This document shows positions 1 through 64,000 of a stretch of DNA of 64,000 nucleotides, piece by piece. Both the position numbers and the translations under genes were made by a program. The stretch's first letter is position 1, and every line of letters starts with the position of its first letter. Below the pieces are notes generated by a model. The model did not search any database. It was not told where the DNA came from and saw nothing but the letters and a program-made list of their open reading frames with translations. The stretch covers positions 1 to 64,000 of the forward strand of contig JABWCR010000020.1 of NCBI GenBank assembly GCA_013359125.1, given 5' to 3'. The stretch comes from Armatimonadota bacterium. GTDB taxonomy: Bacteria > Armatimonadota > Fimbriimonadia > Fimbriimonadales > GBS-DC.

Positions 1-904
1 GGGCGGCGGACTCGGCGGCGGCGGCGGTCAGGCGACTGCAGGCAACCCGTTGCAACCCCCGACGCCTGGCGACGAGAGCCTTGCAATCATTGCGCTCGAC
101 ATCGATAACAGCATCATCATTCGCGGGCGAGACGAAGACGTCGATTACATCCGACGAATCATCCGCTATCTGGACGTACCTCCGAAGCAGGTCATTATCA
201 AGGCCGAGTTCGTAACTGTCCAGAGCAGCTGGCTCAATCAGTTCGGTATCGACTGGAACCTGTCGCGCGTCAACATGAGCACCGGCGCAACCGGTTTTGC
301 CGATGTAAACGCCCAGGTCTTTGTCAACTACGCCAACGGCAGCGTCGTGGCCGACCTGCGCGCCCAACTGAGCAGCGGCGTCGGCAAAATCGTCAACGCT
401 CCCATCATCACTACGATGAACAACACGCCGGCCACGATCATCGACGCGATCCAGACCACCATCTTTACGCAACAGATCCTGCCTGGCCCGCAGGGCGGCC
501 AGCCGATCGTCACCACAGTGCCGATCCCGCTGACCGCGCAGACCAGTCTGTCCGTTACGCCTCGAATCAACAACGACGGTACGATCACGCTGGTGCTGAC
601 GCCGGTGGTAGCCGACTTCGGTCAGTTCCGACGAGGCCCCATTGGCGAAATTCCCGACGTCATTCAGCAGCAGGTCGTAACCGTCCGACGCCTTCGCAAT
701 GGCGAGACGATGGTCATCGGCGGTCTCGTGCGAAAGTCAGAACGAGGCAGCCAGTCCAAAGTCCCGATCCTCGGCGACCTTCCTCTCATCGGCCAATTCT
801 TCCGAAGCCGAAACGACAACATCGAAGAGAACGAACTTCTCATCTTTGTAACGGCGACGGTCGTTCCCGACGAGCCTGGCGCCAGCGGGGTGGTATCGCC
901 CTAA
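1..904 (+). CDS. Secretin (PilQ/GspD-type outer-membrane channel), C-terminal part
   Basis: The gene enters from the left edge, reading from base 2, so the N-terminal domains are missing. The visible part starts with a Gly-rich linker. A short N-domain end (VPPKQVIIKAEFVTVQ) follows, then the full secretin barrel domain. The family signature is clear near the end: VVTVRRLRNGETMVIGGLVR, then SKVPILGDLPLIGQFF. Secretins form the multimeric outer-membrane pore of type IV pilus or type II secretion machines, so the cell has an outer membrane. Nothing visible separates PilQ from GspD. A prepilin-like protein (41913-42665) elsewhere in the window fits either machine. A strong terminator hairpin follows the stop codon, so this is the last gene of its operon. 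Confidence 0.93.
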   Translation, partial: GGGLGGGGGQATAGNPLQPPTPGDESLAIIALDIDNSIIIRGRDEDVDYIRRIIRYLDVPPKQVIIKAEFVTVQSSWLNQFGIDWNLSRVNMSTGATGFADVNAQVFVNYANGSVVADLRAQLSSGVGKIVNAPIITTMNNTPATIIDAIQTTIFTQQILPGPQGGQPIVTTVPIPLTAQTSLSVTPRINNDGTITLVLTPVVADFGQFRRGPIGEIPDVIQQQVVTVRRLRNGETMVIGGLVRKSERGSQSKVPILGDLPLIGQFFRSRNDNIEENELLIFVTATVVPDEPGASGVVSP

Positions 905-932
905 GCTTGAACGCATCAACATCGCTACGCAT

Positions 933-971
933 GGGCGGCGAGCAACGCATCTTGCTCGCCGCCCTCTTTCT
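933..971 (+). terminator. Rho-independent terminator after the secretin gene
   Basis: A perfect 13-bp inverted repeat (GGGCGGCGAGCAA at 933-945, TTGCTCGCCGCCC at 952-964) with a 6-nt loop is followed by the pyrimidine tail TCTTTCT. The tail ends at base 971, directly before the ATG of the next gene at 972. It must terminate or attenuate transcription into the aromatic-pathway gene. Confidence 0.85.
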
Positions 972-2531
972 ATGAGCGCTCTCTTCTTAACCGGGATGAT
1001 GGGCAGCGGCAAGACCACCATCGGCCGCGCCCTGGCTAAGAAACTCGATCTGCGCTTCATCGACCTGGATGAGGAGATCGAGAGACATACCGGCAAGACT
1101 ATTGCCGAACTGTTCGAACTTCATGGCGAAGCCGGATTCAGAAAGATTGAATCCGAACGACTGCGCAATCTTCCGACCGAGGGCGCTGTTGTAGCAACCG
1201 GAGGCGGCGCCGTAACATCCTCAGCTAACGTCGCCATCATGATGAAAAATGGATGCATCGTCTGCCTCAACGCTCCGATAAGTGTCTTGGAGCAACGCAT
1301 AGCACAGTCCGCGGTCCGCCCGCTTTACAAAGACAAGAGTTCGTTGGGACGCCTGCTTGCAGCGCGAAGTAGCGACTACGCCCTTTGCGACATAAGCATC
1401 GATACCGATCGCTCCGTCTCTAAGACCGTGGGCGTCCTTGCGGACAGTCTGGCGCCTACATCAAAAAGACCTCTCATGGCGGGAGACAACGTCTACATTG
1501 CCCCCGACCTGATTCACGAAAACATCCCCGCGCGACTGCTGCCAAAAGCATCGAAGTTCGCTATCGTTACGCATCCTCGCCTCCACAAGCATGCCGACGG
1601 CATTGCAAGAAGAATCGGCAAATCGTCCATCATGGAAGTTCCTTCCAGTGAGAAATCGAAGTCTCTGAAGAGGCTAGAAATGCTCTTAGAGGACTTCGCC
1701 TCGTTTGGCCTCAAACGAGACGACGCAGCGATTGCGCTGGGTGGAGGCGTCATCGGAGACCTGACAGGTTTTGCGGCGGCGGTCTACATGCGCGGCATCG
1801 ACTATATTCAGATGCCTACAACGCTTCTGGCGCAGGTCGATGCGGCCATTGGAGGCAAAACGGGCATCAATCTAAAACTGGGCAAGAACCTTGCGGGCGC
1901 GTTTCACATGCCGACAGCGGTCGTCTGCGACACCTCTCTGCTGGAGACGCTGCCCAGACGACAACTGGTCAATGGCTCGGCAGAAATCGTGAAGTACGGC
2001 GCCATTCTCGATCCCGCTATCTTTCTTCGATGCCAACAGCGATCTATCTGGAAGCCCTACCCTGTACATTGGTTCGACTTGCGCTCGAACATTGTCCATC
2101 GTTGCGCTCAACTCAAACTCAGCGTAGTGAACGAAGACCCTCTCGAGCGCCAAGGTCGACGCGTAATTCTCAATTTTGGACACACGATCGGCCATGGATT
2201 GGAACAAGCGATGGGATTTCGCGGTATCCTACATGGAGAGGCCGTCGCACTTGGAATGATGGCAGAAAGCTACATAGCATGGAGAATGGACATCGCCGAC
2301 GAAAGCCTGTTGGATCGGCTATCTGTAGCGCTAAGACGCCAAGGCTTGCCCGTTCGAGCCAACTTGCCACCGACAGACGAGATAATGAGCGCGCTCCAGC
2401 GAGATAAGAAAAACACGGCCGATCGAGTGCGCATGGCAATAGTGCAAGAAGCAGGGAAGAGCGTTGTTCTGCAAGACGCGCCAAAGGACCTGATCAGGGA
2501 GGCCATCGAGTGGATCAGAGAAGAAGCGTAG
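972..2531 (+). CDS. aroKB: Bifunctional shikimate kinase / 3-dehydroquinate synthase fusion
   Basis: This 519-residue fusion carries two shikimate-pathway enzymes. Residues 1-160 are shikimate kinase: P-loop GMMGSGKTT (8-16), DLDEE (31-35), Arg57 and GGG (77-79) for shikimate, and Arg116 in the lid. Residues from about 168 are 3-dehydroquinate synthase, which cyclises DAHP to 3-dehydroquinate. Its NAD loop is GGGVIGD (257-263), and the zinc ligands Glu338, His404 and His421 keep the 17-residue His-His spacing of the family. The fused reactions are not consecutive (steps 2 and 5), as in other aroKB fusions. The ATG at 972 places the P-loop at the normal distance from the N-terminus. The start abuts the terminator tail, with no room for a separate ribosome site. 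aroC, the last pathway step, lies at 8992. Confidence 0.96.
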   Translation: MSALFLTGMMGSGKTTIGRALAKKLDLRFIDLDEEIERHTGKTIAELFELHGEAGFRKIESERLRNLPTEGAVVATGGGAVTSSANVAIMMKNGCIVCLNAPISVLEQRIAQSAVRPLYKDKSSLGRLLAARSSDYALCDISIDTDRSVSKTVGVLADSLAPTSKRPLMAGDNVYIAPDLIHENIPARLLPKASKFAIVTHPRLHKHADGIARRIGKSSIMEVPSSEKSKSLKRLEMLLEDFASFGLKRDDAAIALGGGVIGDLTGFAAAVYMRGIDYIQMPTTLLAQVDAAIGGKTGINLKLGKNLAGAFHMPTAVVCDTSLLETLPRRQLVNGSAEIVKYGAILDPAIFLRCQQRSIWKPYPVHWFDLRSNIVHRCAQLKLSVVNEDPLERQGRRVILNFGHTIGHGLEQAMGFRGILHGEAVALGMMAESYIAWRMDIADESLLDRLSVALRRQGLPVRANLPPTDEIMSALQRDKKNTADRVRMAIVQEAGKSVVLQDAPKDLIREAIEWIREEA

Positions 2532-2707
2532 AGCCGATCGATGCGGTAGGAGCCACCGTCGCATTGATACTCGCGGCATCCTTTGCGCTTCACCTGGGCA
2601 CGGGCTGGGAGCCGGATGCTCCGTTGGCAAAAACCGTCTCTGCCGCCTTCGCTTTGGCCATCATCGTTTACTTCGCATTGTTGGGACTGCAGGCGGTGCG
2701 CAAGTGA
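2510..2707 (+). CDS. Small two-helix membrane protein
   Basis: A 65-residue protein starts at GTG 2510, overlapping the aroKB end by 22 nt. Its stop codon overlaps the start of the kinase-like gene (GTGA at 2704-2707). Two hydrophobic segments are visible, about residues 12-30 and 41-62, separated by a short polar loop. The tight overlap on both sides suggests translational coupling between aroKB and the kinase-like gene. I do not recognise a family. The conserved spacing and membrane character make it more likely real than a chance ORF, but no function can be given. Confidence 0.7.
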   Translation: MDQRRSVEPIDAVGATVALILAASFALHLGTGWEPDAPLAKTVSAAFALAIIVYFALLGLQAVRK

Positions 2708-4410
2708 CCGGAAACATCGTTTCCAGTCGTTACGAACTTCTCGAAGCCATAGGGGAGTCGCCCCTCTTCATCGCGCATCGCGCTAAGGAACTCGCAACGG
2801 GCAAGAACGTGGTGCTTAAATCGCTCCGGCCCGTAGCTTCGGCCTCGCCAGCGGTAGTAGCCGCGCTGCGCAGCGTTGTCGGCAGTCTTAGCGCCCTGCG
2901 CGCGCCGAACATCTGCCAGATGCTGGGCATCGAGGAGCACAACGGCGACCTATTCCTCATCGAGCAATATTCGCGCGGGATAGACCTTAGAGCGCGCATC
3001 CAACGCACGGCGCCTTTCACTGTCGCCATCGCCGTGGACATCGCGCTCGGAATAGCAGAGGGCATTGCCGCCGCCCATTCTACCGGCGTCTCGCACGGCG
3101 ATCTTCGTCCAGAAAACGTCATAGTCGGACCCGATTGGCAAGTCTCGGTAACCGGGTTCGGATTGCTTTCCGTCTACGATGCCGATCCAACCCTCAAGTC
3201 AGCCCGCACCGCTTTGGCGATCCATTACGCTTCGCCAGAGCAAATCGCGGGCGAATCGCCATCGCCCTCGTGCGACATCTATGCAGTCGGCGCGATGCTA
3301 TACGAGATGGTGGTGGGCGCTGCGCCGTTTAGAGGAGAGCGCCCGCCCGACATAGCGCGCAGCATTATGCAAGATCCGCCTCCGTCTGCTCGTGCTTCTA
3401 ATGCCGCTGTGCCTAAGTCGGTCGACATCATCATTCAGCGGTGCCTTCAAAAAGAAGCGTCGGATCGATATGCCAGCGCTCAACAACTGATCTCTGATCT
3501 AAGAGAGGTCAAGGAGGCGCTCCGATTCGGCAAGCCGCTCAACTGGACGCCGTTCGATCAGCCTGCCGCTACAGCGGTCGTTAGCCAACAGGCAAGAGAG
3601 ATAGACGACGAGGACGAAGAAGAGGATAGCCTGCCGGCATGGATGCGCTTTATGCTCAAGGCTATGGGCGCCGCCGCGCTCCTGGCGGTGCTCGTACTAA
3701 TAGGCTTTGTGCTCTCGCTCTACGTTGCGCCTGATGAGCTTCCTGCTCCTAAATTGGTCGGCTTATCGGTCGAAGAAGGCCGCCGATCGGCCGCCGATTC
3801 TGGCTTTACGATCGAGGTCGAGCGACAAGACTACAATCCAAAAGCAGTCCCCGGCACGATTTACTTCTCTAGCGCTCCCGAAGGCCGACAACTCAAAAAA
3901 GGCTCGACCATTAAAGTCTGGGTCAGCCTTGGCGAACGCACCGTCGACCTTCCAGACGTAACGAACCTGCCAGCGTCCGAAGCCAGGCGAGAGTTGGAAA
4001 AAGCGGGTCTCGTCGTTTCCGATCGAGTGCAAGAACGCCCGAGCGAGGCTATCGAGTGGGGAAAAGTGATGGCCACACTGCCGCCTCCGGGCAGCAAAGT
4101 CTCCAGAGACCAACCCATTACCCTTATCGTTAGCCGCGGCGCCGATACAGCCCCGTTCGATGATGTGCAGGAAGAAACGACCAACGAACCGTCCGCGCTC
4201 AATCCGCGCTCGTTCGTTACTAACGTCCGCATTCCGCCCGGCGAGCATCGCGTTCGCATAGAGGTGGAAGATCAGATGAGCGTGCGCGATGTGGTAGACG
4301 AAACCCGAGACGGCGGCGAGACGGTCAGTTTCGATGTCGTAGGATACGGGTCGCGGGTCAAGATCCGCGTCTATATCGATGAAGAATTGATCCGGGAGAT
4401 TGCGAAGTGA
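2704..4410 (+). CDS. PASTA-domain Ser/Thr kinase homologue, probably a pseudokinase
   Basis: The layout is that of PknB/Stk1 kinases: a cytoplasmic kinase fold (about 9-275), an acidic linker (DDEDEEED), one membrane helix (319-341), two PASTA repeats (about 347-410 and 413-479) and an extra beta-rich C-terminal domain (503-568). Several kinase motifs are altered. The ATP Lys is present (VVLK, Lys39), and the catalytic loop reads HGDLRPEN (131-138) with Asp133 and Asn138 kept. However, the metal-binding DFG is GFG (151-153) and the Gly-rich loop is poor (IGESPLF). PASTA domains bind peptidoglycan or muropeptides in known members, so an extracytoplasmic sensor role is inferred. GTG start at 2704; the stop overlaps rpe (GTGA). 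Loss of the DFG Asp usually abolishes or greatly weakens phosphotransfer, so it may be a scaffold. Confidence 0.88.
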   Translation: MTGNIVSSRYELLEAIGESPLFIAHRAKELATGKNVVLKSLRPVASASPAVVAALRSVVGSLSALRAPNICQMLGIEEHNGDLFLIEQYSRGIDLRARIQRTAPFTVAIAVDIALGIAEGIAAAHSTGVSHGDLRPENVIVGPDWQVSVTGFGLLSVYDADPTLKSARTALAIHYASPEQIAGESPSPSCDIYAVGAMLYEMVVGAAPFRGERPPDIARSIMQDPPPSARASNAAVPKSVDIIIQRCLQKEASDRYASAQQLISDLREVKEALRFGKPLNWTPFDQPAATAVVSQQAREIDDEDEEEDSLPAWMRFMLKAMGAAALLAVLVLIGFVLSLYVAPDELPAPKLVGLSVEEGRRSAADSGFTIEVERQDYNPKAVPGTIYFSSAPEGRQLKKGSTIKVWVSLGERTVDLPDVTNLPASEARRELEKAGLVVSDRVQERPSEAIEWGKVMATLPPPGSKVSRDQPITLIVSRGADTAPFDDVQEETTNEPSALNPRSFVTNVRIPPGEHRVRIEVEDQMSVRDVVDETRDGGETVSFDVVGYGSRVKIRVYIDEELIREIAK

Positions 4411-5069
4411 TCTTGCTGGCGCCCTCTGTCTTGTCGGCAGATTTGAGCCGCCTGTCCGAAGCCGCCAAACAATTGGAAGCCGCCGGTGCCGATTGGCTTC
4501 ATTTGGACGTAATGGACGGCCGTTTCGTGCCCAATCTCACCTTTGGTCCGCCGGTAATCTCCTGCCTGCGCCGCCAGTGCAATCTGCCGTTCGACGCTCA
4601 CCTTATGATCGAACGACCCTGGGACTTCTTGAAAGAGTATGCCGATGCGGGCGCGGACTCTATCACCGTCCACATCGAGGCCTGTCCCCACGTCCACCGC
4701 ACCATTCAGCAGATCAAGAAACTGGGCGTTCGGGCGGGCGTTGCCCTCAATCCAGGCACGCCGTTATCCAGCGCCGAAGAAGTCGTCAAAGACATCGACC
4801 TCTTGCTGATCATGTCGGTCAACCCAGGCTTTGGCGGACAGGAGTTCATTTCCGCATCCATCGACAAACTAAGAAGAGCCGCCGAACTCATAGCCGACAG
4901 AGGATCGGACGCGCTGTTACAGGTCGACGGCGGAATAACCCCCTCCAACATCGGCGACGCAGTGGCGGCAGGCGCGCAAGCAGTGGTGGCCGGCAATAGC
5001 GTCTTTGCGGCGGCCAGCGTGGCAGAGGGCGTAAAGGCGCTTCGATCCTCGATCGCATCCCCGGTATAA
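4407..5069 (+). CDS. rpe: Ribulose-phosphate 3-epimerase
   Basis: This 220-residue TIM-barrel enzyme interconverts ribulose-5-phosphate and xylulose-5-phosphate in the pentose phosphate pathway. Motifs appear in the family order: LHLDVMDGRFVPNLTFGP, DAHLMIERP, VHIEAC, NPGTPL, MSVNPGFGGQ and LQVDGGI. These include the metal-binding His/Asp pairs and the phosphate loop near the C-terminus (AGNSVF). The length is normal. It starts at GTG 4407, overlapping the kinase-homologue stop by 4 nt, so the two are probably translated from one message. Its TAA stop (5067-5069) lies inside a TATAAT promoter hexamer serving the next gene. Confidence 0.96.
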   Translation: MILLAPSVLSADLSRLSEAAKQLEAAGADWLHLDVMDGRFVPNLTFGPPVISCLRRQCNLPFDAHLMIERPWDFLKEYADAGADSITVHIEACPHVHRTIQQIKKLGVRAGVALNPGTPLSSAEEVVKDIDLLLIMSVNPGFGGQEFISASIDKLRRAAELIADRGSDALLQVDGGITPSNIGDAVAAGAQAVVAGNSVFAAASVAEGVKALRSSIASPV

Positions 5070-5070
5070 T
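5065..5070 (+). promoter_or_regulatory. Extended -10 promoter (GGTATAAT) for the 5077 gene
   Basis: A perfect TATAAT preceded by GG ends 6 nt before the ATG at 5077, so transcription should start at or next to the start codon (leaderless). The hexamer contains the rpe stop codon TAA. Confidence 0.7.
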
Positions 5071-5076
5071 CCCGGC

Positions 5077-5394
5077 ATGGCCCTCTCCAATCGGGCGTGG
5101 CTGACAACATTCTTGCTCTTGACCGTACTCATGATTCCCTTCGCCATCTGGCTGTTGGCGCTGGGGCCGGCCGCCATGCCTGGATCGCGCAACGCATATC
5201 TTTCAATTTTGGCGCTCTGTTGGGGCACGATCACGATGCTCTTGATCGTTACAGTGAGCCTGGCATGGCTAGAGATTCGACGCGCCATCCAGGAGTTTGC
5301 AACCGATAATGCGACGGCATGGAACGAAGAGCGAGAGAAGCTGGTAAAGGAACTGTCAAGAAAGTTCTCTGAAGATGACCCTAAGCAAGATTGA
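5077..5394 (+). CDS. Two-helix membrane protein with charged C-terminal helix
   Basis: A 105-residue protein has hydrophobic segments at about 9-31 and 41-65, then a charged helical tail (LEIRRAIQEF to EEREKLVKELSRKF) likely to lie in the cytoplasm and possibly to form a coiled coil. The ATG at 5077 has no Shine-Dalgarno sequence, but a TATAAT box sits just 6 nt upstream. The end overlaps ribD by 20 nt, suggesting it is the first gene of an operon with ribD, the nucleotidyltransferase fusion and aroC. No family recognised. Confidence 0.75.
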   Translation: MALSNRAWLTTFLLLTVLMIPFAIWLLALGPAAMPGSRNAYLSILALCWGTITMLLIVTVSLAWLEIRRAIQEFATDNATAWNEEREKLVKELSRKFSEDDPKQD

Positions 5395-6481
5395 CGAACT
5401 GGCTTTGCGCAGGTGCCTATCGTTGGCCAAACGAGGCTTTCCGGCGCCTAACCCGCACGTGGGCGCGGTTGTTGTTAAGGGCGGCGCCATAGTCGGCGAG
5501 GGTTTTCACAACGCGGCTGGCCAAGCTCATGCCGAGTCGATCGCCCTCGCGAAGGCAGGAAAACGCGCCAAAGGCGCCGAACTTTACTGCACGCTCGAAC
5601 CCTGTTCGCATCACGGCAAAACGCCGCCCTGTACAGACGCGATCATCGCCGCAGGAGTTTCCACAGTAACAATCCTGAACCTTGACCCAAATCCCAAAGT
5701 GGCCGGGCTCGATCGTCTTAAAGAAGCCGGGCTAACCGTCCGTGTGCTAGACGCCACTGATTTTGCTCTGTCAGCCATGCGGATCAACGAGAAATTCTTT
5801 TGGTTTCACCAAACAAAACGGCCGTTTGTAACCATCAAGTTGGCCATCAGCCTGGACGGCAGGATCGCTGCCGCATCGGGCGATAGCCAATGGATCAGTT
5901 CGGAACCTTCTCGCAAGGCCGCGCACAAGCTCCGCGCGCTGCACGGCGCTGTCGCTGTCGGTAGCGGTACCGCGGGCAAGGACGATCCTCAACTCACCGT
6001 AAGGCATCTGCGCGTCGTCAACCAGCCCCTTCGAGTTTTATTCGACAGCGCCGGACGTACGCCAGAACAGAGCCATCTCTTCGACACTGCCCTGGCGCCA
6101 ACCATCCTGTACTGTCAGTCCATCCCTAAACTCAAGCGCGCATCTTTGGCAGACCGAGGCGTTGAGATCGTGGAGCAAGGCGGAAAAGGGCCGGTCGACC
6201 TGAAGGGCGCATTGGAAGATTTGGGGCGTCGAGGCGTTACGGGCCTGCTGGTCGAGGGCGGCGCTCGATTGGCGGCACGTTTATTTGACCAGCGTTTGGC
6301 CAACAAACTTATACTTTTTGTGGCGCCGATCCTTGTCGGCGGGCAAGAGTCTTTCTTCCGATCCAAAGGCGTTCAATCAATCGCCGATGCACCGAAGCTG
6401 AACAATGTCTCATGGCGCCGGTCGGGTCCCGACTTCCAATTTGAAGGATACCTAAGCGTTTTGGGCGAACCTAAGGAATAA
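5375..6481 (+). CDS. ribD: Bifunctional riboflavin biosynthesis protein RibD (deaminase/reductase)
   Basis: This 368-residue enzyme carries out two consecutive steps of riboflavin synthesis: deamination of the diaminopyrimidine intermediate and reduction of its ribosyl side chain. The N-terminal deaminase has the zinc site His52-Ala-Glu54 and PC(77)-(8)-C(86). The C-terminal reductase begins near residue 148 (VTIKLAISLDGRIA) and has SQWISS, DDPQLTVR and the late LLVEGGARLA motif. Length and domain order are normal. The ATG at 5375 lies inside the upstream gene, and the stop directly abuts the next GTG (6482). No other rib genes are in the window, so this pathway is scattered. Confidence 0.96.
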   Translation: MTLSKIDELALRRCLSLAKRGFPAPNPHVGAVVVKGGAIVGEGFHNAAGQAHAESIALAKAGKRAKGAELYCTLEPCSHHGKTPPCTDAIIAAGVSTVTILNLDPNPKVAGLDRLKEAGLTVRVLDATDFALSAMRINEKFFWFHQTKRPFVTIKLAISLDGRIAAASGDSQWISSEPSRKAAHKLRALHGAVAVGSGTAGKDDPQLTVRHLRVVNQPLRVLFDSAGRTPEQSHLFDTALAPTILYCQSIPKLKRASLADRGVEIVEQGGKGPVDLKGALEDLGRRGVTGLLVEGGARLAARLFDQRLANKLILFVAPILVGGQESFFRSKGVQSIADAPKLNNVSWRRSGPDFQFEGYLSVLGEPKE

Positions 6482-8992
6482 GTGAGCAAGAATCTCAAAG
6501 CAGTCATTATGGCGGGCGGCGAGGGCGCGCGGCTCCGACCCATCACAGCGAGCCGTCCGAAGCCGCTGACGCCCATTTGCAATCGTCCGATCATGGAGCA
6601 CATCCTGCTCCTCTTGAAGCGACAGGGTATCGACACTGTGGTCGCCACGGTCCACTATCTGGCGGAGGCGATCGAGGGTTACTTCGGCGACGGTTCTGAA
6701 TGGGAGATGAACCTCTATTACTCGCACGAGGATACGCCGCTTGGCACTGCAGGCAGCGTCAAGAAAGCCGAAGACTATCTGAGCGAAGGCACGTTCGTTA
6801 TCGTGAGCGGCGATGCGCTGACCGACATCGATCTTCAGCCTGCGCTCGACTTCCATCGTCAAAAGGGCGCGCTCGCCACGCTTATCCTGGCGCGAGTGCA
6901 GAACCCTCTCGAGTTCGGCGTTGTCATCACACAAGAGGACGGTCGCATTCTACGGTTCCTAGAAAAACCCAGCTGGAGCGAGGTCTTTTCCGACACGGTC
7001 AATACCGGCATGTACATTCTAGAGCCGGAGATATTCGGCTTTATGGAGCCAAACGCGCCGTACGACTTCAGCCAAGACCTTTTTCCGCTCCTTATGAGAG
7101 AGGGCAAGGCGCTCTACGGTTATGTTATGAACGAGTATTGGAGCGACGTCGGCTCGTTGCAGCAGTATCGGACTGCGCAAGAAGACCTGTTGCAGCGCAG
7201 GGTCAACTTGGATATACCGGGCGTCGAACAACAGCCGGGCATCTTTGTAGGCGCAGGCGCATACCTTGATCCAGCCGCCGAGATCATTGCGCCGAGTTGT
7301 ATTGGAGCCAGTTCCAAGATTAAGTCAGGCGCAGTGGTCGGTCCATTTGCCGTGATCGGCGAGAACTGTATTATCGAGGAAAATGCCGTGGTTGCGCGGA
7401 GCATCTTGTGGGACAGCGTCTACATTGGCCATGCCTCTTCCGTCCAGAGCGCTATCGTGGGCAGCCGCGCAACCATCAAGGAGGCCGTTCAGATTCAAGA
7501 GGACGCCGTAGTGGGCGACCGATGCATGATCGATGGCGACAGCGTCATTCGTTCGCGAATCAAACTGTGGCCGGACAAATATATCGAGAGCGGCTCGACC
7601 GTAAACATGAGCCTGATCTGGGGCAAGAACTGGCGCGGCTCGCTGTTCCGAAATCTCAGCGTGCAAGGCCTGAGCAACATCGAAATCACGCCCGAACTGG
7701 CCACCAAACTGGGCGCGGCCTACGGTTCGTCTCTCTCTCGCGGCTCCATCGTCGTTACCTCGCGCGATTCGCTCAAAGTCTCTCGAATGATCAAACGCGC
7801 CTTTATATCCGGACTTCTGTCCACAGGCATCGAGGTCATGGATCTTCGGTCCATGCCTTTGCCGATCGTCCGCCATGCCATTCGCACGACTCAGGCGGTC
7901 GGCGGCGTAACAGTGCGGGCCGCGCCCATCAACGCCAAGACAACCCTAATCGAGTTTTACGATCAAGGCGGCATCTATCTTTCGAAAAACCAAGAGAGAA
8001 AGGTTGAAAACCTCTATTTCCGCGAAGATTTCGTGCGTTGCGATCCGAGCGAAGTTGGCACTATCGAGTTTGCCTCGCGGGCGATCGAGCAGTACCAAAG
8101 CGGGTTCTTGAGCGCCTTAAAGCACGAGCAAACGACGAAGCCTTTGCGCTTGGTGGCCGACTTCGCCTACAGCCGAGTGGCGTCGATCTACCCAGGAATG
8201 CTCGGCCAGTTCGGGCACGATGTGATCTCGCTCAACGCCTATCCGGACCCGTCCAAAGCGCCCCATAGCCCCGCAGATGTCGATGTTTTTCGCACCAATC
8301 TTCAACAAATCGTGCGAAGTCTGAACGCTGATTGCGGCGTGCTGTTCGAAAACGAAGGCGAGAGGCTTAATGTGGTAGATGAGAAAGGGAGGCTGATCTC
8401 AGGCTACGGCCTCTTGATGACCTATGCGCTCTTGGTCGCCAAGTCTAGGCCGGGATGTTCGATTGCGGCGCCGATCACCGCGCCGAGCAGCCTTGAAGAG
8501 CTTCTCAGACCCTACGATGCCCATGTGATCCGTACCAAGACGGACGCCCGATCACTGATGACCATTGCCGCAGAACGCGCCGATAACGTTGCGTTAGTGG
8601 GCGACATGGAAGGCGGCCTGCTTTTCCCCGAGTTCCAGCCGAGCTTCGATGCGATGTTCGCATTCGCTCGCCTATTAGAGATGGCCCAAAAGGCCGAACT
8701 CAAGTTGAGCCAAGTCTACGATCAAGTGCCGCCCAGTTATGTCGCAAGCCGCGCTATACGATGCCCTTGGGAACTGAAAGGTCGAATCATGCGCGTGCTG
8801 ACCGAAGATGCGTCGCGCGAGGCTCGGGTCGAATTGATCGACGGCATCAAGATTCATCACGACGAAGCGTGGGCGCTGGTATTGCCCGATTCGGCCGAGC
8901 CGGTCTTCCACTTGCATGTCGAAGGTCCGACTCAAAAGGATGCCGAGATTCTGCTGAACCAGTACGCAGAGAGGATCGAGGCCATTCGGTAG
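6482..8992 (+). CDS. Sugar-phosphate nucleotidyltransferase fused to a degenerate phosphomannomutase domain
   Basis: This 836-residue, three-part protein has an N-terminal nucleotidyltransferase ([16 protein letters not shown] and RPKPL motifs, residues 7-31), a left-handed beta-helix of hexapeptide repeats (about 245-370) and a phosphohexomutase-like region (about 380-836). It resembles the mannose-1-phosphate guanylyltransferase/phosphomannomutase-like proteins of several phyla and probably makes an NDP-sugar for surface polysaccharide. The mutase part lacks the phosphoserine loop (TASHNP replaced by [10 protein letters not shown], 477-486). Its metal loop DGDxDR reads ENEGER (623-628), so mutase activity is doubtful. 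GTG start at 6482, directly after the ribD stop. The TAG stop shares one base with the aroC GTG. Confidence 0.88.
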
Positions 8993-10074
8993 TGGGCAGC
9001 GTCTTTGGGAGGTTGTTTCAGATCGCGACTTTTGGCGAATCGCACGGCACGGCGGTCGGCGTCGTTGTCGATGGATGTCCGCCTGGCCTCGAAATCAACC
9101 TAGATGAAATCCAGTTCGAATTGGATCGTCGCCGACCCGGCCAAAGCAAACTGGTGTCGCAACGGAAGGAGCCAGATCGCGTCGCGGTCCTATCTGGATT
9201 GATCGATGGTCGCACGCTGGGTACGCCAATCTGTCTCTTGGTTCACAATCAGGATGCGCGCCCTGGCGACTATGCCCAGATTCAGGAGCTCTATCGACCC
9301 TCTCACGCCGACTACACCTACGATGCGAAGTATGGCCTGCGCGCGTGGCAGGGCGGAGGGCGAGCCAGCGCGAGGGAAACCATTGGTCGAGTAGCCGCAG
9401 GATCGGTCGCCAAGCAACTGCTGCGCAATCGATACCAAGTCGAAATTGTCGGATGGGTGGCCGAGGCTGGCGGCGTTCGCGCCAAGGTCGATCCAAGCAA
9501 AGTTACCATAGCGCAGGTAGAAGCCACGCCAACCCGATGTCCGCAGCCAGCCGCGGCGCGAAAGATCCAGGAACGAATCGAGGAAATCCGAAAGGAAGGC
9601 GATTCGATTGGCGGCGTCGTAGGTTGCGTGGCTCGCGGCTGTCCGCCCGGCTGGGGAGACCCAGTTTTCGATAAGCTCGAAGCCGACTTGGCCAAGGCGG
9701 TCTTAAGCTTGCCCGCGTCTAAAGGCTTCGAGATCGGTTCGGGCTTTGCTGGCGCGCGAATGACGGGCAGCCGGCATAACGACCCGTTCTACAACGATGG
9801 AGCCGACCGAATTCGTACCCGCACCAACTATTCTGGCGGCATCCAAGGCGGTATCACCAATGGAGAGGACATTGTGATCCGCGTCGCATTCAAGCCGACG
9901 TCGACGATCTTTAAGCCGCAAGAGACGGTCGATCGGCAAGGCAATCCCGCCATTCTGAAAGCAAAGGGCCGCCACGATCCTTGCGTGCTTCCACGAGCGG
10001 TGCCTATGGTGGAGGCGATGGTGGCGCTAACCCTGGCCGACCACGCGCTGCGCCATCAGGCTCAATGCGACTGA
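8992..10074 (+). CDS. aroC: Chorismate synthase
   Basis: This 360-residue enzyme makes chorismate from EPSP, the last step of the shikimate pathway, and needs reduced FMN. Family motifs are plain: [15 protein letters not shown] at the N-terminus, [31 protein letters not shown], and [17 protein letters not shown] near the end. Longer in-frame reading upstream to 8761 exists but runs through the preceding gene. The GTG at 8992 gives the normal N-terminus (MGSVFGRL) and overlaps the preceding TAG by one base. The end overlaps the divIVA-like gene tail-to-tail by 13 nt. Confidence 0.96.
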
Positions 10075-10532
10075 GCGACTGGTTCTTCTGCTTCTATCTG
10101 GACGGCGGCATGAACATCGGACGGCAACGCGTCCAAATGCGTTCGGAGCAAGGCTCGGATCTCGCTGATGATCAGTCGTTTTTGCGCTTTTAGACCTGCA
10201 ATCTCTTCTTCTAACTTGGCGGCTTGCAGTTTGGCCTCGGCCAGGATCAGTTCAGCCTCTTTGCGGGCATTGGCGCGGACTTCGTCTGCCGACTTTTGCG
10301 CCAACATCAGCGCTTCTTTCAGTGTGTCTTCCATCGAGCGAAACTTGTCGGTCTCAGTCGAGGCGGAACCCAGTTCGGACTTTAACCGCCGATTCTCCTC
10401 CTGAAGATCGTCATAGTCGGCTGCTATCTCTTGTAGAAAGAGCTGCACCGCTGTCGGATCGTATCCGCGCATTCGGCGAGGAAACGCTCGGCTTTCTATC
10501 TCCAGCACGGTAATCCGTCCGCGGTCGCTCAT
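10062..10532 (-). CDS. divIVA: DivIVA-family coiled-coil protein
   Basis: This 156-residue protein has the short DivIVA N-terminal membrane/curvature-binding region ([25 protein letters not shown]), followed by long coiled coils ([16 protein letters not shown] and a helix rich in Ala, Glu and Lys). DivIVA proteins mark poles or septa and recruit division or growth machinery. The start ATG at 10532 overlaps the yggT stop by 4 nt (ATGA). Longer upstream reading would run through yggT. yggT next to divIVA is a classic arrangement in cell-division clusters, which supports the call. The 3' end overlaps aroC by 13 nt. Confidence 0.9.
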
Positions 10533-10840
10533 CCAAAGATCCTCACGATTAGATTTGAGAGAAACATCAGACCCACCAGCGCAATGATGGGCGAAAAGTC
10601 GATCGACATCCCGCCAAAGCCCATCCGACCCGTAAACCGCCACAGCACGTCGCGCACGGGCGAGAGGATCGCCCCGCTCACCCTCAAAATCGACCGTATG
10701 ATCGGATTATAGAGCGGCACGCGCACGTTAAACAGCCGCAACCAAGAAAGAATCACCTCAAAGAGAATGCACAGCACAAGCAGGTTTATCATCCAGATCA
10801 GCAGATCGGTCGGCTGCTGAAGCCGCCAGTTCAGCATCAT
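10529..10840 (-). CDS. yggT: YggT family membrane protein
   Basis: A 103-residue protein has two hydrophobic stretches (about 14-36 and 80-100). Between them is the YggT-type amphipathic region, with SWLRLFNVRVPLYNPIIRSI followed by a short Pro-containing motif (ILSPVRDVLWRF). The family is usually found near ftsZ, sepF and divIVA, and is thought to be linked to division or osmotic stability; its exact role is not settled. Start ATG at 10840 overlaps the upstream TPR gene stop by 4 nt; its stop overlaps the divIVA start. The three genes therefore form one translationally coupled run. Confidence 0.9.
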   Translation of the reverse strand: MMLNWRLQQPTDLLIWMINLLVLCILFEVILSWLRLFNVRVPLYNPIIRSILRVSGAILSPVRDVLWRFTGRMGFGGMSIDFSPIIALVGLMFLSNLIVRIFG

Positions 10841-11436
10841 GGCTTCTGCGACCTCTGCATCTTTTCTCTTATACGCTTCATGTTGCCCTGCGCAGCCCCG
10901 TCGTTAGGAGCAATCTTCAAGAGTCGCTCCCAAGCGGCTAGCGCCTTTGCAAACTGATTAGTGCGCTCGTAGCTATGCGCCAGCAACCGAAACACGACGC
11001 CCTCCGCGCCCGGTTTCGAGGCTGCCATCTCGGCATACTTGACGGCTTGGGCGTAATCCTTGCGCTGGTAGAAGTGATAGGCCGCGTCATAGAAGGCGTC
11101 CGACAGACCTGGATTTTCCTTCATGTTGCGCTCGTATACCTTCACAGCCTCGGAGTGCCGCCCATTGCTCGAAAGGATCCAGCCCAGAGTCGAATAGCGC
11201 TCGGTATTCTTCGGATCGATCTCGATCAAGAAGAAAAGCATCCCCATCATCCAATGGTGGTAGCCGTTGTGCCAGCAATAATCGACGCTGATCGTTATCT
11301 GCTCCTCTACGCGCTCGTTGATAAAACCAAGCTTGGCCAATGTCAAGGCTGGCGGTTTCTGTTGGGCAAGCAGGCAGGAGACGACCGCTATCGAGAATAA
11401 TAAGAATAGAGAGACGCGCCAACGAAATGCGCTCAT
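10837..11436 (-). CDS. Secreted or lipid-anchored TPR protein
   Basis: This 199-residue protein begins with a signal sequence (RWRVSLFLLFSIAVVSC). The VVSC end could be a lipobox, in which case it is a lipoprotein; otherwise cleavage after LLA is possible. The rest contains tetratricopeptide repeats: EIDPKNTERYSTLGWILSS, GLSDAFYDAAYHFYQRKDY and GVVFRLLAHSYERTNQFAKA. ATG 11436 was chosen because it gives the signal peptide; farther upstream the reading frame enters the divergent gene region. It is the first gene of the TPR-yggT-divIVA run. TPRs mediate protein contacts, so a role in envelope or division assembly is possible but not shown. Confidence 0.82.
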   Translation of the reverse strand: MSAFRWRVSLFLLFSIAVVSCLLAQQKPPALTLAKLGFINERVEEQITISVDYCWHNGYHHWMMGMLFFLIEIDPKNTERYSTLGWILSSNGRHSEAVKVYERNMKENPGLSDAFYDAAYHFYQRKDYAQAVKYAEMAASKPGAEGVVFRLLAHSYERTNQFAKALAAWERLLKIAPNDGAAQGNMKRIREKMQRSQKP

Positions 11437-11479
11437 GCTCTTTATTTTGACACAACGAGCGCAGGGAATGGAGGGAAAC

Positions 11480-12217
11480 ATGGACGAGCCGACTAAACGT
11501 TCGAACGAACTTGAGCAGGCGATGTCGAAGATTCTGGTCGTGGGAGGAGGCGGCGTGCTCGGCCTCTTTCTTGGATGGCTGGTCGTCAAGTATGGCGACT
11601 GGTTTCAGCATATAGGCTGGCTGTTGGTGATCGGCGGCGGTGCGGCCTTGCTTTACGCAATCTATGGCTACCTTCAAACGCGCAGCATTCCGAGCTTTCC
11701 GGTTACTTGCCCCTATTGCAACCAAGACACTGAGTTCACCGCGCCTCCAGTCCGCGACTTTGCATGCGACCACTGCATGAAACTGGTGCAGATCGAGAAC
11801 GGCAAGGTGGTCGATGCAAAGCAGATTAAGTGCCCCAATTGCGGCTCTATGCAGCGCATTTCTGCCCGAGCGACAACCGGCATCTGCGAAGAGTGCAATC
11901 GCGAGATGAACGTTTCGAAAGCGCAGCGGGTTGTCGCCGTGGATGAGAATGCGCCTCACGAATTGGTGCTGACGGGCGTTGGCCGACATCCCGATCGAGT
12001 GATCATGATTTTGGAATCGATGCTCAGCCTCAACCGATTGGACGTGAAGAAGCTCTTAGAGACCTTGCCCATTGTGCTGTTCACCAACATTACAAAGCGC
12101 AAGGCCGAGATGACCCGGTTCGAGTTAGTCGAAGCGGGAGCCATCACCGAAATCAGGCCGCTTGCTCAGGCACAAGCCGAAGAAGCGCCCGACTGGCTCA
12201 AACTCCCGCCAACGTAG
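11480..12217 (+). CDS. Membrane zinc-ribbon protein with ribosomal L7/L12-like C-terminal domain
   Basis: This 245-residue protein has two membrane helices (about 17-36 and 43-64), then paired zinc-knuckle cysteines: C77/C80 with C96/C99, and C118/C121 with C136/C139. The C-terminal part (about 159-232) reads ELVLTGVGRHPDRVIMILES, LDVKKLLETLP, then VEAGAITEI. This follows the pattern of the L7/L12 C-terminal (ClpS-like) domain, which normally docks translation GTPases. The ATG at 11480 is chosen for the GGAGGG at 11470-11475. The gene stands alone, divergent from the TPR gene and converging on the stalk-domain gene with a 3-nt gap. A membrane-tethered protein-docking role is inference. Confidence 0.75.
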   Translation: MDEPTKRSNELEQAMSKILVVGGGGVLGLFLGWLVVKYGDWFQHIGWLLVIGGGAALLYAIYGYLQTRSIPSFPVTCPYCNQDTEFTAPPVRDFACDHCMKLVQIENGKVVDAKQIKCPNCGSMQRISARATTGICEECNREMNVSKAQRVVAVDENAPHELVLTGVGRHPDRVIMILESMLSLNRLDVKKLLETLPIVLFTNITKRKAEMTRFELVEAGAITEIRPLAQAQAEEAPDWLKLPPT

Positions 12218-12220
12218 ACT

Positions 12221-13633
12221 TTACTGACCGATGATGATCGCGCCAAGCGAAGGATCGTAGACGCAATCGATGCCGAGCGCTTCTTGAATAAAGGAGATTG
12301 GCGCAAGCGTGCGGCCATTGATGATCATGGGCGGCAATTCTAAAGTAATCGAATCGCCGTCCAGCCGTGCTGCGTTCAGCCCGACCTTCATCCAAACTTC
12401 CTTGGGCGCGCCGATTATGGTAACCGTGCGGTCGGCCTGATTCCAGAACAGACGGCCGCCCGCGTTCTCAAAGATCTGTCGCACAGGCGCTATAGGTACG
12501 CCAAAGTGGACGCGAGGAGAGACGTCGAAACTGACCGGGTTGGCATCCATGATGACTGCAAACGGACCGCTCAAACCTTCGATCTTGACGCCCTTGCGAA
12601 CTGGAATCGGGGCTTCTGCAACCACCGTGCGTTTAGCAGGCAAGACTGATGCGATCTTGGGAGGCTCAAGCCGCTGACCGGCCTGTCGGACTGTAGTTTC
12701 GGAAGAGCGAACGGGCGATTTGGCCAATCCTGGCAAGTTCGGCTCGGCCATCGTTGCCAGAGCGGGCAAAACCGTTCTAGGGGCGACGGGAGCAAACTCG
12801 GGCACAAACGCCCGCTGGCCAGAATTGGGGACGGCCTCAAAACCCTTGCCGTTTCGCAGAGCCGAGCTGGCCATCGCTGCATTGAGCGGCGCGCTGAACA
12901 ATCCCGACGCGATATCGGGAGCCGCATTGACCATCAGTTCCGATGGCTTGATGGGACGCGCGATCGGACGAGATTCGGCCATGGCTTCGTTCGCGTCGTG
13001 CACGGAAGTTGTGGCTTCGCTCCGCCGATCCGTGCGACCGCCGACGTTATTGACATAAACGCGAACCGGAGGCGACATGAGCGTGCCCAAACCGTCGTCG
13101 TACAGTTTTGCTTCGATTAGGTGCCATCCGTTCGTCTCCAGCGTCGTGTCCCATGCGAACGAATAAGGCGAGTAGTTGCGAAGCGTTCGAAACTCTTTAT
13201 CGACAAACAGTGAAACGAACGGCTTGTTGCCTTTGGCTTGAATCCGAACCTCGACAAGGCCCGAAACGGTCGCATTGAAGCGCGGCCATTGCACCATGAT
13301 CGGCGCGAGCGGGTCGGCCTCCAGCTCGACCAACTGGGAGGTTTCTGACAGCAGTCGTCCCTCTTGGTCGAACAGTTGCACGGACACTTCGTGCACGCCC
13401 GGGGCTAAAGGAACCGAACTGAGCGGAAAAATCGATGTCCCCGAATCGGCAACCTGGAAAGCGACCGCCGCGCCATCGATCGACAACTGAATGGCAGAAG
13501 GTTTGGCGCCTTTCACCGATACGGCCACGTCGCGCTTCTGATTGAGCGCGCTGACCTTGACGTCTGGCGTCTGTGCAGTTGCGCCTGTGCATAGTGCGGC
13601 CGCCGCCGCGAGGAACATCAGGTTTGTTCGCAT
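12221..13633 (-). CDS. Secreted protein with Ig-like region and copper-amine-oxidase-like stalk domain
   Basis: This 470-residue protein has a signal peptide (TNLMFLAAAAALCTGATAQ), an Ig-like region (about 100-195, with GWHLIEAKLYDDG), a low-complexity Ala/Pro-rich linker, and a C-terminal stalk domain. That domain carries SFDVSPRVHFGVPIAPVRQI, VTIIGAPKEVWMKVG and NGRTLAPISFIQEAL, matching the copper amine oxidase N-terminal-like domain common in secreted and surface proteins; no oxidase domain is present. ATG 13633 is supported by GAGGAGG about 10 nt upstream and a GGTATTCT box farther up (13673-13680). A longer in-frame start at 13672 would skip the signal peptide. Function unknown; cell-surface attachment is likely. 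Confidence 0.82.
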   Translation of the reverse strand: MRTNLMFLAAAAALCTGATAQTPDVKVSALNQKRDVAVSVKGAKPSAIQLSIDGAAVAFQVADSGTSIFPLSSVPLAPGVHEVSVQLFDQEGRLLSETSQLVELEADPLAPIMVQWPRFNATVSGLVEVRIQAKGNKPFVSLFVDKEFRTLRNYSPYSFAWDTTLETNGWHLIEAKLYDDGLGTLMSPPVRVYVNNVGGRTDRRSEATTSVHDANEAMAESRPIARPIKPSELMVNAAPDIASGLFSAPLNAAMASSALRNGKGFEAVPNSGQRAFVPEFAPVAPRTVLPALATMAEPNLPGLAKSPVRSSETTVRQAGQRLEPPKIASVLPAKRTVVAEAPIPVRKGVKIEGLSGPFAVIMDANPVSFDVSPRVHFGVPIAPVRQIFENAGGRLFWNQADRTVTIIGAPKEVWMKVGLNAARLDGDSITLELPPMIINGRTLAPISFIQEALGIDCVYDPSLGAIIIGQ

Positions 13634-13672
13634 GGTGCTGGGACCTCCTCCCTGAACTTGGTTAAGCGACAT

Positions 13673-13678
13673 AGAATA
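13673..13678 (-). promoter_or_regulatory. -10 box (GGTATTCT) for the stalk-domain gene
   Basis: On the minus strand TATTCT, preceded by GG, lies about 39 nt before the ATG at 13633. It leaves room for a leader carrying the AGGAGG ribosome site. No clear -35 element is seen. Confidence 0.5.
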
Positions 13679-13718
13679 CCCTCATTCGACGGTCGCTGGC
13701 AGATTCCTTTGGACCTCT

Positions 13719-15296
13719 TTAAAGTTCTACGAGAATCGCCGTCTGAACGCCGTCCAAGGATCTCAGTCGGTTCAAAACGGCCTCGTCTACCGGATCGTCG
13801 ATCTTGAACGCCATGATCGCCCGACTGCCTCGATGTTCTCGCCCAACATACATCTGAGCGATGTTAACGCCCGATTCGCCTAGAAGCGTGCCGACGCTTC
13901 CGATAACGCCTGGCTGATCTTGGTGCTGTGTAAAGATAAACAGGCCCTCCGGCTGCAAATCCACGCGCAATCCGTCAACCTCGGTTATTCGAATGCCACC
14001 GACGCCGTACGATGCGCCCGATATCGACCTTGAATCGTCTAGAGTAGAGGCTGTTATCGTTACCGTTGGCGGGTCATCGCTTTCAATCAGGCGCGTTTCC
14101 GTTCGGATCCCTCTGTCATGGGCAATAAGATGGGCATTGACCAGATTGACAGGCTGCGAAAGCATGGGGGTCAGCAGACCGGCGATGGAGGCGCGAACAA
14201 TCATCTCGGTGGGGAGGCCGTTCCAATCGCCATAGAGTTCGGCTACCACGCCTGTAACCGGGCTCGACGCCAGCTGCGCATGCAGTTTTCCGATCTGTTC
14301 CGTTAGCCTCAAATAGGGTTGCGCTCTAGCCATCGCGTCGGCATCCACCGCCACCATGTTGACCGGACTTGAGGGCGGCAGTCCTTGTAGGACGTTTGCA
14401 ATCTGCTCGGAAACGTCCAACGCGACCGCTGTCTGCGCTTCTTCCGTCGAGGCGCCCAAGTGCGGCGTTACAACGGTCTGCTCCATGCGCGCTAACTTCA
14501 AATCTTGCGGCGGAGGTTCGGTTGAAAAAACGTCTAACGCTGCGCCGCCGATATGGCCCGATTCGATCGCTGTGGCCAGCGCCTCTTCATCGATCATGGC
14601 GCCGCGAGAGGCATTGACAATGCGCGCGCCCGGCTTCATCTTGGCCAGCGTTTCGGCATTGATCATCTGCCGGGTCTGGTCGTTTAGCGGCGTATGCAGC
14701 GTAACAAAGTCACTTTCTGCGAACAGGCGCTCTAACGATGCGGCTTCGACGCCTGCCTGTTCGATTGTCTCGACCGGCATAAACGGATCAAACGCCAATA
14801 CCCGCATTCCAAAGGCTCTCGCTCGCCGAGCGACCTCTCGTCCAATTTTGCCAAATCCGACGATGCCGATCGTCTTTTTGTACAACTCTACGCCGACAAA
14901 CTTAGACCTTTTCCATTCTCCTGATCGCAATGATCGATCGGCCTGGGGCACTAATCTTGCCAGCGAGAGCAGCAGCGCCATGGTCAACTCGGCCGCAGCG
15001 ACCGTATTGCCGCCGGGCGAGTTGACGACCACGATGCCCCTCTGCGTCGCCGCTTCTACATCGATATTATCGACGCCGACGCCCGCCCTTCCAATAATCT
15101 TCAAATTTGCGCCCGCTTCGATGACAGGCGCGGTTACCTTGGTTTCCGATCGCACCATCAAAGCCGAGTATTCTCGGACTGCCTCTATCAGTTCAGACGG
15201 CGTCATCCCGACTCTTAGGTCGTATGGGATGCCGGCGTCAACCAGCGGTTTTAGGCCAATTTCTGGGATGGGATCGCTAACTAGGACTCTGTTCAT
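13719..15296 (-). CDS. serA: D-3-phosphoglycerate dehydrogenase
   Basis: This 525-residue enzyme oxidises 3-phosphoglycerate, the first step of serine synthesis. Its length and layout fit the long (type 1) class: catalytic and NAD domains, an intervening ASB domain and a C-terminal ACT domain. Visible motifs are GRAGVGVDNID, NSPGGNTVAAAEL, the NAD site GIVGFGKIGREVA, NASRGAMIDE and the catalytic His in PHLGAST. The ACT end (FIFTQHQDQPGVIGSVGTLL) probably senses serine. ATG 15296 gives the family N-terminus (NRVLVSDPIPEIG); the frame continues upstream into the divergent lipB region but without support. A GGTATACT box lies 21 nt upstream (15318-15325). Confidence 0.95.
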   Translation of the reverse strand: MNRVLVSDPIPEIGLKPLVDAGIPYDLRVGMTPSELIEAVREYSALMVRSETKVTAPVIEAGANLKIIGRAGVGVDNIDVEAATQRGIVVVNSPGGNTVAAAELTMALLLSLARLVPQADRSLRSGEWKRSKFVGVELYKKTIGIVGFGKIGREVARRARAFGMRVLAFDPFMPVETIEQAGVEAASLERLFAESDFVTLHTPLNDQTRQMINAETLAKMKPGARIVNASRGAMIDEEALATAIESGHIGGAALDVFSTEPPPQDLKLARMEQTVVTPHLGASTEEAQTAVALDVSEQIANVLQGLPPSSPVNMVAVDADAMARAQPYLRLTEQIGKLHAQLASSPVTGVVAELYGDWNGLPTEMIVRASIAGLLTPMLSQPVNLVNAHLIAHDRGIRTETRLIESDDPPTVTITASTLDDSRSISGASYGVGGIRITEVDGLRVDLQPEGLFIFTQHQDQPGVIGSVGTLLGESGVNIAQMYVGREHRGSRAIMAFKIDDPVDEAVLNRLRSLDGVQTAILVEL

Positions 15297-15317
15297 CGTA
15301 GGCGTGGTCGAGCCGCA

Positions 15318-15341
15318 AGTATACCTAAAGTTGGGTACGAT
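15318..15341. promoter_or_regulatory. Back-to-back -10 elements between serA and lipB
   Basis: For serA (minus), TATACT lies at 15323-15318, preceded by GG, 21 nt from its ATG. For lipB (plus), TACGAT lies at 15336-15341, preceded by GG, ending 6 nt before its GTG. The two divergent promoters share a 51-nt intergenic space. Confidence 0.55.
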
Positions 15342-15347
15342 AGGGGA

Positions 15348-16010
15348 GTGAGGCCAGGCGAACTGCTCGATTTGGGGCGCATGGGCTACCGAGAGGCTTG
15401 GGCAGTCCAGCGGCAGAGGCATCAGTTGCGCGTCGAAGGCTCTGCGCCCGATACGCTGATACTGGTCGAGCATCCTCCGGTCATCACTCTCGGCCGGGCA
15501 TTTGCAGGTCAATCATTGCTCTTGACGGAGCAGGAGTACCAGCAAAGGGGCATAGAAGTCGTCAGGACCGATCGCGGCGGCGACGTAACCTATCATGGCC
15601 CTGGCCAATTGGTCGGCTATCCCATCTTCGACCTCAAGGATCATGGCGCAGACTTGCACAAATTTCTGCGAGCCATCGAAGAGGCGCTCATCGAGGCCGT
15701 AGCAGAATTTGGGATCAAGGGCGTGCGCTCGAGCATCAACACCGGAGTTTGGGTTCATGGCGAGAAGTTGGCCGCTATAGGGATCAAGGTCAGCAAGTGG
15801 GTCAGCCTGCACGGCTTCGCCCTCAATGTCGATCCGGACATGAGCGCTTTCGATCTCATCGTGCCTTGCGGTCTGACCGGCTATCGGGCTACCTCTATGG
15901 CGGCCCAGTTAGGAGAGCCGCCCAGCATGGACGCCGTGAAGCAGGCGGTCAATAAGCGTATCAGTACGGGGTTCGACTTAGACCTCGACGCGCTCAATAC
16001 CGTGTTATAA
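15348..16010 (+). CDS. lipB: Octanoyl-[acyl-carrier-protein] transferase
   Basis: This 220-residue enzyme moves octanoate from ACP to lipoyl-dependent proteins, the first step of lipoate assembly. Motifs are RGGDVTYHGPGQLVGYPI (77-93), the catalytic Lys140 in GEKLAAIGIKV and the acyl-accepting Cys174 in VPCGLTGY. GTG 15348 keeps the usual N-terminal LLDLGRMGYREAW segment. A GGTACGAT element ends 6 nt before it, so the message is probably leaderless. lipA is not in the window. The TAA stop (16008-16010) falls inside a TATAAT box for the next gene. Confidence 0.94.
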   Translation: MRPGELLDLGRMGYREAWAVQRQRHQLRVEGSAPDTLILVEHPPVITLGRAFAGQSLLLTEQEYQQRGIEVVRTDRGGDVTYHGPGQLVGYPIFDLKDHGADLHKFLRAIEEALIEAVAEFGIKGVRSSINTGVWVHGEKLAAIGIKVSKWVSLHGFALNVDPDMSAFDLIVPCGLTGYRATSMAAQLGEPPSMDAVKQAVNKRISTGFDLDLDALNTVL

Positions 16011-16011
16011 T
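16006..16011 (+). promoter_or_regulatory. -10 box (TATAAT) for the six-repeat secreted protein
   Basis: A perfect TATAAT overlaps the lipB stop codon. It is followed by AAAGGAGGG (16020-16028) and the ATG at 16032, so a very short leader carries a near-perfect ribosome site. Confidence 0.65.
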
Positions 16012-16031
16012 TTCTGCAGAAAGGAGGGCGT

Positions 16032-19000
16032 ATGAAACCGATTAGCATTGCTTCTATAACTCTTTTGCTCGCCTATGCAGGCTGGGCTGACGACTTTATC
16101 TCCGCCCGCAACGGCGATTGGCGGAACAGCAACGGCGGAGGACCGCAAACGTGGAACATCGCCGGATTTCCAGGCATCAACGACAATGCCACCGTTCTAC
16201 ACACCGTTGGGGTAGCGCAAGCTAACTCCTGCGCGCGCCTGTTCCTGAGCGGTAATCTTCAAATCAGCAGCGTTCAGTTGATTGTCAACAACGGTCTAGA
16301 GTGGTCGGGCGGTTCGATTTCTGGCTCCGCCAACTTAGATCTGTTCGGTTCATCCCTGTTCAGGACCGGCTCGGTCAAGACGATGTCTGGCGGCGGGATG
16401 GTCAACAACGGTACGATTCTGCTTCAAGAAGGATTCTGGCGCTGCAACTCTTCCCCCGTCTTTGCTAATCTAGTCAATGCCCAACTGAACCTGCACGACG
16501 CCGTCATCGATACGACCGGAGGCGGAGGCCTGCACGTTCAAAACTCGGGGTTTATCACCAAGACTGCCGGCAGCGGCACGGCGACTGTCAACTTTCAATC
16601 TCTTACGACTACCGGAGGCGGTATCGCCTCTAACTCTGGCACCCTTGTGGTCAATTCGCCGACCGTGGTGAGCGACAACTCAAGGTGGGACGCCGTCAAT
16701 GGCGTGTTGGACATCACCGGCACAGGCTCCACCAGTATCAAGGGCATCTTGCTGGGAAACAGCCCCGGCTTGGTCAACTTTGGCGGCAACTGGGTTGTGC
16801 ATCCAGACAATGTGGAGCTGAACTTCATCGCCGGATCGGGGTTTACCTGGTCTAGCGGTTCGATGACGAACAATCAGATTACCAATCGCGGCATCCTGAG
16901 TTTGACGGCGAGCACTGTCAAGTCGATGAACAGCCTGCACATCATCAACGGCGGAGCAGCGACCATGCGGCACCAAGGCGGCTGGTTGCGAATGAACGGC
17001 GGTTCGAAACTGACCAACACCCTCAACGGCACGTTCGACATCATGGGAGACGTCGCCATCGATACGACAGGCGGTGTTGGCCCCATCATCGACAACTTCG
17101 GCTTTTTCCGAAAGATTGCAGGCAGCGGGACGGCGAGCATCGTCGCTTCGGTGTTCAACAACTCCGGCACGATCTCGGTAGAAGCGGGAACATTATCGCT
17201 CAATGTCCCCACAGTAACGAGCGCCAGCACATGGGGCATCTTTGGAGGCGCCTCGATCGCCCTTGTCGGCTCTTTCGGCGGGACCAAGTGGGAAGGCATC
17301 TACACGGGCAACGGGGCAGGCCCTATGGTTTTGAACGCCAACCCTTCGATTGGCCCGGCGGGCGTTCAATTGAACATGACGAACGCCGGTTTTGTCTGGG
17401 AGTCGGGTTCGATCAATGGCAATCAGTTGACCAATGCCGGGCGCATCCGAATGACGACGGGCAGTGTCAAGTCCCTCAATTCTGTGTCTGTTGTCAACAA
17501 TGGAAACGCGGCTCTCGAAGCGGGCTGGTTGCGAATGAACTCGGGCACGCAATGGACGAACGCCGCAACGGGATTGCTCGAGCTGGCCTCAGGCGCTACG
17601 ATCGACTACACCGGCGGCGCCGCCTCAACGATTCTCAATCAGGGTTTGATACGGAAGACGGGAGCCGGCCTATCTATCGTCAGCAACCCCAACTTCGATA
17701 ACCGCAATACGGTAGAAGTGCAAGGCGGCATTCTTAACCTCAACTCTACCAATGTCAATGCTCAGGCTGGCAACACGTGGGACATTGCCAGCGGCGCCAG
17801 AGTAGTCTTGTCAAGTGGAATGAACCTTCAAGGCGAGTTCGCCGGACCATCGACAGGCACTCTGGAGTTCAGTTCCCTCGCTCTTAATTCCAACGGTTTG
17901 ACTTTGAATCTTGGCGGACCGGCTGAGTGGACGAGCGGCGCTGTTTCGAACGGGCCGGTTGCTTCCAACCAGGTCGTGCTGGCCACGACCGGCAATGTCA
18001 AGACGCTTAGCAACGCAACGTTCGACAACAACTTCCTTTTCCGTTTGGCCGATGGTTTCCTTCGTTTGAACAGTGGTTCCGTGTTCAACAACAATGCCAG
18101 TTTCGAAGTGGCCGGAAACTTCGCGATCGATTACACAAGCGGCGCCCAAACCCGATTCAACAATTTCGGTTCTTTCGAAAAGACAGCCGGAACGGGCGCG
18201 GCGACCGTATCTGTGCCTGCGTTCGATAATTCTGGAATTGTCCAGGTCGAATTGGGTCAGTTGAACGTCAATTCAGGAACCATCTTGTCCAGCGGGGTTT
18301 GGCAAGCCGAAGCCGACACTTCCATTTCGATAACCGGTGGCGCGGGAACCCTCTTCGAGGGCCTCTTCGAAGGCATAGGCTCCGGTCGATTTGTTTTCGC
18401 AGGTTTGAATATTGGTCCAAATGGCGCCACGCTCGACTTTTCTAACGGAGGCGCAGAGTGGGTGTCAGGAGCTATATTCGGCAATTCTCTGAACAACGAC
18501 GACTTGCTACGGCTGACCACAGGCGCAGTAAAGACGATCTCGGCCATAACGCTCAACAATCGCGGCCAATGCTTCTTTGATGGCGGCTTCCTGCGAATAA
18601 ACTCCGGCGGCATTTTCGATAATCACCCCGGGGCGACTTTCGACATAACCGGAGACTTTGCGATCGACTATACAGGTGGAGCGCAAACGACTTTTCTTAA
18701 TCGAGGAACCATGAAGAAGAGCGGCGGTAGCGGCACTGCGATGATCAGTGTTCCGACGTTTGAAAATAGGAGCGCCGTTCGAGTGGAGAGCGGTACGCTG
18801 CGCTCCGTCTCGGGAACGATTCGATCGGTGGCTGGAAGTTGGTTTACGGCGCCGGGAACCGTCCTTAGTTTCGTGGGCGGCGGCACGACCAGTTTTGAAG
18901 GCGCGTTCAACGGTTCTGGAACGGGTCAGGCTCGTATGTCTAGTCTGAATATGACGGGCGCAGGTGCGAGCCTATCGTTTCCTTCGGGCATGTTTTGGGA

Positions 19001-19976
19001 GGGCGGCACGCTGACCGGCTCGCAACTGATAAACAACGGCCATTTTGAGACCGCAACGACTTCCATAAAAAGTATGTCGGGTCACTCGATTGTTAACAAT
19101 GGAACCATGCTCCATGCGGAAGGCTTCGTGCGCCTCAATAGCGCTTCATCGATCACCAACTCCCCCGATGCCGAGTTCGAGGTTCGAGACGGTACAACGA
19201 TCGATACGACCGGGGGAGCCGCCGGCGCTATCAACAACAACGGCAACTTCCGAAAGATCGCCGGAGCCGGGACAACAACCCTGACTCATGGCGTTTTCAA
19301 TAATGCGATGCTGGTCGAATCCCGGTCCGGCACGATCAACTTCGGATCGCCCTATATTCAGACAACGGGCGAAACTTGGCTCAACGGCGGCAATCTCCAG
19401 TTTGGCAGCCCAATGGGGCTGCAAGGCGGCCGTCTGCACGGCAACGGTACGGTAACGGGAAGCGTTGCAAACTCGGGCGGCTCTGTCGAACCCGGTGGAC
19501 CGCTGGACATTGGCCAGATCAACGTAACGGCCAATTACACGCAGTCCGGCACGGGCAGCGTACAGATTCAGGTCAAGAGCCTCACAGAGTTTGACAAGCT
19601 GGTCGTCGGAAACATCGTTAACCTTGGCGGAGAACTGGACATCGAGCTGGTAGACGGCTTTATCCCGCCGTTAGGTTCGTCTTACGATATCATCACTGCC
19701 ACAACGCGCAATGGCGGCTTTAGCATCATCAATTCGCCTATCTTCTCGGGCGGACAGTCGCTAAGACCACAATATCTGTCCAACCGCGTTCGGCTGGTTG
19801 TAATGTTCGTGGGCGATGTGAACGGGGACGATTGCGTTGACGACGTAGACCTTGCGATGGTGCTGGCGGCCTTTGGCAACACGTGCATTGGGTGCCCCGA
19901 GGACCTGAATGCCGACGGCATTGTGGACGATGTTGATCTTGCGCTCGTGCTAGTCTCGTTCGGCCTGGGTTGCTAG
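16032..19976 (+). CDS. Large secreted beta-rich repeat protein with C-terminal dockerin-like repeats
   Basis: This 1314-residue protein has a signal peptide (KPISIASITLLLAYAGWA), six copies of a roughly 180-residue unit and a tail resembling autotransporter-associated beta-strand proteins (GGRLHGNGTVTGSVANSGG). It ends with two calcium-binding dockerin-type segments, VNGDDCVDDVDLAMVLAAFG and LNADGIVDDVDLALVLVSFG. Each repeat has WxSGS, a VKS(L/M)(N/S) stretch, GW/GFLRxNSG, a (D/Y)TTGG or DYTGGA motif and a final SGT/AGT strand. This predicts an extended beta-solenoid exported to the surface or medium. AAAGGAGGG before ATG 16032 sets the start. The last 27 nt overlap the convergent nucleotidyltransferase gene. 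No cohesin partner is visible in the window. Confidence 0.85.
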   Translation: MKPISIASITLLLAYAGWADDFISARNGDWRNSNGGGPQTWNIAGFPGINDNATVLHTVGVAQANSCARLFLSGNLQISSVQLIVNNGLEWSGGSISGSANLDLFGSSLFRTGSVKTMSGGGMVNNGTILLQEGFWRCNSSPVFANLVNAQLNLHDAVIDTTGGGGLHVQNSGFITKTAGSGTATVNFQSLTTTGGGIASNSGTLVVNSPTVVSDNSRWDAVNGVLDITGTGSTSIKGILLGNSPGLVNFGGNWVVHPDNVELNFIAGSGFTWSSGSMTNNQITNRGILSLTASTVKSMNSLHIINGGAATMRHQGGWLRMNGGSKLTNTLNGTFDIMGDVAIDTTGGVGPIIDNFGFFRKIAGSGTASIVASVFNNSGTISVEAGTLSLNVPTVTSASTWGIFGGASIALVGSFGGTKWEGIYTGNGAGPMVLNANPSIGPAGVQLNMTNAGFVWESGSINGNQLTNAGRIRMTTGSVKSLNSVSVVNNGNAALEAGWLRMNSGTQWTNAATGLLELASGATIDYTGGAASTILNQGLIRKTGAGLSIVSNPNFDNRNTVEVQGGILNLNSTNVNAQAGNTWDIASGARVVLSSGMNLQGEFAGPSTGTLEFSSLALNSNGLTLNLGGPAEWTSGAVSNGPVASNQVVLATTGNVKTLSNATFDNNFLFRLADGFLRLNSGSVFNNNASFEVAGNFAIDYTSGAQTRFNNFGSFEKTAGTGAATVSVPAFDNSGIVQVELGQLNVNSGTILSSGVWQAEADTSISITGGAGTLFEGLFEGIGSGRFVFAGLNIGPNGATLDFSNGGAEWVSGAIFGNSLNNDDLLRLTTGAVKTISAITLNNRGQCFFDGGFLRINSGGIFDNHPGATFDITGDFAIDYTGGAQTTFLNRGTMKKSGGSGTAMISVPTFENRSAVRVESGTLRSVSGTIRSVAGSWFTAPGTVLSFVGGGTTSFEGAFNGSGTGQARMSSLNMTGAGASLSFPSGMFWEGGTLTGSQLINNGHFETATTSIKSMSGHSIVNNGTMLHAEGFVRLNSASSITNSPDAEFEVRDGTTIDTTGGAAGAINNNGNFRKIAGAGTTTLTHGVFNNAMLVESRSGTINFGSPYIQTTGETWLNGGNLQFGSPMGLQGGRLHGNGTVTGSVANSGGSVEPGGPLDIGQINVTANYTQSGTGSVQIQVKSLTEFDKLVVGNIVNLGGELDIELVDGFIPPLGSSYDIITATTRNGGFSIINSPIFSGGQSLRPQYLSNRVRLVVMFVGDVNGDDCVDDVDLAMVLAAFGNTCIGCPEDLNADGIVDDVDLALVLVSFGLGC
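16296..19500 (+). repeat. Six in-gene repeats of about 531-549 bp
   Basis: Unit starts, marked by the WxSG codons, lie near 16301, 16848, 17397, 17928, 18459 and 18996. The spacings of 547, 549, 531, 531 and 537 nt are all multiples of three or close to it. The repeats have diverged at nucleotide level but keep protein motifs. Confidence 0.75.
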
Positions 19977-20702
19977 TCGCCACTGCTCGGCAGTATCGAT
20001 GTCGGCGCCGACCTCGGCGTAGGGCGACACAATCGCGCGCGCTGGAACGCCGATCGCTAGCGAGGCGCGTTCTTCGACATGCCGGAGGCTGATTAGCTTT
20101 GGGGAAATCAACCTGGCTAGCACAAAGCGAATCAGCACCCCCAAACCGATGACCATTGCGAGCCGGACGGGGCTTTTTCGGTAAGCATAGAGCTCTTCCA
20201 GCCGATGCAGTTGGCCCAAAGCCGATTGGCGTCGGACGAAGAACAGATTGCCGCCCGTAAACTCGCCTTCGCGCAGTTTGGCCGTCGTGCGTTTGATGTT
20301 GGGGAACTTTGCGCGGCAGGCCTCCGCCGGCACGATCGCATAGCAGATGTCTGCGCCCGATTCTTGGCAATCGGCGATGAAGCGGCTCAATGCCTCCGAG
20401 GTTACGAACGGGATGTCCGCGGTTACAAAGAGAACCCATTCGGCCATCGATCCTTCCAACCCTTTTCGCACATTCTCGAGCAGAGACGCGCCGGGTTCGA
20501 TGACCGTATACCCCTCGCCTTCGGGCACGTTACCGGCAATAGAAACCCGGTCGATCTGTTCGCAGCCCAGAACGGCATTCAGCACATGCGCGTACATGGG
20601 CTTGCCTCTGACGGGCATCATTGCCCAGCTCTCGACTCCCGCTTCGGCCAATCCTGCTGGGTCGCCGCGCCCGCCCGCCAAGATCACCGCGTCAATTCCC
20701 AT
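19950..20702 (-). CDS. MobA-like NTP transferase
   Basis: This 250-residue protein has the nucleotidyltransferase start DAVILAGGRGDPAGLAEAG, the GKPMYAHVLNAV step and the metal-binding VLFVTADIPFVTSEAL, which resembles the acceptor-side Asp motif of MobA-type enzymes. The substrate is unknown: the loop residues differ from IspD and from true MobA. It overlaps ispE by 11 nt on the same strand, so the pair is probably cotranslated. This could mean a link to isoprenoid or cell-envelope precursors, but that is inference. The 3' end overlaps the six-repeat gene by 27 nt. Confidence 0.8.
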   Translation of the reverse strand: MGIDAVILAGGRGDPAGLAEAGVESWAMMPVRGKPMYAHVLNAVLGCEQIDRVSIAGNVPEGEGYTVIEPGASLLENVRKGLEGSMAEWVLFVTADIPFVTSEALSRFIADCQESGADICYAIVPAEACRAKFPNIKRTTAKLREGEFTGGNLFFVRRQSALGQLHRLEELYAYRKSPVRLAMVIGLGVLIRFVLARLISPKLISLRHVEERASLAIGVPARAIVSPYAEVGADIDTAEQWRLATQAERD

Positions 20703-21564
20703 GTCGTGCCACCTTGGTAAGGCAGTCGACCAAACTCTCAGCGGCGCGATTCGCCTTGAGTTCGTCGTCGAACAGCGCGATCTGTCCCGATCCGCTTCCC
20801 GTCAGAACCACCTTCAATGCGCCGCTCTGATAGAGCCGATCGCGAAGCTCGGCGACATCCTGCAGTTCTTTCGTGATAGCCTCGTCGAAATCGTTGTAAA
20901 GATGCTCGGCCAGCTCGGCAGAAGCGTTGATCGACTGTATGGCTTGGGCCAGGGCTTCGGCTCGTCCCTCTATGCTTCCTTTGGGTCGATGCCGATCCAG
21001 AACCTGATACGCCCATGCGGTAGGGCAGGACGTCTGTTTGGGCTTGGCAATTAGAAAAGAAGCCCCGACCGACAGATTGGCCAGCGGCTGGACGATCTCG
21101 CCTCGTCCGCGGGCTAGTACAGGAGCGTCGAACAGCATTGCAGGAACGTCCGATCCGATTTTTGCGGCGATCGGTGAGAGGTCGATTTCGATTCCCGTTA
21201 TTTCTTTCAGCGCTCTTAGAGCGGCCGCTGCATTGCTGCTGCCGCCCCCTAATCCCGCCCCTATCCAGATATGTTTGTCAATCTTCACGCTCACAGGCTG
21301 TTGCCATCCCGTCGCTTTTCGAAACGCTTCTACCGCTTGCCAAGCAAGATTGTCTTGGTTTTCTAGCTCGGGATAGTGCGGAACGGCAATTTCGTCGCGT
21401 TGGGAGGCCTCTATCGTAAGGCTGTCGCAGAAATGGACGGGCAGGATGACGGATGCGATCTCGTGGTAGCCGTCGCCGCGCAGTCCGCCCACCTCTAAGA
21501 CAAGGTTGACTTTGGCATTGGCCCTAATCTGCGCGCGGGATGGGTGCGTACTCGCTTTCTCCAC
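20692..21564 (-). CDS. ispE: 4-diphosphocytidyl-2-C-methyl-D-erythritol kinase
   Basis: This GHMP kinase (290 residues from the chosen start) phosphorylates CDP-methylerythritol in the non-mevalonate isoprenoid pathway. Motifs are ANAKVNLVLEVGG near the N-terminus, the ATP loop IWIGAGLGGGSSNAAAA, and GSDVPAMLFDAPVLARGRGE. GTG 21564 (preceded by GGGAGGA, with a tight gap) gives a normal N-terminus. An ATG at 21624 is possible but would overlap vanW by 101 nt. Its stop overlaps the MobA-like gene start. The other isp genes are elsewhere. Confidence 0.93.
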   Translation of the reverse strand: MEKASTHPSRAQIRANAKVNLVLEVGGLRGDGYHEIASVILPVHFCDSLTIEASQRDEIAVPHYPELENQDNLAWQAVEAFRKATGWQQPVSVKIDKHIWIGAGLGGGSSNAAAALRALKEITGIEIDLSPIAAKIGSDVPAMLFDAPVLARGRGEIVQPLANLSVGASFLIAKPKQTSCPTAWAYQVLDRHRPKGSIEGRAEALAQAIQSINASAELAEHLYNDFDEAITKELQDVAELRDRLYQSGALKVVLTGSGSGQIALFDDELKANRAAESLVDCLTKVARHGN

Positions 21565-22231
21565 AATCCTCCCACTGGTCGCCGACAATCCGCCAAACGC
21601 GAACCCTTGCACCGTCTCTTCCAACCTGACGCTTTAGCCCGGGCGCATCCGGCGCGGCCTGAACGGAAACGGTTTCGACCGCTGTCCGAATTTCTGGCTT
21701 TTCAACCCGGCCCAGGGCTTCAACTCTAACGATTAGTCGCTTGCCTTCGGCCGTTGCATGGATGCGCACCGGCACAGGCCATGGATTCTTCAGCTTAAGG
21801 TCGGCGATTCCCTGCGCTACTGCCGCGTCTAGTCCGGCGGGCACATAGAGCGGCGCCACATCGTGCGGATGCCGCTCGACGATGGTCAAACCCGCCAACA
21901 AGGCCGCGTTGTAGAGCGTTGTTGAAGTCTGACAGACGCCTCCTCCCCAAGAGACGGCCAATGTCCCTCCAAAGCTGACCGGCGCTCGTGCTGCGCCTTC
22001 CGAGCTGATCCAATGGCCAACCCTTTCGTTAAACGACAGCGTTGCGCCCGGCCGAATCACTGCGCCGCTCAAACGCTTGGCCGCCCACGCTGCGTTGTGC
22101 CGCTGTCCAGGCGTCCGACCCGCCAACGGCGTGTCAAATCGCGCCAGTTCAGTGGGGCGAGAATCGGGAGAGCTGCGCAGCCCGATCGCCAATGCGCCCA
22201 TCGTCAGCACGATCAGTAGGGCCGCTTTCAT
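21524..22231 (-). CDS. VanW-family exported protein
   Basis: This 235-residue protein has an N-terminal signal/anchor (KAALLIVLTMGALAIGL) and the VanW core: RHNAAWAAKRLSGAVIRPGATLSFNERVG, then GGGVCQTSTTLYNAALLAGL with the conserved Cys. VanW domains occur in cell-wall-associated proteins; their biochemical activity is not established. The ATG at 22231 overlaps the stop of the alpha-2-macroglobulin gene (ATGA), so the two are coupled. A longer frame to 22291 lacks a signal peptide at its own start. The end overlaps ispE by 41 nt. Confidence 0.87.
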   Translation of the reverse strand: MKAALLIVLTMGALAIGLRSSPDSRPTELARFDTPLAGRTPGQRHNAAWAAKRLSGAVIRPGATLSFNERVGHWISSEGAARAPVSFGGTLAVSWGGGVCQTSTTLYNAALLAGLTIVERHPHDVAPLYVPAGLDAAVAQGIADLKLKNPWPVPVRIHATAEGKRLIVRVEALGRVEKPEIRTAVETVSVQAAPDAPGLKRQVGRDGARVRVWRIVGDQWEDCGESEYAPIPRAD

Positions 22232-25200
22232 TCCCGAACTCCTAACCGGAAGGGCAATCCGGTCGCCCGACCGTCTCCGTACATGGTCCAAGCAATCGGA
22301 GGCAGCGCGCGGAATTCGCCGGGCGTCTCAGCGCGAAGCACATATTCAACGCTGATTTCGTCTCCCCAAGAGTAGTTGATCGCGAAGAGCATTCGGTCGT
22401 CGCGCATCTCTTGCGACCATGAGGCCGAGTCGGAATAGCCGGAAAGCGGCAGTTCGGCATCGATAGGGCGGCAACCCGACAGCACAGGGTCTTCGATCAA
22501 AAGCCGTTGCCAATTTTTGGCGTCGGCAGACCGCAAAGTCAACTTGACCTTGATCAGAGACCCCGCTCGCACTCGATCGCCAGACCGTAGCGAGCGGCCC
22601 ACGGCCTCTGCGCCCCCGCTCAGGCTCTCCAAAAGCATGTAGTCGCGCTTGATCGAGGCCCCGCCGATCACCTCGCCCTCGATTTCCTGAATCTTTATCG
22701 CTTGCCGAACGTTGACAATGCCGATCGCGCCGGGCGGACCTGTAACGTTTATTTTTATCTCGTTCGCGCCTGCGCGAAGGTTGCGCGGATCGAGCGAGAC
22801 CAGAGTCTCTAGCGCCGGATTTGCATCGATGGCGACGTTGATCGGGCTGCTGCCGGTTACCGATATGGAAACGCTTCGGACAGCGGCAGCGGAGACGCGA
22901 AACCGCCTCGCATGATCCAACAGCGCTTCCATCACCGCGGCCGTCGCCTTTGTGCTGCCCCACTCGTCTGCCATGCGCTGCCGGGATAGCCACGAGGCGA
23001 TCTCCGTAAGCCTGGCGCCGTCGATTCCGGCTCGGCTGAGCGCCAAATAGACCCAAGCCGTCTGCTCGGCTGCAGTCGTCCAGTAGTCGTTGTGCCGCAC
23101 GGGCCAATGGTTGCCTTCAGACAGCAGCATCATCTTATCCAACAGCCCGGGCATTACAGATTCCGCGCCCCATTTCTTGAGCGCCATGTAGAGATGCGCC
23201 ATGCCCATTGCGCTGTAATCCTCGGCCTTGTTCAGCAACACGATCCGGTCTCTGTTTTCGCCGACCTGAAAGGCCAGCGTGGGCATGGGCGCGCCCGATT
23301 CGGCCAGTGCGAACAGAGCAAAGGCGACTTGATCTGGCGTTCTCGGTCGATAATCGCTGTAAGCGCTGGTCAGGGACCTGGTCAAGTGATCGCGAGCCCT
23401 GGTCAACCGCTTCTCGTCGATATTCTGGCCGTACTGCTTGGCCAGCCACAGCCCTCGCAGCACATAGGCCGTCATCCAAGGGTCGCTCTCGCCCTCTTCC
23501 CACCAGCCCCATCCGCCGCTGTAATTCTGGAACCGATAGAGCCTCGAGATGCTTTGCGCGACCGATTCTCGCGCCCGCTTCATCACGATGGGCTCTGCCA
23601 AGCCCTGTTCCTGCATCAATCGACCGGCCATCAGGCTGGGTAAGAACCGGCTCATGGTCTGCTCGGTGCATCCATAGGGATAATCCACCAAATAGTCGAG
23701 CGAGCCGATGATCTGAGACAAGATGGTGGGCGCAACGCGCAGCTCCAGCCGTGAATACTCCGGAATCAGCCTGGGGTCCAAGGAGAGTCGCACAACGTTC
23801 TCCCCGCTCTGCAAGGTGGTTCTCGCCGACTGAGATCGATAGGTCGCAAAGGGCAGGATTTCGATCGTCTTGGCCTCGGAGTCTCGCTTGCCGTCGCGCG
23901 TTTCGCCACGAGCGACGATCTCCATGTTGCCCATCTTGTCGGCCTTGTGCCTCCATGATACAGCGGCCGTCGCGCCCGGTTCGATCGAAACTCGCTTTCG
24001 ATCCGCTTTGATCCCGCCTTCCAGCCACACCTCGCCCTCTTGACGCTGATCGCTGTCGTTCGATGCCACCACGCTGATCAGCGCCTCGTCGCCTTCGACC
24101 CAAACAAGCGGCGCCGAGAGTCGAACGGCAAACGGTCGCGAGCATTTGAACCGCCCGATGCCATGACCGACCTCTGTCCGCGCCGTGTGGCCGATCGCGG
24201 TTACTCGCCATTCGGTGAGCGAATCGGGCACGACCAGCTCTGCATGGGCGCGACCCTGAGCATCGGTCGTGATTGTGGGCAGCCACATTGCGGTGTCGGG
24301 GAAGTAGCGGCGCGGCGATTCCGAGCCGGACTTATCGCCCTGAAGCGCCAGCCACGGGAAGGAATGCTCCGTTGAGACTTGGTTTGGTCGCCGAGCGTAG
24401 AGCGAATTGAAGAGCGTCTCTGGTTTGTCGCGGCGAATGGCGAAAATCGCCTCATCGACCACCGCCACCGAGATCTCTGCCTGCACCGGTTGGCCGTTTG
24501 CAGTCGCTCGAAATCGCAAGCGCGCTCTCTCTCTCGGCTCGTACTTCGGTTTGTCGGATTCGACTTCGATCGTGAGTTTCTTGTCCTCCGATCCGATACG
24601 GATGGGGGCGCTGCGCGAGAAGAATCGCTTGTTGGCGGTCATACAGACAGAGACGTATGCGCTGGGCGTGAACGCGGCTGTAATCGGAATTTCCAACTCT
24701 GCTTGGCCGCGAGAGATTTGTAACGCTTGGGCTCTGTGAATGCGATCTCCCTCGACGCTGACCAAAACCCAGCCTTCTTTCACGCGACTGCGGACCAGCA
24801 GCTTCGCCTTCTCTCCGACGGCGTAGTTTGCCTTGTCGAGAATTACCTTCAGCGCATCGCGGACGGGGGGAGCGTCTGCTCCCGCACGATCGGAGACGTA
24901 AATCCACTGTCGCGCCTTGATCGGGTTGCCCTGATCGTCGCGCACGTTCGCCTCGATCAGCCATTCGCCTGGCCGATCGAACCTCTGTCTCCACACGTCG
25001 CCCGAGCCTTGCAATCGCCAGTCGACCGTCGTTTTCTCGCTATCCCAATTCACTACGCCTGCCCGCCAGACGGCGCTCGCTTCGCGCTCCTCTCCACTGG
25101 CTCGATCTGTTGCGACAGCGCCAAACTCGAACTCAGAGTTCAGACCGCCATAGTAAAGAGAGGATTCGATCCCTACGGTCCATAAGCCTTGGGTTGCCAG

Positions 25201-26901
25201 CGCTTTGCCCTCGCCAGAGGCATACTCATAACCCTCGCCAGTGATGTAGGCGACCAACTTGTACTCGTAGTCTCCCGGTTGATCCCAGTAGGAATCTGCC
25301 TCCTCTTCCTTCTTCGCCCATCCCCAATCAAAATGGACGGTCGCTTTGCCCGCATCGTCCGTGCGAGTCGCCCCGTCGCCGACATACTCGCCATAATACT
25401 CGCCGTCATATTCGTCAAGCATTTCGTCTTCGCCAAACGCATAGACTCGGCTGCGATAGACCGAATATTGAATCTCTGCATTGGCGACCGGGAGACCAAA
25501 GTAGTAGCCTGCCTCTATATCCCATCGCGGCGCCTCTCGACCGACAAAGAAGGGCTTGCTCGGTCGGACTTTGACCTCGATGCTCGGCTTGCGATATTGC
25601 GAAACCATGAACTCGCCGCTGGCCTGCCCAGTGTCGGTTTCTGCGGTCATGGAGTAGAGGCCCGAACCCGCCTCTGCGCTCAGTTTGACTTGCGCGTTGA
25701 ACGAACCCGTTTGCGAGAGACGCACGGATTGATCGAAAATGAGATCGTTCTCGCCGTTGCGAACCTTGACCCGCGCTGGCTGGCCGCCCGGCACGGTGTA
25801 GCCGTTTGGGGTGTGATTCCTCAGTACGCCCTTAAAGCGAACGATATGGCCGGCGCGATAGACCGGCCGATCGGAGTAAATGGCCCCAGATAGCCCGCCC
25901 GAGCGCCCCCCTTCGTCATAGCGATAGACCCTGGCCCAAGCGGTGGGCGCGCGGGTAGACGGATCGAGCGCGACAGCCAACAGATTCCCAGACGTCTTTT
26001 TAGCATCGAGCGCGGCTAATCCTTGTGCGTTAGTCGATGCGCTCAAGGCGCTCTCGTCGCCGTACAATTCGATCGGCACGTTGGCTATGGGGCGGCCAGT
26101 CTTCAGATCGGTCGCCCAAACCATCGTTTGGTTCGGCGCCGACTTTACGACTAACCCGACCGATGTAACGATGATGAGCGCGATGCTCCTTTGAGCGCCT
26201 GCCCGCACCACCGCCGCGTAGACGCCCGGGCCTTGGGGACTGATGGGCGCATACTCAAGGAACACGCCTTCGGCATCGCGATTCTCAATGGCCGACCGAG
26301 TGGAAGCAACCAACTTCATCTGCTGTCCCATTCTCTGGCGATAGCGGGCCAATTCTTCGCCGCCTTGCCACCAGCCATACCGAAGTCCCTCCAGTCGAGA
26401 CATGATTCCTCGCTTGTTTCCGGCTGGTACTGCCGACCAGTCCACCTTGAGCAGTTCGATCTCGATCTCGTTTGCGTTCGCGTCAAAGCCCTGCAACGCG
26501 ATCTTGATCTCTTCATCGGGCAGGTAGACCGATTGCGGATGAATGAGGTTGAGAAACGGTCGGTTCGGCTTCATTGTTACGACGAATTGGCGAGCCTCGC
26601 CTTCGGCGATAGTAACCGTTTCGTTTTCTGCGCTGTGCGCGCGAGAGTAGGCAGAGACGCGCCAACTGCCTGCCGGCAGCGTGCGCCCGGGAATCCGGCC
26701 ATGCTGATCGGACGTATAGGTTTTGTAGCGGTCGCCGCTGGTCAGGTTGACCGTTGCATGGGGTATGGGCGCGCCCGTGTACGAGCTGACCATTAGGAAC
26801 GAAGCGCGACCCTTGGGCTGTTCGCTCTGGACGATGGCGACCAAACCGATGGCGGTATAGAGGGCGATAACGAGCACGACGACGGCGCTGCGTCCTGGCA
26901 T
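22228..26901 (-). CDS. Bacterial alpha-2-macroglobulin-like protein with intact thioester motif
   Basis: This 1557-residue protein begins with a hydrophobic signal/anchor (VVVLVIALYTAIGLVAIV). Family landmarks include an N-terminal beta-sandwich region (LIHPQSVYLPDEEIKIALQG), macroglobulin domains (GAIYSDRPVYRAGHIVRFKG; KPKYEPRERARLRF), the FPDTAMWLPTITTDAQG segment and the thioester motif GCTEQ with Cys1078. Downstream is an alpha/alpha-toroid helical domain (MTAYVLRGLWLAKQYG and similar). Such proteins trap proteases covalently to protect the envelope. The usual partner, penicillin-binding protein PBP1C, is absent; vanW follows instead. AGGAGG (26910-26915) and TATAAT (26925-26930) support the ATG at 26901. 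Confidence 0.93.
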   Translation of the reverse strand: MPGRSAVVVLVIALYTAIGLVAIVQSEQPKGRASFLMVSSYTGAPIPHATVNLTSGDRYKTYTSDQHGRIPGRTLPAGSWRVSAYSRAHSAENETVTIAEGEARQFVVTMKPNRPFLNLIHPQSVYLPDEEIKIALQGFDANANEIEIELLKVDWSAVPAGNKRGIMSRLEGLRYGWWQGGEELARYRQRMGQQMKLVASTRSAIENRDAEGVFLEYAPISPQGPGVYAAVVRAGAQRSIALIIVTSVGLVVKSAPNQTMVWATDLKTGRPIANVPIELYGDESALSASTNAQGLAALDAKKTSGNLLAVALDPSTRAPTAWARVYRYDEGGRSGGLSGAIYSDRPVYRAGHIVRFKGVLRNHTPNGYTVPGGQPARVKVRNGENDLIFDQSVRLSQTGSFNAQVKLSAEAGSGLYSMTAETDTGQASGEFMVSQYRKPSIEVKVRPSKPFFVGREAPRWDIEAGYYFGLPVANAEIQYSVYRSRVYAFGEDEMLDEYDGEYYGEYVGDGATRTDDAGKATVHFDWGWAKKEEEADSYWDQPGDYEYKLVAYITGEGYEYASGEGKALATQGLWTVGIESSLYYGGLNSEFEFGAVATDRASGEEREASAVWRAGVVNWDSEKTTVDWRLQGSGDVWRQRFDRPGEWLIEANVRDDQGNPIKARQWIYVSDRAGADAPPVRDALKVILDKANYAVGEKAKLLVRSRVKEGWVLVSVEGDRIHRAQALQISRGQAELEIPITAAFTPSAYVSVCMTANKRFFSRSAPIRIGSEDKKLTIEVESDKPKYEPRERARLRFRATANGQPVQAEISVAVVDEAIFAIRRDKPETLFNSLYARRPNQVSTEHSFPWLALQGDKSGSESPRRYFPDTAMWLPTITTDAQGRAHAELVVPDSLTEWRVTAIGHTARTEVGHGIGRFKCSRPFAVRLSAPLVWVEGDEALISVVASNDSDQRQEGEVWLEGGIKADRKRVSIEPGATAAVSWRHKADKMGNMEIVARGETRDGKRDSEAKTIEILPFATYRSQSARTTLQSGENVVRLSLDPRLIPEYSRLELRVAPTILSQIIGSLDYLVDYPYGCTEQTMSRFLPSLMAGRLMQEQGLAEPIVMKRARESVAQSISRLYRFQNYSGGWGWWEEGESDPWMTAYVLRGLWLAKQYGQNIDEKRLTRARDHLTRSLTSAYSDYRPRTPDQVAFALFALAESGAPMPTLAFQVGENRDRIVLLNKAEDYSAMGMAHLYMALKKWGAESVMPGLLDKMMLLSEGNHWPVRHNDYWTTAAEQTAWVYLALSRAGIDGARLTEIASWLSRQRMADEWGSTKATAAVMEALLDHARRFRVSAAAVRSVSISVTGSSPINVAIDANPALETLVSLDPRNLRAGANEIKINVTGPPGAIGIVNVRQAIKIQEIEGEVIGGASIKRDYMLLESLSGGAEAVGRSLRSGDRVRAGSLIKVKLTLRSADAKNWQRLLIEDPVLSGCRPIDAELPLSGYSDSASWSQEMRDDRMLFAINYSWGDEISVEYVLRAETPGEFRALPPIAWTMYGDGRATGLPFRLGVRE

Positions 26902-26924
26902 TTGGAGGGCCTCCTGACAGCCTA

Positions 26925-26930
26925 ATTATA
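26925..26930 (-). promoter_or_regulatory. -10 box (TATAAT) for the alpha-2-macroglobulin operon
   Basis: A perfect TATAAT on the minus strand lies 23 nt before the ATG at 26901, with AGGAGG (26915-26910) in between at an 8-nt distance from the start. Confidence 0.65.
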
Positions 26931-27105
26931 CGGCCTGGCGGCAACTCCTGCGCAACGGACTTGCGGAAGTTTCTGGGGCGCGATTCCTACTCGATTTTGT
27001 GCTACAAATCAAAAGAATCCCGTTCAAGCGAGTCGACGGGCGCTCTCAGCGCGCCCTGTTCGTACTTTGCAGGGAATCAATCCTTGCTCGAAGAAGTTGT
27101 GCCTC
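26931..27105. other. Divergent intergenic region
   Basis: About 175 nt separate the alpha-2-macroglobulin promoter from the next plus-strand gene. It contains a modest hairpin (GGGCGC near 27038 with GCGCCC), not followed by a T-run. I see no tRNA or other RNA gene here. Confidence 0.4.
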
Positions 27106-27567
27106 ATGAATAGTGATCAGCCTCAATATACGGGAACGGAATCATCAAAAAGCGGCAACACGGTTCGCGCGATTGTCTTAGGCGTCTTGGCTATGCTTAT
27201 TGGTTCGGTCGTCTATTGGCAGTTCACAATGCTCACCAATTATCAGCTCGGCCTCGTCTCGATCGTCTGCGGCGCGCTGGTGGGAGGCGCCATCTCGTTC
27301 GGATCGGAGAAAGAGGACAACATGACTCTCTTCATCATCGGCGCTGTATTAGGCGGCTTCTCGGTTTTCATAGCCGACGCGCTGATTTTTGCCGACGTTG
27401 CCGAGCGCGAAGGGATTGGCGATCTGTTTGGCAAGAACATCGTCGAACGGGCGATCGCCATACTCCCCGACCTCCCATCCGCCCTGGAAGTGATGGACTG
27501 GGTCTTCATAGCCATTTCGGCCTACGAGGGCTTCATCATTCCTAAGCGCCTGGCAGACGCGAATTAA
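27106..27567 (+). CDS. Four-helix integral membrane protein of unknown function
   Basis: This 153-residue protein has a polar N-terminus followed by about four hydrophobic segments (near 23-44, 50-72, 80-102 and 133-150). Gly/Ala-rich packing motifs (GALVGGAISFGS, GAVLGGFSVF) are visible. ATG 27106 is preferred to a TTG at 27067 because the upstream extension has no membrane character; the ribosome site is weak. Its stop overlaps the argG stop by 4 nt (TTAA). I do not recognise a family. Confidence 0.7.
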   Translation: MNSDQPQYTGTESSKSGNTVRAIVLGVLAMLIGSVVYWQFTMLTNYQLGLVSIVCGALVGGAISFGSEKEDNMTLFIIGAVLGGFSVFIADALIFADVAEREGIGDLFGKNIVERAIAILPDLPSALEVMDWVFIAISAYEGFIIPKRLADAN

Positions 27568-28760
27568 CCCTGGCTCAACCGCCGATAGAGCCGCGCTGCT
27601 AAGCCGTGCGCCTTGACGGCGCCCGCCATCTCGGACTGGTCGAAGTCGGTGGTGTCGAACGATGCCAGGTTCTCGTCATAGAGAGCCCAGCGACTTTCGC
27701 GCCCGATCACTCGTGCCGACCCCTTGTAAAGCCGCAGTCTTACCGTTCCCGTCGCCCGCTCTTGGACCTTCTGGATGAACGCCTTGAGGCTGGCCTTAAA
27801 CGGATCGATCCACAGCCCCGCATAGGCCAACTCGGCCCAAGCGCGATCCGCCTGCTCCTTAAAACGAAGCTCGTCCTTGGCGCAGACCAAGGCCTCTAAG
27901 GCTCGATGCGCAGTAATCAGCGTTACGGCGGCCGGGCACTCGTAGTTTTCGCGCACCTTTAGGCCGATCATCCGATCTTCCATAATGTCGATGCGTCCGA
28001 TGCCGTGCGCCCCGGCAATTCGGTTCAGCTGCACGATCATCTCCAGGGGAGAGTGCGACTGTCCGTCTAACGCGACCGGCCGACCCTGGTCAAAGCGAAT
28101 CTCGATTTCTTGAGGATGGTCAGGGGCTTTGGTCGGGTCGACCGTCCATTGGAAGATCTCCTCTGGCGGCGCATACGACGGGTCTTCCAGCCGTCCGCCC
28201 TCCACCGACCGGCCCCACAAGTTCTCGTCGATGCTCCATATTTTCTCGCTCGACTGGTGGATGGGGGCGCCGTGACTGCGAGCGTACTCGATCTCTTCTG
28301 TACGCGTCATGTTCAACTCGCGCATGGGAGCGATGATTTGGGCTTCGGGCATCAGGGCGCGGATCATGAACTCGATGCGGAACTGGTCGTTTCCTTTGCC
28401 CGTGCAGCCGTGGACGAAGGCGTCTGCTCGGGACAGCGTCTTGGCCGTTTCGACCGCCTTGGCCGCAATCAATGGTCGCGCGATCGAAGTGCTGAGCGGG
28501 TATCCCTGGTAGTCTGCGTTTGCCGCGATCGCCGGAAAGCAGTAGTCCGAGGCGAACTCTGCCTTAGCGTCCACCGTGTAATGCTCGGCGTTCAGCGCTC
28601 TCGCCCGCTCTGCAGCGTCTTGCACGTCCTCGCTCGGCTGGCCCACATCGACTGTAACCGTTACGATCTTATCAAAGCCGTACCGCTCGCGCATTAAAGG
28701 GATGCAGACCGTCGTGTCCAGACCGCCCGAATAGACCAAAACCGCCGTCTTGTCGCTCAT
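27564..28760 (-). CDS. argG: Argininosuccinate synthase
   Basis: This 398-residue enzyme joins citrulline and aspartate using ATP in arginine synthesis. The P-loop-like PP-motif (AVLVYSGGLDTTVCIP, near residues 6-21), GQPSEDV, the substrate loops (GCTGKGNDQFR, NYECPAA) and the C-terminal IGRESRWALYDENLASF region are all present. Length is standard. It is the last gene of a long minus-strand run beginning at 33609. Its ATG overlaps the RNase H stop by 4 nt. argH is not in the window. The stop overlaps the convergent membrane-protein gene by 4 nt. Confidence 0.97.
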   Translation of the reverse strand: MSDKTAVLVYSGGLDTTVCIPLMRERYGFDKIVTVTVDVGQPSEDVQDAAERARALNAEHYTVDAKAEFASDYCFPAIAANADYQGYPLSTSIARPLIAAKAVETAKTLSRADAFVHGCTGKGNDQFRIEFMIRALMPEAQIIAPMRELNMTRTEEIEYARSHGAPIHQSSEKIWSIDENLWGRSVEGGRLEDPSYAPPEEIFQWTVDPTKAPDHPQEIEIRFDQGRPVALDGQSHSPLEMIVQLNRIAGAHGIGRIDIMEDRMIGLKVRENYECPAAVTLITAHRALEALVCAKDELRFKEQADRAWAELAYAGLWIDPFKASLKAFIQKVQERATGTVRLRLYKGSARVIGRESRWALYDENLASFDTTDFDQSEMAGAVKAHGLAARLYRRLSQG

Positions 28761-29170
28761 CTTAATTGCCTTAAATGCTCCTTGATCGCCTTGGTGGCCA
28801 ATCCGTCCGCTATGGAGTTCTCCTCTCGATAGATATGGGCGGCCGTTACCTTCTCAAACTGATCGGCCAGCTTGCGAGCCTTCTGCGCCAGAACCATCAG
28901 CTCGGGTTTCTTGATCTTATAAACGCCGATCCATTGACGCTGCAACAGTTCGCTGTCCGTGCGCCAGTGAACCACTCTCGCCCCTAATCTCTTGGCAGTT
29001 TCAAGTCCCAAGATGAGCGCTTCGTATTCGGCCGCGTTATTGGTTTGCTGCCCCAGAAACTTCCTCTCCTCGGCCAGCAAGCGGCCCTGTTCATCCGTAA
29101 TGGCAACGCCTGCTCCGGCAAGGCCAGGATTGCCTTGCGAGGCGCCGTCCGTGTAAAGGATGACCGTCAT
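28757..29170 (-). CDS. rnhA: Ribonuclease H-family protein (RNase HI type)
   Basis: This 137-residue protein keeps the four acidic catalytic residues: Asp8 (YTDGASQGNPG), Glu48 (NNAAEYEALI), Asp72 (RTDSELLQRQ) and Asp122 (NSIADGLA). It should cut RNA in RNA/DNA hybrids using two metal ions. The shortness and sequence place it with the compact RNase HI-like proteins rather than with E. coli-type RnhA carrying the basic handle. It is coupled on both sides by ATGA overlaps, to rplI and to argG. Confidence 0.9.
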   Translation of the reverse strand: MTVILYTDGASQGNPGLAGAGVAITDEQGRLLAEERKFLGQQTNNAAEYEALILGLETAKRLGARVVHWRTDSELLQRQWIGVYKIKKPELMVLAQKARKLADQFEKVTAAHIYREENSIADGLATKAIKEHLRQLR

Positions 29171-29628
29171 TCAGCAGGGGTGGCCGCCTCGACCTCCACC
29201 GTAACCGTCGCTTCGATCTCCCCGGCCCAATGCACCTTGACCTCTTTCGTTTCGACGCTGCGGATCGGATCGATCAGGTCGATTTTGCGCTTGTCCACCT
29301 TGATGCTGTGCTGGCTCTCGATCGCATCGGCTACGTCCTTAGCCGTGATCGCGCCAAAGAGCTTTGTCGAGTTGGGCGCAGTCTTGGCTTCGATCTTGAC
29401 GCTTTTGCCGTCCAACTTCTGAGCGACCGAAGCTGCGTCCTTCATCGTGCGTTCGTGCCGCCGGGCGATCGCCTTCTCCATGTCGGCCAAGTTCTTCATG
29501 GCGCCCCGCGTCGCCATCATGGCCAGGCCGCGAGGGATCAGATAATTCCGTCCGTATCCGCCTTCTACCTCGACAACCTGGCCCTCTTTGCCCACTTTGG
29601 GCACATCTCGGGTCAATATCACTTTCAT
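29167..29628 (-). CDS. rplI: Large-subunit ribosomal protein bL9
   Basis: This 153-residue protein has the full L9 N-domain (MKVILTRDVPKVGKEGQVV, GYGRNYLIPRGLA) and a long connecting helix. The C-domain contains SVAQKLDGKSVKIEAKT, STKLFGAIT and KRKIDL. L9 binds 23S rRNA at the L1 stalk base. The ATG follows AAGGAG by about 7 nt. The usual neighbours rpsF, ssb and rpsR are missing; L9 sits between mlaD and an RNase H gene, which is unusual. The stop overlaps the RNase H ATG. Confidence 0.96.
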   Translation of the reverse strand: MKVILTRDVPKVGKEGQVVEVEGGYGRNYLIPRGLAMMATRGAMKNLADMEKAIARRHERTMKDAASVAQKLDGKSVKIEAKTAPNSTKLFGAITAKDVADAIESQHSIKVDKRKIDLIDPIRSVETKEVKVHWAGEIEATVTVEVEAATPAE

Positions 29629-29644
29629 GCCAATTCTCCTTGCG

Positions 29645-31063
29645 CTATCGCTGAATCTGCAGGCCTATTGTCGGGCGATTGCCGTTTGCAACACCCTCGA
29701 CCCCGGCCCAGCCGAATACGTTTTCCCACAGTCGCTGCCTTATTTTGAAGTTTACTTGCAGGTCGTTGGGATTGAACAGGTCAACCGCCAAATGCGTTCG
29801 ATTGTTGAGCGTATAGTCTACCCCAACGCTCGGTTTGGCGGCAAAGAGACCGTAGCGAAGCGATAGGTCGGAATGGACCTTTGTGCCGTACTGCAAAATC
29901 GCGCGATCCGTCTCCGTAAAATCGTAGATCCCCAGGTAGAAAAAGCTATCGTTGCGATAGGGGATGGAGAGTATGGTGTCCGTCCGGTAGCGGTTCGAGT
30001 TCACATCAGACAGAAAATCTAACTGAAAGGTCGGTTCGCCAAAGCCAAAAGCGCTGGCCAGGCTCGGCGATGAGCCCAAAGTGCGGTTGATCCGGCTTAG
30101 CGTCTGTTTGGCAGCCTCCGCCACCTCCGAACCGTCCTCCATCAGCGTGGTTGCCTTATCGGTAAAGGTAGAAGCCTTCTCGATCAGTTCGGTCGCTTGC
30201 CCGGTCAGCTCGATCAACCGGTCGCTCAGTTGCCTGGCGTTTGCGAGCGTCGCCTTCATGTTTTCCTGGGTCTCGGGATCGCTGGTCAACTCTTGGAACG
30301 CCGCCAGCGACGCCTCCGCATGTTCAGCCGCCTTTCGCGCGCTGGTCAGCATGGCCACGGCTTCATCCTTCAATGCCGGATCGCCAATCAGGGCATGGGC
30401 GCTCTGGATGGCCAGTCGCGCCTCCTTGGCTGTCAGCGCGGCTTCTCGCATGATGCTGTTTATATTTCCCTGATTGGCCTGCAATGTGCGGTTTGCTTGA
30501 AGCGTGAGATTGCTTATGTGCTCGGCCGTCTCGGCCAGATTCTTCATCGTGCTGATGACCGCTTTGTTCAGTTCGGGGTCGTCCAAGAATCGCCGCACTG
30601 ACGATAAAGTGCCCTGAATCTGCTCGAGCGTCTTGCCCACGTCGGGCAGAAGTTTATCCAGATCCGTCGGGGAGACGCCTTTAGCAACCGAGTCGCGCGC
30701 CAAGTATCGACCGGAGTAGACCGGCGGCGGTTGAACATCGATGCGGGCTTCAGATGGAAGAAGGATGCTGGCGGGAGTTCTAAACGTGCTGCCTTCTGGT
30801 ATCTGCACGGTCGGCTTGATGTGAAGCTTCACGTTCACGCCAGGCCTGTCGGTCAAGAGATCGACCGATTTGACGCGCCCAATGTTTACGCCCGACATCA
30901 TGACCGGAGCGCCGGGCGAGATGCCTTTTGCGCTGGGAAACTCGACGCTGATCGTGTAGTAGCCGCGAGTATCCTGTTGCGCGCGCAGATAGCCGTATCC
31001 CACGTAGAGGCCGAGCGCCACAAGGACGACCATCAAGCCCACCAAAACCGCATCGTTTCTCAT
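29645..31063 (-). CDS. mlaD: MCE/MlaD-type lipid-binding protein
   Basis: This 472-residue protein has an N-terminal anchor helix (AVLVGLMVVLVALGLYVGYG) and one MCE domain (YTISVEFPSAKGISPGAPVM, SGVNIGRVKSVDL, EARIDVQPP). A long helical stretch (about 130-320, coiled-coil-like) follows, then a beta-rich C-terminus. MCE proteins form hexameric rings that carry phospholipid between membranes. ATG 31063 is set by GAGGG about 7-10 nt upstream; a TTG at 31078 is an alternative. It works with the MlaE permease and MlaF ATPase encoded just upstream. The C-terminal 150 residues are not typical of E. coli MlaD and may reach the outer membrane; that is inference. Confidence 0.9.
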   Translation of the reverse strand: MRNDAVLVGLMVVLVALGLYVGYGYLRAQQDTRGYYTISVEFPSAKGISPGAPVMMSGVNIGRVKSVDLLTDRPGVNVKLHIKPTVQIPEGSTFRTPASILLPSEARIDVQPPPVYSGRYLARDSVAKGVSPTDLDKLLPDVGKTLEQIQGTLSSVRRFLDDPELNKAVISTMKNLAETAEHISNLTLQANRTLQANQGNINSIMREAALTAKEARLAIQSAHALIGDPALKDEAVAMLTSARKAAEHAEASLAAFQELTSDPETQENMKATLANARQLSDRLIELTGQATELIEKASTFTDKATTLMEDGSEVAEAAKQTLSRINRTLGSSPSLASAFGFGEPTFQLDFLSDVNSNRYRTDTILSIPYRNDSFFYLGIYDFTETDRAILQYGTKVHSDLSLRYGLFAAKPSVGVDYTLNNRTHLAVDLFNPNDLQVNFKIRQRLWENVFGWAGVEGVANGNRPTIGLQIQR

Positions 31064-31098
31064 CGCAATCCCTCGCAAAACGGTTTCATTATCGGTCG

Positions 31099-31848
31099 TT
31101 AGAGCACGGTTGCGGATGCCGCCTGCATAAAAGAGCGTACCTGAGGATGATCGCTGGAATGAATCTCTTGCGGAGTTCCTTCCGCCGCCACAACCCCATC
31201 AGAGAGCATCGCTACACGGTCCGAAACCCTCATCACGCTCGCCACATCGTGCGATACGACCACCGCCGTCAGCCCCAATTCGCGCTTAAGGCGCGCAATG
31301 AGCGAATCGATCTGAAAGCCGGTAACGGGGTCCAAGCCGCTGGTCGGTTCGTCGAACAGCACAATGTCGGGATCGGTCGCGAGGGCTCGCGCCAAGCCGA
31401 CCCGCTTGCGCATACCCCCGCTCAACTCGGATGGGTAAAGCGATTCGGTGCCCTCCAATCCGACCCAAGCGAGCCGTTCTTGAACGATCTGGGCAATCTT
31501 TCCTTTGGCGGGCTTGCTCAGCCGCTCGACGCCGAACGCGACGTTTTCGTAGACGGTCAAATAGTCGAAAAGCGCCGCGTATTGAAAGACGATGCCCAAT
31601 TTCCGCCGAATCTGGAGTTTATCGCGCTCAGAAAGTCTCGAAATCTCGATTCCCTCTACCCATATCTCGCCGGAAGTTGGCTGGATTAAGCCTGATATAC
31701 ACCGGAGCAGGGTCGTCTTGCCGGATCCTGACGATCCCATGATGCTGACCGCCTCGCCGGGATGAACCTCTAAATTGACGCCCGAAAGAATCGGCTTGCC
31801 GCCAATGCGGTAATGAAGATCGATCGTTTTTATTGCGGGCGCGCTCAT
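31099..31848 (-). CDS. mlaF: ABC transporter ATPase of the Mla system
   Basis: This 249-residue ABC ATPase powers phospholipid transport with MlaE and MlaD. Walker A is GSSGSGKTT (38-46), Q-loop VFQYAALFDYLTV, signature ELSGGMRKRVGLARAL, Walker B DIVLFDEPTSGLDP and switch VVSHDVASV. GMRKR after the LSGG is typical of MlaF. The same frame is open far upstream to 32616, but that part is antisense-like shadow of mlaE. The ATG at 31848 overlaps the mlaE stop by 4 nt and gives the normal N-terminus. Confidence 0.95.
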   Translation of the reverse strand: MSAPAIKTIDLHYRIGGKPILSGVNLEVHPGEAVSIMGSSGSGKTTLLRCISGLIQPTSGEIWVEGIEISRLSERDKLQIRRKLGIVFQYAALFDYLTVYENVAFGVERLSKPAKGKIAQIVQERLAWVGLEGTESLYPSELSGGMRKRVGLARALATDPDIVLFDEPTSGLDPVTGFQIDSLIARLKRELGLTAVVVSHDVASVMRVSDRVAMLSDGVVAAEGTPQEIHSSDHPQVRSFMQAASATVL

Positions 31849-32630
31849 CGGTTGAACAGGGCATCGGCCAAAAAGTAGTTGACGATGTAGATTAGAGAGA
31901 GCGAGATGACGACCGCGCGCGTGGTGGCTCTTCCCACGCCTGCGGCGCCGCCGGATGCGCCTAATCCCTGCTGACAGCCGACCAAAGCGACGATCAGCGC
32001 AAAGACCGCCGCCTTGATCAATCCTCCTGTGATGTCGAACGTCTCCATCGTTGCGCGAAGCGATTCGAAGTATGAATAGTAGGAAACGCCGATCGCCCCC
32101 GCAACGATCGCGCCGCCAAAGATGCCCGAAAAGTTGGCGACCGTGCAAAGCGCGGGCACCATGATCAGCGCGGCCAACGTGCGCGGTACGACCAGATAAC
32201 TGATCGGACTGACGGCCAAGGCCCGCAAGGCGTCGATCTGTTCGGTAACCTTCATCGATGCGATGTGCGCGGCAATGGCCGACCCGCATCTCGCCGACAC
32301 CATGATCGAGGTCAGCACAGGAGCGATTTCTCTGGCTACCGAGAGTCCTACCGCCCCGCCTGCCAGGCTGCCGACCCCGTACTTGACCAAAAGAGTCGCG
32401 CTGTAAAGAGCCAGCACTGCGCCCGAAAACGCCGCAGTGATCGCCACGATGGGGATGGATGCCACGCCGATGAACGCCATCTGGCGGATCGTCTCTTTGA
32501 ACTCGATTTTGCCTGTCAGCACCGAACGAACGGTAGAGAGAAAGAGGGAAGCGACCTCGCCGACGAACGCCAGACTGGACTTGATCGGATTGCGAGCGTC
32601 CGAACTCGCGCCCCAACTCAGCTCATCCAT
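31845..32630 (-). CDS. mlaE: MlaE-type ABC permease
   Basis: This 261-residue integral membrane protein belongs to the MlaE/TTG2B permease family. Features are ETIRQMAFIGVASIPIVAIT, GAVLALY, VGLSVAREIAPVLTSIMVSARCGSAIAAHI (the family's Glu/Gly/Ser region) and EQIDALRALAVSPISYLVVP. It has about five or six hydrophobic segments. It passes lipid between the membrane and the MCE ring. The start overlaps the upstream glycine-rich gene stop by 8 nt; the end overlaps mlaF by 4 nt. Confidence 0.95.
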   Translation of the reverse strand: MDELSWGASSDARNPIKSSLAFVGEVASLFLSTVRSVLTGKIEFKETIRQMAFIGVASIPIVAITAAFSGAVLALYSATLLVKYGVGSLAGGAVGLSVAREIAPVLTSIMVSARCGSAIAAHIASMKVTEQIDALRALAVSPISYLVVPRTLAALIMVPALCTVANFSGIFGGAIVAGAIGVSYYSYFESLRATMETFDITGGLIKAAVFALIVALVGCQQGLGASGGAAGVGRATTRAVVISLSLIYIVNYFLADALFNR

Positions 32631-33609
32631 TGTCTCGGCCTACGCCCATTTTTAGCGCATTGACGGCGGCATTGAAAAGTTCTTCTGCCCGCTCTGGCTT
32701 CATGCTTGCTCCCTGATCGGGCACAAACCAAACGTACAGCGCAGCGTTATGCTCGATCGGACGATTGATCAAGGCGTCCCTGAACTTGATCGCCTCGGTC
32801 GCGCCCCCGTCCCGCAAATCCTGCATCCAGCCAGTAGGCACGATGGCCATCAAGAAGATTAGCGCTTCGCCATCGATTACTTCGTCTTTGTCTTGAGACT
32901 CTCCCGAATACTCGACCGCCTCGCCGTCCGTTGCCACGTTGACAACGCTGGCATCCACAACCATCAGATCCCATGCCCTCTGCGCTAACTTTTCGCCGTA
33001 TCGAGAGAGATAATCGCCGTCGCGGTGCGCGCGCCAAGTCTCTAAATAGGCTCGGACGATGTCTTCGTGAAACAAAATCTCTCCGATCGTCTTGGCCGCG
33101 TTGGCGCGGGCGGATGGGTCTTCGAAGCTGGCAGCCGCGATCATCTGACCCAAACGGCGGGTGTACGATCGGCCGTTCTTGAGCAGATAGACGCCCGCAA
33201 CAAGGTCGTATTCGTCCAAAGTCGCCCAGTTGCTTCGCGCATATCGACGGCGGTTGGCCTGGTTGGCCGCCAAGGCCGACGTAACTACAATGAAGACGAT
33301 GAATCCGATGGCGACTAGGCTACAGACCGACACTGGATTGATAAACGGGCTGTAGCCCCAGCGAGGCCACCCATAGCCTCCGCCCGGATTAACGATGATC
33401 GGGCCGCCTCCACCCCCGCCGCCCCATCCTCTTGAACCTCCGCCTCCGCTAAATCCCCCGCCTCCGCCTCCGCTAAATCCCCCGCCTCCGCCACGACCGC
33501 CCCCAAATCCGCCGCCGCGCTGTGCGACAATGGGCGACACCAGGGCAACGACCAAGAGGATCGGCAATGCGAGCAAGACGAGCCTTTTCACTGGTCGCAA
33601 TTGTACCAT
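32623..33609 (-). CDS. Glycine-rich membrane protein, DUF1517-like
   Basis: This 328-residue protein has a signal sequence (RLVLLALPILLVVALVSPIVAQ) and a Gly-rich stretch (GGGFGGGRGGGGGFSGG and further repeats, about residues 31-70). A membrane helix follows (about 95-115, VCSLVAIGFIVFIVVTSAL), then a 200-residue soluble domain (ALIFLMAIVPTGWMQDL; LYVWFVPDQGASM). The Gly-rich plus helix plus domain layout resembles DUF1517 proteins of cyanobacteria and chloroplasts; I am only moderately sure. ATG 33609 is chosen because it starts the signal peptide. It is the first gene of the mla-rplI-argG run, so a link to membrane lipid transport is possible. Confidence 0.72.
   Translation of the reverse strand: MVQLRPVKRLVLLALPILLVVALVSPIVAQRGGGFGGGRGGGGGFSGGGGGGFSGGGGSRGWGGGGGGGPIIVNPGGGYGWPRWGYSPFINPVSVCSLVAIGFIVFIVVTSALAANQANRRRYARSNWATLDEYDLVAGVYLLKNGRSYTRRLGQMIAAASFEDPSARANAAKTIGEILFHEDIVRAYLETWRAHRDGDYLSRYGEKLAQRAWDLMVVDASVVNVATDGEAVEYSGESQDKDEVIDGEALIFLMAIVPTGWMQDLRDGGATEAIKFRDALINRPIEHNAALYVWFVPDQGASMKPERAEELFNAAVNALKMGVGRDNG
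33437..33494 (-). repeat. 24-bp tandem repeat encoding Gly/Ser-rich segment
   Basis: Two full copies (33437-33460, 33461-33484) and part of a third encode GGGGFSG-type residues in the glycine-rich protein. Length variation between strains would change only the linker. Confidence 0.7.
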
Positions 33610-33617
33610 TCGAGTTA

Positions 33618-33625
33618 GGTATAAT
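33618..33625. promoter_or_regulatory. Shared divergent -10 region (GGTATAAT)
   Basis: On the plus strand TATAAT (33620-33625), preceded by GG, ends 8 nt before the ATG at 33634. Read on the minus strand the same bases give TATACC (33623-33618), 8 nt before the glycine-rich gene ATG at 33609. One short block may serve both directions. Confidence 0.55.
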
Positions 33626-33633
33626 TCCGCCCT

Positions 33634-33738
33634 ATGAGGATGCGAGTAAGAGAACTGCGCCAGCGCCGACATCGAAAGGCCAAGAAGCTAAAGGCCGCGA
33701 TCAAGCAGGCCAAAGCCGAAGCCAAGAAGAAGTCCTGA
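33634..33738 (+). CDS. 34-residue very basic protein
   Basis: This ORF encodes MRMRVRELRQRRHRKAKK followed by LKAAIKQAKAEAKKKS, a lysine/arginine-rich helix with almost no hydrophobic core. The TATAAT box 8 nt upstream of the ATG, and the absence of a ribosome site, point to a leaderless message. Its stop (TGA 33736-33738) overlaps a CTG codon in the frame of the LuxE-like gene. The composition is like that of small ribosome-associated or nucleic-acid-binding proteins. I do not recognise a family; it could be a genuine short gene missed by length cut-offs. Confidence 0.6.
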   Translation: MRMRVRELRQRRHRKAKKLKAAIKQAKAEAKKKS

Positions 33739-34673
33739 AGCCCCTGAAACAACGGATCGAGACCTTCATTCGTGCCGGACTCGAGGACGAGGCCGAGTTC
33801 AATGCGTTGGCCGTTCAACTCTTCCGCGTCCAGTACGACGAGATCGAACCGTATCGCCAATTCTGTAACGGATTGGGCGTCCAGCCTCCTCTGGTCGATT
33901 GGAAGCAGATTCCGCCCGTTCCTGCCGTGGCCTTCAAACGCTGGAGCCTGACTCGGTGCCGAGAAGAGGAGGCCGCCATATGCTTCCTGTCTAGCGGTAC
34001 CGGCAGCGGCGAACGCAGCCGACACTACATGGATGCTGGCGCCCTCCATCTCTATCGCGCGTCATTGGAGCACGGCTACTCTCGCTTCGTCGAAGGCGGC
34101 AACCCCATGCCGATCTGCTCGCTGATCGACCCATGGTCCGATGCGCCCGATTCGTCCCTCGCCTACATGGTCTCGACGCTCATAGAAACCAGGCCGGCAG
34201 TAGAGATCGCGGCGCAGGAGCCTTTTGTGCTTTTTGGCACGGCGGTCGCGCTCTATCGAATGGACGCGGTCAAACTCTCCAACGGCTCTAAGATCGTCGA
34301 GACGGGCGGCTTTAAGTCTACAGACATCGAGATCGATCGAAGGGCGTTTTATGACCAGCTGAGCGAGCGGTTTGGGACCAACGACATTATCTCCGAATAC
34401 GGCATGAGCGAGATGGCCTCTCAATGCTATGCTGGGCCGTCGAACCTGTTTCGCAATCCGCCGTGGCTCAAGACTCGGGTTATCGATCCTATTTCTTTAA
34501 CCGAAGTCGGTTTGGGCGAAATGGGCATCCTGACGCACTACGACTTGGCGAATTGGAACTCGGTCTTGGCGATCCGCACCGAAGACGCGGCTATTAGAAG
34601 GGAAAACGGTTTTGAGTTGGTCGGCCGCGCGGCCCAAGCCGAGCCGCGCGGCTGTTCCTATCGGTTCGCCTAG
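33735..34673 (+). CDS. LuxE-like acyl-protein synthetase (adenylate-forming enzyme)
   Basis: This protein has LuxE-family signatures: CFLSSGTGSGERSRHYMD (the ATP/phosphate-binding Ser/Gly loop) and DIISEYGMSEMASQCYAG (the adenylation YGMxE motif). LuxE enzymes activate fatty acids as acyl-adenylates and hold them as thioesters; the real substrate here is unknown. The start is uncertain. No ATG, GTG or TTG lies between 33570 and 33806 in frame. CTG at 33735 (CTGA overlap with the 34-residue ORF) gives 312 residues and keeps the N-terminal region seen in relatives. TTG 33807 would shorten it; ATG 33567 would run through the divergent promoter. No lux reductase genes are nearby. Confidence 0.75.
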   Translation: MKPLKQRIETFIRAGLEDEAEFNALAVQLFRVQYDEIEPYRQFCNGLGVQPPLVDWKQIPPVPAVAFKRWSLTRCREEEAAICFLSSGTGSGERSRHYMDAGALHLYRASLEHGYSRFVEGGNPMPICSLIDPWSDAPDSSLAYMVSTLIETRPAVEIAAQEPFVLFGTAVALYRMDAVKLSNGSKIVETGGFKSTDIEIDRRAFYDQLSERFGTNDIISEYGMSEMASQCYAGPSNLFRNPPWLKTRVIDPISLTEVGLGEMGILTHYDLANWNSVLAIRTEDAAIRRENGFELVGRAAQAEPRGCSYRFA

Positions 34674-35350
34674 CGAGCGAACAACACGCCCTTGTTCAGA
34701 TGCTCCATTAACTTCGTGTAGGGCACCAGCACTTTGAACGTTCCGGAAGAATAGGGGCCCAGTTCGTAGGGAGGAAACAAGAAGTAGAGGCCGTCTTTGT
34801 GGATCGTGAAGTTTTCCAATTGCGCAGGCTTGATCTCGACCACCTCGGCGCCGGCCACCCATGCCGCGCGCTCGACCCCTTGCAGTTGCGCCAGAATCTG
34901 GTCGGACAGATATCGCTTGTAGTCAAATCCGGGCATAAAAAGATCGCCAATGCTCAACTTTCGAACCTGTCCGTTTGCTTGCCCAAAGTTCATGCAGACG
35001 AAGTTCGTGTTGCCGTGCGCTCCTCCAGTGAACTCGTAGACCGTGAAGTAGAGGCTGATGACTCGCAAATCGTTCCGATGCACGGTCGGCGTTGCGAGAA
35101 ATTCATAAGGTACGCGGGGTGCCTGAGGATTCTTGGCGGCGCTTTTGACCCATGCGGTCTGCGCGCTCTTTGTCCAGTCGCTGATCGCGGCGTTGGCGAT
35201 TTCGCCTGTTTTGCCAAGGTTTGCAAAGTGGGGATAGGTGGTCTTCGCCGAGTAATAGCCCTTCTTATCGGCGTTGATCGACTTCATCTGGTAGTTTGAG
35301 GTCTGTGCGACAGCGATGCCCGCAAGCGCGAGCACGACGAGGAATCTCAT
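34670..35350 (-). CDS. Exported DUF3298-like protein
   Basis: This 226-residue protein has a signal peptide (RFLVVLALAGIAVAQ). It also has the RsiV/DUF3298-type motif VYEFTGGAHGNTNFVCMNF and a C-terminal barrel-like section (KDGLYFLFPPYELGPYSSG). In anti-sigma factor RsiV this fold binds lysozyme; in stand-alone secreted members the role is unknown, and here there is no anti-sigma helix. AAAGGAG about 10 nt upstream and GGTAGAAT (TAGAAT at 35384-35379) support the ATG at 35350. The stop overlaps the LuxE-like gene stop by 4 nt (CTAG). Confidence 0.82.
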   Translation of the reverse strand: MRFLVVLALAGIAVAQTSNYQMKSINADKKGYYSAKTTYPHFANLGKTGEIANAAISDWTKSAQTAWVKSAAKNPQAPRVPYEFLATPTVHRNDLRVISLYFTVYEFTGGAHGNTNFVCMNFGQANGQVRKLSIGDLFMPGFDYKRYLSDQILAQLQGVERAAWVAGAEVVEIKPAQLENFTIHKDGLYFLFPPYELGPYSSGTFKVLVPYTKLMEHLNKGVLFAR

Positions 35351-35378
35351 GTTCTTCCTACTCCTTTAATTTTTCTTG

Positions 35379-35384
35379 ATTCTA
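35379..35384 (-). promoter_or_regulatory. -10 box (GGTAGAAT) for the DUF3298-like gene
   Basis: On the minus strand TAGAAT preceded by GG lies 28 nt before the ATG at 35350, with AAAGGAG between them. It fits the element seen before other genes in this window. Confidence 0.5.
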
Positions 35385-35408
35385 CCTGCGAGACCGTACT
35401 AGAAGCAA

Positions 35409-35566
35409 GGTTCGCCTCGCGGGGACGCTCGCCCTCCCAATGAACTGCGTCGCCGGGAATTGTTCGGGAGGGCGAGCGTCCCCGCGAGCCAAAGCCGCCA
35501 AACGGGAGGGCGAGCGTCCCCGCGAGCCAAAGCCGCCAAACGGGAGGGCGAGCGTCCCCGCGAGCC
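35409..35566. repeat. GC-rich repeat cluster (three direct copies and one inverted copy)
   Basis: The 25-nt element beginning GGGAGGGCGAGCGTCCCCG occurs directly at 35466, 35504 and 35542, a strict 38-nt period with AAAGCCGCCAAAC spacers. It occurs once inverted at about 35409-35437. The inverted and first direct copies could form a long hairpin. The same element recurs at 61808 and 61910. It fills most of the 388-nt gap between the DUF3298-like and PEP-CTERM genes. Apparent coding frames here (reading GERPREPK-like) are artefacts of the repeat. Confidence 0.85.
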
Positions 35567-35738
35567 AAAAGAGCGGGCCAGGCAGAAGCCTGGCGTTCCG
35601 AACGGCGTTTCGGCGGGTGCGGAGGGACTGCGAAAATTCGTTCGGACAAGGAAGGAATCGGCGCAAGTTTGGGCGAACTTAACCTTTTGGACTTTGCCTA
35701 GTTGCAGAGATCCGTGAGCATTGCAAAAGGAGGATGAA

Positions 35739-36380
35739 ATGTACCGCTTGATGTTGCTTGTCGTCTCGGCGGCAATTGCAGCCACAACTTCGATGGCGCA
35801 GGTCATTCGGAACAGCGACAATCTGCCGCCCAGCGACAGCTCCTACGTAGGGCAATTTCATGCCCGTTATGCCAGCGGATTAGTTCAACTGTCTAATCCG
35901 ATCCACGACATGTTCACCAACTCTTCGCCGCCCCCAGGCCCGGGCGGAACGACGACCCACTCCTTTGGCTCTCGCGTCAGCGCAGATGTCAGCATCAGCG
36001 GCGGAACTCCCGCCAGACTGACCGCGAATGCAGACTGCACCGTCATTGTGCGATGGCTCGACCAGATTGGCAACCTGCGCATTTTCGACACAGAGATGAT
36101 CCAACTCGACATCTCGGGCGGCGATCTGCCCGCCGGCGTCATGATAAGGGAGAGCCCGACGCTGCCGTCTACGGGGCGGACCACAATCGAGGATATTGGC
36201 GGCGGGATGTATCGGATCGATAGTTTCTTCGATATTTTCACCGAACTGACCCTGAGCGGCGGGCAATCTTGGTTTCCCACCGAGTCGGGCGCCGGGCGAG
36301 TAACGTTGGTGCCCGAACCGGCCAGCCTAAGCGCTTTGGCGCTTGGCTTGATCGCTTTGGCCAGGCGGCGACGCCGGTAG
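35739..36380 (+). CDS. PEP-CTERM anchored exported protein
   Basis: This 213-residue protein has a signal peptide (YRLMLLVVSAAIAATTSMAQ) and ends with the PEP-CTERM sorting signal VPEPASLSALALGLIALARR with a basic tail. Such proteins are processed by an exosortase and linked to exopolysaccharide production; no exosortase is in this window. The middle (about 25-185) is beta-rich with a long disordered Pro/Gly section (SSPPPGPGGTTTHSFG). ATG 35739 is set by AAAAGGAGG (35726-35734), at a 4-nt gap. A strong terminator follows. Function unknown. Confidence 0.87.
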   Translation: MYRLMLLVVSAAIAATTSMAQVIRNSDNLPPSDSSYVGQFHARYASGLVQLSNPIHDMFTNSSPPPGPGGTTTHSFGSRVSADVSISGGTPARLTANADCTVIVRWLDQIGNLRIFDTEMIQLDISGGDLPAGVMIRESPTLPSTGRTTIEDIGGGMYRIDSFFDIFTELTLSGGQSWFPTESGAGRVTLVPEPASLSALALGLIALARRRRR

Positions 36381-36388
36381 GCCATACG

Positions 36389-36420
36389 GGGCAGGCCAGT
36401 CGCGGCCTGCCCATTTTTTT
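36389..36420 (+). terminator. Rho-independent terminator after the PEP-CTERM gene
   Basis: A 9-bp perfect stem (GGGCAGGCC at 36389-36397, GGCCTGCCC at 36404-36412) with a 6-nt loop is followed by A and seven Ts. Confidence 0.9.
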
Positions 36421-36454
36421 GCCGCGAGTTGGGAACCTACTTGACAAGCCATCG

Positions 36455-36460
36455 TATAAT
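36455..36460 (+). promoter_or_regulatory. -10 box (TATAAT) for hsp20
   Basis: A perfect TATAAT lies 64 nt before the hsp20 ATG, leaving a long leader ending in GGAGGAAG. A TTGACA at 36441 is only 8 nt upstream, too close for a normal -35. No CIRCE repeat is seen. Confidence 0.55.
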
Positions 36461-36524
36461 ATGAGTGTAGGACGCGCAGGTTTCGTTCTACAAATTTCAA
36501 CAGAACGACAATGGAGGAAGTAAC

Positions 36525-36995
36525 ATGGCTGGTAATCGAATCGCTTTGCGGCATCGACCGCAATTTGAGCTGACGCCCTGGAATCCTTGGCGGGAGATGG
36601 ACTATCTGTTCAACCGATTCTTCGAATCGCCGACGGGCGGCGAGTTGCGGCAGGCTTGGCAACCGACGCTGGATGCTTATGACACGCCTGAGGCCTTTGT
36701 GCTCTTAGCCGTTGTGCCTGGGGCAGAGGAGGCCGCGTTCGATGTCCAGGTTTCTGGTTCTACGGTCGCGGTGAGCGGTCGGCGCAAGGCTTGGATCGAG
36801 GGGGAGAACGTTACAACGCTCTTCTCGAACGGCGCGAACGTCTCCGGCGAGTTTAGCTTCCGGTACGACTTTCCGGCGGACATCGATGCGGCAAGCGTGA
36901 AGGCGACGTATCGGTCGGGCATTCTGGAGATTCGCCTGCCCAAGGTACAACCGACTCAACCGCAGAGCATTAAAGTTGAGGTTCAGACCGAGTAG
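36525..36995 (+). CDS. Small heat-shock protein (Hsp20 family)
   Basis: This 156-residue protein has the alpha-crystallin domain (about 48-150): PTLDAYDTPEAFVLLAVVPG, FDVQVSGSTVAVSGRRK, GEFSFRYDFPADID and the terminal RSGILEIRLPKVQ. Before it comes the typical N-terminal segment (PWNPWREMDYLFNRFFE). It forms oligomers that hold unfolded proteins without ATP. The leader of about 60 nt is long for this window, which could allow temperature-dependent folding, but I cannot establish a thermosensor by eye. Its own terminator (37004-37045) overlaps the end of obgE. Confidence 0.95.
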   Translation: MAGNRIALRHRPQFELTPWNPWREMDYLFNRFFESPTGGELRQAWQPTLDAYDTPEAFVLLAVVPGAEEAAFDVQVSGSTVAVSGRRKAWIEGENVTTLFSNGANVSGEFSFRYDFPADIDAASVKATYRSGILEIRLPKVQPTQPQSIKVEVQTE

Positions 36996-37003
36996 CCCGA
37001 TGC

Positions 37004-37045
37004 GTAGGCGCGGGAGCGATCCCGCGTCTACCTTTCTTTCTTTCT
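37004..37045 (+). terminator. Rho-independent terminator after hsp20
   Basis: A 12-bp stem (GTAGGCGCGGGA, 37004-37015; TCCCGCGTCTAC, 37020-37031; one G-T pair) with loop GCGA is followed by CTTTCTTTCTTTCT. The second half lies inside the obgE 3' end: the obgE TAG stop falls in the stem, and the T-rich tail encodes its last basic residues on the other strand. Confidence 0.85.
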
Positions 37046-38314
37046 GCGTCTTAGGTCGGTAACGTACTCGAGTTCGATTTCGCCCACTCGCACGGTATCC
37101 CCGTCTTTCGCGCCCGCCTCTTTCAACGCTTGTAGCGCTCCCGTCGATTTGAGCTTTCGGTGCAACATCTGTAGCCCTTCTGGATTATCTAGGTCGGTCA
37201 TCTGCACCATCCGCTCGACGCTGCGACCGGACAAGAGGTATTCGCCGTTCACCGTTTCGACGGTCCATGGCGGCTCATCGGCATCAACGATCTCCTCCTC
37301 CGGTTCGAAAACGGGCGGAGGGAGGTTGCTGACGAGTTCGGCCAGTCGAGCAACCAGCGGTTCGGTTCCCTCGCCGGTCAGCGCGGAGAGTCGGACGGTT
37401 TCGAATCCTTGTTGCTGGATCGTTTGCTCCAGTTCGCTCAATTTGTCCAGCTCTTGCGCGACATCGATTTTATTGAGTCCCACGATCATGGGGCGAGATA
37501 GAAGCTCCGGATCGAACTGAGCGAGTTCTTGTTGGATGGTCTTGAAATCGTCTAACGGGTCTCGGCCGGACAGAAAGGAGGCGTCCAGCAGGTGGAGCAG
37601 GACGCGCGCGCGTTGCGCATGTCGCAGAAATCGATGCCCCAGTCCGACGCCCTCGTGAGCGCCTTCGATGAGGCCGGGCATATCGGCCATGACGAACGAA
37701 AAGTCGCCATATCGCACCACTCCTAAGTTGGGCGCGAGCGTTGTGAAGGGGTAGTCGCCGATTTTGGGCTTGGCGGCAGAAACTTTGCTGATCAGCGAGC
37801 TTTTGCCCGCATTGGGCATGCCGATCACCCCCACGTCGGCCATCAGCTTGAGTTCGAGCCGAATGCGCCGTTTCTCGCCCGGGGCGCCCTTTTCGGCAAA
37901 CTTGGGCGTTTGCCGGGTGGAGGTGGCGAAGCTGGCATTGCCTCGCCCGCCGCGACCTCCGCGACCGATGATGATTTTCTGGCCTTCTTCGATCAGATCG
38001 CCGATGCGCCTGCCGGTTTCGTCGTCGAACACCATCGTGCCCAACGGGGCTTTGAGCAGGATGTCCTTGCCGCGTTTGCCTTGACGGTGCGAGCCTTCGC
38101 CGTTTCCGCCGTCATCGGCCTTGATTCGGTTTCGGTATCGAAAATCCAGCAGGGTAGAAAGGGAGCTGGTTCCGACCAGCACGACGTTCCCGCCCCTGCC
38201 TCCGTTTCCGCCGTCCGGCCCGCCTTTGGGCACAAACTTCTCGCGGCGAAACGAGGCGGCGCCGTTGCCGCCCCGTCCGGCAAGAACCTCAAACTCAACT
38301 TCATCGACGAACAT
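37028..38314 (-). CDS. obgE: Obg-family GTPase
   Basis: This 428-residue protein has the glycine-rich Obg fold (about 1-158, VLAGRGGNGAASFRREKFVP) and a G domain (GMPNAGKSS 165-173, DMPGLIEGA, NKID and SAL). The C-terminal OCT-like domain (about 340-425) is also present. Obg binds the large ribosomal subunit and links ribosome maturation, stress response and cell division. The N-terminal ATG at 38314 is inside the overlap with the TPR gene (14 nt). The last basic residues (RRRKKER) are encoded by the complement of the hsp20 terminator tail. obgE is commonly near rplU/rpmA; here it is not. Confidence 0.97.
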   Translation of the reverse strand: MFVDEVEFEVLAGRGGNGAASFRREKFVPKGGPDGGNGGRGGNVVLVGTSSLSTLLDFRYRNRIKADDGGNGEGSHRQGKRGKDILLKAPLGTMVFDDETGRRIGDLIEEGQKIIIGRGGRGGRGNASFATSTRQTPKFAEKGAPGEKRRIRLELKLMADVGVIGMPNAGKSSLISKVSAAKPKIGDYPFTTLAPNLGVVRYGDFSFVMADMPGLIEGAHEGVGLGHRFLRHAQRARVLLHLLDASFLSGRDPLDDFKTIQQELAQFDPELLSRPMIVGLNKIDVAQELDKLSELEQTIQQQGFETVRLSALTGEGTEPLVARLAELVSNLPPPVFEPEEEIVDADEPPWTVETVNGEYLLSGRSVERMVQMTDLDNPEGLQMLHRKLKSTGALQALKEAGAKDGDTVRVGEIELEYVTDLRRRKKER

Positions 38315-39056
38315 CGATCTCTCGCATGAGGTCCTTCGAATCGACCGAGCGGGGCGCCAGTCTCATCGCTTTCTCCAGTTCGATTCTGGCCTCTGTTTTG
38401 TATTGGATCTTCGAGTAGGCGGCGGCCAAGTGGTACCGGATTTCCCAGCTAGTCGGGTCTCCGTGCACGGCTGCCTGAAGGTCTTCGATCGCTCGGTCGT
38501 ATAGTCCCAACTTATAGAGCGCCCAGCCTCGACTGTCCAAATAGGTCGCCAAGCCGGGTCTCAGTTCGCAGGCTTTGTTCGTCAGTTGGAACGCCAACTC
38601 GGCGTCTCCGTCTGTATCGGCCAAGATGTAGCCGTAATTGTTCAAAACGAGATGATCGTTGGGCATGGCCTGCAGCGCTCGTTCGTAGGCGGCCAAAGCG
38701 CTCATGGTTAGACCGCTATCGGTGAGCGCCGCATCGCCGACGAATCGCCAATAGACCCCCTCCTCTTCCTGGTTCTTGAACCGTATAGTTTCGGCTTCGT
38801 TATCTAAGTAGGTAACCGCAAGGTCGGCTCGACCGTAGGCCAACAGCACCGTTGCGACGGCCATTCGGGAGTTTGCGTCGTTGGCGCCGGTTTGACCGAT
38901 TTCCGAGGCGACGTTTAGGATGCTCTGACCATCGGCGGTCTGTATAGCCTCGGTTAGACGGTTCCATCCTTGCGGGCGTTCTGAACGAGCGAGAACGATG
39001 AGGGAAGCGAACCCGAGCAAGACGACGACCGTAGCGCGCCAAAGGCCTTCGCCCAT
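38301..39056 (-). CDS. TPR-repeat membrane-anchored protein
   Basis: This 251-residue protein has an N-terminal hydrophobic anchor (LWRATVVVLLGFASLIVLARS) and several helical repeats (about 45-240). Examples are LTMSALAAYERALQAMPNDHLVLNNYG, then YLDSRGWALYKLGLYDRAIEDLQ and EIRYHLAAAYSKIQYKTEARIELEKAM. A GGTAAACT box (TAAACT at 39069-39064) ends 7 nt before its ATG, so it may be leaderless, although GAGG also lies near the start. It overlaps obgE by 14 nt and is probably cotranscribed. TPR proteins act as scaffolds; the partner is unknown. Confidence 0.8.
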   Translation of the reverse strand: MGEGLWRATVVVLLGFASLIVLARSERPQGWNRLTEAIQTADGQSILNVASEIGQTGANDANSRMAVATVLLAYGRADLAVTYLDNEAETIRFKNQEEEGVYWRFVGDAALTDSGLTMSALAAYERALQAMPNDHLVLNNYGYILADTDGDAELAFQLTNKACELRPGLATYLDSRGWALYKLGLYDRAIEDLQAAVHGDPTSWEIRYHLAAAYSKIQYKTEARIELEKAMRLAPRSVDSKDLMREIDVRR

Positions 39057-39063
39057 ATCCCTC

Positions 39064-39069
39064 AGTTTA
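39064..39069 (-). promoter_or_regulatory. -10 element (GGTAAACT) for the TPR-obgE operon
   Basis: TAAACT preceded by GG on the minus strand ends 7 nt before the ATG at 39056, within the 58-nt divergent space shared with the protease gene. Confidence 0.5.
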
Positions 39070-39114
39070 CCCGAGCGGGCAGGAGCGAGGCGGGCAGGGT
39101 CGAAACGGTTGTCT

Positions 39115-40950
39115 ATGCGGCCGATAGCGTTCTGTGCCGCGTTCGCACTGTCCGCTCTGGTCGGTTCGACGCAGCCGGAGTTGAAGCAAGCCCTTAACGA
39201 GTTTCGCGAGCCGTTGCGCTTTGCGACGACCGTTTATGCCGAGGGTCGCTTGCTGTCTCATGCGATTTCGAGCAATAGCGCTCGATTTGTGTCGCAGCGG
39301 TATGCCGGATGGGGGTATTTGAGGACCGAATCGGCGGGGCGCGTTTCCGAGGTTTGGCAAACACCCAACGGCGTTTTTAGCATGACGGAGGGCGTTTTCA
39401 GGAGTGTGAGCCCTTTGGAAATGCGGCCCTCCGAGCAAGAGAACTCCGAATCGCGCCTCATAGCCCACCTCTCTCGGCAGAGCGATCTGTCGCCGACTGT
39501 CAGCAGCGGCAAAATGCCGGACGGACGTTCGGTGCGAGTCTATTCCGTTCGCACCGAATGGGAGGGAAGGGATCAAGCGGTCGAACTCTATCTGCATCTA
39601 TTGCGACCTCGGTTATTGGGCTTTCAGGTGTGGGGTCGGCATCCATTGCGCGAGTCCAGAGCGATCAAGACCTCGACGTTCGACGACTTTCGAAACGTTT
39701 CGGGCCGCGCGGCTCCCCACCATCGGCGAGATTATTATGACGGTCAGCTCTTTGGCGAGATGCAGATCGCTAAGTTGGAGATCGCGTCCAGGATCGACGC
39801 TCGGGAGCGGTATCGGCGAGCCGTAGAGTTGAAGAGTTTTGCCGGCAGGCTGCCCTATGCGCATTCGGTGGGCTACCGAGGGCTCATGCCGATCGTTACT
39901 GTACAACTGAGAGGACCCGACGGCGTAAAGGACGCGAAGATGCTGCTCGATTCGGGCGCCAGCCAGACGATAGTCTCAAGGTCATTGGCCTCGTCGATCG
40001 GCCTCCGTCTTCTTGGCCGAATCAACATGAGGTCGGTCAGCGGCGGACTGACGCTGCACGGCGCTCGCGCCGGCATGGTGCAGCTTGGACGAGCGGCAGT
40101 GGGCGACAAGTGGATCGCAGTGGGCGATCTTGGTTTCATTTCGACCGCGCTGGGAGTGGAGGGCGTCTTAGGTTCGGATTTCTTGGGCCATTTTCGCGTA
40201 ACGTTCGACTTCTCGAAGGGCGAAATTCGATTTGAGGACGCGCGGGAGCCGTATAAGAAGCCAAAAGACTCGATAGAGTTGGGTTTGCATTTTATCGCGG
40301 GGACGCCGACTTTTCGGTGCGAGGTGTCCAATTGGACCGAAGGCTGGCTGGTTTTGGATACTGGCGCGAAGTTTACTTCGCTACCGACCTCGATGGTGCC
40401 CGACCGGGCGAGACGAGCGTCTCAGCCCGTGATGGCGGCGACGGGCGCTACGGGGCTTTCGCAGGCGATGAGAGGCGCGAGAGTGGGAGACTTGAAGATC
40501 GACTCGGGCGGCGCCGACTTTGTGGTCGAAGACTTGGCATCGCTTTTCACGTCCAATGCCTCCAGCAGCATCATGCCAGGCACGGATGTGGGCGTGCTAG
40601 GCATCAATGTGATGCGGAGATTCGAGTTTACCGTGGATTACCGTTCGGGGAAGGCGTATGTTCGCCAGACGCCTCCGGGCAATGACAAGAACGCGAGCAT
40701 TGGGGCTGTGTTGAGGCCTTCGGCAGAGCGGGCAACGGTGAGTTCGATGATCCCGGTATCGCCCGCTTCGGTCGTCTTGAAACGCGGCGACGTTCTGCTC
40801 AGCGTCAACGGTCGTTCGACCGAGGGCGCATCGCCAAGGGAAGTACAATCATGGTTGCGCGGACCGGAGAACACGCGCGTTCGGCTTGTGGTGTTAAGAG
40901 ACGGAGAGTCGCTGGAGCTGAACCTGAGACGAGAGACGCTGCTTTACTGA
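39115..40950 (+). CDS. Tandem retropepsin-like aspartyl protease with C-terminal PDZ domain
   Basis: This 611-residue protein has a probable signal peptide (RPIAFCAAFALSALVG). The first retropepsin-like half is marked by MLLDSGASQTIV (Asp279); a second half has LVLDTGAKFTSL (Asp415). A PDZ domain lies near the C-terminus (about 530-610: VVLKRGDVLLSVNGRSTEG). A pair of DSG/DTG lobes in one chain can supply both catalytic Asp residues, as in pepsin, where retroviral enzymes need a dimer. The N-terminal 250 residues have no obvious motif. Start ATG 39115 lacks a good ribosome site. It is followed after 17 nt by the BMP-family gene and probably shares its transcript. Confidence 0.82.
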   Translation: MRPIAFCAAFALSALVGSTQPELKQALNEFREPLRFATTVYAEGRLLSHAISSNSARFVSQRYAGWGYLRTESAGRVSEVWQTPNGVFSMTEGVFRSVSPLEMRPSEQENSESRLIAHLSRQSDLSPTVSSGKMPDGRSVRVYSVRTEWEGRDQAVELYLHLLRPRLLGFQVWGRHPLRESRAIKTSTFDDFRNVSGRAAPHHRRDYYDGQLFGEMQIAKLEIASRIDARERYRRAVELKSFAGRLPYAHSVGYRGLMPIVTVQLRGPDGVKDAKMLLDSGASQTIVSRSLASSIGLRLLGRINMRSVSGGLTLHGARAGMVQLGRAAVGDKWIAVGDLGFISTALGVEGVLGSDFLGHFRVTFDFSKGEIRFEDAREPYKKPKDSIELGLHFIAGTPTFRCEVSNWTEGWLVLDTGAKFTSLPTSMVPDRARRASQPVMAATGATGLSQAMRGARVGDLKIDSGGADFVVEDLASLFTSNASSSIMPGTDVGVLGINVMRRFEFTVDYRSGKAYVRQTPPGNDKNASIGAVLRPSAERATVSSMIPVSPASVVLKRGDVLLSVNGRSTEGASPREVQSWLRGPENTRVRLVVLRDGESLELNLRRETLLY

Positions 40951-40967
40951 AACTGGAGGAGAAAGAG

Positions 40968-41909
40968 ATGGCAAAGATACGTGCGGCGATGGTAACGGAC
41001 GTTGGCGGCATTGGGGACGAGTCGTTCAATGCATCGGCTTGGCAAGGATTGCAGATGGCCAAGCAGAAGTTAGGCGCCGAAGTGCGCTATTTGGAGTCGG
41101 CCACGGCTGCCGACTATGTGAAGAATCTGCGCGCATTGGCGGGGCAGAAGTACGACGTGGTTTTTGCGGTCGGGTTCTTGATGGAGAACGCCCTGAAGCA
41201 GGTTGCGCCTCGTTATCCTGCGGTCAAGTTCGCCATTATCGACGGTTCGGCTCCAGCGGCGGCCAATACCGTCTCGATCAAGTTTAACGAGCAGGAAGGC
41301 TCGTTTTTGGTCGGCGCTCTGGCCGCGGGAGTCAGCAAAAAGAAGATCGTGGGCTTTGTCGGCGGCATGAACGTGCCCTTGATCAAGAAGTTTGAGGCGG
41401 GCTATCGGGCGGGCGCTCAGACGATGGGGGCTGCTCGGACATTGGTCGGCTATACGGGCAATTGGGACGATGTGGGCAAGGGCCGCGAACTTGCGCTGAC
41501 GCAGTTTCGACAGGGTGCGGACATTGTCTATCATGCGGCGGGTCGGTGCGGGATCGGTGTGATCGAGGCGGCCAAGCAGCGCGGCGCAGGCTATTACGCG
41601 ATCGGCGTCGATATGGATCAAGACGGCCTGGCGCCCGGACGGGTGCTGACCAGCATGGTCAAGCGGGTCGATCAGGCGGTATTCGATGTGTGCAAGCGGG
41701 CATCGGAAGGGAAGTTTAAGTCAGGGCAGATCGTTTATGGCGTGAAGGAAGGCGGCGTGGGGATGAGCGCGATGAAGCACACCAAGAAGGACGTTCCCGC
41801 GCCGCTGTTGCAGAAGGTCGAGAGGTTGCGCGTTATGATCGTCAATGGGCAGCTGAAGCCTCCGGCGGACGAAGCCGCCTTGAAAAGCTTCAAGCCGCCC
41901 AAAGTGTAA
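40968..41909 (+). CDS. BMP-family (PnrA/TmpC-like) ligand-binding protein without signal peptide
   Basis: This 313-residue protein matches the basic membrane protein family of nucleoside/purine-binding proteins: AAMVTDVGGIGDESFNASAWQGL, YDVVFAVGFLMENAL, KIVGFVGGMNVPLIKKFEAGYRAG and GVDMDQDGLAPGRVLTSM. The usual signal peptide and lipobox are missing. GGAGGA 8 nt before ATG 40968 sets the start, and upstream in-frame sequence (to 40851) is not hydrophobic. No ABC permease or ATPase genes are next to it. It may therefore be a cytoplasmic sensor or binding protein, or use another export route. The stop is 3 nt from the convergent prepilin gene. Confidence 0.87.
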   Translation: MAKIRAAMVTDVGGIGDESFNASAWQGLQMAKQKLGAEVRYLESATAADYVKNLRALAGQKYDVVFAVGFLMENALKQVAPRYPAVKFAIIDGSAPAAANTVSIKFNEQEGSFLVGALAAGVSKKKIVGFVGGMNVPLIKKFEAGYRAGAQTMGAARTLVGYTGNWDDVGKGRELALTQFRQGADIVYHAAGRCGIGVIEAAKQRGAGYYAIGVDMDQDGLAPGRVLTSMVKRVDQAVFDVCKRASEGKFKSGQIVYGVKEGGVGMSAMKHTKKDVPAPLLQKVERLRVMIVNGQLKPPADEAALKSFKPPKV

Positions 41910-41912
41910 CGC

Positions 41913-42665
41913 TTAGCGGAAGCGCCAGAGCAAGTTGGCTCCGCCCTGTTGAGCCAAGATCGACTTGGCGGAGTAGTTCTTTGCATGGCCGTCCGCAAAG
42001 ATTAGAAGGCACATGCCCTCGTCTCGGCCGGTCTTTTGATGCCGGCAGTAGAGCGGCTTGAGCTGTGCAGGGCGCAGATGATTGAGTTCGATGACGAGGT
42101 CTCGATCGGCTACCAAGGGTGTGCCCAGGCGCGGATCGACCGCGTTTTCCAAGCCGACGTAGGGATCGAAGACATAGCCTCGGTATTTCATTGCGCCAGG
42201 ACCGCTTGCCGTGTCGCCGAACAAGGGAATGCGGGCGTCCTCTTCCAATTTTGCCGGGCCGAACATATCGGGGAATCCTTCGATTTGGGCAGGATCAAAA
42301 GCCGCCGCCGCGGTGTAGCCTATAGGCAGTCGGTCGCGGGTCGCCCATCGATTGCCGTAGGCAGCGTTTTCGGCGCTTGGACAGATAAAGATGCCGGTGT
42401 TCTTAACGTATGGCTGCATGATCGCCATCCAGACCCTCTCCGGAGAATCGGCGGGAGCGGCGTAGTTGGTCGATGGCGGAAAGGTCTCCGCCCAATCTTG
42501 CACGTACATCATGACTCCGAGGCCCAATTGGCGGCTGTTCGAGTGGCATGTGGTCATGCGCGCCTTCTCGCGCGCTTGGGCAAAGACGGGAAACAGAATC
42601 GCGGCCAAAATGGCGATGATCGCGATCACCACCAACAGTTCAATCAAGGTAAAGCCTCTTCGCAT
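41913..42665 (-). CDS. DUF1559-type prepilin-like protein
   Basis: This 250-residue protein has a type IV prepilin leader ([20 protein letters not shown], cleavage before Phe). The DUF1559 pattern follows: [33 protein letters not shown], and near the end [13 protein letters not shown]. Such proteins are numerous in Planctomycetes and Armatimonadota and are thought to be pseudopilins or surface structures. ATG 42665 has GGAGG at a 6-nt gap, while ATG 42671 directly follows it; TATAAT (42688-42683) lies upstream. The exported partner could be the secretin system at 1-904, but that is inference. Confidence 0.88.
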
Positions 42666-42682
42666 GCTCATCCTCCAGGGGA

Positions 42683-42688
42683 ATTATA
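42683..42688 (-). promoter_or_regulatory. -10 box (TATAAT) for the DUF1559 prepilin gene
   Basis: A perfect TATAAT on the minus strand lies 17 nt before the ATG at 42665, with GGAGG between. It is just before the ilvC stop (42691). Confidence 0.55.
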
Positions 42689-42690
42689 AC

Positions 42691-43689
42691 CTAAGAATCG
42701 GGCTTTGCGCCCTCGGTCGCCATTCTTCTAAGGTTTTTACCGACCTGTTCCATAGGGTGATCCTCGCCTTGCTTCAATAGCGAGCCAAAGACGGGGCGTC
42801 CGACAACGTTTTCTTGCAGCCAGTCGCGGGCAAAGCGGCCGTCCTGGATCTCTTTCAACAGTTCTCGCATCCGAGCCTTGGTCTCATCGTTAACGATCCG
42901 AGGCCCGCGGGTCAGATCGCCGTAGAGCGCTGTATCGCTGATCGCTTGTCTCATGCCCGAGATGCCGCGCTCGTAGATCAGATCGACGATCAGCTTCAGT
43001 TGATGGACGCATTCGAAGTAGGCCAGCTCCGGCTGATAACCGGCTTCGGTCAGAGTCTCGTATCCGGCTGTCAGCAGGGCGGTCAGTCCGCCGACGATGA
43101 CGGCTTGTTCGCCAAACAGGTCGGTCTCGCACTCTTCTTTGAAGGTCGTTTCGATCACGCCCGCACGGGTTCCTCCAATCGCTTTGGCATAGGCGAGCGC
43201 CGTAGCTTTAGCCGATCCCGAATAGTCGTGATGGACCGCTATCAGACAAGGCGCGCCAGAACCTTGAAGATAGAGGCGCCGAACCAGTTCGCCGACGCCG
43301 ACCGGCGCGACCATGATCACATCCACATAGGACGGGGGGGGTATTTGTCCGAACGCGATGTTGAACCCATGAGCAAAGAGCAGCGTCTTGCCCGGTTGTA
43401 GATGAGGGAAAATGCTCTCGTTGTAGAGGTCGCGCTGATACTCGTCGTTGATCAGCATCGCCAACAGGTCGGCGCGCTCCGTGGCTTCGGCAATGGGGCA
43501 TCGCTCAAAGCCGTCCTCGGCGGCGCGGTCCATCGACCGGCCCGGACGCGCGCCGACGATGACCTGGAGGCCTGAATCGCGCAGATTCAAGGCTTGAGCG
43601 CGACCCTGAGCGCCATAGCCCAGGGTTGCTATCGTTTTGTTCTTCAGTGCCGACAGATCGGCGTCTGAGTCGTAATAGAGGTCGGCCAT
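42691..43689 (-). CDS. ilvC: Ketol-acid reductoisomerase homologue with altered active site
   Basis: This 332-residue class I protein matches KARI along its length: NADP domain [17 protein letters not shown] (24-40), the HGF loop ([10 protein letters not shown], His107), ETDLFGEQ (Asp190 and Glu194 as metal ligands) and [11 protein letters not shown] (Ser251). Residue numbers coincide with those of characterised class I enzymes. Lys130 of the usual APKGPGH is Val (APVGVGE), and Glu230 of FECxHEL is Gln (FECVHQL). KARI makes 2,3-dihydroxy acids for valine, isoleucine and leucine. Here ilvB, ilvD and leuA are absent nearby. ATG 43689 follows a GGTATACT box by 8 nt. It may be an impaired, altered-substrate or paralogous KARI. 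Confidence 0.85.
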
Positions 43690-43697
43690 CGAGCGCA

Positions 43698-43703
43698 AGT
43701 ATA
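43698..43703 (-). promoter_or_regulatory. -10 element (GGTATACT) for the ilvC homologue
   Basis: TATACT preceded by GG on the minus strand ends 8 nt before ATG 43689, with no ribosome site between: probable leaderless start. Confidence 0.6.
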
Positions 43704-43752
43704 CCGCTGAAAACTGGTAGGAGGCTTGGGACTTAGGTCGCCAAAACCGCGG

Positions 43753-43758
43753 TATAAT
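43753..43758 (+). promoter_or_regulatory. -10 element (GGTATAAT) for the 43778 gene
   Basis: TATAAT preceded by GG lies 19 nt before the ATG at 43778, farther than at the probable leaderless genes; no ribosome site is seen. Confidence 0.5.
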
Positions 43759-43777
43759 CCGCCGCTGGACAATCCCC

Positions 43778-44554
43778 ATGAGACGATCCCGAGACGACCT
43801 CAACCGAGAGCTTCACGGCGTGCGGCGGATGCCGATAGAGGAGAGAAGAGAGACCTATCAGCGACTGATCAACGAGGCGATGGAGATGGCCGAGCATGGT
43901 TTTGCCTCGAAAGTCATCCAGCAGTACGCAGCCGAATTGAAGCGGCACGGCAAGCCGATCGATGCCTTGAAGGTGTTGCGCCAAGCGGACGGGCTGCCGC
44001 GCGTTCTGCCAGGCATCTATGCCGTGATCGTGCGTCAAGAGATCTCGCTGATGATGGAGCTGGGCCGTTTGGACGAGGCGTGGGAGCGGCTTAAGACGGT
44101 CTTCAACAAGCGAGGCGTGCCGTTGGCGCAGTACGCTCATATGGTGCTTCTGTTGGGCGGTTACATGGCGGCCCAAGGGCGCAAAGGCTCGGCGATCGAG
44201 TGCTTTCAATTCTATGTGCGGCTGTGCGAGATGGTGGCCTTTCTGGAGAAGGAGAAGGTCTATCAGGGCTCCGCGTGGCATTGGCTCATGTTGCAAGCGC
44301 CCGATTGGATCATCCAGATCTGGCAGTCGAAGGAAGGCGATCTGCGCGAATTGGTGGCTCCCGCCATTGTGCAATTGTGCGAGGTTCAACGCCAATATCG
44401 CAGCCTTGCCATGCCCACCGATACGGTCTATTACTTTCTGCACGAGGTTGCGGAATGGTTGGAAGCGCAAGGAAACCAATCGCAAGCGGCCGTTGTGCGC
44501 GCCGTTATAGAATTGTCTGACGAAAAGGGCGAAGAATCGGAACCGATGGTGTAG
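43778..44554 (+). CDS. TPR-like helical protein of unknown function
   Basis: This 258-residue, almost wholly helical protein has repeat-like pairs ([51 protein letters not shown]), suggesting a TPR-type solenoid. It has no signal peptide or membrane helix. The last segment ([29 protein letters not shown]) looks like a final repeat. It is monocistronic by position: the upstream neighbour is divergent, and a separate promoter (TACAAT, 44566) serves the downstream gene. No family recognised. Confidence 0.72.
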
Positions 44555-44565
44555 GCCGCGCGTGG

Positions 44566-44571
44566 TACAAT
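44566..44571 (+). promoter_or_regulatory. -10 element (GGTACAAT) for the tricorn-like gene
   Basis: TACAAT preceded by GG lies 35 nt before ATG 44607, followed by GGAGG (44593-44597). It is a leadered, Shine-Dalgarno type start. Confidence 0.55.
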
Positions 44572-44606
44572 GCGTTACCCAACCCATGACACGGAGGTTC
44601 CCGGGA

Positions 44607-47600
44607 ATGAAGTCCTTCTCGCTCGTTGCATTTCTCGCCGTCTCGATCGTTTTCGCCTTTGCTCAGCAGAGCCCGCCCGCGCAGATGATGCGCTATCCGG
44701 CCATCGGCAAAACGCACATTTGCTTTCTGTATAACAACGACCTTTGGGTTGTGCCTCGCATGGGTGGGATGGCGATGCCGCTCTCCAGCCCTTCTGGCCC
44801 CGAGAACTGGCCGCGCTTTAGCCCGGACGGCTCCCAAGTTGCGTTCGTCGCGAACTACGAGGGTGGGCGAGACATCTATACGATGCCTGTAACGGGCGGA
44901 GTTCCCAAGCGCATCACCCATCATCCCGGCAACGAGCAGCTTTTTGCCTGGATGAGCAACGGGAAATTGCTGTTTGGCAGCAGCGCCGAGGCGACCTTGC
45001 CCGGCTGGCCGATGATTTACACGGCGGCTTCGACGGGCGGCGCGTGGACAAGACTGCCGGTTCCCTACGGATTTAATGCGGCGCTGAGCGAGGACGGGCG
45101 ATGGTTGGCTTATCTGCTTCAGCAGAACGATAGCGCCACTTGGAAACGGTATCAGGGCGGCCTTGCCCCAGATATCTGGCTGTTCGATCTTCAGACCAAG
45201 ACCTCTAAACGCATTACCGAGTGGCCGGGCAACGACACGTTCCCCATGTGGCACGGTCGGTACGTCTACTACCTAACCGACGAAGGCCCAGAGAACCGTT
45301 TGAACCTGTGGCGCTACGACACGACCAACAATCGGCGCGAACAGGTTACGCGATATAGAGACTTTGACGTGAAATGGCCGTCCATTGGCGCCGACGCGAT
45401 CGTCTTTCAGTACGGCGCCCAGATGATGGTGATGGACCTGCCGAGCCATTCTGTGCGTTCTGTGCCCGTTACCATTCCGGGCGATAAGGCACAGCTTCTG
45501 CCTCGCCAATACAACGTTGCCAATTCGGTCGCATCGTTCGGCATTTCGCCAACCGGGAAGCGCGCCGTTATCGAAGCGCGGGGCGACGTATGGTCCGCTC
45601 CGACCAAAGAAGGCAGCGTTCGCAACTTGACCGAATCGAGCGGTTATGCCGAGCGCAGCCCTGCATGGAGCCCCGACGGCAAATGGGTGGCCTATCTATC
45701 GGACCGATCGGGCGACTATGAGATTTGGCTGACGCCAGGGGACGGCAAGGGCGAGAGCAAGCAAGTAACGAAAATGGGGCCGGGATTCCGCCGAAATCTA
45801 CAATGGTCGCCCGATAGCAAGATGATCGGCTTTACCGATCAAAAGGGCATCCTCAGCTACGCGGTCGTTGAGACCGGAGAGGTCAAGCAGGTCGATAAGG
45901 ACATCTGGTCAAACCCGCCCGACTATGCCTGGTCGCACGACAGCAAGTACATCGCCTATGATCTGACCTCGCTCAATCGGCGGGCCTACGTCATGGTCTA
46001 CGATGTCGAGACTGGTACGAAGCATCAGGTCTGCTCGGACATGTTCTCGTCGGGCAATCCGACGTTCGATAGGAAGGGCGAGTGGCTCTTCTATATCTCG
46101 CGCCAGGCATTCTCGGCGACTTACGACGACTTTGGCACCAACTGGATCTACAACAACTCCGAGGTCATTATCGCCGTGCCCTTGCGCAAGGACGTGAAGA
46201 ATCCGTTCCTTCCCAAGAGCGACGAGGAGCCGGTGAAAGAGGAGAAGAAGGCGCAATCTAACGCGCGATCCGCTCCGATTGCATTCGTTGCGACCTTGGA
46301 CGACGTTACGGGCGAGTGGAAGGGCAAAGTAACCGGCCCATCGCCGATCCCGCCAGACGGCCTGGACTTTACCATGAAGCTGACCATGGACGCCAGCAAC
46401 AAAGTAACCGGCACGCTAGAAACGGTGTTGGCGAGCGGCGCCGTTGCCGGCAGTTACAACCCTGGCTCCAAGCAGTTGACTTTGACTGCGGACGTACAGG
46501 TCGCACAACTCGAAATGGTTGCGACTATCGCTGGCAGCAAAATGACCGGAACGGTCTCCGCGATGGGCCTTTCTTTTGCAATGAGCGCCGAAAGAACGGG
46601 CGGTGCGCCGACCGCGGCTGCTCAACCCGTACAGCCCGAGAAGAAGCCCGAAGAGACCAAACCGGAGGAGAAGAAGCCGGCCAAGTTCAGCATCGATTGG
46701 GACGGCATCGAAGATCGCTCGATCCGCTTGGGATTGGCAGCCGGTCGCGTGGGGCGGCTAGCGGTCAACAACCGCGGCCATCTGCTCTTTACCCGACCGA
46801 ACGAGAATGCGATCAAACTCGTCGACTTTAGCGACGGCAAGACCGAAGAGAAGAGCGTGGCTACTGGCGCGGGCAACTTCGACATCTCGGCCGATGGCAC
46901 GAAGATCATCTTCATGCGCGGGGGCACGCCCGCCATACAAGACGCATCGGCGGGCGCGAACGCCGAGAACGTCATCACCGCAGGCATGACCGCCATTGTC
47001 GAGGTGCGCGAGGAGTGGCAGCAGGTGTTCAACGACGTGTGGCGGCTGCTGCGAGATATCTTCTATGATCCGGGGATGCATGGCGTCGATTGGCCGGGTG
47101 TCCGCCGACAGTACGAGCCGCTGTTGCAGTATTGCAACAGTCGCGAGGACGTTGGCTTCGTCATCGCCGAAATGATCTCCGAACTGAACGCAGGCCACGT
47201 CTACTATAATCCCGGCGCAACCGGAGAGCCGCAAACGACGGTGAGCGTCGGCTCGCTCGGCGCCGATTATGAGTTGCATGATGGCGCGTACAGAATCACC
47301 CAGATTTACAAGGGCGCCGCTTGGGATTCCGACGAGCGCAGCCCCATCGACCAGTTAGGCGTTTCGATCAAGGTCGGCGACTACATCCTGGCCGTCAACG
47401 GCAAGCCGATCGATACGAGCAAGGACATCTGGGCCGCATTTATCGGCACGGCCAACCGACCGACTACGATCACCGTCAGCTCCAAGCCGACCAAGGATGC
47501 CGACGCTAAGGACGTGTTAGTGCGACCGATGGGCGGCGACGGCGGCCAGCGCTACCGGTGGGCCATCGAGCGCAATCGCAAGTACGTCGAAGAGAAGACC

Positions 47601-48233
47601 GGCGGGCGCGTGGGCTACATCTATGTGCCCGATACGGGCATCAACGGCCAAACCAACCTGGTGCGCCAATTCTACGGCCAAATGCACAAAGATGCGCTGA
47701 TCATAGACGAGCGATGGAACGGCGGCGGACAGATTCCGACGCGCTTCATCGAACTGCTCAATCGACCGGTTACCAACTATTGGGCGCGTCGGGACGGCGT
47801 CGATTGGCCTTGGCCGCCCGATGCTCACTTTGGGCCCAAATGCATGCTGATCAACGGTCCGTCCGGCTCGGGCGGCGATGCCTTCCCCTACTACTTCAAG
47901 CAAGCAGGGCTGGGCAAGCTGATCGGTACGCGCACTTGGGGCGGATTGATCGGTTTGACGGGCACGCCCGGGCTGATCGACGGCAGTTCGCTCAGCGTGC
48001 CGACCTTCGGATTCTACGAGACGGACGGCACCTGGGGCATCGAGGGGCACGGCGTCGATCCGGACATTTTGGTATGGGACGATCCGGCCAAGATGCAGAA
48101 CGGCGGCGATCCCCAGTTGGACGCGGCGATCCAGCATATGTTGGACGAGCTGCGGCGCAACCCCTACAAGGCGCCTGCCAAGCCGGCTTATCCCGACCGC
48201 AGTGGCCGAGGGATACCGAACAGGGATAAGTAG
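44607..48233 (+). CDS. Exported tricorn-like S41 protease with PDZ domain and an inserted domain
   Basis: This 1208-residue protein has a signal peptide (KSFSLVAFLAVSIVFAFAQ). Two beta-propeller regions follow (PD40/TolB-type repeats such as RFSPDGSQVAFVANYEGGRDIY and AWSPDGKWVAYLSDRSGDYEIW), then a PDZ domain (about 895-970, ISIKVGDYILAVNGKPIDTS). The S41 catalytic core comes last (ALIIDERWNGGGQIPTRFIE, then NGPSGSGGDAFPYYF, which holds the likely nucleophile). Tricorn proteases degrade peptides downstream of other proteases. Between the propellers lies an extra beta-rich segment (about 565-685, VTGEWKGKVTGPSPIPPDGL) flanked by Lys/Glu/Pro-rich linkers; it is not part of standard tricorn. 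GGAGG at 44593 sets the ATG. The 3' end overlaps purL by 46 nt. Confidence 0.9.
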   Translation: MKSFSLVAFLAVSIVFAFAQQSPPAQMMRYPAIGKTHICFLYNNDLWVVPRMGGMAMPLSSPSGPENWPRFSPDGSQVAFVANYEGGRDIYTMPVTGGVPKRITHHPGNEQLFAWMSNGKLLFGSSAEATLPGWPMIYTAASTGGAWTRLPVPYGFNAALSEDGRWLAYLLQQNDSATWKRYQGGLAPDIWLFDLQTKTSKRITEWPGNDTFPMWHGRYVYYLTDEGPENRLNLWRYDTTNNRREQVTRYRDFDVKWPSIGADAIVFQYGAQMMVMDLPSHSVRSVPVTIPGDKAQLLPRQYNVANSVASFGISPTGKRAVIEARGDVWSAPTKEGSVRNLTESSGYAERSPAWSPDGKWVAYLSDRSGDYEIWLTPGDGKGESKQVTKMGPGFRRNLQWSPDSKMIGFTDQKGILSYAVVETGEVKQVDKDIWSNPPDYAWSHDSKYIAYDLTSLNRRAYVMVYDVETGTKHQVCSDMFSSGNPTFDRKGEWLFYISRQAFSATYDDFGTNWIYNNSEVIIAVPLRKDVKNPFLPKSDEEPVKEEKKAQSNARSAPIAFVATLDDVTGEWKGKVTGPSPIPPDGLDFTMKLTMDASNKVTGTLETVLASGAVAGSYNPGSKQLTLTADVQVAQLEMVATIAGSKMTGTVSAMGLSFAMSAERTGGAPTAAAQPVQPEKKPEETKPEEKKPAKFSIDWDGIEDRSIRLGLAAGRVGRLAVNNRGHLLFTRPNENAIKLVDFSDGKTEEKSVATGAGNFDISADGTKIIFMRGGTPAIQDASAGANAENVITAGMTAIVEVREEWQQVFNDVWRLLRDIFYDPGMHGVDWPGVRRQYEPLLQYCNSREDVGFVIAEMISELNAGHVYYNPGATGEPQTTVSVGSLGADYELHDGAYRITQIYKGAAWDSDERSPIDQLGVSIKVGDYILAVNGKPIDTSKDIWAAFIGTANRPTTITVSSKPTKDADAKDVLVRPMGGDGGQRYRWAIERNRKYVEEKTGGRVGYIYVPDTGINGQTNLVRQFYGQMHKDALIIDERWNGGGQIPTRFIELLNRPVTNYWARRDGVDWPWPPDAHFGPKCMLINGPSGSGGDAFPYYFKQAGLGKLIGTRTWGGLIGLTGTPGLIDGSSLSVPTFGFYETDGTWGIEGHGVDPDILVWDDPAKMQNGGDPQLDAAIQHMLDELRRNPYKAPAKPAYPDRSGRGIPNRDK

Positions 48234-50440
48234 CGTCTACCCCCCCCCATCGCTGATGGGAGGGCGGTTTCGTAAGCGTCGCGGGCGGCGGAGAGAGAGA
48301 GGGCGAGAACGCCTTCGATGACGATCTCTTCGCCGCCCGTTTCGCCAATAGGCACAAAAGCGAGACCGAGGCGCTCTGCCAAGCGCTCAACGGCTTTTTC
48401 GTCTTGATAGCTGACGATCGCGCGGCTCTGCGTCTCGCCAAAGAGGCGACCGTCCAATCGACCCTGGCCGGGCATCTGCACGCTGGCTCCTACGCCGCCC
48501 ATGATGCAGCACTCCGCCAGCGCTACGGCAAATCCGCCGTCCGAACAGTCGTGCGAGGATCGAAACAGGGTGGACGAGGCGCCCGAATGGAGAAACTTAT
48601 GCAGTTTGGCTTCGCAATATAGATCGATCGGCGGCGGCAGGCCGTCCTCGATGCCGCAAACGACGCTGAGATACTCCGATGCGCCCAAGCCTTCAAGCCG
48701 ATCGGCCGGAGTGGGCGCAGCCACAATCGCAATTCGATGGCCCGGTTGAAATCCTGCGCCAACTCGCCTGTCCACCTTTTTTAATACGCCCAGCGCGCCA
48801 ATGGTCGGGGTGGGGAACACCTCGCCTAGCTCGCTCTCGTTATAGAAACTGACATTGCCCGACACGACAGGAGCGCCCAAAACGTCCGAAGCGGAAGCGA
48901 TGCCCTCCACGCATCGCCAAAACTGCCAAAAGACCTCTGGACGCTGAGGGTTGCCAAAGTTAAGACAATCGGTGATTGCTTTTGGCTCGCCGCCTGTGCA
49001 GGCGACGTTGCGCAGCGCCTCGGCCACCGCAATTTGCGCCCCGACAAAAGGATCAAAGTAGCAGTAGCGGCCGTTGCCGTCGATCTTGACCGCGATCCCT
49101 TTTTCCGTGCCTTCCACGGCGATCACTGCCGCGTCGCCCTGTCCGGGCAAGAGTGCGGTGGCGGCTTGCACGGTGTGATCGTATTGGCGGTAGACCCAGC
49201 GCTTGCAGGCGATGTTGGGCGAGGCGAGCAGTTTGAGCAGGGCGCCTTTGGCATCGGCGACATCGGGGACGGCGTCCAGCGTGAAGGCTTTGGCCCGGCG
49301 GTAGTACTCCGGTTCTTCGATGGGCAGCCGATAGGTCGGGCATTCGTTGGTCAGCGCTTTGGAGGGTACGTCGGCCACGATCTCGCCCCGGTTTAACACG
49401 GTAACTTTTCCCGTATCGGTAACGCGGCCTATCTCGACGGCTTGAAGGTCCCATTTGGCGAAGACCGCTTTGGCGGCCTCTGCGTTTTGGGGCGTTACAA
49501 AGCAGAGCATCCGCTCTTGCGATTCCGAAAGCATAATCTCATAGGGCGTCATATCTTGTTCGCGCACGGGCACTTTGGCAACGTCGATCTCGACGCCCGT
49601 GTTCGATTTGGCGCTCGGTTCGCAGGTGGTGCAAGTGAGACCGGCGGCGCCCATGTCTTGCATCCCAGAGATCAAACCCTTCTCGATTGCCTCCAGGCAG
49701 GCCTCGATCAGCAGTTTTTCCATAAAGGGATCGCCGATCTGCACGTTCGGGCGCTTCTCCTCAGAATCTTCTCCCAGGGCGACGCTGGCAAAGGTTGCGC
49801 CGTGTATGCCGTCTCGCCCGGTCCTTGCGCCTACGTAAAGCACGATGCTGCCCGGTTCGTCCGCTCGGGCATAGGTGATCATCTCGCGCTTGACGATTCC
49901 CACAGCCATGGCGTTCACCAACGGATTGCCGCTGTAGCGCGGATGGAAGCTGACTTCGCCCGCTACCGTCGGCACGCCGATACAGTTGCCATAGCCGCCG
50001 ATGCCGGCTACGGCCTGTTCGAAGAGGTAGCGGTTTCTTGCGTCGTCCAACGGTCCAAATCGTAACGAGTTGAGCAGGGCGACGGGCCGCGCGCCCATGG
50101 TAAAGATGTCCCGAACGATGCCCCCGACTCCGGTCGCAGCGCCCTGAAAAGGCTCGACGGCGGTCGGATGGTTGTGGCTTTCAACCTTCATCGCCACGCC
50201 CAGGTCTTCCGTCAGCGATATAAGCCCCGCGTTCTCAAATCCGCCCGCGTCTTGCGCTTCGCGATAGTTTTTGAACAGGCGCAAGGCGGGCCGGGAGAAC
50301 TTGTATCCGCAATGCTCCGACCACATGACGGAAAACATGCCCAATTCGGTCTCGGTCGGCTCGCGCCCTATCAGTTGGACGATCTTTTCGTATTCGTCGT
50401 CATTGAGACCCAGCTGTCGCCAAGTTTCGGGAGATCGCAT
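48188..50440 (-). CDS. purL: Phosphoribosylformylglycinamidine synthase subunit PurL
   Basis: This 750-residue small-type PurL catalyses the ATP-dependent fourth step of purine synthesis with PurQ and PurS. Motifs are MWSEHCGYKFSR (His43), VESHNHPTAVEPFQGAATGVGG, GMQDMGAAGLTCTT, ESQERMLCF and HDCSDGGFAVALAE. A normal family end (AYETALPSAM) is followed by a nine-G tract (complement of 48240-48248) and an atypical tail (GGGRRYLSLFGIPRPLRSG). One extra G would give a stop immediately after the tract. ATG 50440 follows GGTAACAT by 7 nt. purQ and purS are not in the window. Confidence 0.95.
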   Translation of the reverse strand: MRSPETWRQLGLNDDEYEKIVQLIGREPTETELGMFSVMWSEHCGYKFSRPALRLFKNYREAQDAGGFENAGLISLTEDLGVAMKVESHNHPTAVEPFQGAATGVGGIVRDIFTMGARPVALLNSLRFGPLDDARNRYLFEQAVAGIGGYGNCIGVPTVAGEVSFHPRYSGNPLVNAMAVGIVKREMITYARADEPGSIVLYVGARTGRDGIHGATFASVALGEDSEEKRPNVQIGDPFMEKLLIEACLEAIEKGLISGMQDMGAAGLTCTTCEPSAKSNTGVEIDVAKVPVREQDMTPYEIMLSESQERMLCFVTPQNAEAAKAVFAKWDLQAVEIGRVTDTGKVTVLNRGEIVADVPSKALTNECPTYRLPIEEPEYYRRAKAFTLDAVPDVADAKGALLKLLASPNIACKRWVYRQYDHTVQAATALLPGQGDAAVIAVEGTEKGIAVKIDGNGRYCYFDPFVGAQIAVAEALRNVACTGGEPKAITDCLNFGNPQRPEVFWQFWRCVEGIASASDVLGAPVVSGNVSFYNESELGEVFPTPTIGALGVLKKVDRRVGAGFQPGHRIAIVAAPTPADRLEGLGASEYLSVVCGIEDGLPPPIDLYCEAKLHKFLHSGASSTLFRSSHDCSDGGFAVALAECCIMGGVGASVQMPGQGRLDGRLFGETQSRAIVSYQDEKAVERLAERLGLAFVPIGETGGEEIVIEGVLALSLSAARDAYETALPSAMGGGRRYLSLFGIPRPLRSG

Positions 50441-50447
50441 TGCTCCA

Positions 50448-50453
50448 ATGTTA
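50448..50453 (-). promoter_or_regulatory. -10 element (GGTAACAT) for purL
   Basis: TAACAT preceded by GG on the minus strand ends 7 nt before ATG 50440, matching the pattern of probable leaderless genes here, though GGAG also lies close to the start. Confidence 0.5.
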
Positions 50454-50488
50454 CCCGGCGGCTAAAACGTGATAGAATCTAATTCGTT

Positions 50489-51835
50489 ATGAAACTCTTT
50501 TTGGCATTCTGCATGGTTTTGGGCTTTGCGTTTGCTCAGCAGCCGTCGCTCGCGCTGAACCGATACGAAGGCTCGACCGTGCTATTGCCGAGAATGGAGG
50601 CCAGGGCGCTCAATCCGCAGAACCTTGCCGATCAGGTTATGGGGCAGGTGGCGCAGATCGGCGGCGCGGACGGTTGCACGGTTCACGGCGGGGCGTCGTT
50701 TATCACCCTTTTGCGCGTGGGCGGCAACGCAGAAGTAACTTGGGAGCGCGGTCCGGCCTCGCCCAACGGCGAGGGCAAGGTCTATCTCAATGCGACGATT
50801 TTGCCGACGGGACAGATCCTGATCAACGGCGGGATGAAGAAGCCCAACGATTGCGACTGGACGTGGGAAGACGTCAGCTACTCCACTTGGCTCTATCGAG
50901 CAGGCGAGAACGGGCAATGGGGATTTGGCGCCGGCGCGCTGATCCCGCTGGCCGACGCTCCGCGGGGCGATACGGACAAGGCGATTCAGGATTGCTTTGG
51001 CTCTAATGCGCGGTTAGGCGGTCAGCATGGCACGCCGGACGCCATGCGCGCTTACGGATCGACCACCGTGCTGTTGGCGGACAGCAGTCTGTTGTCTGCG
51101 GGCACCAACATGGTTCGCCACCGCCACGGTCCAGAAGTCGAGTGCGACAAATACGTTTCCCGCTCGCCGACGCTGTTTTTCCCGCCTTACGCCTATCGTC
51201 CCGGCACGAACGAGAAGCGCACAGCCGACGAGCGACCCAGAATCCTATCGATTCCCCGAGAAGAGACCTGGGCCTACGGCGAGGTTGCCAAGATCAAGTA
51301 CGCTAAGGCGAAGGGCGATTACGCGGCGGAGATCAAGTCGGTGGCGCTGGTGCGGCCGTCCAGCGTCTCTCGTTCGGTCAACTCCGACCAGATGCTGGTG
51401 CGATGCCACTTTCGGGTCGACGGAGATACGGTCGAGGCCGCCATGCCTTGGGATCCAAAGATCGCCCCGCCGGGGTGGTACATGCTGTTTCTGGTCGATG
51501 CGAACGACGCGCCGAGCGAAGCAGGCTGGGTGCGGATCGATACCTACATGGGCGCCACGATCGAGGGCGTTTTTGAAGATTACAAGGGGTTTGACTCTCC
51601 AGTGCGCGTCGAGATTCGAGAGCTCGACGCGGACACCTATTTAGGCGAACATGCGCTGCCTGTCAGCCGGATTAACGAAGGCGGTCGGTTTCAAATCCGT
51701 GCGCTGGCTTCCATTCGACATGGCAAGTATCGGGTGCACATCAAGCCATTTGGCGATTGGCAGGGCAAGACGGTCGAAACCGAATTGACGGGCGACCGGC
51801 GATTGGACGTCGGCACGATCAAGAAACGTCCCTAA
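50489..51835 (+). CDS. Exported galactose-oxidase-like (DUF1929) protein
   Basis: This 448-residue protein has a signal peptide (KLFLAFCMVLGFAFAQ). A partial propeller-like section has the radical-copper-oxidase style YGSTTVLLADSSLLSAGTN and SPTLFFPPYAYRPG. Next is the DUF1929 E-set domain (RPRILSIPREETWAYGEVAK, then APPGWYMLFLVDANDAPSEAGW). A small C-terminal beta domain follows. The propeller is far shorter than the roughly seven blades of galactose oxidase, so it may not be a working oxidase. TAGAAT (50473-50478) ends 10 nt before ATG 50489. It stands alone between purL (divergent) and mqnE. Confidence 0.78.
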   Translation: MKLFLAFCMVLGFAFAQQPSLALNRYEGSTVLLPRMEARALNPQNLADQVMGQVAQIGGADGCTVHGGASFITLLRVGGNAEVTWERGPASPNGEGKVYLNATILPTGQILINGGMKKPNDCDWTWEDVSYSTWLYRAGENGQWGFGAGALIPLADAPRGDTDKAIQDCFGSNARLGGQHGTPDAMRAYGSTTVLLADSSLLSAGTNMVRHRHGPEVECDKYVSRSPTLFFPPYAYRPGTNEKRTADERPRILSIPREETWAYGEVAKIKYAKAKGDYAAEIKSVALVRPSSVSRSVNSDQMLVRCHFRVDGDTVEAAMPWDPKIAPPGWYMLFLVDANDAPSEAGWVRIDTYMGATIEGVFEDYKGFDSPVRVEIRELDADTYLGEHALPVSRINEGGRFQIRALASIRHGKYRVHIKPFGDWQGKTVETELTGDRRLDVGTIKKRP

Positions 51836-51843
51836 CGCGCAGG

Positions 51844-51849
51844 TATACT
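51844..51849 (+). promoter_or_regulatory. -10 element (GGTATACT) for mqnE
   Basis: TATACT preceded by GG ends 7 nt before ATG 51857, with no ribosome site: probable leaderless start. Confidence 0.6.
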
Positions 51850-51856
51850 TTTCGCC

Positions 51857-53005
51857 ATGCGCGCCGAAGCCTTTCTCAGTCCAGAACTCGTGCCTATCTA
51901 TCACAAAGTCCAACAGGGGGAGAGGCTCAGCTTTGACGACGGCACGGCGCTCTATCGATCCAGCGATCTGACCGGAATCGGACGATTGGCAAACATCGCG
52001 CGCGAACGGTTGCACGGCGATAATGCCTACTACGTGCGCAACCAGCACATCAACTACACGAACATTTGCAACAAGTTCTGCAAGTTCTGCAGTTTTTACG
52101 CCAAGAAGGGCGGGCCGTCTCCTTATACGCTCTCTTTGGAGGAGATTCGCCAAAGGTTAAGGGCCCACAGACACGTTCCCATTACAGAGGTGCACATGGT
52201 GGGCGGCGTCAATCCTCGGCTTCCTTACGACTACTATATGGACGTGATTCGAACGGTGCGCGAGGAGCGCCCCGGCGTTCATGTGAAGGCTTTTACGGCG
52301 GTGGAGTGGGAAGAAATCGCCAAAGTGGGCAACACCACGGTCGATGCGGCGCTGGCGGATGCTCGCGAGGCGGGTTTAGGCAGTGTGCCGGGCGGGGGAA
52401 TCGAAGTTTTGAGCGACCGGGTTCATGCCGAATTGTTTCATAAGAAGATCAACGGCAAGCGATGGATCGAGATTGCCAAGTCGGTCGCAAACGCGGGTCT
52501 TAAGCAGTATGCGACGCTGCTCTATGGGATGGGCGAGACGCTGGAAGAGCGAGTCGATCACTTTGTTCAACTGCGCGAATTGCAGGACGAGACCGGCCAC
52601 TTTCTGGCTATGACGCCGCTCGCTTTCCATCCAGAAGGCACCGATTTGGAGGACCTTCCTCACACCACAGGCTATGACGATCTTAAGAACATCGCCATCA
52701 GCCGACTGATGCTGGACAACATTCCCCATATCAAAAGCTTCTGGATTATGAACACGGCGGCCGTTACGCAGACCGCTCTTTGGTACGGCGCGGACGATGT
52801 GGACGGCACGATTCACGAGTACGAGATCGTCTATCAGGACGATGCGCCAGGCGAAAAGCGACAGGTGTTGACGCGAACCCAGATGCTCGATCTTATTCGA
52901 GAGGCCGGGCGCATCCCGGTCGAACGAGACAGCCTTTATCAGATTGTAGAGGCCAAGGACGAGGAGCCAAGAGAGGCGCGGGTGTTGCTGAACGTCGTCA
53001 ATTAG
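51857..53005 (+). CDS. mqnE: Aminofutalosine synthase (radical SAM)
   Basis: This 382-residue enzyme condenses SAM with 3-((1-carboxyvinyl)oxy)benzoate in the futalosine route to menaquinone. The radical SAM cluster motif is C71xxxC75xxC78 (NICNKFCKFCSF). Further signatures are VHMVGGVNPRLPYDYY, ARGxG-like GLGSVPGGGIEVL, YGMGETLEERV and DDVDGTIHEYEIVY. The related MqnC has a different C-terminal half; this match favours MqnE, moderately strongly. Other mqn genes are elsewhere. It has a GGTATACT promoter 7 nt before the ATG. Its end overlaps the convergent cyclotransferase gene by 8 nt. Confidence 0.93.
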   Translation: MRAEAFLSPELVPIYHKVQQGERLSFDDGTALYRSSDLTGIGRLANIARERLHGDNAYYVRNQHINYTNICNKFCKFCSFYAKKGGPSPYTLSLEEIRQRLRAHRHVPITEVHMVGGVNPRLPYDYYMDVIRTVREERPGVHVKAFTAVEWEEIAKVGNTTVDAALADAREAGLGSVPGGGIEVLSDRVHAELFHKKINGKRWIEIAKSVANAGLKQYATLLYGMGETLEERVDHFVQLRELQDETGHFLAMTPLAFHPEGTDLEDLPHTTGYDDLKNIAISRLMLDNIPHIKSFWIMNTAAVTQTALWYGADDVDGTIHEYEIVYQDDAPGEKRQVLTRTQMLDLIREAGRIPVERDSLYQIVEAKDEEPREARVLLNVVN

Positions 53006-53828
53006 CCTTGGGCTTCGGCTCGACCTTGATCTCAAAGAGCCTTGCCCAGTTCTTGCCCGTAACAAAGATTCGATCGTTCTTTTTGTCGTACGCAATGCCG
53101 TTCAGCACGTCTTCCTTGCCGTGCCGATGCTTCGTTGCCAATATCCCTGTCAGATCGACGTAACTGTTGATCTTTCCGCTCTTAGGATCGAGCCGGGCGA
53201 TCATGTCGGAGTTCCAGATGTTTGCCCAAATCTCGCCGTTGATCATTTCAAGTTCGTTCAGATAGTCCTGACGAATGCCGCCGTCCGTTACGATAATCTG
53301 TCTCTCGATCCGCAGACTCTCTGGATTGAGAAAGTAGAGCGTCGCCGTGCCGTCGCTCATAATCAAATGCGCGCCGTCGTGCGTCAGCCCCCATCCTTCG
53401 GTGCGATAGCTGAACTCGCGCTCTTTGCGGAAGGTGGCCAGGTCGTACACAAATCCCGTCTGGTTGCGCCAGGTCAATTGGTAGACCTTGTCGTTTAAGA
53501 TCGCGATGCCCTCGCCGAAGAGTCGGCTGTCCAAATCGACCTTCTTCAGCACGCGCCCGGTTTCCAGTTCGACTTTGCGCAGGCTGGAGAGGCCCTCCTG
53601 TCCCGTTCCTTCGTAGAGAAACCCGTCTAGATAGACCAGACCCTGGGTGAAGCCTTTGGGGTCGTGCGGATACTCTTTGACAATCTTAAACCCGTAAACG
53701 GGGGCCGTTTCGGGCGCAGGCTCAAGCGGTTGTTGGGTTGTGCTTTTTGCGCCGCCTGGTCCGCAAGCGGCCAGCACGACAAGACCTGCCAAAGCCGCCG
53801 TCCCAAGCCGTCTGATTGCGCGCAACAT
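52998..53828 (-). CDS. Glutaminyl-peptide cyclotransferase, lipoprotein type
   Basis: This 276-residue protein is a bacterial/plant-type five-bladed propeller glutamine cyclotransferase, which turns N-terminal Gln into pyroglutamate. It has YGFKIVKEYPHDPKGFTQGL, then YEGTGQEGLSSLRKVEL, LTHDGAHLIMSDGTATLYFL and YLNELEMINGEIWANIWNSD. The N-terminus has a signal and lipobox (AALAGLVVLAAC), so it should be a lipoprotein. Of two ATGs, the one at 53828 fits: TACAAT (53841-53836), preceded by GG, ends 7 nt before it and would cover the other ATG (53837). Confidence 0.92.
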   Translation of the reverse strand: MLRAIRRLGTAALAGLVVLAACGPGGAKSTTQQPLEPAPETAPVYGFKIVKEYPHDPKGFTQGLVYLDGFLYEGTGQEGLSSLRKVELETGRVLKKVDLDSRLFGEGIAILNDKVYQLTWRNQTGFVYDLATFRKEREFSYRTEGWGLTHDGAHLIMSDGTATLYFLNPESLRIERQIIVTDGGIRQDYLNELEMINGEIWANIWNSDMIARLDPKSGKINSYVDLTGILATKHRHGKEDVLNGIAYDKKNDRIFVTGKNWARLFEIKVEPKPKAN

Positions 53829-53835
53829 CAAGGCC

Positions 53836-53841
53836 ATTGTA
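53836..53841 (-). promoter_or_regulatory. -10 element (GGTACAAT) for the cyclotransferase gene
   Basis: TACAAT preceded by GG on the minus strand ends 7 nt before ATG 53828; there is no ribosome site, so the message is probably leaderless. Confidence 0.6.
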
Positions 53842-53912
53842 CCTGCTCTGTAGGAAAGACGAACCGCGCGGCGAATGAGTATCGTGCAACATCAAGGGCG
53901 AGGAGATTCATC

Positions 53913-54872
53913 ATGGAACGCAATTTAGGGTTGGAGTTCGTTCGTGCGACGGAGGCCGCCGCGCTCAGTTCGGGACGCTGGGTGGGCAAGGGCGACCGGC
54001 ACATGGTCGATCATGCGGCGTGCGAGGCGATGCGAAAGGCGCTGAGCGACGTGGAGATTAAGGGCGTTGTGGTGATCGGCGAGGGCGAGCGCGACGAGGC
54101 GCCGATGCTCTACATCGGCGAAGAAGTGGGCTCTGGGAAGGGCCCTGGCGTCCAGATCGCGGTCGATCCGGTGGAGGGTACTAATCTGGTAGCGACCGGC
54201 TCTCCGGGCGCGATCAGCGTGATGGCGGCGGCCATGGAATCGGAAGGGCATTTGCTCCATGCGCCCGACATTTACATGGACAAGCTAGTGGTCGGCAAGC
54301 CGGCCAAGGGCGCGATCGATATCACTCGGCCTGTTCAGGCAAACCTTAAGGAGATAGCTCGGTGTTTGGGCAAGGAGGTCCAAGACCTTACCGTAGGGTT
54401 GTTGGATCGTCCACGGCACGAGAAGCTGATCGAGGACATCCGCGCATCGGGGGCCAGGATACGGTTGATCTCGGATGGCGATCTTTCGTTGGCTATCGAG
54501 GCGCTGGACCCTGAGGGCGAAGTGGACGTGGCGCTGGGCATCGGGGGCGCTCCCGAAGGGGTGCTTTCGGCCGCCGCTTGCATCTGCACGGACGGCGAGA
54601 TCCAAGGCCGGCTGGTGTGCCGAAACGAGGCCGATCGCGAGCGCACGGCCAAAATTTTGGGCGGCGATCCCGAGCGCGTGCTGATGATGGACGACTTGGC
54701 GCAAGGCAATCTGATGTTTGTGGCGACCGGTATCACGGGCGGCAATCTGCTTCGCGGCGTGCGGTTTACAGGCACAGGCGCCGTAACGCACTCGATCGTC
54801 ATGAGGAGCAAATCGGGCACCGTGCGCAAGATCGAGACGATCCACAAGTTCACCAACGGCCCGAAGTACTGA
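53913..54872 (+). CDS. glpX: Class II fructose-1,6-bisphosphatase
   Basis: This 319-residue lithium-sensitive-type phosphatase dephosphorylates fructose-1,6-bisphosphate in gluconeogenesis; some members also act on sedoheptulose bisphosphate. Motifs are GEGERDEAPMLYIGEE and DPVEGTNLVATG (metal binding), RLISDGDLSLAIEAL and GIGGAPEGVLSAAA. GAGGAG about 7 nt before ATG 53913 sets the start; a longer in-frame reading back to 53664 is antisense to the cyclotransferase. It ends 4 nt before the convergent VWA gene. Confidence 0.96.
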   Translation: MERNLGLEFVRATEAAALSSGRWVGKGDRHMVDHAACEAMRKALSDVEIKGVVVIGEGERDEAPMLYIGEEVGSGKGPGVQIAVDPVEGTNLVATGSPGAISVMAAAMESEGHLLHAPDIYMDKLVVGKPAKGAIDITRPVQANLKEIARCLGKEVQDLTVGLLDRPRHEKLIEDIRASGARIRLISDGDLSLAIEALDPEGEVDVALGIGGAPEGVLSAAACICTDGEIQGRLVCRNEADRERTAKILGGDPERVLMMDDLAQGNLMFVATGITGGNLLRGVRFTGTGAVTHSIVMRSKSGTVRKIETIHKFTNGPKY

Positions 54873-54876
54873 GCGC

Positions 54877-56229
54877 TTACTCTTGCTTTTTGCCTTGCTC
54901 TAGGTCGAGCGCCGCGCCGATGAGTGTCTTTTCGACCGAACTCATATCCTGTCGTTGCAGGTCGCCGATCGCTTTGCCGATCTCGGAAGCCTCCGCCGTT
55001 CGACCTTGCTGCAGAAGGATCTGTTGCGTCTTTTGAAGCTCGTGCAGAGCCATGGTTGGGTTCAATTGGTGCGTCTTCATGCCCATGATCGTCTTTTCGA
55101 GAGCGCGGGATGCGATCGCCACTTGAGCTTCGCCCGCCACTCGCGCATCTTCGGGCAGAGAAGCCTTAGCCGCATCGGTCGTGAACTCGAATATCAGGTC
55201 AGCTGTGATCGTCTCTTCGGCTTCGGTTACAGGGTTTACATAGGCCAGTTTCGCCTTGGCCGCCCGATAGCTCCCGGCCGGATGGTTGGGGAAGTCGAAC
55301 TCGATCAGCGGCGTCAGCCTCGCTCCGCGCTCTAGGTCGACCATCGATAGGGTCGCCGTTCGACTTGCGAGGTTCATCTCGGCGCCGAACGCCTGGCGAA
55401 TCTGCACCCATCGCGCTAATTGAAGTTCGAGGCGAGGCGACCGAGCCACTACGTTCATCATCTTTTCCAGGTCGTCGCGAAACACCTCGGGGATGCGCTC
55501 AGGACGGTCGATGTAGTGGTATTTGCCGCCGCTTCGGCGAGCAATCCCAGCGATCAACTCTTCGTTGTAGTCCGGGCCAAAACCAAGCGCATTGATCGGG
55601 ATCGACCGCTCCTTGGCGCCGCCCGCCAACTGGGTAATGGCGGAAAAGTCTTTAATGCCGGCCGTGGGTTCTCCGTCGGAAAAGAGCACCAGGCGGTCGA
55701 GATATCCGGGTTGCTTGCCCGCGGCCAACTGTTGCAGGCCCAGCGAAAGCCCGTCGTAGAGGTTGGTCGTATTGCCCACTTGCAATCGCTGGATGTTCTG
55801 CTTGATCAGTTCTTTGTTCAGCACTCGGCGAGGCGGCATCAGAACCTCGACGATCTCTTCGAACGTTACAATCGAGAGCACATCCCGGTCGGTCAGCAGA
55901 TCGACCACATACGCGCAGGCCCGCTTGACGTACTCCAATGGCTCCCCTTCCATCGAACCGCTCTTGTCGATCACCAGGCACAGATTGAGGGGCGCTCGAC
56001 CGCCTGTCATCGCGCCGGTGGCAATCAGCTCGAAGAGAACCCTTTCGCGAGAGACGCCGTGCGCCAGCGTTACCGAGCGGCCTTGCGTTATCTGCAGCGT
56101 TAAGGGCGGACCGGTCGGGGCCCCGACCGGCATGGCTTGGGTCCGATTCGGATCGGTGCCGCCGGGCATCGCCTGAGTGCGATTGGGGTCGGGTATCTGG
56201 TTCGGGTCTATTCGCTGGGTTTGCTCCAT
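54877..56229 (-). CDS. VWA-domain protein with N-terminal DPNRTQ tags
   Basis: This 450-residue cytoplasmic protein has a von Willebrand A domain (about 78-270) with an intact metal site (DKSGSM 88-93, TTNLYDGL, LFSDGEPT) for ligand binding via a divalent metal. A beta domain and a helical tail follow (about 380-450, HELQKTQQILLQQGRTAEASE). The N-terminus carries tandem 12-residue tags: DPNRTQAMP at 14-22 and again at 26-34, plus TQ at 4-5 and DPNQ at 8-11. Thr18 and Thr30 with a following Gln resemble phospho-threonine sites recognised by FHA domains. Two FHA proteins are encoded upstream in the same operon. TACAAT and AGGAG precede the ATG. The tag-FHA link is inference. Confidence 0.88.
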   Translation of the reverse strand: MEQTQRIDPNQIPDPNRTQAMPGGTDPNRTQAMPVGAPTGPPLTLQITQGRSVTLAHGVSRERVLFELIATGAMTGGRAPLNLCLVIDKSGSMEGEPLEYVKRACAYVVDLLTDRDVLSIVTFEEIVEVLMPPRRVLNKELIKQNIQRLQVGNTTNLYDGLSLGLQQLAAGKQPGYLDRLVLFSDGEPTAGIKDFSAITQLAGGAKERSIPINALGFGPDYNEELIAGIARRSGGKYHYIDRPERIPEVFRDDLEKMMNVVARSPRLELQLARWVQIRQAFGAEMNLASRTATLSMVDLERGARLTPLIEFDFPNHPAGSYRAAKAKLAYVNPVTEAEETITADLIFEFTTDAAKASLPEDARVAGEAQVAIASRALEKTIMGMKTHQLNPTMALHELQKTQQILLQQGRTAEASEIGKAIGDLQRQDMSSVEKTLIGAALDLEQGKKQE

Positions 56230-56238
56230 AGTCGGCTC

Positions 56239-57060
56239 CTATTGTACGGCGTTCCAGGTCAGCCGGGGCGGATTGCTGCCCGGCACACAGTTATATTTCT
56301 CAAAATCGGTTACGCCTTCTTCTCTCAATACGTCTTCGTCTATCAGCGCCGTTCCCGTTCGATGGCTGGGCGGCTTGGACACGATGGCGGCGAGGGCGTC
56401 TGCGACGATCTCGGGCTTGCGCCAGTCCTTGGGTTGGCCCAACTGATAATTGATGCTGGCTTGGCTCTCGATGATGGTAGCCGGCCAAAGCGCATTGGCC
56501 GCGACGTTGTGCTGCTTGACCTCTTCGGCCAGACCGTAGACCATCATCGTCATGCCGAACTTGCTGATCATGTAGGCCGTCCGTTGAGAGATGACGCTCA
56601 TGTCGATCGGTGGCGACATGTTTACAATGTGCCCCCACTGGTTCTCTATCATGCTGGGCAAGAAGGCTCGCGCGCACAGGAACGACGCCCGCACGTTCAC
56701 CTCCATCACTAGGTCAAAGCGTTTGGATGGCGTCTCGGTTACGGGCTGCCACCATAGCGCGCCCGCATTGTTGACCAGAATGTCGACTCGGCCAAAGCGA
56801 TGCAGCGCAGCCTCGGCCAATCGCTCGATTTCGTCCTCATTCCGAACATTGGTTTGCATCGCCAGCGCCTCGACGCCGTACTGTTCGACTTCTCGCGCGG
56901 CGTCGTAGATGGTTCCGGGCAATCGTGGATCGGGCTCTACCGTTTTGGCGGCGATCACAATGTGGCAGCCTTCCTGAGCCAGGCGCAGCGCGCACGCCTT
57001 GCCGATGCCTCGGCTTGCGCCCGTTATCACGGCCACCCGTCCCTTCAAGCTCTCGCTCAT
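56239..57060 (-). CDS. Short-chain dehydrogenase/reductase, HSDL2-like
   Basis: This 273-residue SDR has the NAD(P) site VAVITGASRGIGKACA, NNAG, the catalytic Ser in IVNMSPP and YMISK (Tyr-x-x-x-Lys). The insert VEPDPRLPGTIYDAAREVE after the first Rossmann turn matches the HSDL2-type subfamily. The substrate is unknown, probably a lipid or steroid-like alcohol. Its ATG overlaps the stop of the FHA2 gene (ATGA), and it ends 9 nt before the VWA gene. An SDR in an FHA/VWA cluster is unusual. Confidence 0.9.
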   Translation of the reverse strand: MSESLKGRVAVITGASRGIGKACALRLAQEGCHIVIAAKTVEPDPRLPGTIYDAAREVEQYGVEALAMQTNVRNEDEIERLAEAALHRFGRVDILVNNAGALWWQPVTETPSKRFDLVMEVNVRASFLCARAFLPSMIENQWGHIVNMSPPIDMSVISQRTAYMISKFGMTMMVYGLAEEVKQHNVAANALWPATIIESQASINYQLGQPKDWRKPEIVADALAAIVSKPPSHRTGTALIDEDVLREEGVTDFEKYNCVPGSNPPRLTWNAVQ

Positions 57061-58382
57061 TCCGCTCTAAACCGAAACGGCCCTATTCTCACAATGTCCC
57101 CCGGTCGCAGGGCTTGCTGTTGGATTCGTTGTTCGTTCACAAAGGTTCCGTTAGTGCTATTTTCGTCGTACACGGTCATTTGACCTGCTTCGATGGCGAT
57201 TCGGGCATGGCGGCGGCTGACCGAGCCGTCCGGCAGAACGACCGAGCAGCCTGCTTCGCGCCCAATGATCAGCCCGCTTTGCGAAGGCGAGATGCGTTGA
57301 CCGGCGAACGGGCCGTCCATGCCGACCAAGACAGTTGAGATCGATCCTATTGGTTGTTGAGCGGGCGCCGGCGTCGAGCAAGCGCAAAGGCCGGTGGCCG
57401 GGTCTTTTGTTTGACCGCAAAATTGGCACACGCCCGGCGGTGCGAGCGGCGGCAAGGGAGCGCGAGCTTGATCTCTCGCCCGTTGCGCCGCGCCTGCTTT
57501 CAACCTGAATTGCAGGGTAAACGTGCTGATGGCGATGGTTTCGCCATCCTTGAGCACATGGGGCTGGTTGCCGCCGGCCAGGTCGATCAAGACGTATTGC
57601 GCGCCTTGTCGAACGATCTTGGCATGGAGCGGCGCGACGTTGAGATCGCCCATCAGCGGCACGTCGGCGGTCTCGTTGCGCCCGATCAGGCTCTCGGCTC
57701 GGTGCAGGGGATAGTCGCGGCCTTCGTTTCTCCCCAGCAGCACGCGCACCCAAGCCTGCCGGGCGATCAGTTCGATCAGCCCGACAAAGAGACCTATAGC
57801 CGCCCCGGTGATGACCAATCCTATCGCCCTCTGAAAAACGCCTTGGTCCGAACCTTGCAGCGACTTTTGAAGCAGGGTATAGAGCGGCGCCATGAGCGGC
57901 GAGAGGGTCTCAAACAGAAAGCCGCCTATGCCGCCGCCGATCAAACCGCCCAACAATCCTTGCCGAGCGCGACTGGCAGAGCGACCGACGATTCCTTCCG
58001 ATAGGCCAAGAAATGCCCCAAACGCGCCCCAACCAAGAGTGCGGGCGATGAGGGGCAAGGGAAACGGGCCGCGATCTCCGCCGAGAGCGCCGTAGATCTG
58101 CTGACCGATATAGAGACCGACCAACCCCGCAAATGCCCCCGCTGCCAGACCTCCGTATAGACCGCGCAGAGCGTGCGCCCGGGTGCCTAGGCCCAGACCG
58201 CTGGCCATCCCGATCAAGCCGCCGATGCAGGCGCCGACAACGATCCCCCAGAGCAGGAACGTAACCATCTGCTCGGAGGAGAGGATCGCCACGGCCCCCG
58301 GATTGAAGGCGATCTCGCCGATCAGCCAGCCTAAAAGGCCGCCAACTCCTCCCGCAATCAACAGGTAAAGCAGTCGCTGCAC
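57057..58382 (-). CDS. Polytopic membrane protein with two FHA domains and a zinc ribbon
   Basis: This 441-residue protein starts with about six Gly-rich hydrophobic segments (QRLLYLLIAGGVGGLLGW; GIVVGACIGGLIGMASG; GLLGGLIGGGIGGFLFE and others, roughly 1-210). A first, weak FHA-like domain (ESLIGRNETADVPL) follows, then a zinc knuckle (CQFCGQTKDPATGLCAC). The C-terminal FHA is canonical (GLIIGREAGCSVVLPDGSVSR, RHARI, STNGTFVNEQRI), with the phosphopeptide-binding Arg, Ser and Asn residues. GTG 58382 directly follows the FHA1 stop; a TTG at 58415 would overlap it. The knuckle closely matches that of FHA1. Confidence 0.87.
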   Translation of the reverse strand: MQRLLYLLIAGGVGGLLGWLIGEIAFNPGAVAILSSEQMVTFLLWGIVVGACIGGLIGMASGLGLGTRAHALRGLYGGLAAGAFAGLVGLYIGQQIYGALGGDRGPFPLPLIARTLGWGAFGAFLGLSEGIVGRSASRARQGLLGGLIGGGIGGFLFETLSPLMAPLYTLLQKSLQGSDQGVFQRAIGLVITGAAIGLFVGLIELIARQAWVRVLLGRNEGRDYPLHRAESLIGRNETADVPLMGDLNVAPLHAKIVRQGAQYVLIDLAGGNQPHVLKDGETIAISTFTLQFRLKAGAAQRARDQARAPLPPLAPPGVCQFCGQTKDPATGLCACSTPAPAQQPIGSISTVLVGMDGPFAGQRISPSQSGLIIGREAGCSVVLPDGSVSRRHARIAIEAGQMTVYDENSTNGTFVNEQRIQQQALRPGDIVRIGPFRFRAE

Positions 58383-58383
58383 G

Positions 58384-59574
58384 CTAGGCCTCGACCTTAA
58401 ACTGCACCGCGCCAAACTGCACCGTGTCGCCCGTATTGAGCACGGTCTCGGCAGCGATCTTGGCGCCGTTCACATAGGTTCCGTTGCTGCTTCCCAAATC
58501 GACCACGAACAAGCCCGAATCGTCCATGCGCAACTGCGAATGGCGGCGGCTGACGGTCGGATCGTCCACCATCAGTTCGTTGCCGATTTCTCGTCCGACG
58601 GAGATGGAGCCTGACGAAAGAGGAATGCTCTGTCCAGCCAGGGCGCCCGTCAGGCCGACCAATCGAGCGGGCTTTCCGACAGCGGCAACGGTCGGCGCGG
58701 CGCTCAGGTCGCAAGCGCAGGCGCCGGTCGCGGGGTCCTTCTTCTGACCGCAAAACGGGCAATGGCCTTCGGGCGTTAACGGAGCAGCCGCTACTGTTTG
58801 ATCCGCTTCGGGTTCAGCCTGTGCGTCGGGCAGTTTGACGCCCAATTTTGCCATCGTATCGGCCACTTGCTGGTTTTTGCCCTGAACAAATCTTAGGATT
58901 CCGTACAGCGCCGCGCCGCCCACCAGCAGCGCCAATAAAATGGGCACAAACCGCCATAGAGTGGGCGAATCGGGTTCGGATACTGCCGTCGTCGCATCGG
59001 TCGATGCGGGTCGATCCAAGACCGGCGCATCTGCCGAGACCGCAATGGTCGCTACCGGCCCAGTTCCGCGCTCCTTTTTGATCTCGATGTCTTGGCTCGC
59101 GGTCTTGTTCTCTCCATAAGTCGCCTCGATCTTGCCCGATCCGAGCGCGACTCGGTCAAAGACTGCCTTTCCGCCGTCGCTCGGCATCATGGCGACGGTA
59201 TGAATCTTGCCTTTGCCGTCGGTTAGCTTGACCATGGCCGCTGCGACCGATTTGCCCTCCTTCTCGATCGCCACGATCACCCGATTGGCAAACGCGAAAT
59301 GCTCTTCCTTGACTTCGATCTTGTCTTCCTTCAGGTCGAGCAGAGCCAAGTTGCTCGACTTATCGTCCAGTGCTGCCAGCTTGACCGCTTTGTCGGGCTT
59401 TGTAATCTCAAGGCTCTTTTCCTCGTGCTTTTTGGCCGGAGCCAACGGCTTGCCGTCCGCGCTCTCGAACCAATACCATCGGAGCGCCGCGTCGCCAAAA
59501 TCGACCGTGAATTTATCTTGAGCCCAGACCACAGTCCCGGACAATAACGCCAGTAAAATCAATGCGATTCGCAT
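58384..59574 (-). CDS. Single-pass FHA-domain protein with a zinc ribbon
   Basis: This 396-residue protein has a signal peptide (RIALILLALLSGTVVWAQ), an extracytoplasmic beta-rich region (about 25-200) and a membrane helix (about 222-244, FVPILLALLVGGAALYGIL). A cytoplasmic zinc knuckle follows (CPFCGQKKDPATGACAC), then an FHA domain with GSISVGREIGNELMVDDPTV, SRRHSQ and SSNGTYVNG. Its outside sensor plus inside phosphothreonine reader suggests transmission of an envelope signal. GGGAGGG 6 nt before ATG 59574 sets the start. It is the first gene of the FHA1-FHA2-SDR-VWA operon. Confidence 0.88.
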   Translation of the reverse strand: MRIALILLALLSGTVVWAQDKFTVDFGDAALRWYWFESADGKPLAPAKKHEEKSLEITKPDKAVKLAALDDKSSNLALLDLKEDKIEVKEEHFAFANRVIVAIEKEGKSVAAAMVKLTDGKGKIHTVAMMPSDGGKAVFDRVALGSGKIEATYGENKTASQDIEIKKERGTGPVATIAVSADAPVLDRPASTDATTAVSEPDSPTLWRFVPILLALLVGGAALYGILRFVQGKNQQVADTMAKLGVKLPDAQAEPEADQTVAAAPLTPEGHCPFCGQKKDPATGACACDLSAAPTVAAVGKPARLVGLTGALAGQSIPLSSGSISVGREIGNELMVDDPTVSRRHSQLRMDDSGLFVVDLGSSNGTYVNGAKIAAETVLNTGDTVQFGAVQFKVEA

Positions 59575-59635
59575 CCGTAACCCTCCCGCATCGGTTACAT
59601 TATGAGCGATTGAGCCAAGCAATCTGACCAGCGGG

Positions 59636-59641
59636 TAGACT
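59636..59641 (+). promoter_or_regulatory. -10 element (GGTAGACT) for the M14 peptidase gene
   Basis: TAGACT preceded by GG ends 7 nt before ATG 59649, with no ribosome site. Divergent from the FHA operon, 74 nt away. Confidence 0.55.
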
Positions 59642-59648
59642 CTGCGCC

Positions 59649-61331
59649 ATGCCCAACCTCCGCTTCGACCGATATTACCGCTACGACGATCTGACGGCGA
59701 TCCTGCGATCCTTTGCCGAAGAGTTCCCCAATCTGGTCCGGATGGAGAGCATAGGCAAGAGTTTCGAAGGCCGCGACATCTTTGTGATGAAGGTTACGGA
59801 CTACTCGACCGGCAGCGACGAGACCAAACCTGCCTTTTGGGCGGACGGCAACATCCATGCGACCGAAGTCTCGCCCTCTTCTGCCTGTCTGCATCTTTTG
59901 CACACGCTGACTTCCCGTTTCCAGAAGGACGACCGTGTTACGGAGTGCTTGCGAACGCGGGCTTTCTATATCTGTCCAAGAGTGAACCCCGACGGAGCCG
60001 AGTGGGCACTGGCCGATAAGCCCAAGATCATCCGCTCTAGCACAAGACCCTATCCTTTCGATGAAGAACCTATAGGCGGACTCAAGGTCGAGGACGTGGA
60101 CGGCGACGGTCGGATGCTCTCGATGCGAATACCGGATCCAAACGGCTCATGGAAGATCTCGCCTGACGAGCCGCGTCTGATGGCGCGCCGCCAGCCGGAC
60201 GAGTACGGCGGAACCTACTATCGCATCTTGCCAGAGGGCATTGTCGAAGATTATGACGGCGTAACGCTCAGCATCCAGCCCAAAAAGGAGCAGCTGGACC
60301 TGAATCGCAACTTCCCCGCAAATTGGCGGCCAGAGGGCGAACAGTACGGCGCCGGGCCATATCCGACTTCGGAGCCGGAGATACGGGCGATGGTGCATTT
60401 TATCGTCAACCACCCCAACATCACCGGCGCGGTCTGTTTCCACACCTACAGCGGCGTGCTCCTGCGGCCGTTCAGCCATAAGGCCGACGAGGAGTTTCCG
60501 GCAGAAGACCTGTGGACATATCAGAAGATCGGCGACAAGGGCACTGAGATGACGGGCTACCCCAATATCTCGGTCTACCACGACTTTCGGTATCACCCGA
60601 AGCAGGTCATCACGGGCGTTTTTGACGACTGGATGTTCGAGCACTTAGGCGTTTTCGCCTGGACGGTGGAAATCTGGAGCCCCCAGCGCCAAGCGGGCAT
60701 CGCCGAGTACAAGTACATCGACTGGTACCGCGAGCATCCCTTTGAAGACGACCTAAAAATGCTCAAATGGAGCGACGAGACGTTAGGCGGTCGGGGCTAC
60801 ATCGATTGGTACGAGTTCGACCATCCCCAACTGGGCAAGATCGAGCTGGGCGGGTGGGATCACATGGTGGCGTTCCGCAATCCGCCGGTCGAGTTCTTAG
60901 AGAAAGAGATCGCGCCTTTTTCCGACTGGCTGATCTGGCACTGCATGATCTCGCCTAAGTTAGAGATTTTGGAAACGAGCGTGGAGAGACTGGGCGAACT
61001 GGCTTGGAAATTGCGGGCGACCGTGCAAAACACCGGCTGGCTGCCGACCTACATCACCAAGCACGGCCTAAACGCCAAGATGACCCGCGGCGCAATGGCG
61101 GAGTTGGAACTGCCCGAGGGTTTGCAATTAGTCGTGGGCGAACGCAGGACCGACGTCGGGCAACTGGAGGGTCGAGCCTACAAGCCCGCCGCGCCGAGCG
61201 CATGGAACAGCGACCCGACCGACGACCGCGCCAAAATCGAATGGGTGGTGAGCGGCCATCCGGGACCAGTGAAACTGACGGCCAAGCATCAGCGCGCCGG
61301 ACAAGCCGAGCACACGTTCGACCTCTCGTGA
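59649..61331 (+). CDS. M14 zinc carboxypeptidase, cytoplasmic
   Basis: This 560-residue peptidase has the M14 zinc site: HATE (His70, Glu73), His265 in CFHTYSG and a catalytic Glu341 in TVEIWS. LDLNRNFPANW carries the substrate-binding Asn/Arg. A long insert lies between the first ligands and the NRNF motif (about 105-220). A C-terminal beta domain (about 440-560) follows the catalytic core. There is no signal peptide, so it should act inside the cell on peptides, unlike most M14 enzymes. The stop overlaps trmO (GTGA). Confidence 0.9.
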   Translation: MPNLRFDRYYRYDDLTAILRSFAEEFPNLVRMESIGKSFEGRDIFVMKVTDYSTGSDETKPAFWADGNIHATEVSPSSACLHLLHTLTSRFQKDDRVTECLRTRAFYICPRVNPDGAEWALADKPKIIRSSTRPYPFDEEPIGGLKVEDVDGDGRMLSMRIPDPNGSWKISPDEPRLMARRQPDEYGGTYYRILPEGIVEDYDGVTLSIQPKKEQLDLNRNFPANWRPEGEQYGAGPYPTSEPEIRAMVHFIVNHPNITGAVCFHTYSGVLLRPFSHKADEEFPAEDLWTYQKIGDKGTEMTGYPNISVYHDFRYHPKQVITGVFDDWMFEHLGVFAWTVEIWSPQRQAGIAEYKYIDWYREHPFEDDLKMLKWSDETLGGRGYIDWYEFDHPQLGKIELGGWDHMVAFRNPPVEFLEKEIAPFSDWLIWHCMISPKLEILETSVERLGELAWKLRATVQNTGWLPTYITKHGLNAKMTRGAMAELELPEGLQLVVGERRTDVGQLEGRAYKPAAPSAWNSDPTDDRAKIEWVVSGHPGPVKLTAKHQRAGQAEHTFDLS

Positions 61332-61786
61332 TCGAGATCGCACTCTATCCAATTGGGATCGTCCGCTCCGAACGTACGAGCAAAGAGGACGCGGACTGGG
61401 GCGTCGGCGTCTCGACGATAGAACTGGACCCTGCGCTCTCCGAAGGTCTGGAGGGCCTGGAGCAATTCTCTCACGCCGTGATCGTTTTCTTTTTGCACGA
61501 AGGCGAGGTCTTTACGCCGCCTCGCATTAAGCGCCGGCCGCGAGAGCGCGAGGATATGCCGCTGTTGGGCGTGTTTGCGCAGCGCGGCAAAGTGCGTCCG
61601 AACCCGATCGGCGTTACGACGGCCAAGATCGTATCGGTCGAGCCTGGGAGATTGATCGTGTCGGGTTTGGACGCGATCGACGGCACCCCGGTGCTGGATA
61701 TCAAGCCCTACTTTTCGGCTTTCGACCATGCGGACGACGCCGCAGCGCCCGAGTGGGTCGATCGCCTGATGGAAGGGTATTTCTAG
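61328..61786 (+). CDS. trmO: tRNA (N6-threonylcarbamoyladenosine37-N6)-methyltransferase TrmO
   Basis: This 152-residue TsaA/TrmO-family protein methylates t6A37 of tRNA using SAM. Motifs are ALYPIGIVRSERTSKED, then FSHAVIVFFLHE, FAQRGKVRPNPIGVTTAKI, VSGLDAIDGTPVLDIKPY. GTG 61328 overlaps the M14 stop by 4 nt; the length is typical of the short form. The frame continues upstream inside the M14 gene, which is a shadow. It is followed by a gap of about 360 nt full of GC-rich repeats. Confidence 0.93.
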   Translation: MIEIALYPIGIVRSERTSKEDADWGVGVSTIELDPALSEGLEGLEQFSHAVIVFFLHEGEVFTPPRIKRRPREREDMPLLGVFAQRGKVRPNPIGVTTAKIVSVEPGRLIVSGLDAIDGTPVLDIKPYFSAFDHADDAAAPEWVDRLMEGYF

Positions 61787-61807
61787 AGTGTTCGAGCACT
61801 AAACAAC

Positions 61808-61961
61808 GGGAGGGCGAGCGTCCCCGCGAGCCGAAAGACCGGGCCGGGCGGAAGGTTCCAGGGGGCCGGCGGGACGCCGGCGGTACTTTGACGGCGAGGC
61901 CAAAGATCCGGGAGGGCGAGCGTCCCCGCGAGCCGAAAGACGGGAACGCCGGCGGTACTTT
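61808..61961 (+). repeat. Second GC-rich repeat cluster, same element as at 35.4 kb
   Basis: The 25-nt element beginning GGGAGGGCGAGCGTCCCCG occurs at 61808-61832 and 61910-61934, each followed by CCGAAAGAC-type sequence. ACGCCGGCGGTACTTT occurs at 61874-61889 and again at 61946-61961. The block occupies the first part of the trmO/S9 gap. Apparent reading frames here are repeat artefacts. Confidence 0.85.
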
Positions 61962-61966
61962 TAACC

Positions 61967-62110
61967 CTCCACACCCGCCGTTCGGTGCGGAGGGTCTAGG
62001 CCCTCGGCTCGCGGTCTCTGGACCTCGTCCGTCTTCAGTCCCCTCCCCAAACGCGGAGTAGCCCACTTGACTTTTCAAGACGGTATCTCCACACGCGCCG
62101 TTTGGTGCGG
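61967..62110 (+). repeat. 24-nt repeat pair 120 nt apart
   Basis: CTCCACACCCGCCGTTCGG-type sequence at 61967-61990 recurs with two changes at 62087-62110. Similar sequence (CGGCGTTTCGGCGGGTGCGG) is seen near 35600. Together with the blocks at 61808-61961 it fills the trmO/S9 gap, leaving little unexplained sequence there; I see no RNA gene. Confidence 0.65.
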
Positions 62111-62149
62111 CGGTATCTTAGCGCTCGCGCCACTTTGCGGCGTTCTTGA

Positions 62150-64000
62150 TCATGGCTTTAGGCGGTTGTTCCACCAATCGATGTACTGCGTCAGGCGATG
62201 GATGCGCAGATCGGGCGGGCCGCTTCTCGATAGGCCGTGGCTCGATTCGACCGGATAGCGTACGTAGACGATTTCGACGCCCAATCGTTTCATGGCCGAA
62301 TACCATTCGTCGGCTTGGCCGATCGGGCATCGCAGGTCGCCCTCGCTGTGCACCAGCAGGTGCGGAGTCTTCACGTTGGCGGCATAGGTCAGCGGCGAGC
62401 ACTTTCGCAATGTCTCCGTCTCCGACCAGGCATTGCCCGGCCAATATCGGTCGGGAATCTGTGGAAAGTCGCTGCCGCCCGCCATGCTCACCAAGTTGGT
62501 TACGACTCGATCCGCGACCGCTGTCTTAAATCGATCGGTGTGGCCAACGATCCAGGTCGTCATATATCCGCCGTAGCTTCCTCCCGCCACGCCCATCCGG
62601 TCGGCATCGACGTAAGGCAGGTTGGAGACCCAATCGGTTACTTGCATCAGGTCGTTGTAATCGCGATTGCCCCAATCGCCTTTGATCGCCGAGACGAACG
62701 CCTCGCCGTAGCCTTTGCCGCCGCGAGGGTTGGTGTAGACCACCACAAAGCCTTGGGCCGCTGTCGATTGAAACTCGTGAAAGAAGCAGTTGCCGTACAT
62801 GGCAGACGGGCCGCCATGTATCATCAGAATGGTCGGATACTTCCTGTTCGGGTCGAAATCGGGCGGGCGCATGATCCAGCCGTGCACCGCGACTCCGTCG
62901 TCGGCGACCACATGGAACGCCTCGGGGCGCGCCACGTTGACTTCGGACAGAAACGCGCCGTTCAGATCGGTTTGATAAATGGTGTCAAGGCTATTGCCGG
63001 CAGGCTTGGCGACCGCTATCTCGTGAGGGGAGACGCTTGTGCCTACTGCGAAGGCGACCGACCCGTTACTTGCGACTGAGAAGCCCGACACATCGTGATC
63101 TCCGGGCGTCAGGCAGACATGGCCGCCCTGCAAATCGGACCGATAGATGCGCACGCTGCCCATCTCGCTGAGCAGGAAGTAAACGCTGGCCGAATCGGCG
63201 CTCCAAACGACCTTGCTGCCGCCGCCGAACTCGCGCATGTCGGTCAGCGAGTTAACGCCGAGCGAGTTGTCGATCGAGTCGGTATGGCTCTTGGCTTCGC
63301 CCGTGCGAAGATTCAACGTCCAGAGTCGGACGTTGCGGATGCCCCAAGAGTCGTCCGGGTATTCGTGTCCGGCATAGGCCAGCGCTTCGCCGTTGGGAGA
63401 CCAAGCCAAGCCGCCTTTTGGGCCATCCGGAGAGTCGATCTTGGTCGGCTCGCCGCCGTTTGGCGAGACCGTCCAAATGTCGTCAAAACCAGGGTCGGCA
63501 TAGGGATCGGGCTTGCGATTGGAGATAAAGGCAATCTTCGAACCGTCGGGGCTCCAGGCCAAGTCGCCCTCTTCGTAAAGGTCGCCGTCGGTCAGTTGCT
63601 TCGTTTCTCCCGATGCCAGATCGATCACATAGAGATGAAACCGCTGATCGATAAAGTAGCCGTCGCCGTCCAAACGGTAGAAGGTCTTAGTAACCTTCAT
63701 CGGCGGATTGGAGAGGCCCTTCTTCTTGCGCTCTTCCTTGGCCTCTTCGTTCCATTCGGCAGCCACTGAACGATAGGTAAAGGCGAGCTTGCTGCCATCC
63801 GGAGACCATGCGATCTCGGAGATCGCGCCTTCGGCCATCTTGGTTACGGGTTGCGCCTCGCCGCCGTCGGCTTTGATGATGTAGACCTGGCTGCCGGGCT
63901 TGTTGCGATTGGAGACAAAAGCAATTTGGCTGGAGTCGGGCGACCAGCGAGGCGACGAATCGCTCCAATCGCCGTTGGTGAAGGCAAAGGTCCGGCCTTC
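62150..64000 (-). CDS. S9 family prolyl-oligopeptidase/acylaminoacyl-peptidase, 5' truncated
   Basis: The window's right edge cuts off the N-terminus; about 616 residues remain. The visible part is the C-terminal portion of a propeller (WSPDGSKLAFTYRSV, WSPDGSKIAFISNRKPDPY) followed by the alpha/beta-hydrolase catalytic domain. The Ser nucleophile is in GGSYGGYM, Asp in HSEGDLRCP and His in ESSHGLSRSG. The enzyme removes N-terminal acyl-amino acids or cuts short peptides. It ends just after the GC-rich repeat region, convergent with trmO. Confidence 0.93.
   Translation of the reverse strand, partial: EGRTFAFTNGDWSDSSPRWSPDSSQIAFVSNRNKPGSQVYIIKADGGEAQPVTKMAEGAISEIAWSPDGSKLAFTYRSVAAEWNEEAKEERKKKGLSNPPMKVTKTFYRLDGDGYFIDQRFHLYVIDLASGETKQLTDGDLYEEGDLAWSPDGSKIAFISNRKPDPYADPGFDDIWTVSPNGGEPTKIDSPDGPKGGLAWSPNGEALAYAGHEYPDDSWGIRNVRLWTLNLRTGEAKSHTDSIDNSLGVNSLTDMREFGGGSKVVWSADSASVYFLLSEMGSVRIYRSDLQGGHVCLTPGDHDVSGFSVASNGSVAFAVGTSVSPHEIAVAKPAGNSLDTIYQTDLNGAFLSEVNVARPEAFHVVADDGVAVHGWIMRPPDFDPNRKYPTILMIHGGPSAMYGNCFFHEFQSTAAQGFVVVYTNPRGGKGYGEAFVSAIKGDWGNRDYNDLMQVTDWVSNLPYVDADRMGVAGGSYGGYMTTWIVGHTDRFKTAVADRVVTNLVSMAGGSDFPQIPDRYWPGNAWSETETLRKCSPLTYAANVKTPHLLVHSEGDLRCPIGQADEWYSAMKRLGVEIVYVRYPVESSHGLSRSGPPDLRIHRLTQYIDWWNNRLKP

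Follow-up and report, generated by a model that had tools for sequence, protein, structure and literature searches.

The window analysed here, 64,000 nucleotides of contig JABWCR010000020.1 from the assembly GCA_013359125.1 of a Fimbriimonadales bacterium (phylum Armatimonadota), carries on its minus strand a run of four genes encoding two membrane proteins with FHA domains (FHA-A and FHA-B), a short-chain dehydrogenase (SDR), and a protein with a von Willebrand factor A domain (VWA protein) (Table 1). The original prediction had described these genes as an FHA-FHA-SDR-VWA operon, and all four genes lie at the positions and on the strand given there. The SDR, however, was rejected as a functional part of the module, since its orthologues are located elsewhere than the operon in 14 of the 17 other genomes of the window's family and no other locus examined has an SDR within the operon. 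Scans for promoters and terminators across the operon returned nothing exceeding shuffled sequences.

Table 1. Genes and sequence features discussed in the text, with positions in the window.
Feature	Position	Strand	Remarks
PASTA pseudokinase	2704..4410	+	HGDLRPEN and VTGFG motifs; homologues retained where the module is lost
VWA protein (450 aa)	54877..56229	-	N-terminal tag array (disordered), split beta-sandwich, vWA domain with complete MIDAS, C-terminal four-helix bundle; ArnB-like
C-terminal four-helix bundle, residues 362-445	54895..55146	-	Thr380, Thr401 and Thr435 invariant in 55 orthologues
Beta-sandwich, second part, residues 260-350	55180..55452	-	From AlphaFold model and fold search
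vWA domain, residues 81-258	55456..55989	-	MIDAS D88-x-S90-x-S92, T154/T155 and D185 invariant in 55 orthologues
Tag 2, DPNRTQAMP, residues 26-34, Thr30	56128..56154	-	Thr in 53/55 aligned orthologues
Tag 1, DPNRTQAMP, residues 14-22, Thr18	56164..56190	-	Thr in 51/55 aligned orthologues
First TQ site, MEQTQ (Thr4)	56212..56229	-	
SDR (short-chain dehydrogenase)	56239..57060	-	Translocated bystander, outside the conserved module
FHA-B	57057..58415	-	Several transmembrane helices, degenerate FHA1, zinc knuckle, canonical FHA2
FHA2 of FHA-B	57081..57269	-	G-R, S-R-x-H and N-G in 94/94 orthologues
Zinc knuckle of FHA-B	57378..57428	-	CQFCGQTKDPATGLCAC
FHA1 of FHA-B (degenerate)	57498..57713	-	Lacks the phosphate-binding Ser and Asn
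FHA-A	58384..59574	-	ATG start; signal peptide, beta-rich ectodomain, transmembrane helix, zinc knuckle, canonical FHA domain
FHA domain of FHA-A	58411..58605	-	R328, S342, R343, H345, N364 and G365 invariant in 32 orthologues
Zinc knuckle of FHA-A	58711..58761	-	CPFCGQKKDPATGACAC; ancestral, absent from one large family
Transmembrane helix of FHA-A, residues 206-232	58879..58959	-	
Ectodomain of FHA-A, residues 20-180	59035..59517	-	All beta in the model

The VWA protein bears the nonapeptide DPNRTQAMP twice near its N-terminus with a period of 12 residues, placing threonines at positions 18 and 30 exactly as had been predicted, and a third TQ site overlooked at that time, Thr4 (MEQTQ), aligns with MDRTQ or MDQTQ in relatives. 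Seven of the nine codons differ between the two copies, always synonymously, so the repeat did not arise by recent duplication; it is therefore the peptide and not the DNA that has been kept, which argues for selection acting on the peptide. No FHA domain was found in the VWA protein itself. Its AlphaFold model (mean pLDDT 89.7, pTM 0.82) leaves the tail, residues 1-40, disordered (pLDDT 52-59), and the best match among PDB folds was 8s05_A, the ArnB protein of the ArnA-ArnB complex (E 3.2e-25, TM 0.67/0.78). This was followed by 4fx5, a vWA protein of Catenulispora, by 5a8j, the ArnB paralogue vWA2, and then by Sec23/24, the matches to 8s05, 4fx5, and 5a8j covering about 410-430 columns. Membership of the ArnA-ArnB family is not claimed, because sequence searches did not recover a C-terminal ArnB domain (no match to that Pfam family in 55 VWA orthologues at E values up to 1).

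The domain order of FHA-A, with its signal peptide, beta-rich ectodomain, and transmembrane helix in the model, agrees with the external domain first proposed for this protein; the nearest solved fold for its FHA domain was GarA, with 39% identity, and among the matches listed the fold search returned FHA domains and their relatives and none for the ectodomain. Both membrane proteins had been credited with canonical FHA domains, which holds for FHA-A and for the second domain of FHA-B, where the phosphopeptide pocket residues (G-R, S-x-x-H, and N-G) are invariant among 32 and 94 orthologues, respectively, but not for the degenerate first domain of FHA-B. The zinc knuckles expected in both proteins are likewise present. 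However, a large family within the order has lost them, and the cysteines occur in no more than about 26% of the 94 FHA-B orthologues; an essential role was accordingly rejected, and the knuckle is, judging from these sequences, ancestral but dispensable.

At E <= 1e-30, 205 of the 291 Armatimonadota genomes contained the VWA family, and strong relatives were present in most of the 61 related genomes. The orthologues inspected carry threonine-centred tags, two to four per tail, in an N-terminal linker that otherwise varies in length and sequence. Among 69 distinct linkers, the pattern [RK]TQ was counted 99 times and DPx[RK]T 125 times, whereas shuffling within each linker gave 2.1 +/- 1.4 and 0.3 +/- 0.6, respectively; DPx[RK]T was absent from the protein core. 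This enrichment, together with the codon divergence of the two copies, led to the rejection of recent duplication or low complexity as the origin of the tags. The linkers were delimited by a script that cut some of them short and let others take in codons preceding the probable start, which makes tag counts per protein approximate. The consensus of 163 tags was D-P-N-[R/K]-T-Q-[A/M/L]-[M/G/I], with glutamine at position +1 in only 55% of them and methionine, glycine, or isoleucine most frequent at position +3.

The distribution of the tag was followed with the pattern DPN[RK]TQ, the original prediction having proposed a search of the genome for other tagged proteins. In the genome of the window this pattern had exactly two matches, both inside the VWA gene; the 61 genomes yielded 83 matches (2 for the reversed control) and a second tagged protein. 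Of these matches, 47 were in VWA genes and 20 beside the domains of a tandem-FHA protein, FHA-C, which together account for 67 of the 83; the other 16 were unassigned, and some of them encode Asn, Ser, or Gln in place of Arg/Lys because the pattern is degenerate. Sites of the form T-[Q/V]-[A/M/I/V], of one type with the VWA tags, also occur in FHA-C and in many FHA-B linkers.

Conservation of the operon across relatives, another check put forward with the original prediction, was found in a fuller form than the window displays. Deep-branching relatives have the order FHA-A, FHA-B, VWA, FHA-C, PP2C phosphatase, and Ser/Thr kinase, which is complete at 18 loci (these are loci and not independent genomes, several contigs having been entered twice) and partial at others; at one complete locus, the PP2C and the kinase were confirmed by Pfam. 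FHA-C, the third FHA protein, is soluble, consists of a zinc ribbon followed by tandem FHA domains, unites tag and FHA domain on one protein, and is encoded directly 3' of VWA in these deep branches. In most Fimbriimonadales FHA-C is gone from the operon while FHA-A, FHA-B, and VWA are still adjacent, and the window retains these first three genes of the ancestral order. The remaining genes have been dispersed outside the window: the kinase lies on contig C12 (L095:8630-10249), FHA-C on contig C7 (L089:8196-9020; zinc-ribbon matches sub-threshold only), and PP2C on contig C18. Within the window's family, VWA is in most cases not linked to the FHA pair, and since the other three genes of this genome are on other contigs, the functional link is drawn from the relatives. 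The best 80 loci with VWA relatives in genome contigs were nearly all labelled Armatimonadota, a few bearing other or unspecific labels. Outside the phylum, the vWA relatives found in a plasmid collection were all of a generic kind, and the four plasmid neighbourhoods that were read lacked genes for FHA proteins, PP2C, and Ser/Thr kinases.

The absence of a kinase noted previously is thus correct for the window but not for the genome, whose kinase, part of the ancestral operon, has an intact VA[IL]K lysine, HRD aspartate, and DFG aspartate, as do its operonic orthologues. These orthologues share 37-63% identity with it, compared with 33% for the PASTA pseudokinase, and a common REIARSNDI[VI][YW]EA motif (with minor variants) replaces the Gly-rich loop in all of them. 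The PASTA homologue at 2704 was suspected of being inactive, which its HGD and GFG in place of HRD and DFG support, and it was rejected on these motifs as the kinase of the module. Two genomes of 1.5 Mb, each 97% complete, lack VWA, any FHA domain, PP2C, and an active kinase, and keep only the PASTA-kinase homologue devoid of catalytic residues. Since it traces to one event, in a single clade whose genome is reduced, this co-loss serves only as supporting evidence.

Combinations of kinase, phosphatase, FHA, and vWA proteins are already known, as is the ArnB-like vWA fold. The TerY-P triads (vWA, PP2C, and kinase) and the PpkA-PppA-Fha proteins of type VI secretion systems likewise bring a writer and an eraser together with vWA or FHA partners. 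TerY-P is not known to include the FHA set, and in none of the gene neighbourhoods inspected were secretion genes noted. The literature collection searched held no paper joining Armatimonadetes and FHA domains, nor any precedent related to the TQ tags of MDC1. What distinguishes the present system is its repeated N-terminal tag array, its pair of FHA readers in the membrane, and a six-gene arrangement shared across the phylum. In DgcB, the FHA domain binds a phosphothreonine on the N-terminal tail, the residue at +3 being important (PMC6733907). In DgcB as in GarA/OdhI, an FHA domain recognises phosphothreonine in a flexible N-terminal tail, which is also the arrangement proposed here; those proteins hold tag and FHA domain on one polypeptide, whereas most of the arrayed tags of Armatimonadota belong to a vWA protein distinct from the readers.

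A closer comparison is offered by Sulfolobus, in which ArnB is phosphorylated at C-terminal threonines and bound in that form by the FHA domain of ArnA, whose zinc finger makes a weak, phosphorylation-independent contact (PMC6509490, PMC12852372). This archaellum regulatory network, with the kinases ArnC and ArnD and the phosphatase PP2A, shares with the Armatimonadota module a vWA protein predicted to adopt the same three-part fold, a partner combining zinc finger and FHA domain (FHA-C, beside VWA in deep branches), and a Hanks-type kinase. Binding of the FHA domain dependent on phosphothreonine was demonstrated there and is proposed here. The Armatimonadota tags, in contrast, are N-terminal and repeated, while the ArnB sites are in the C-terminal bundle; the module has three FHA proteins, two of them membrane-bound, and PP2C instead of PP2A, and the identity between VWA and ArnB is about 16%. 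The nearest bacterial solved fold was the vWA protein of Catenulispora acidiphila (PDB 4fx5, TM 0.72/0.75).

These observations suggest that the window probably holds what is left, in this one Fimbriimonadales genome, of a phosphothreonine switch spread across Armatimonadota, in which a kinase writes the tags, FHA proteins read them, and PP2C resets them. At the level of sequence, a putative phosphothreonine tag read by FHA proteins is strongly supported by the conservation of the tag, the operon with kinase and phosphatase in relatives, the co-loss, and the invariant FHA residues. Points against it are that glutamine follows the threonine in only about half of the tags and that the genes are dispersed in this genome and its family. 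The core of the recruitment module first imagined, the putative reading of the tags, is supported by comparative evidence; a kinase, PP2C, and the tagged FHA-C are added to the module, the SDR is removed from it, and the zinc knuckle becomes dispensable. A membrane Ser/Thr kinase would phosphorylate the tag threonines on the tail of the VWA protein, and the FHA domains of membrane-bound FHA-A and FHA-B and of soluble FHA-C would bind several phosphorylated tags simultaneously, so that this protein would be docked either at the membrane, on FHA-A and FHA-B, or on FHA-C. Recruitment to the membrane is suggested because FHA-A and FHA-B are membrane proteins. The MIDAS face of the VWA protein may hold an acidic ligand, and PP2C would dephosphorylate the tags and release the protein. 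Tag phosphorylation, FHA binding, the direction of recruitment, the MIDAS ligand, and the output are all inferred, the writing, binding, and erasing of the tags by analogy with ArnA-ArnB and DgcB. A more specific version, possible but tentative, is that one kinase writes a repeated, near-invariant phosphothreonine barcode, DPN[R/K]TQ[A/M], on the disordered tail of an ArnB/Sec23-like vWA protein. Several FHA readers, two of them membrane-bound, would compete for this array, and the resulting switch would be multivalent and graded and would pass on a signal from the envelope.

The membrane proteins need not be the principal readers. If soluble FHA-C were, it would form with the VWA protein a cytosolic complex similar to ArnA-ArnB, leaving the membrane FHA proteins to bind the kinase or other partners; its ArnA-like order of zinc ribbon and then FHA, its position next to VWA in deep branches, the tag motif common to both, and several loci showing only VWA, FHA-C, PP2C, and kinase (on contigs that are in some cases incomplete) are all in keeping with this. 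It is nevertheless rather unlikely, as the adjacency of FHA-A, FHA-B, and VWA without FHA-C in most Fimbriimonadales fits a link to the membrane readers. Phosphorylation could also occur, as in ArnB, at the C-terminal helix bundle, whose Thr380, Thr401, and Thr435 do not vary among the orthologues, with the N-terminal tags being secondary sites or unphosphorylated adaptor motifs. These threonines, however, are in confidently predicted helices (pLDDT above 90), and an explanation centred on them, which we regard as improbable, leaves the deep conservation of a repeated threonine-centred tag on a disordered tail unaccounted for. That the tags are merely a low-complexity or duplicated tail with no function related to FHA domains, as the variability of the surrounding linker might suggest, is hardly credible given the codon divergence of the copies, the conservation of the threonine throughout the phylum, and the enrichment of the pattern in a second gene encoding FHA domains.

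Read as a phosphothreonine switch, the module would provide a little-studied phylum with a complete set of phosphosignalling parts and a predicted code relating kinase, substrate, and reader that is open to testing with short peptides. A bacterial system would also be tied in this way to the ArnA-ArnB switch of archaea and to the Sec23/24-like fold, with the phosphotag multiplied and placed at the opposite end of the protein.

The kinase family of the predicted phosphothreonine switch, represented in the window's own genome by the kinase at L095:8630-10249, lacks a Gly-rich loop, which is replaced by REIARSNDI[VI][YW]EA, with small variations, in this protein and in the operonic kinases of relatives. 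Despite this, the catalytic Lys and both Asp residues are intact. The zinc-ribbon protein encoded beside this kinase contains a PNATIIGAP stretch similar to the DPNKTVIGG tag variant, and the helix-bundle motifs of the VWA protein likewise resemble, in sequence, the NKT[VI][LI]G variant of the tags.

Tag-like features outside the VWA tail
Feature	Location	Position or context
EKT[IL][IM]G motif pair with invariant Thr, VWA helix bundle	window 54916-55110	around Thr380 and Thr435
Zinc-ribbon protein with TM segment	contig C12 of the same genome, L095:10271-11170	directly after the module's kinase

Among relatives, the open reading frame of FHA-C, the soluble tandem-FHA protein, runs on upstream into an apparent J-domain end, LSNPELRAEYDK, at five loci (L172, L181, L184, L185, and L244), and this extension suggests a putative DnaJ-FHA fusion in one lineage. 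In deep-branching relatives (L155 and L235), holo-ACP synthase-like and NAD(P)HX epimerase/dehydratase-like genes are found just upstream of the operon, before FHA-A.

The PASTA pseudokinase (window 2704-4410) probably has a separate role, since its counterpart is kept even in reduced genomes that have lost the active kinase (L254 and L255).
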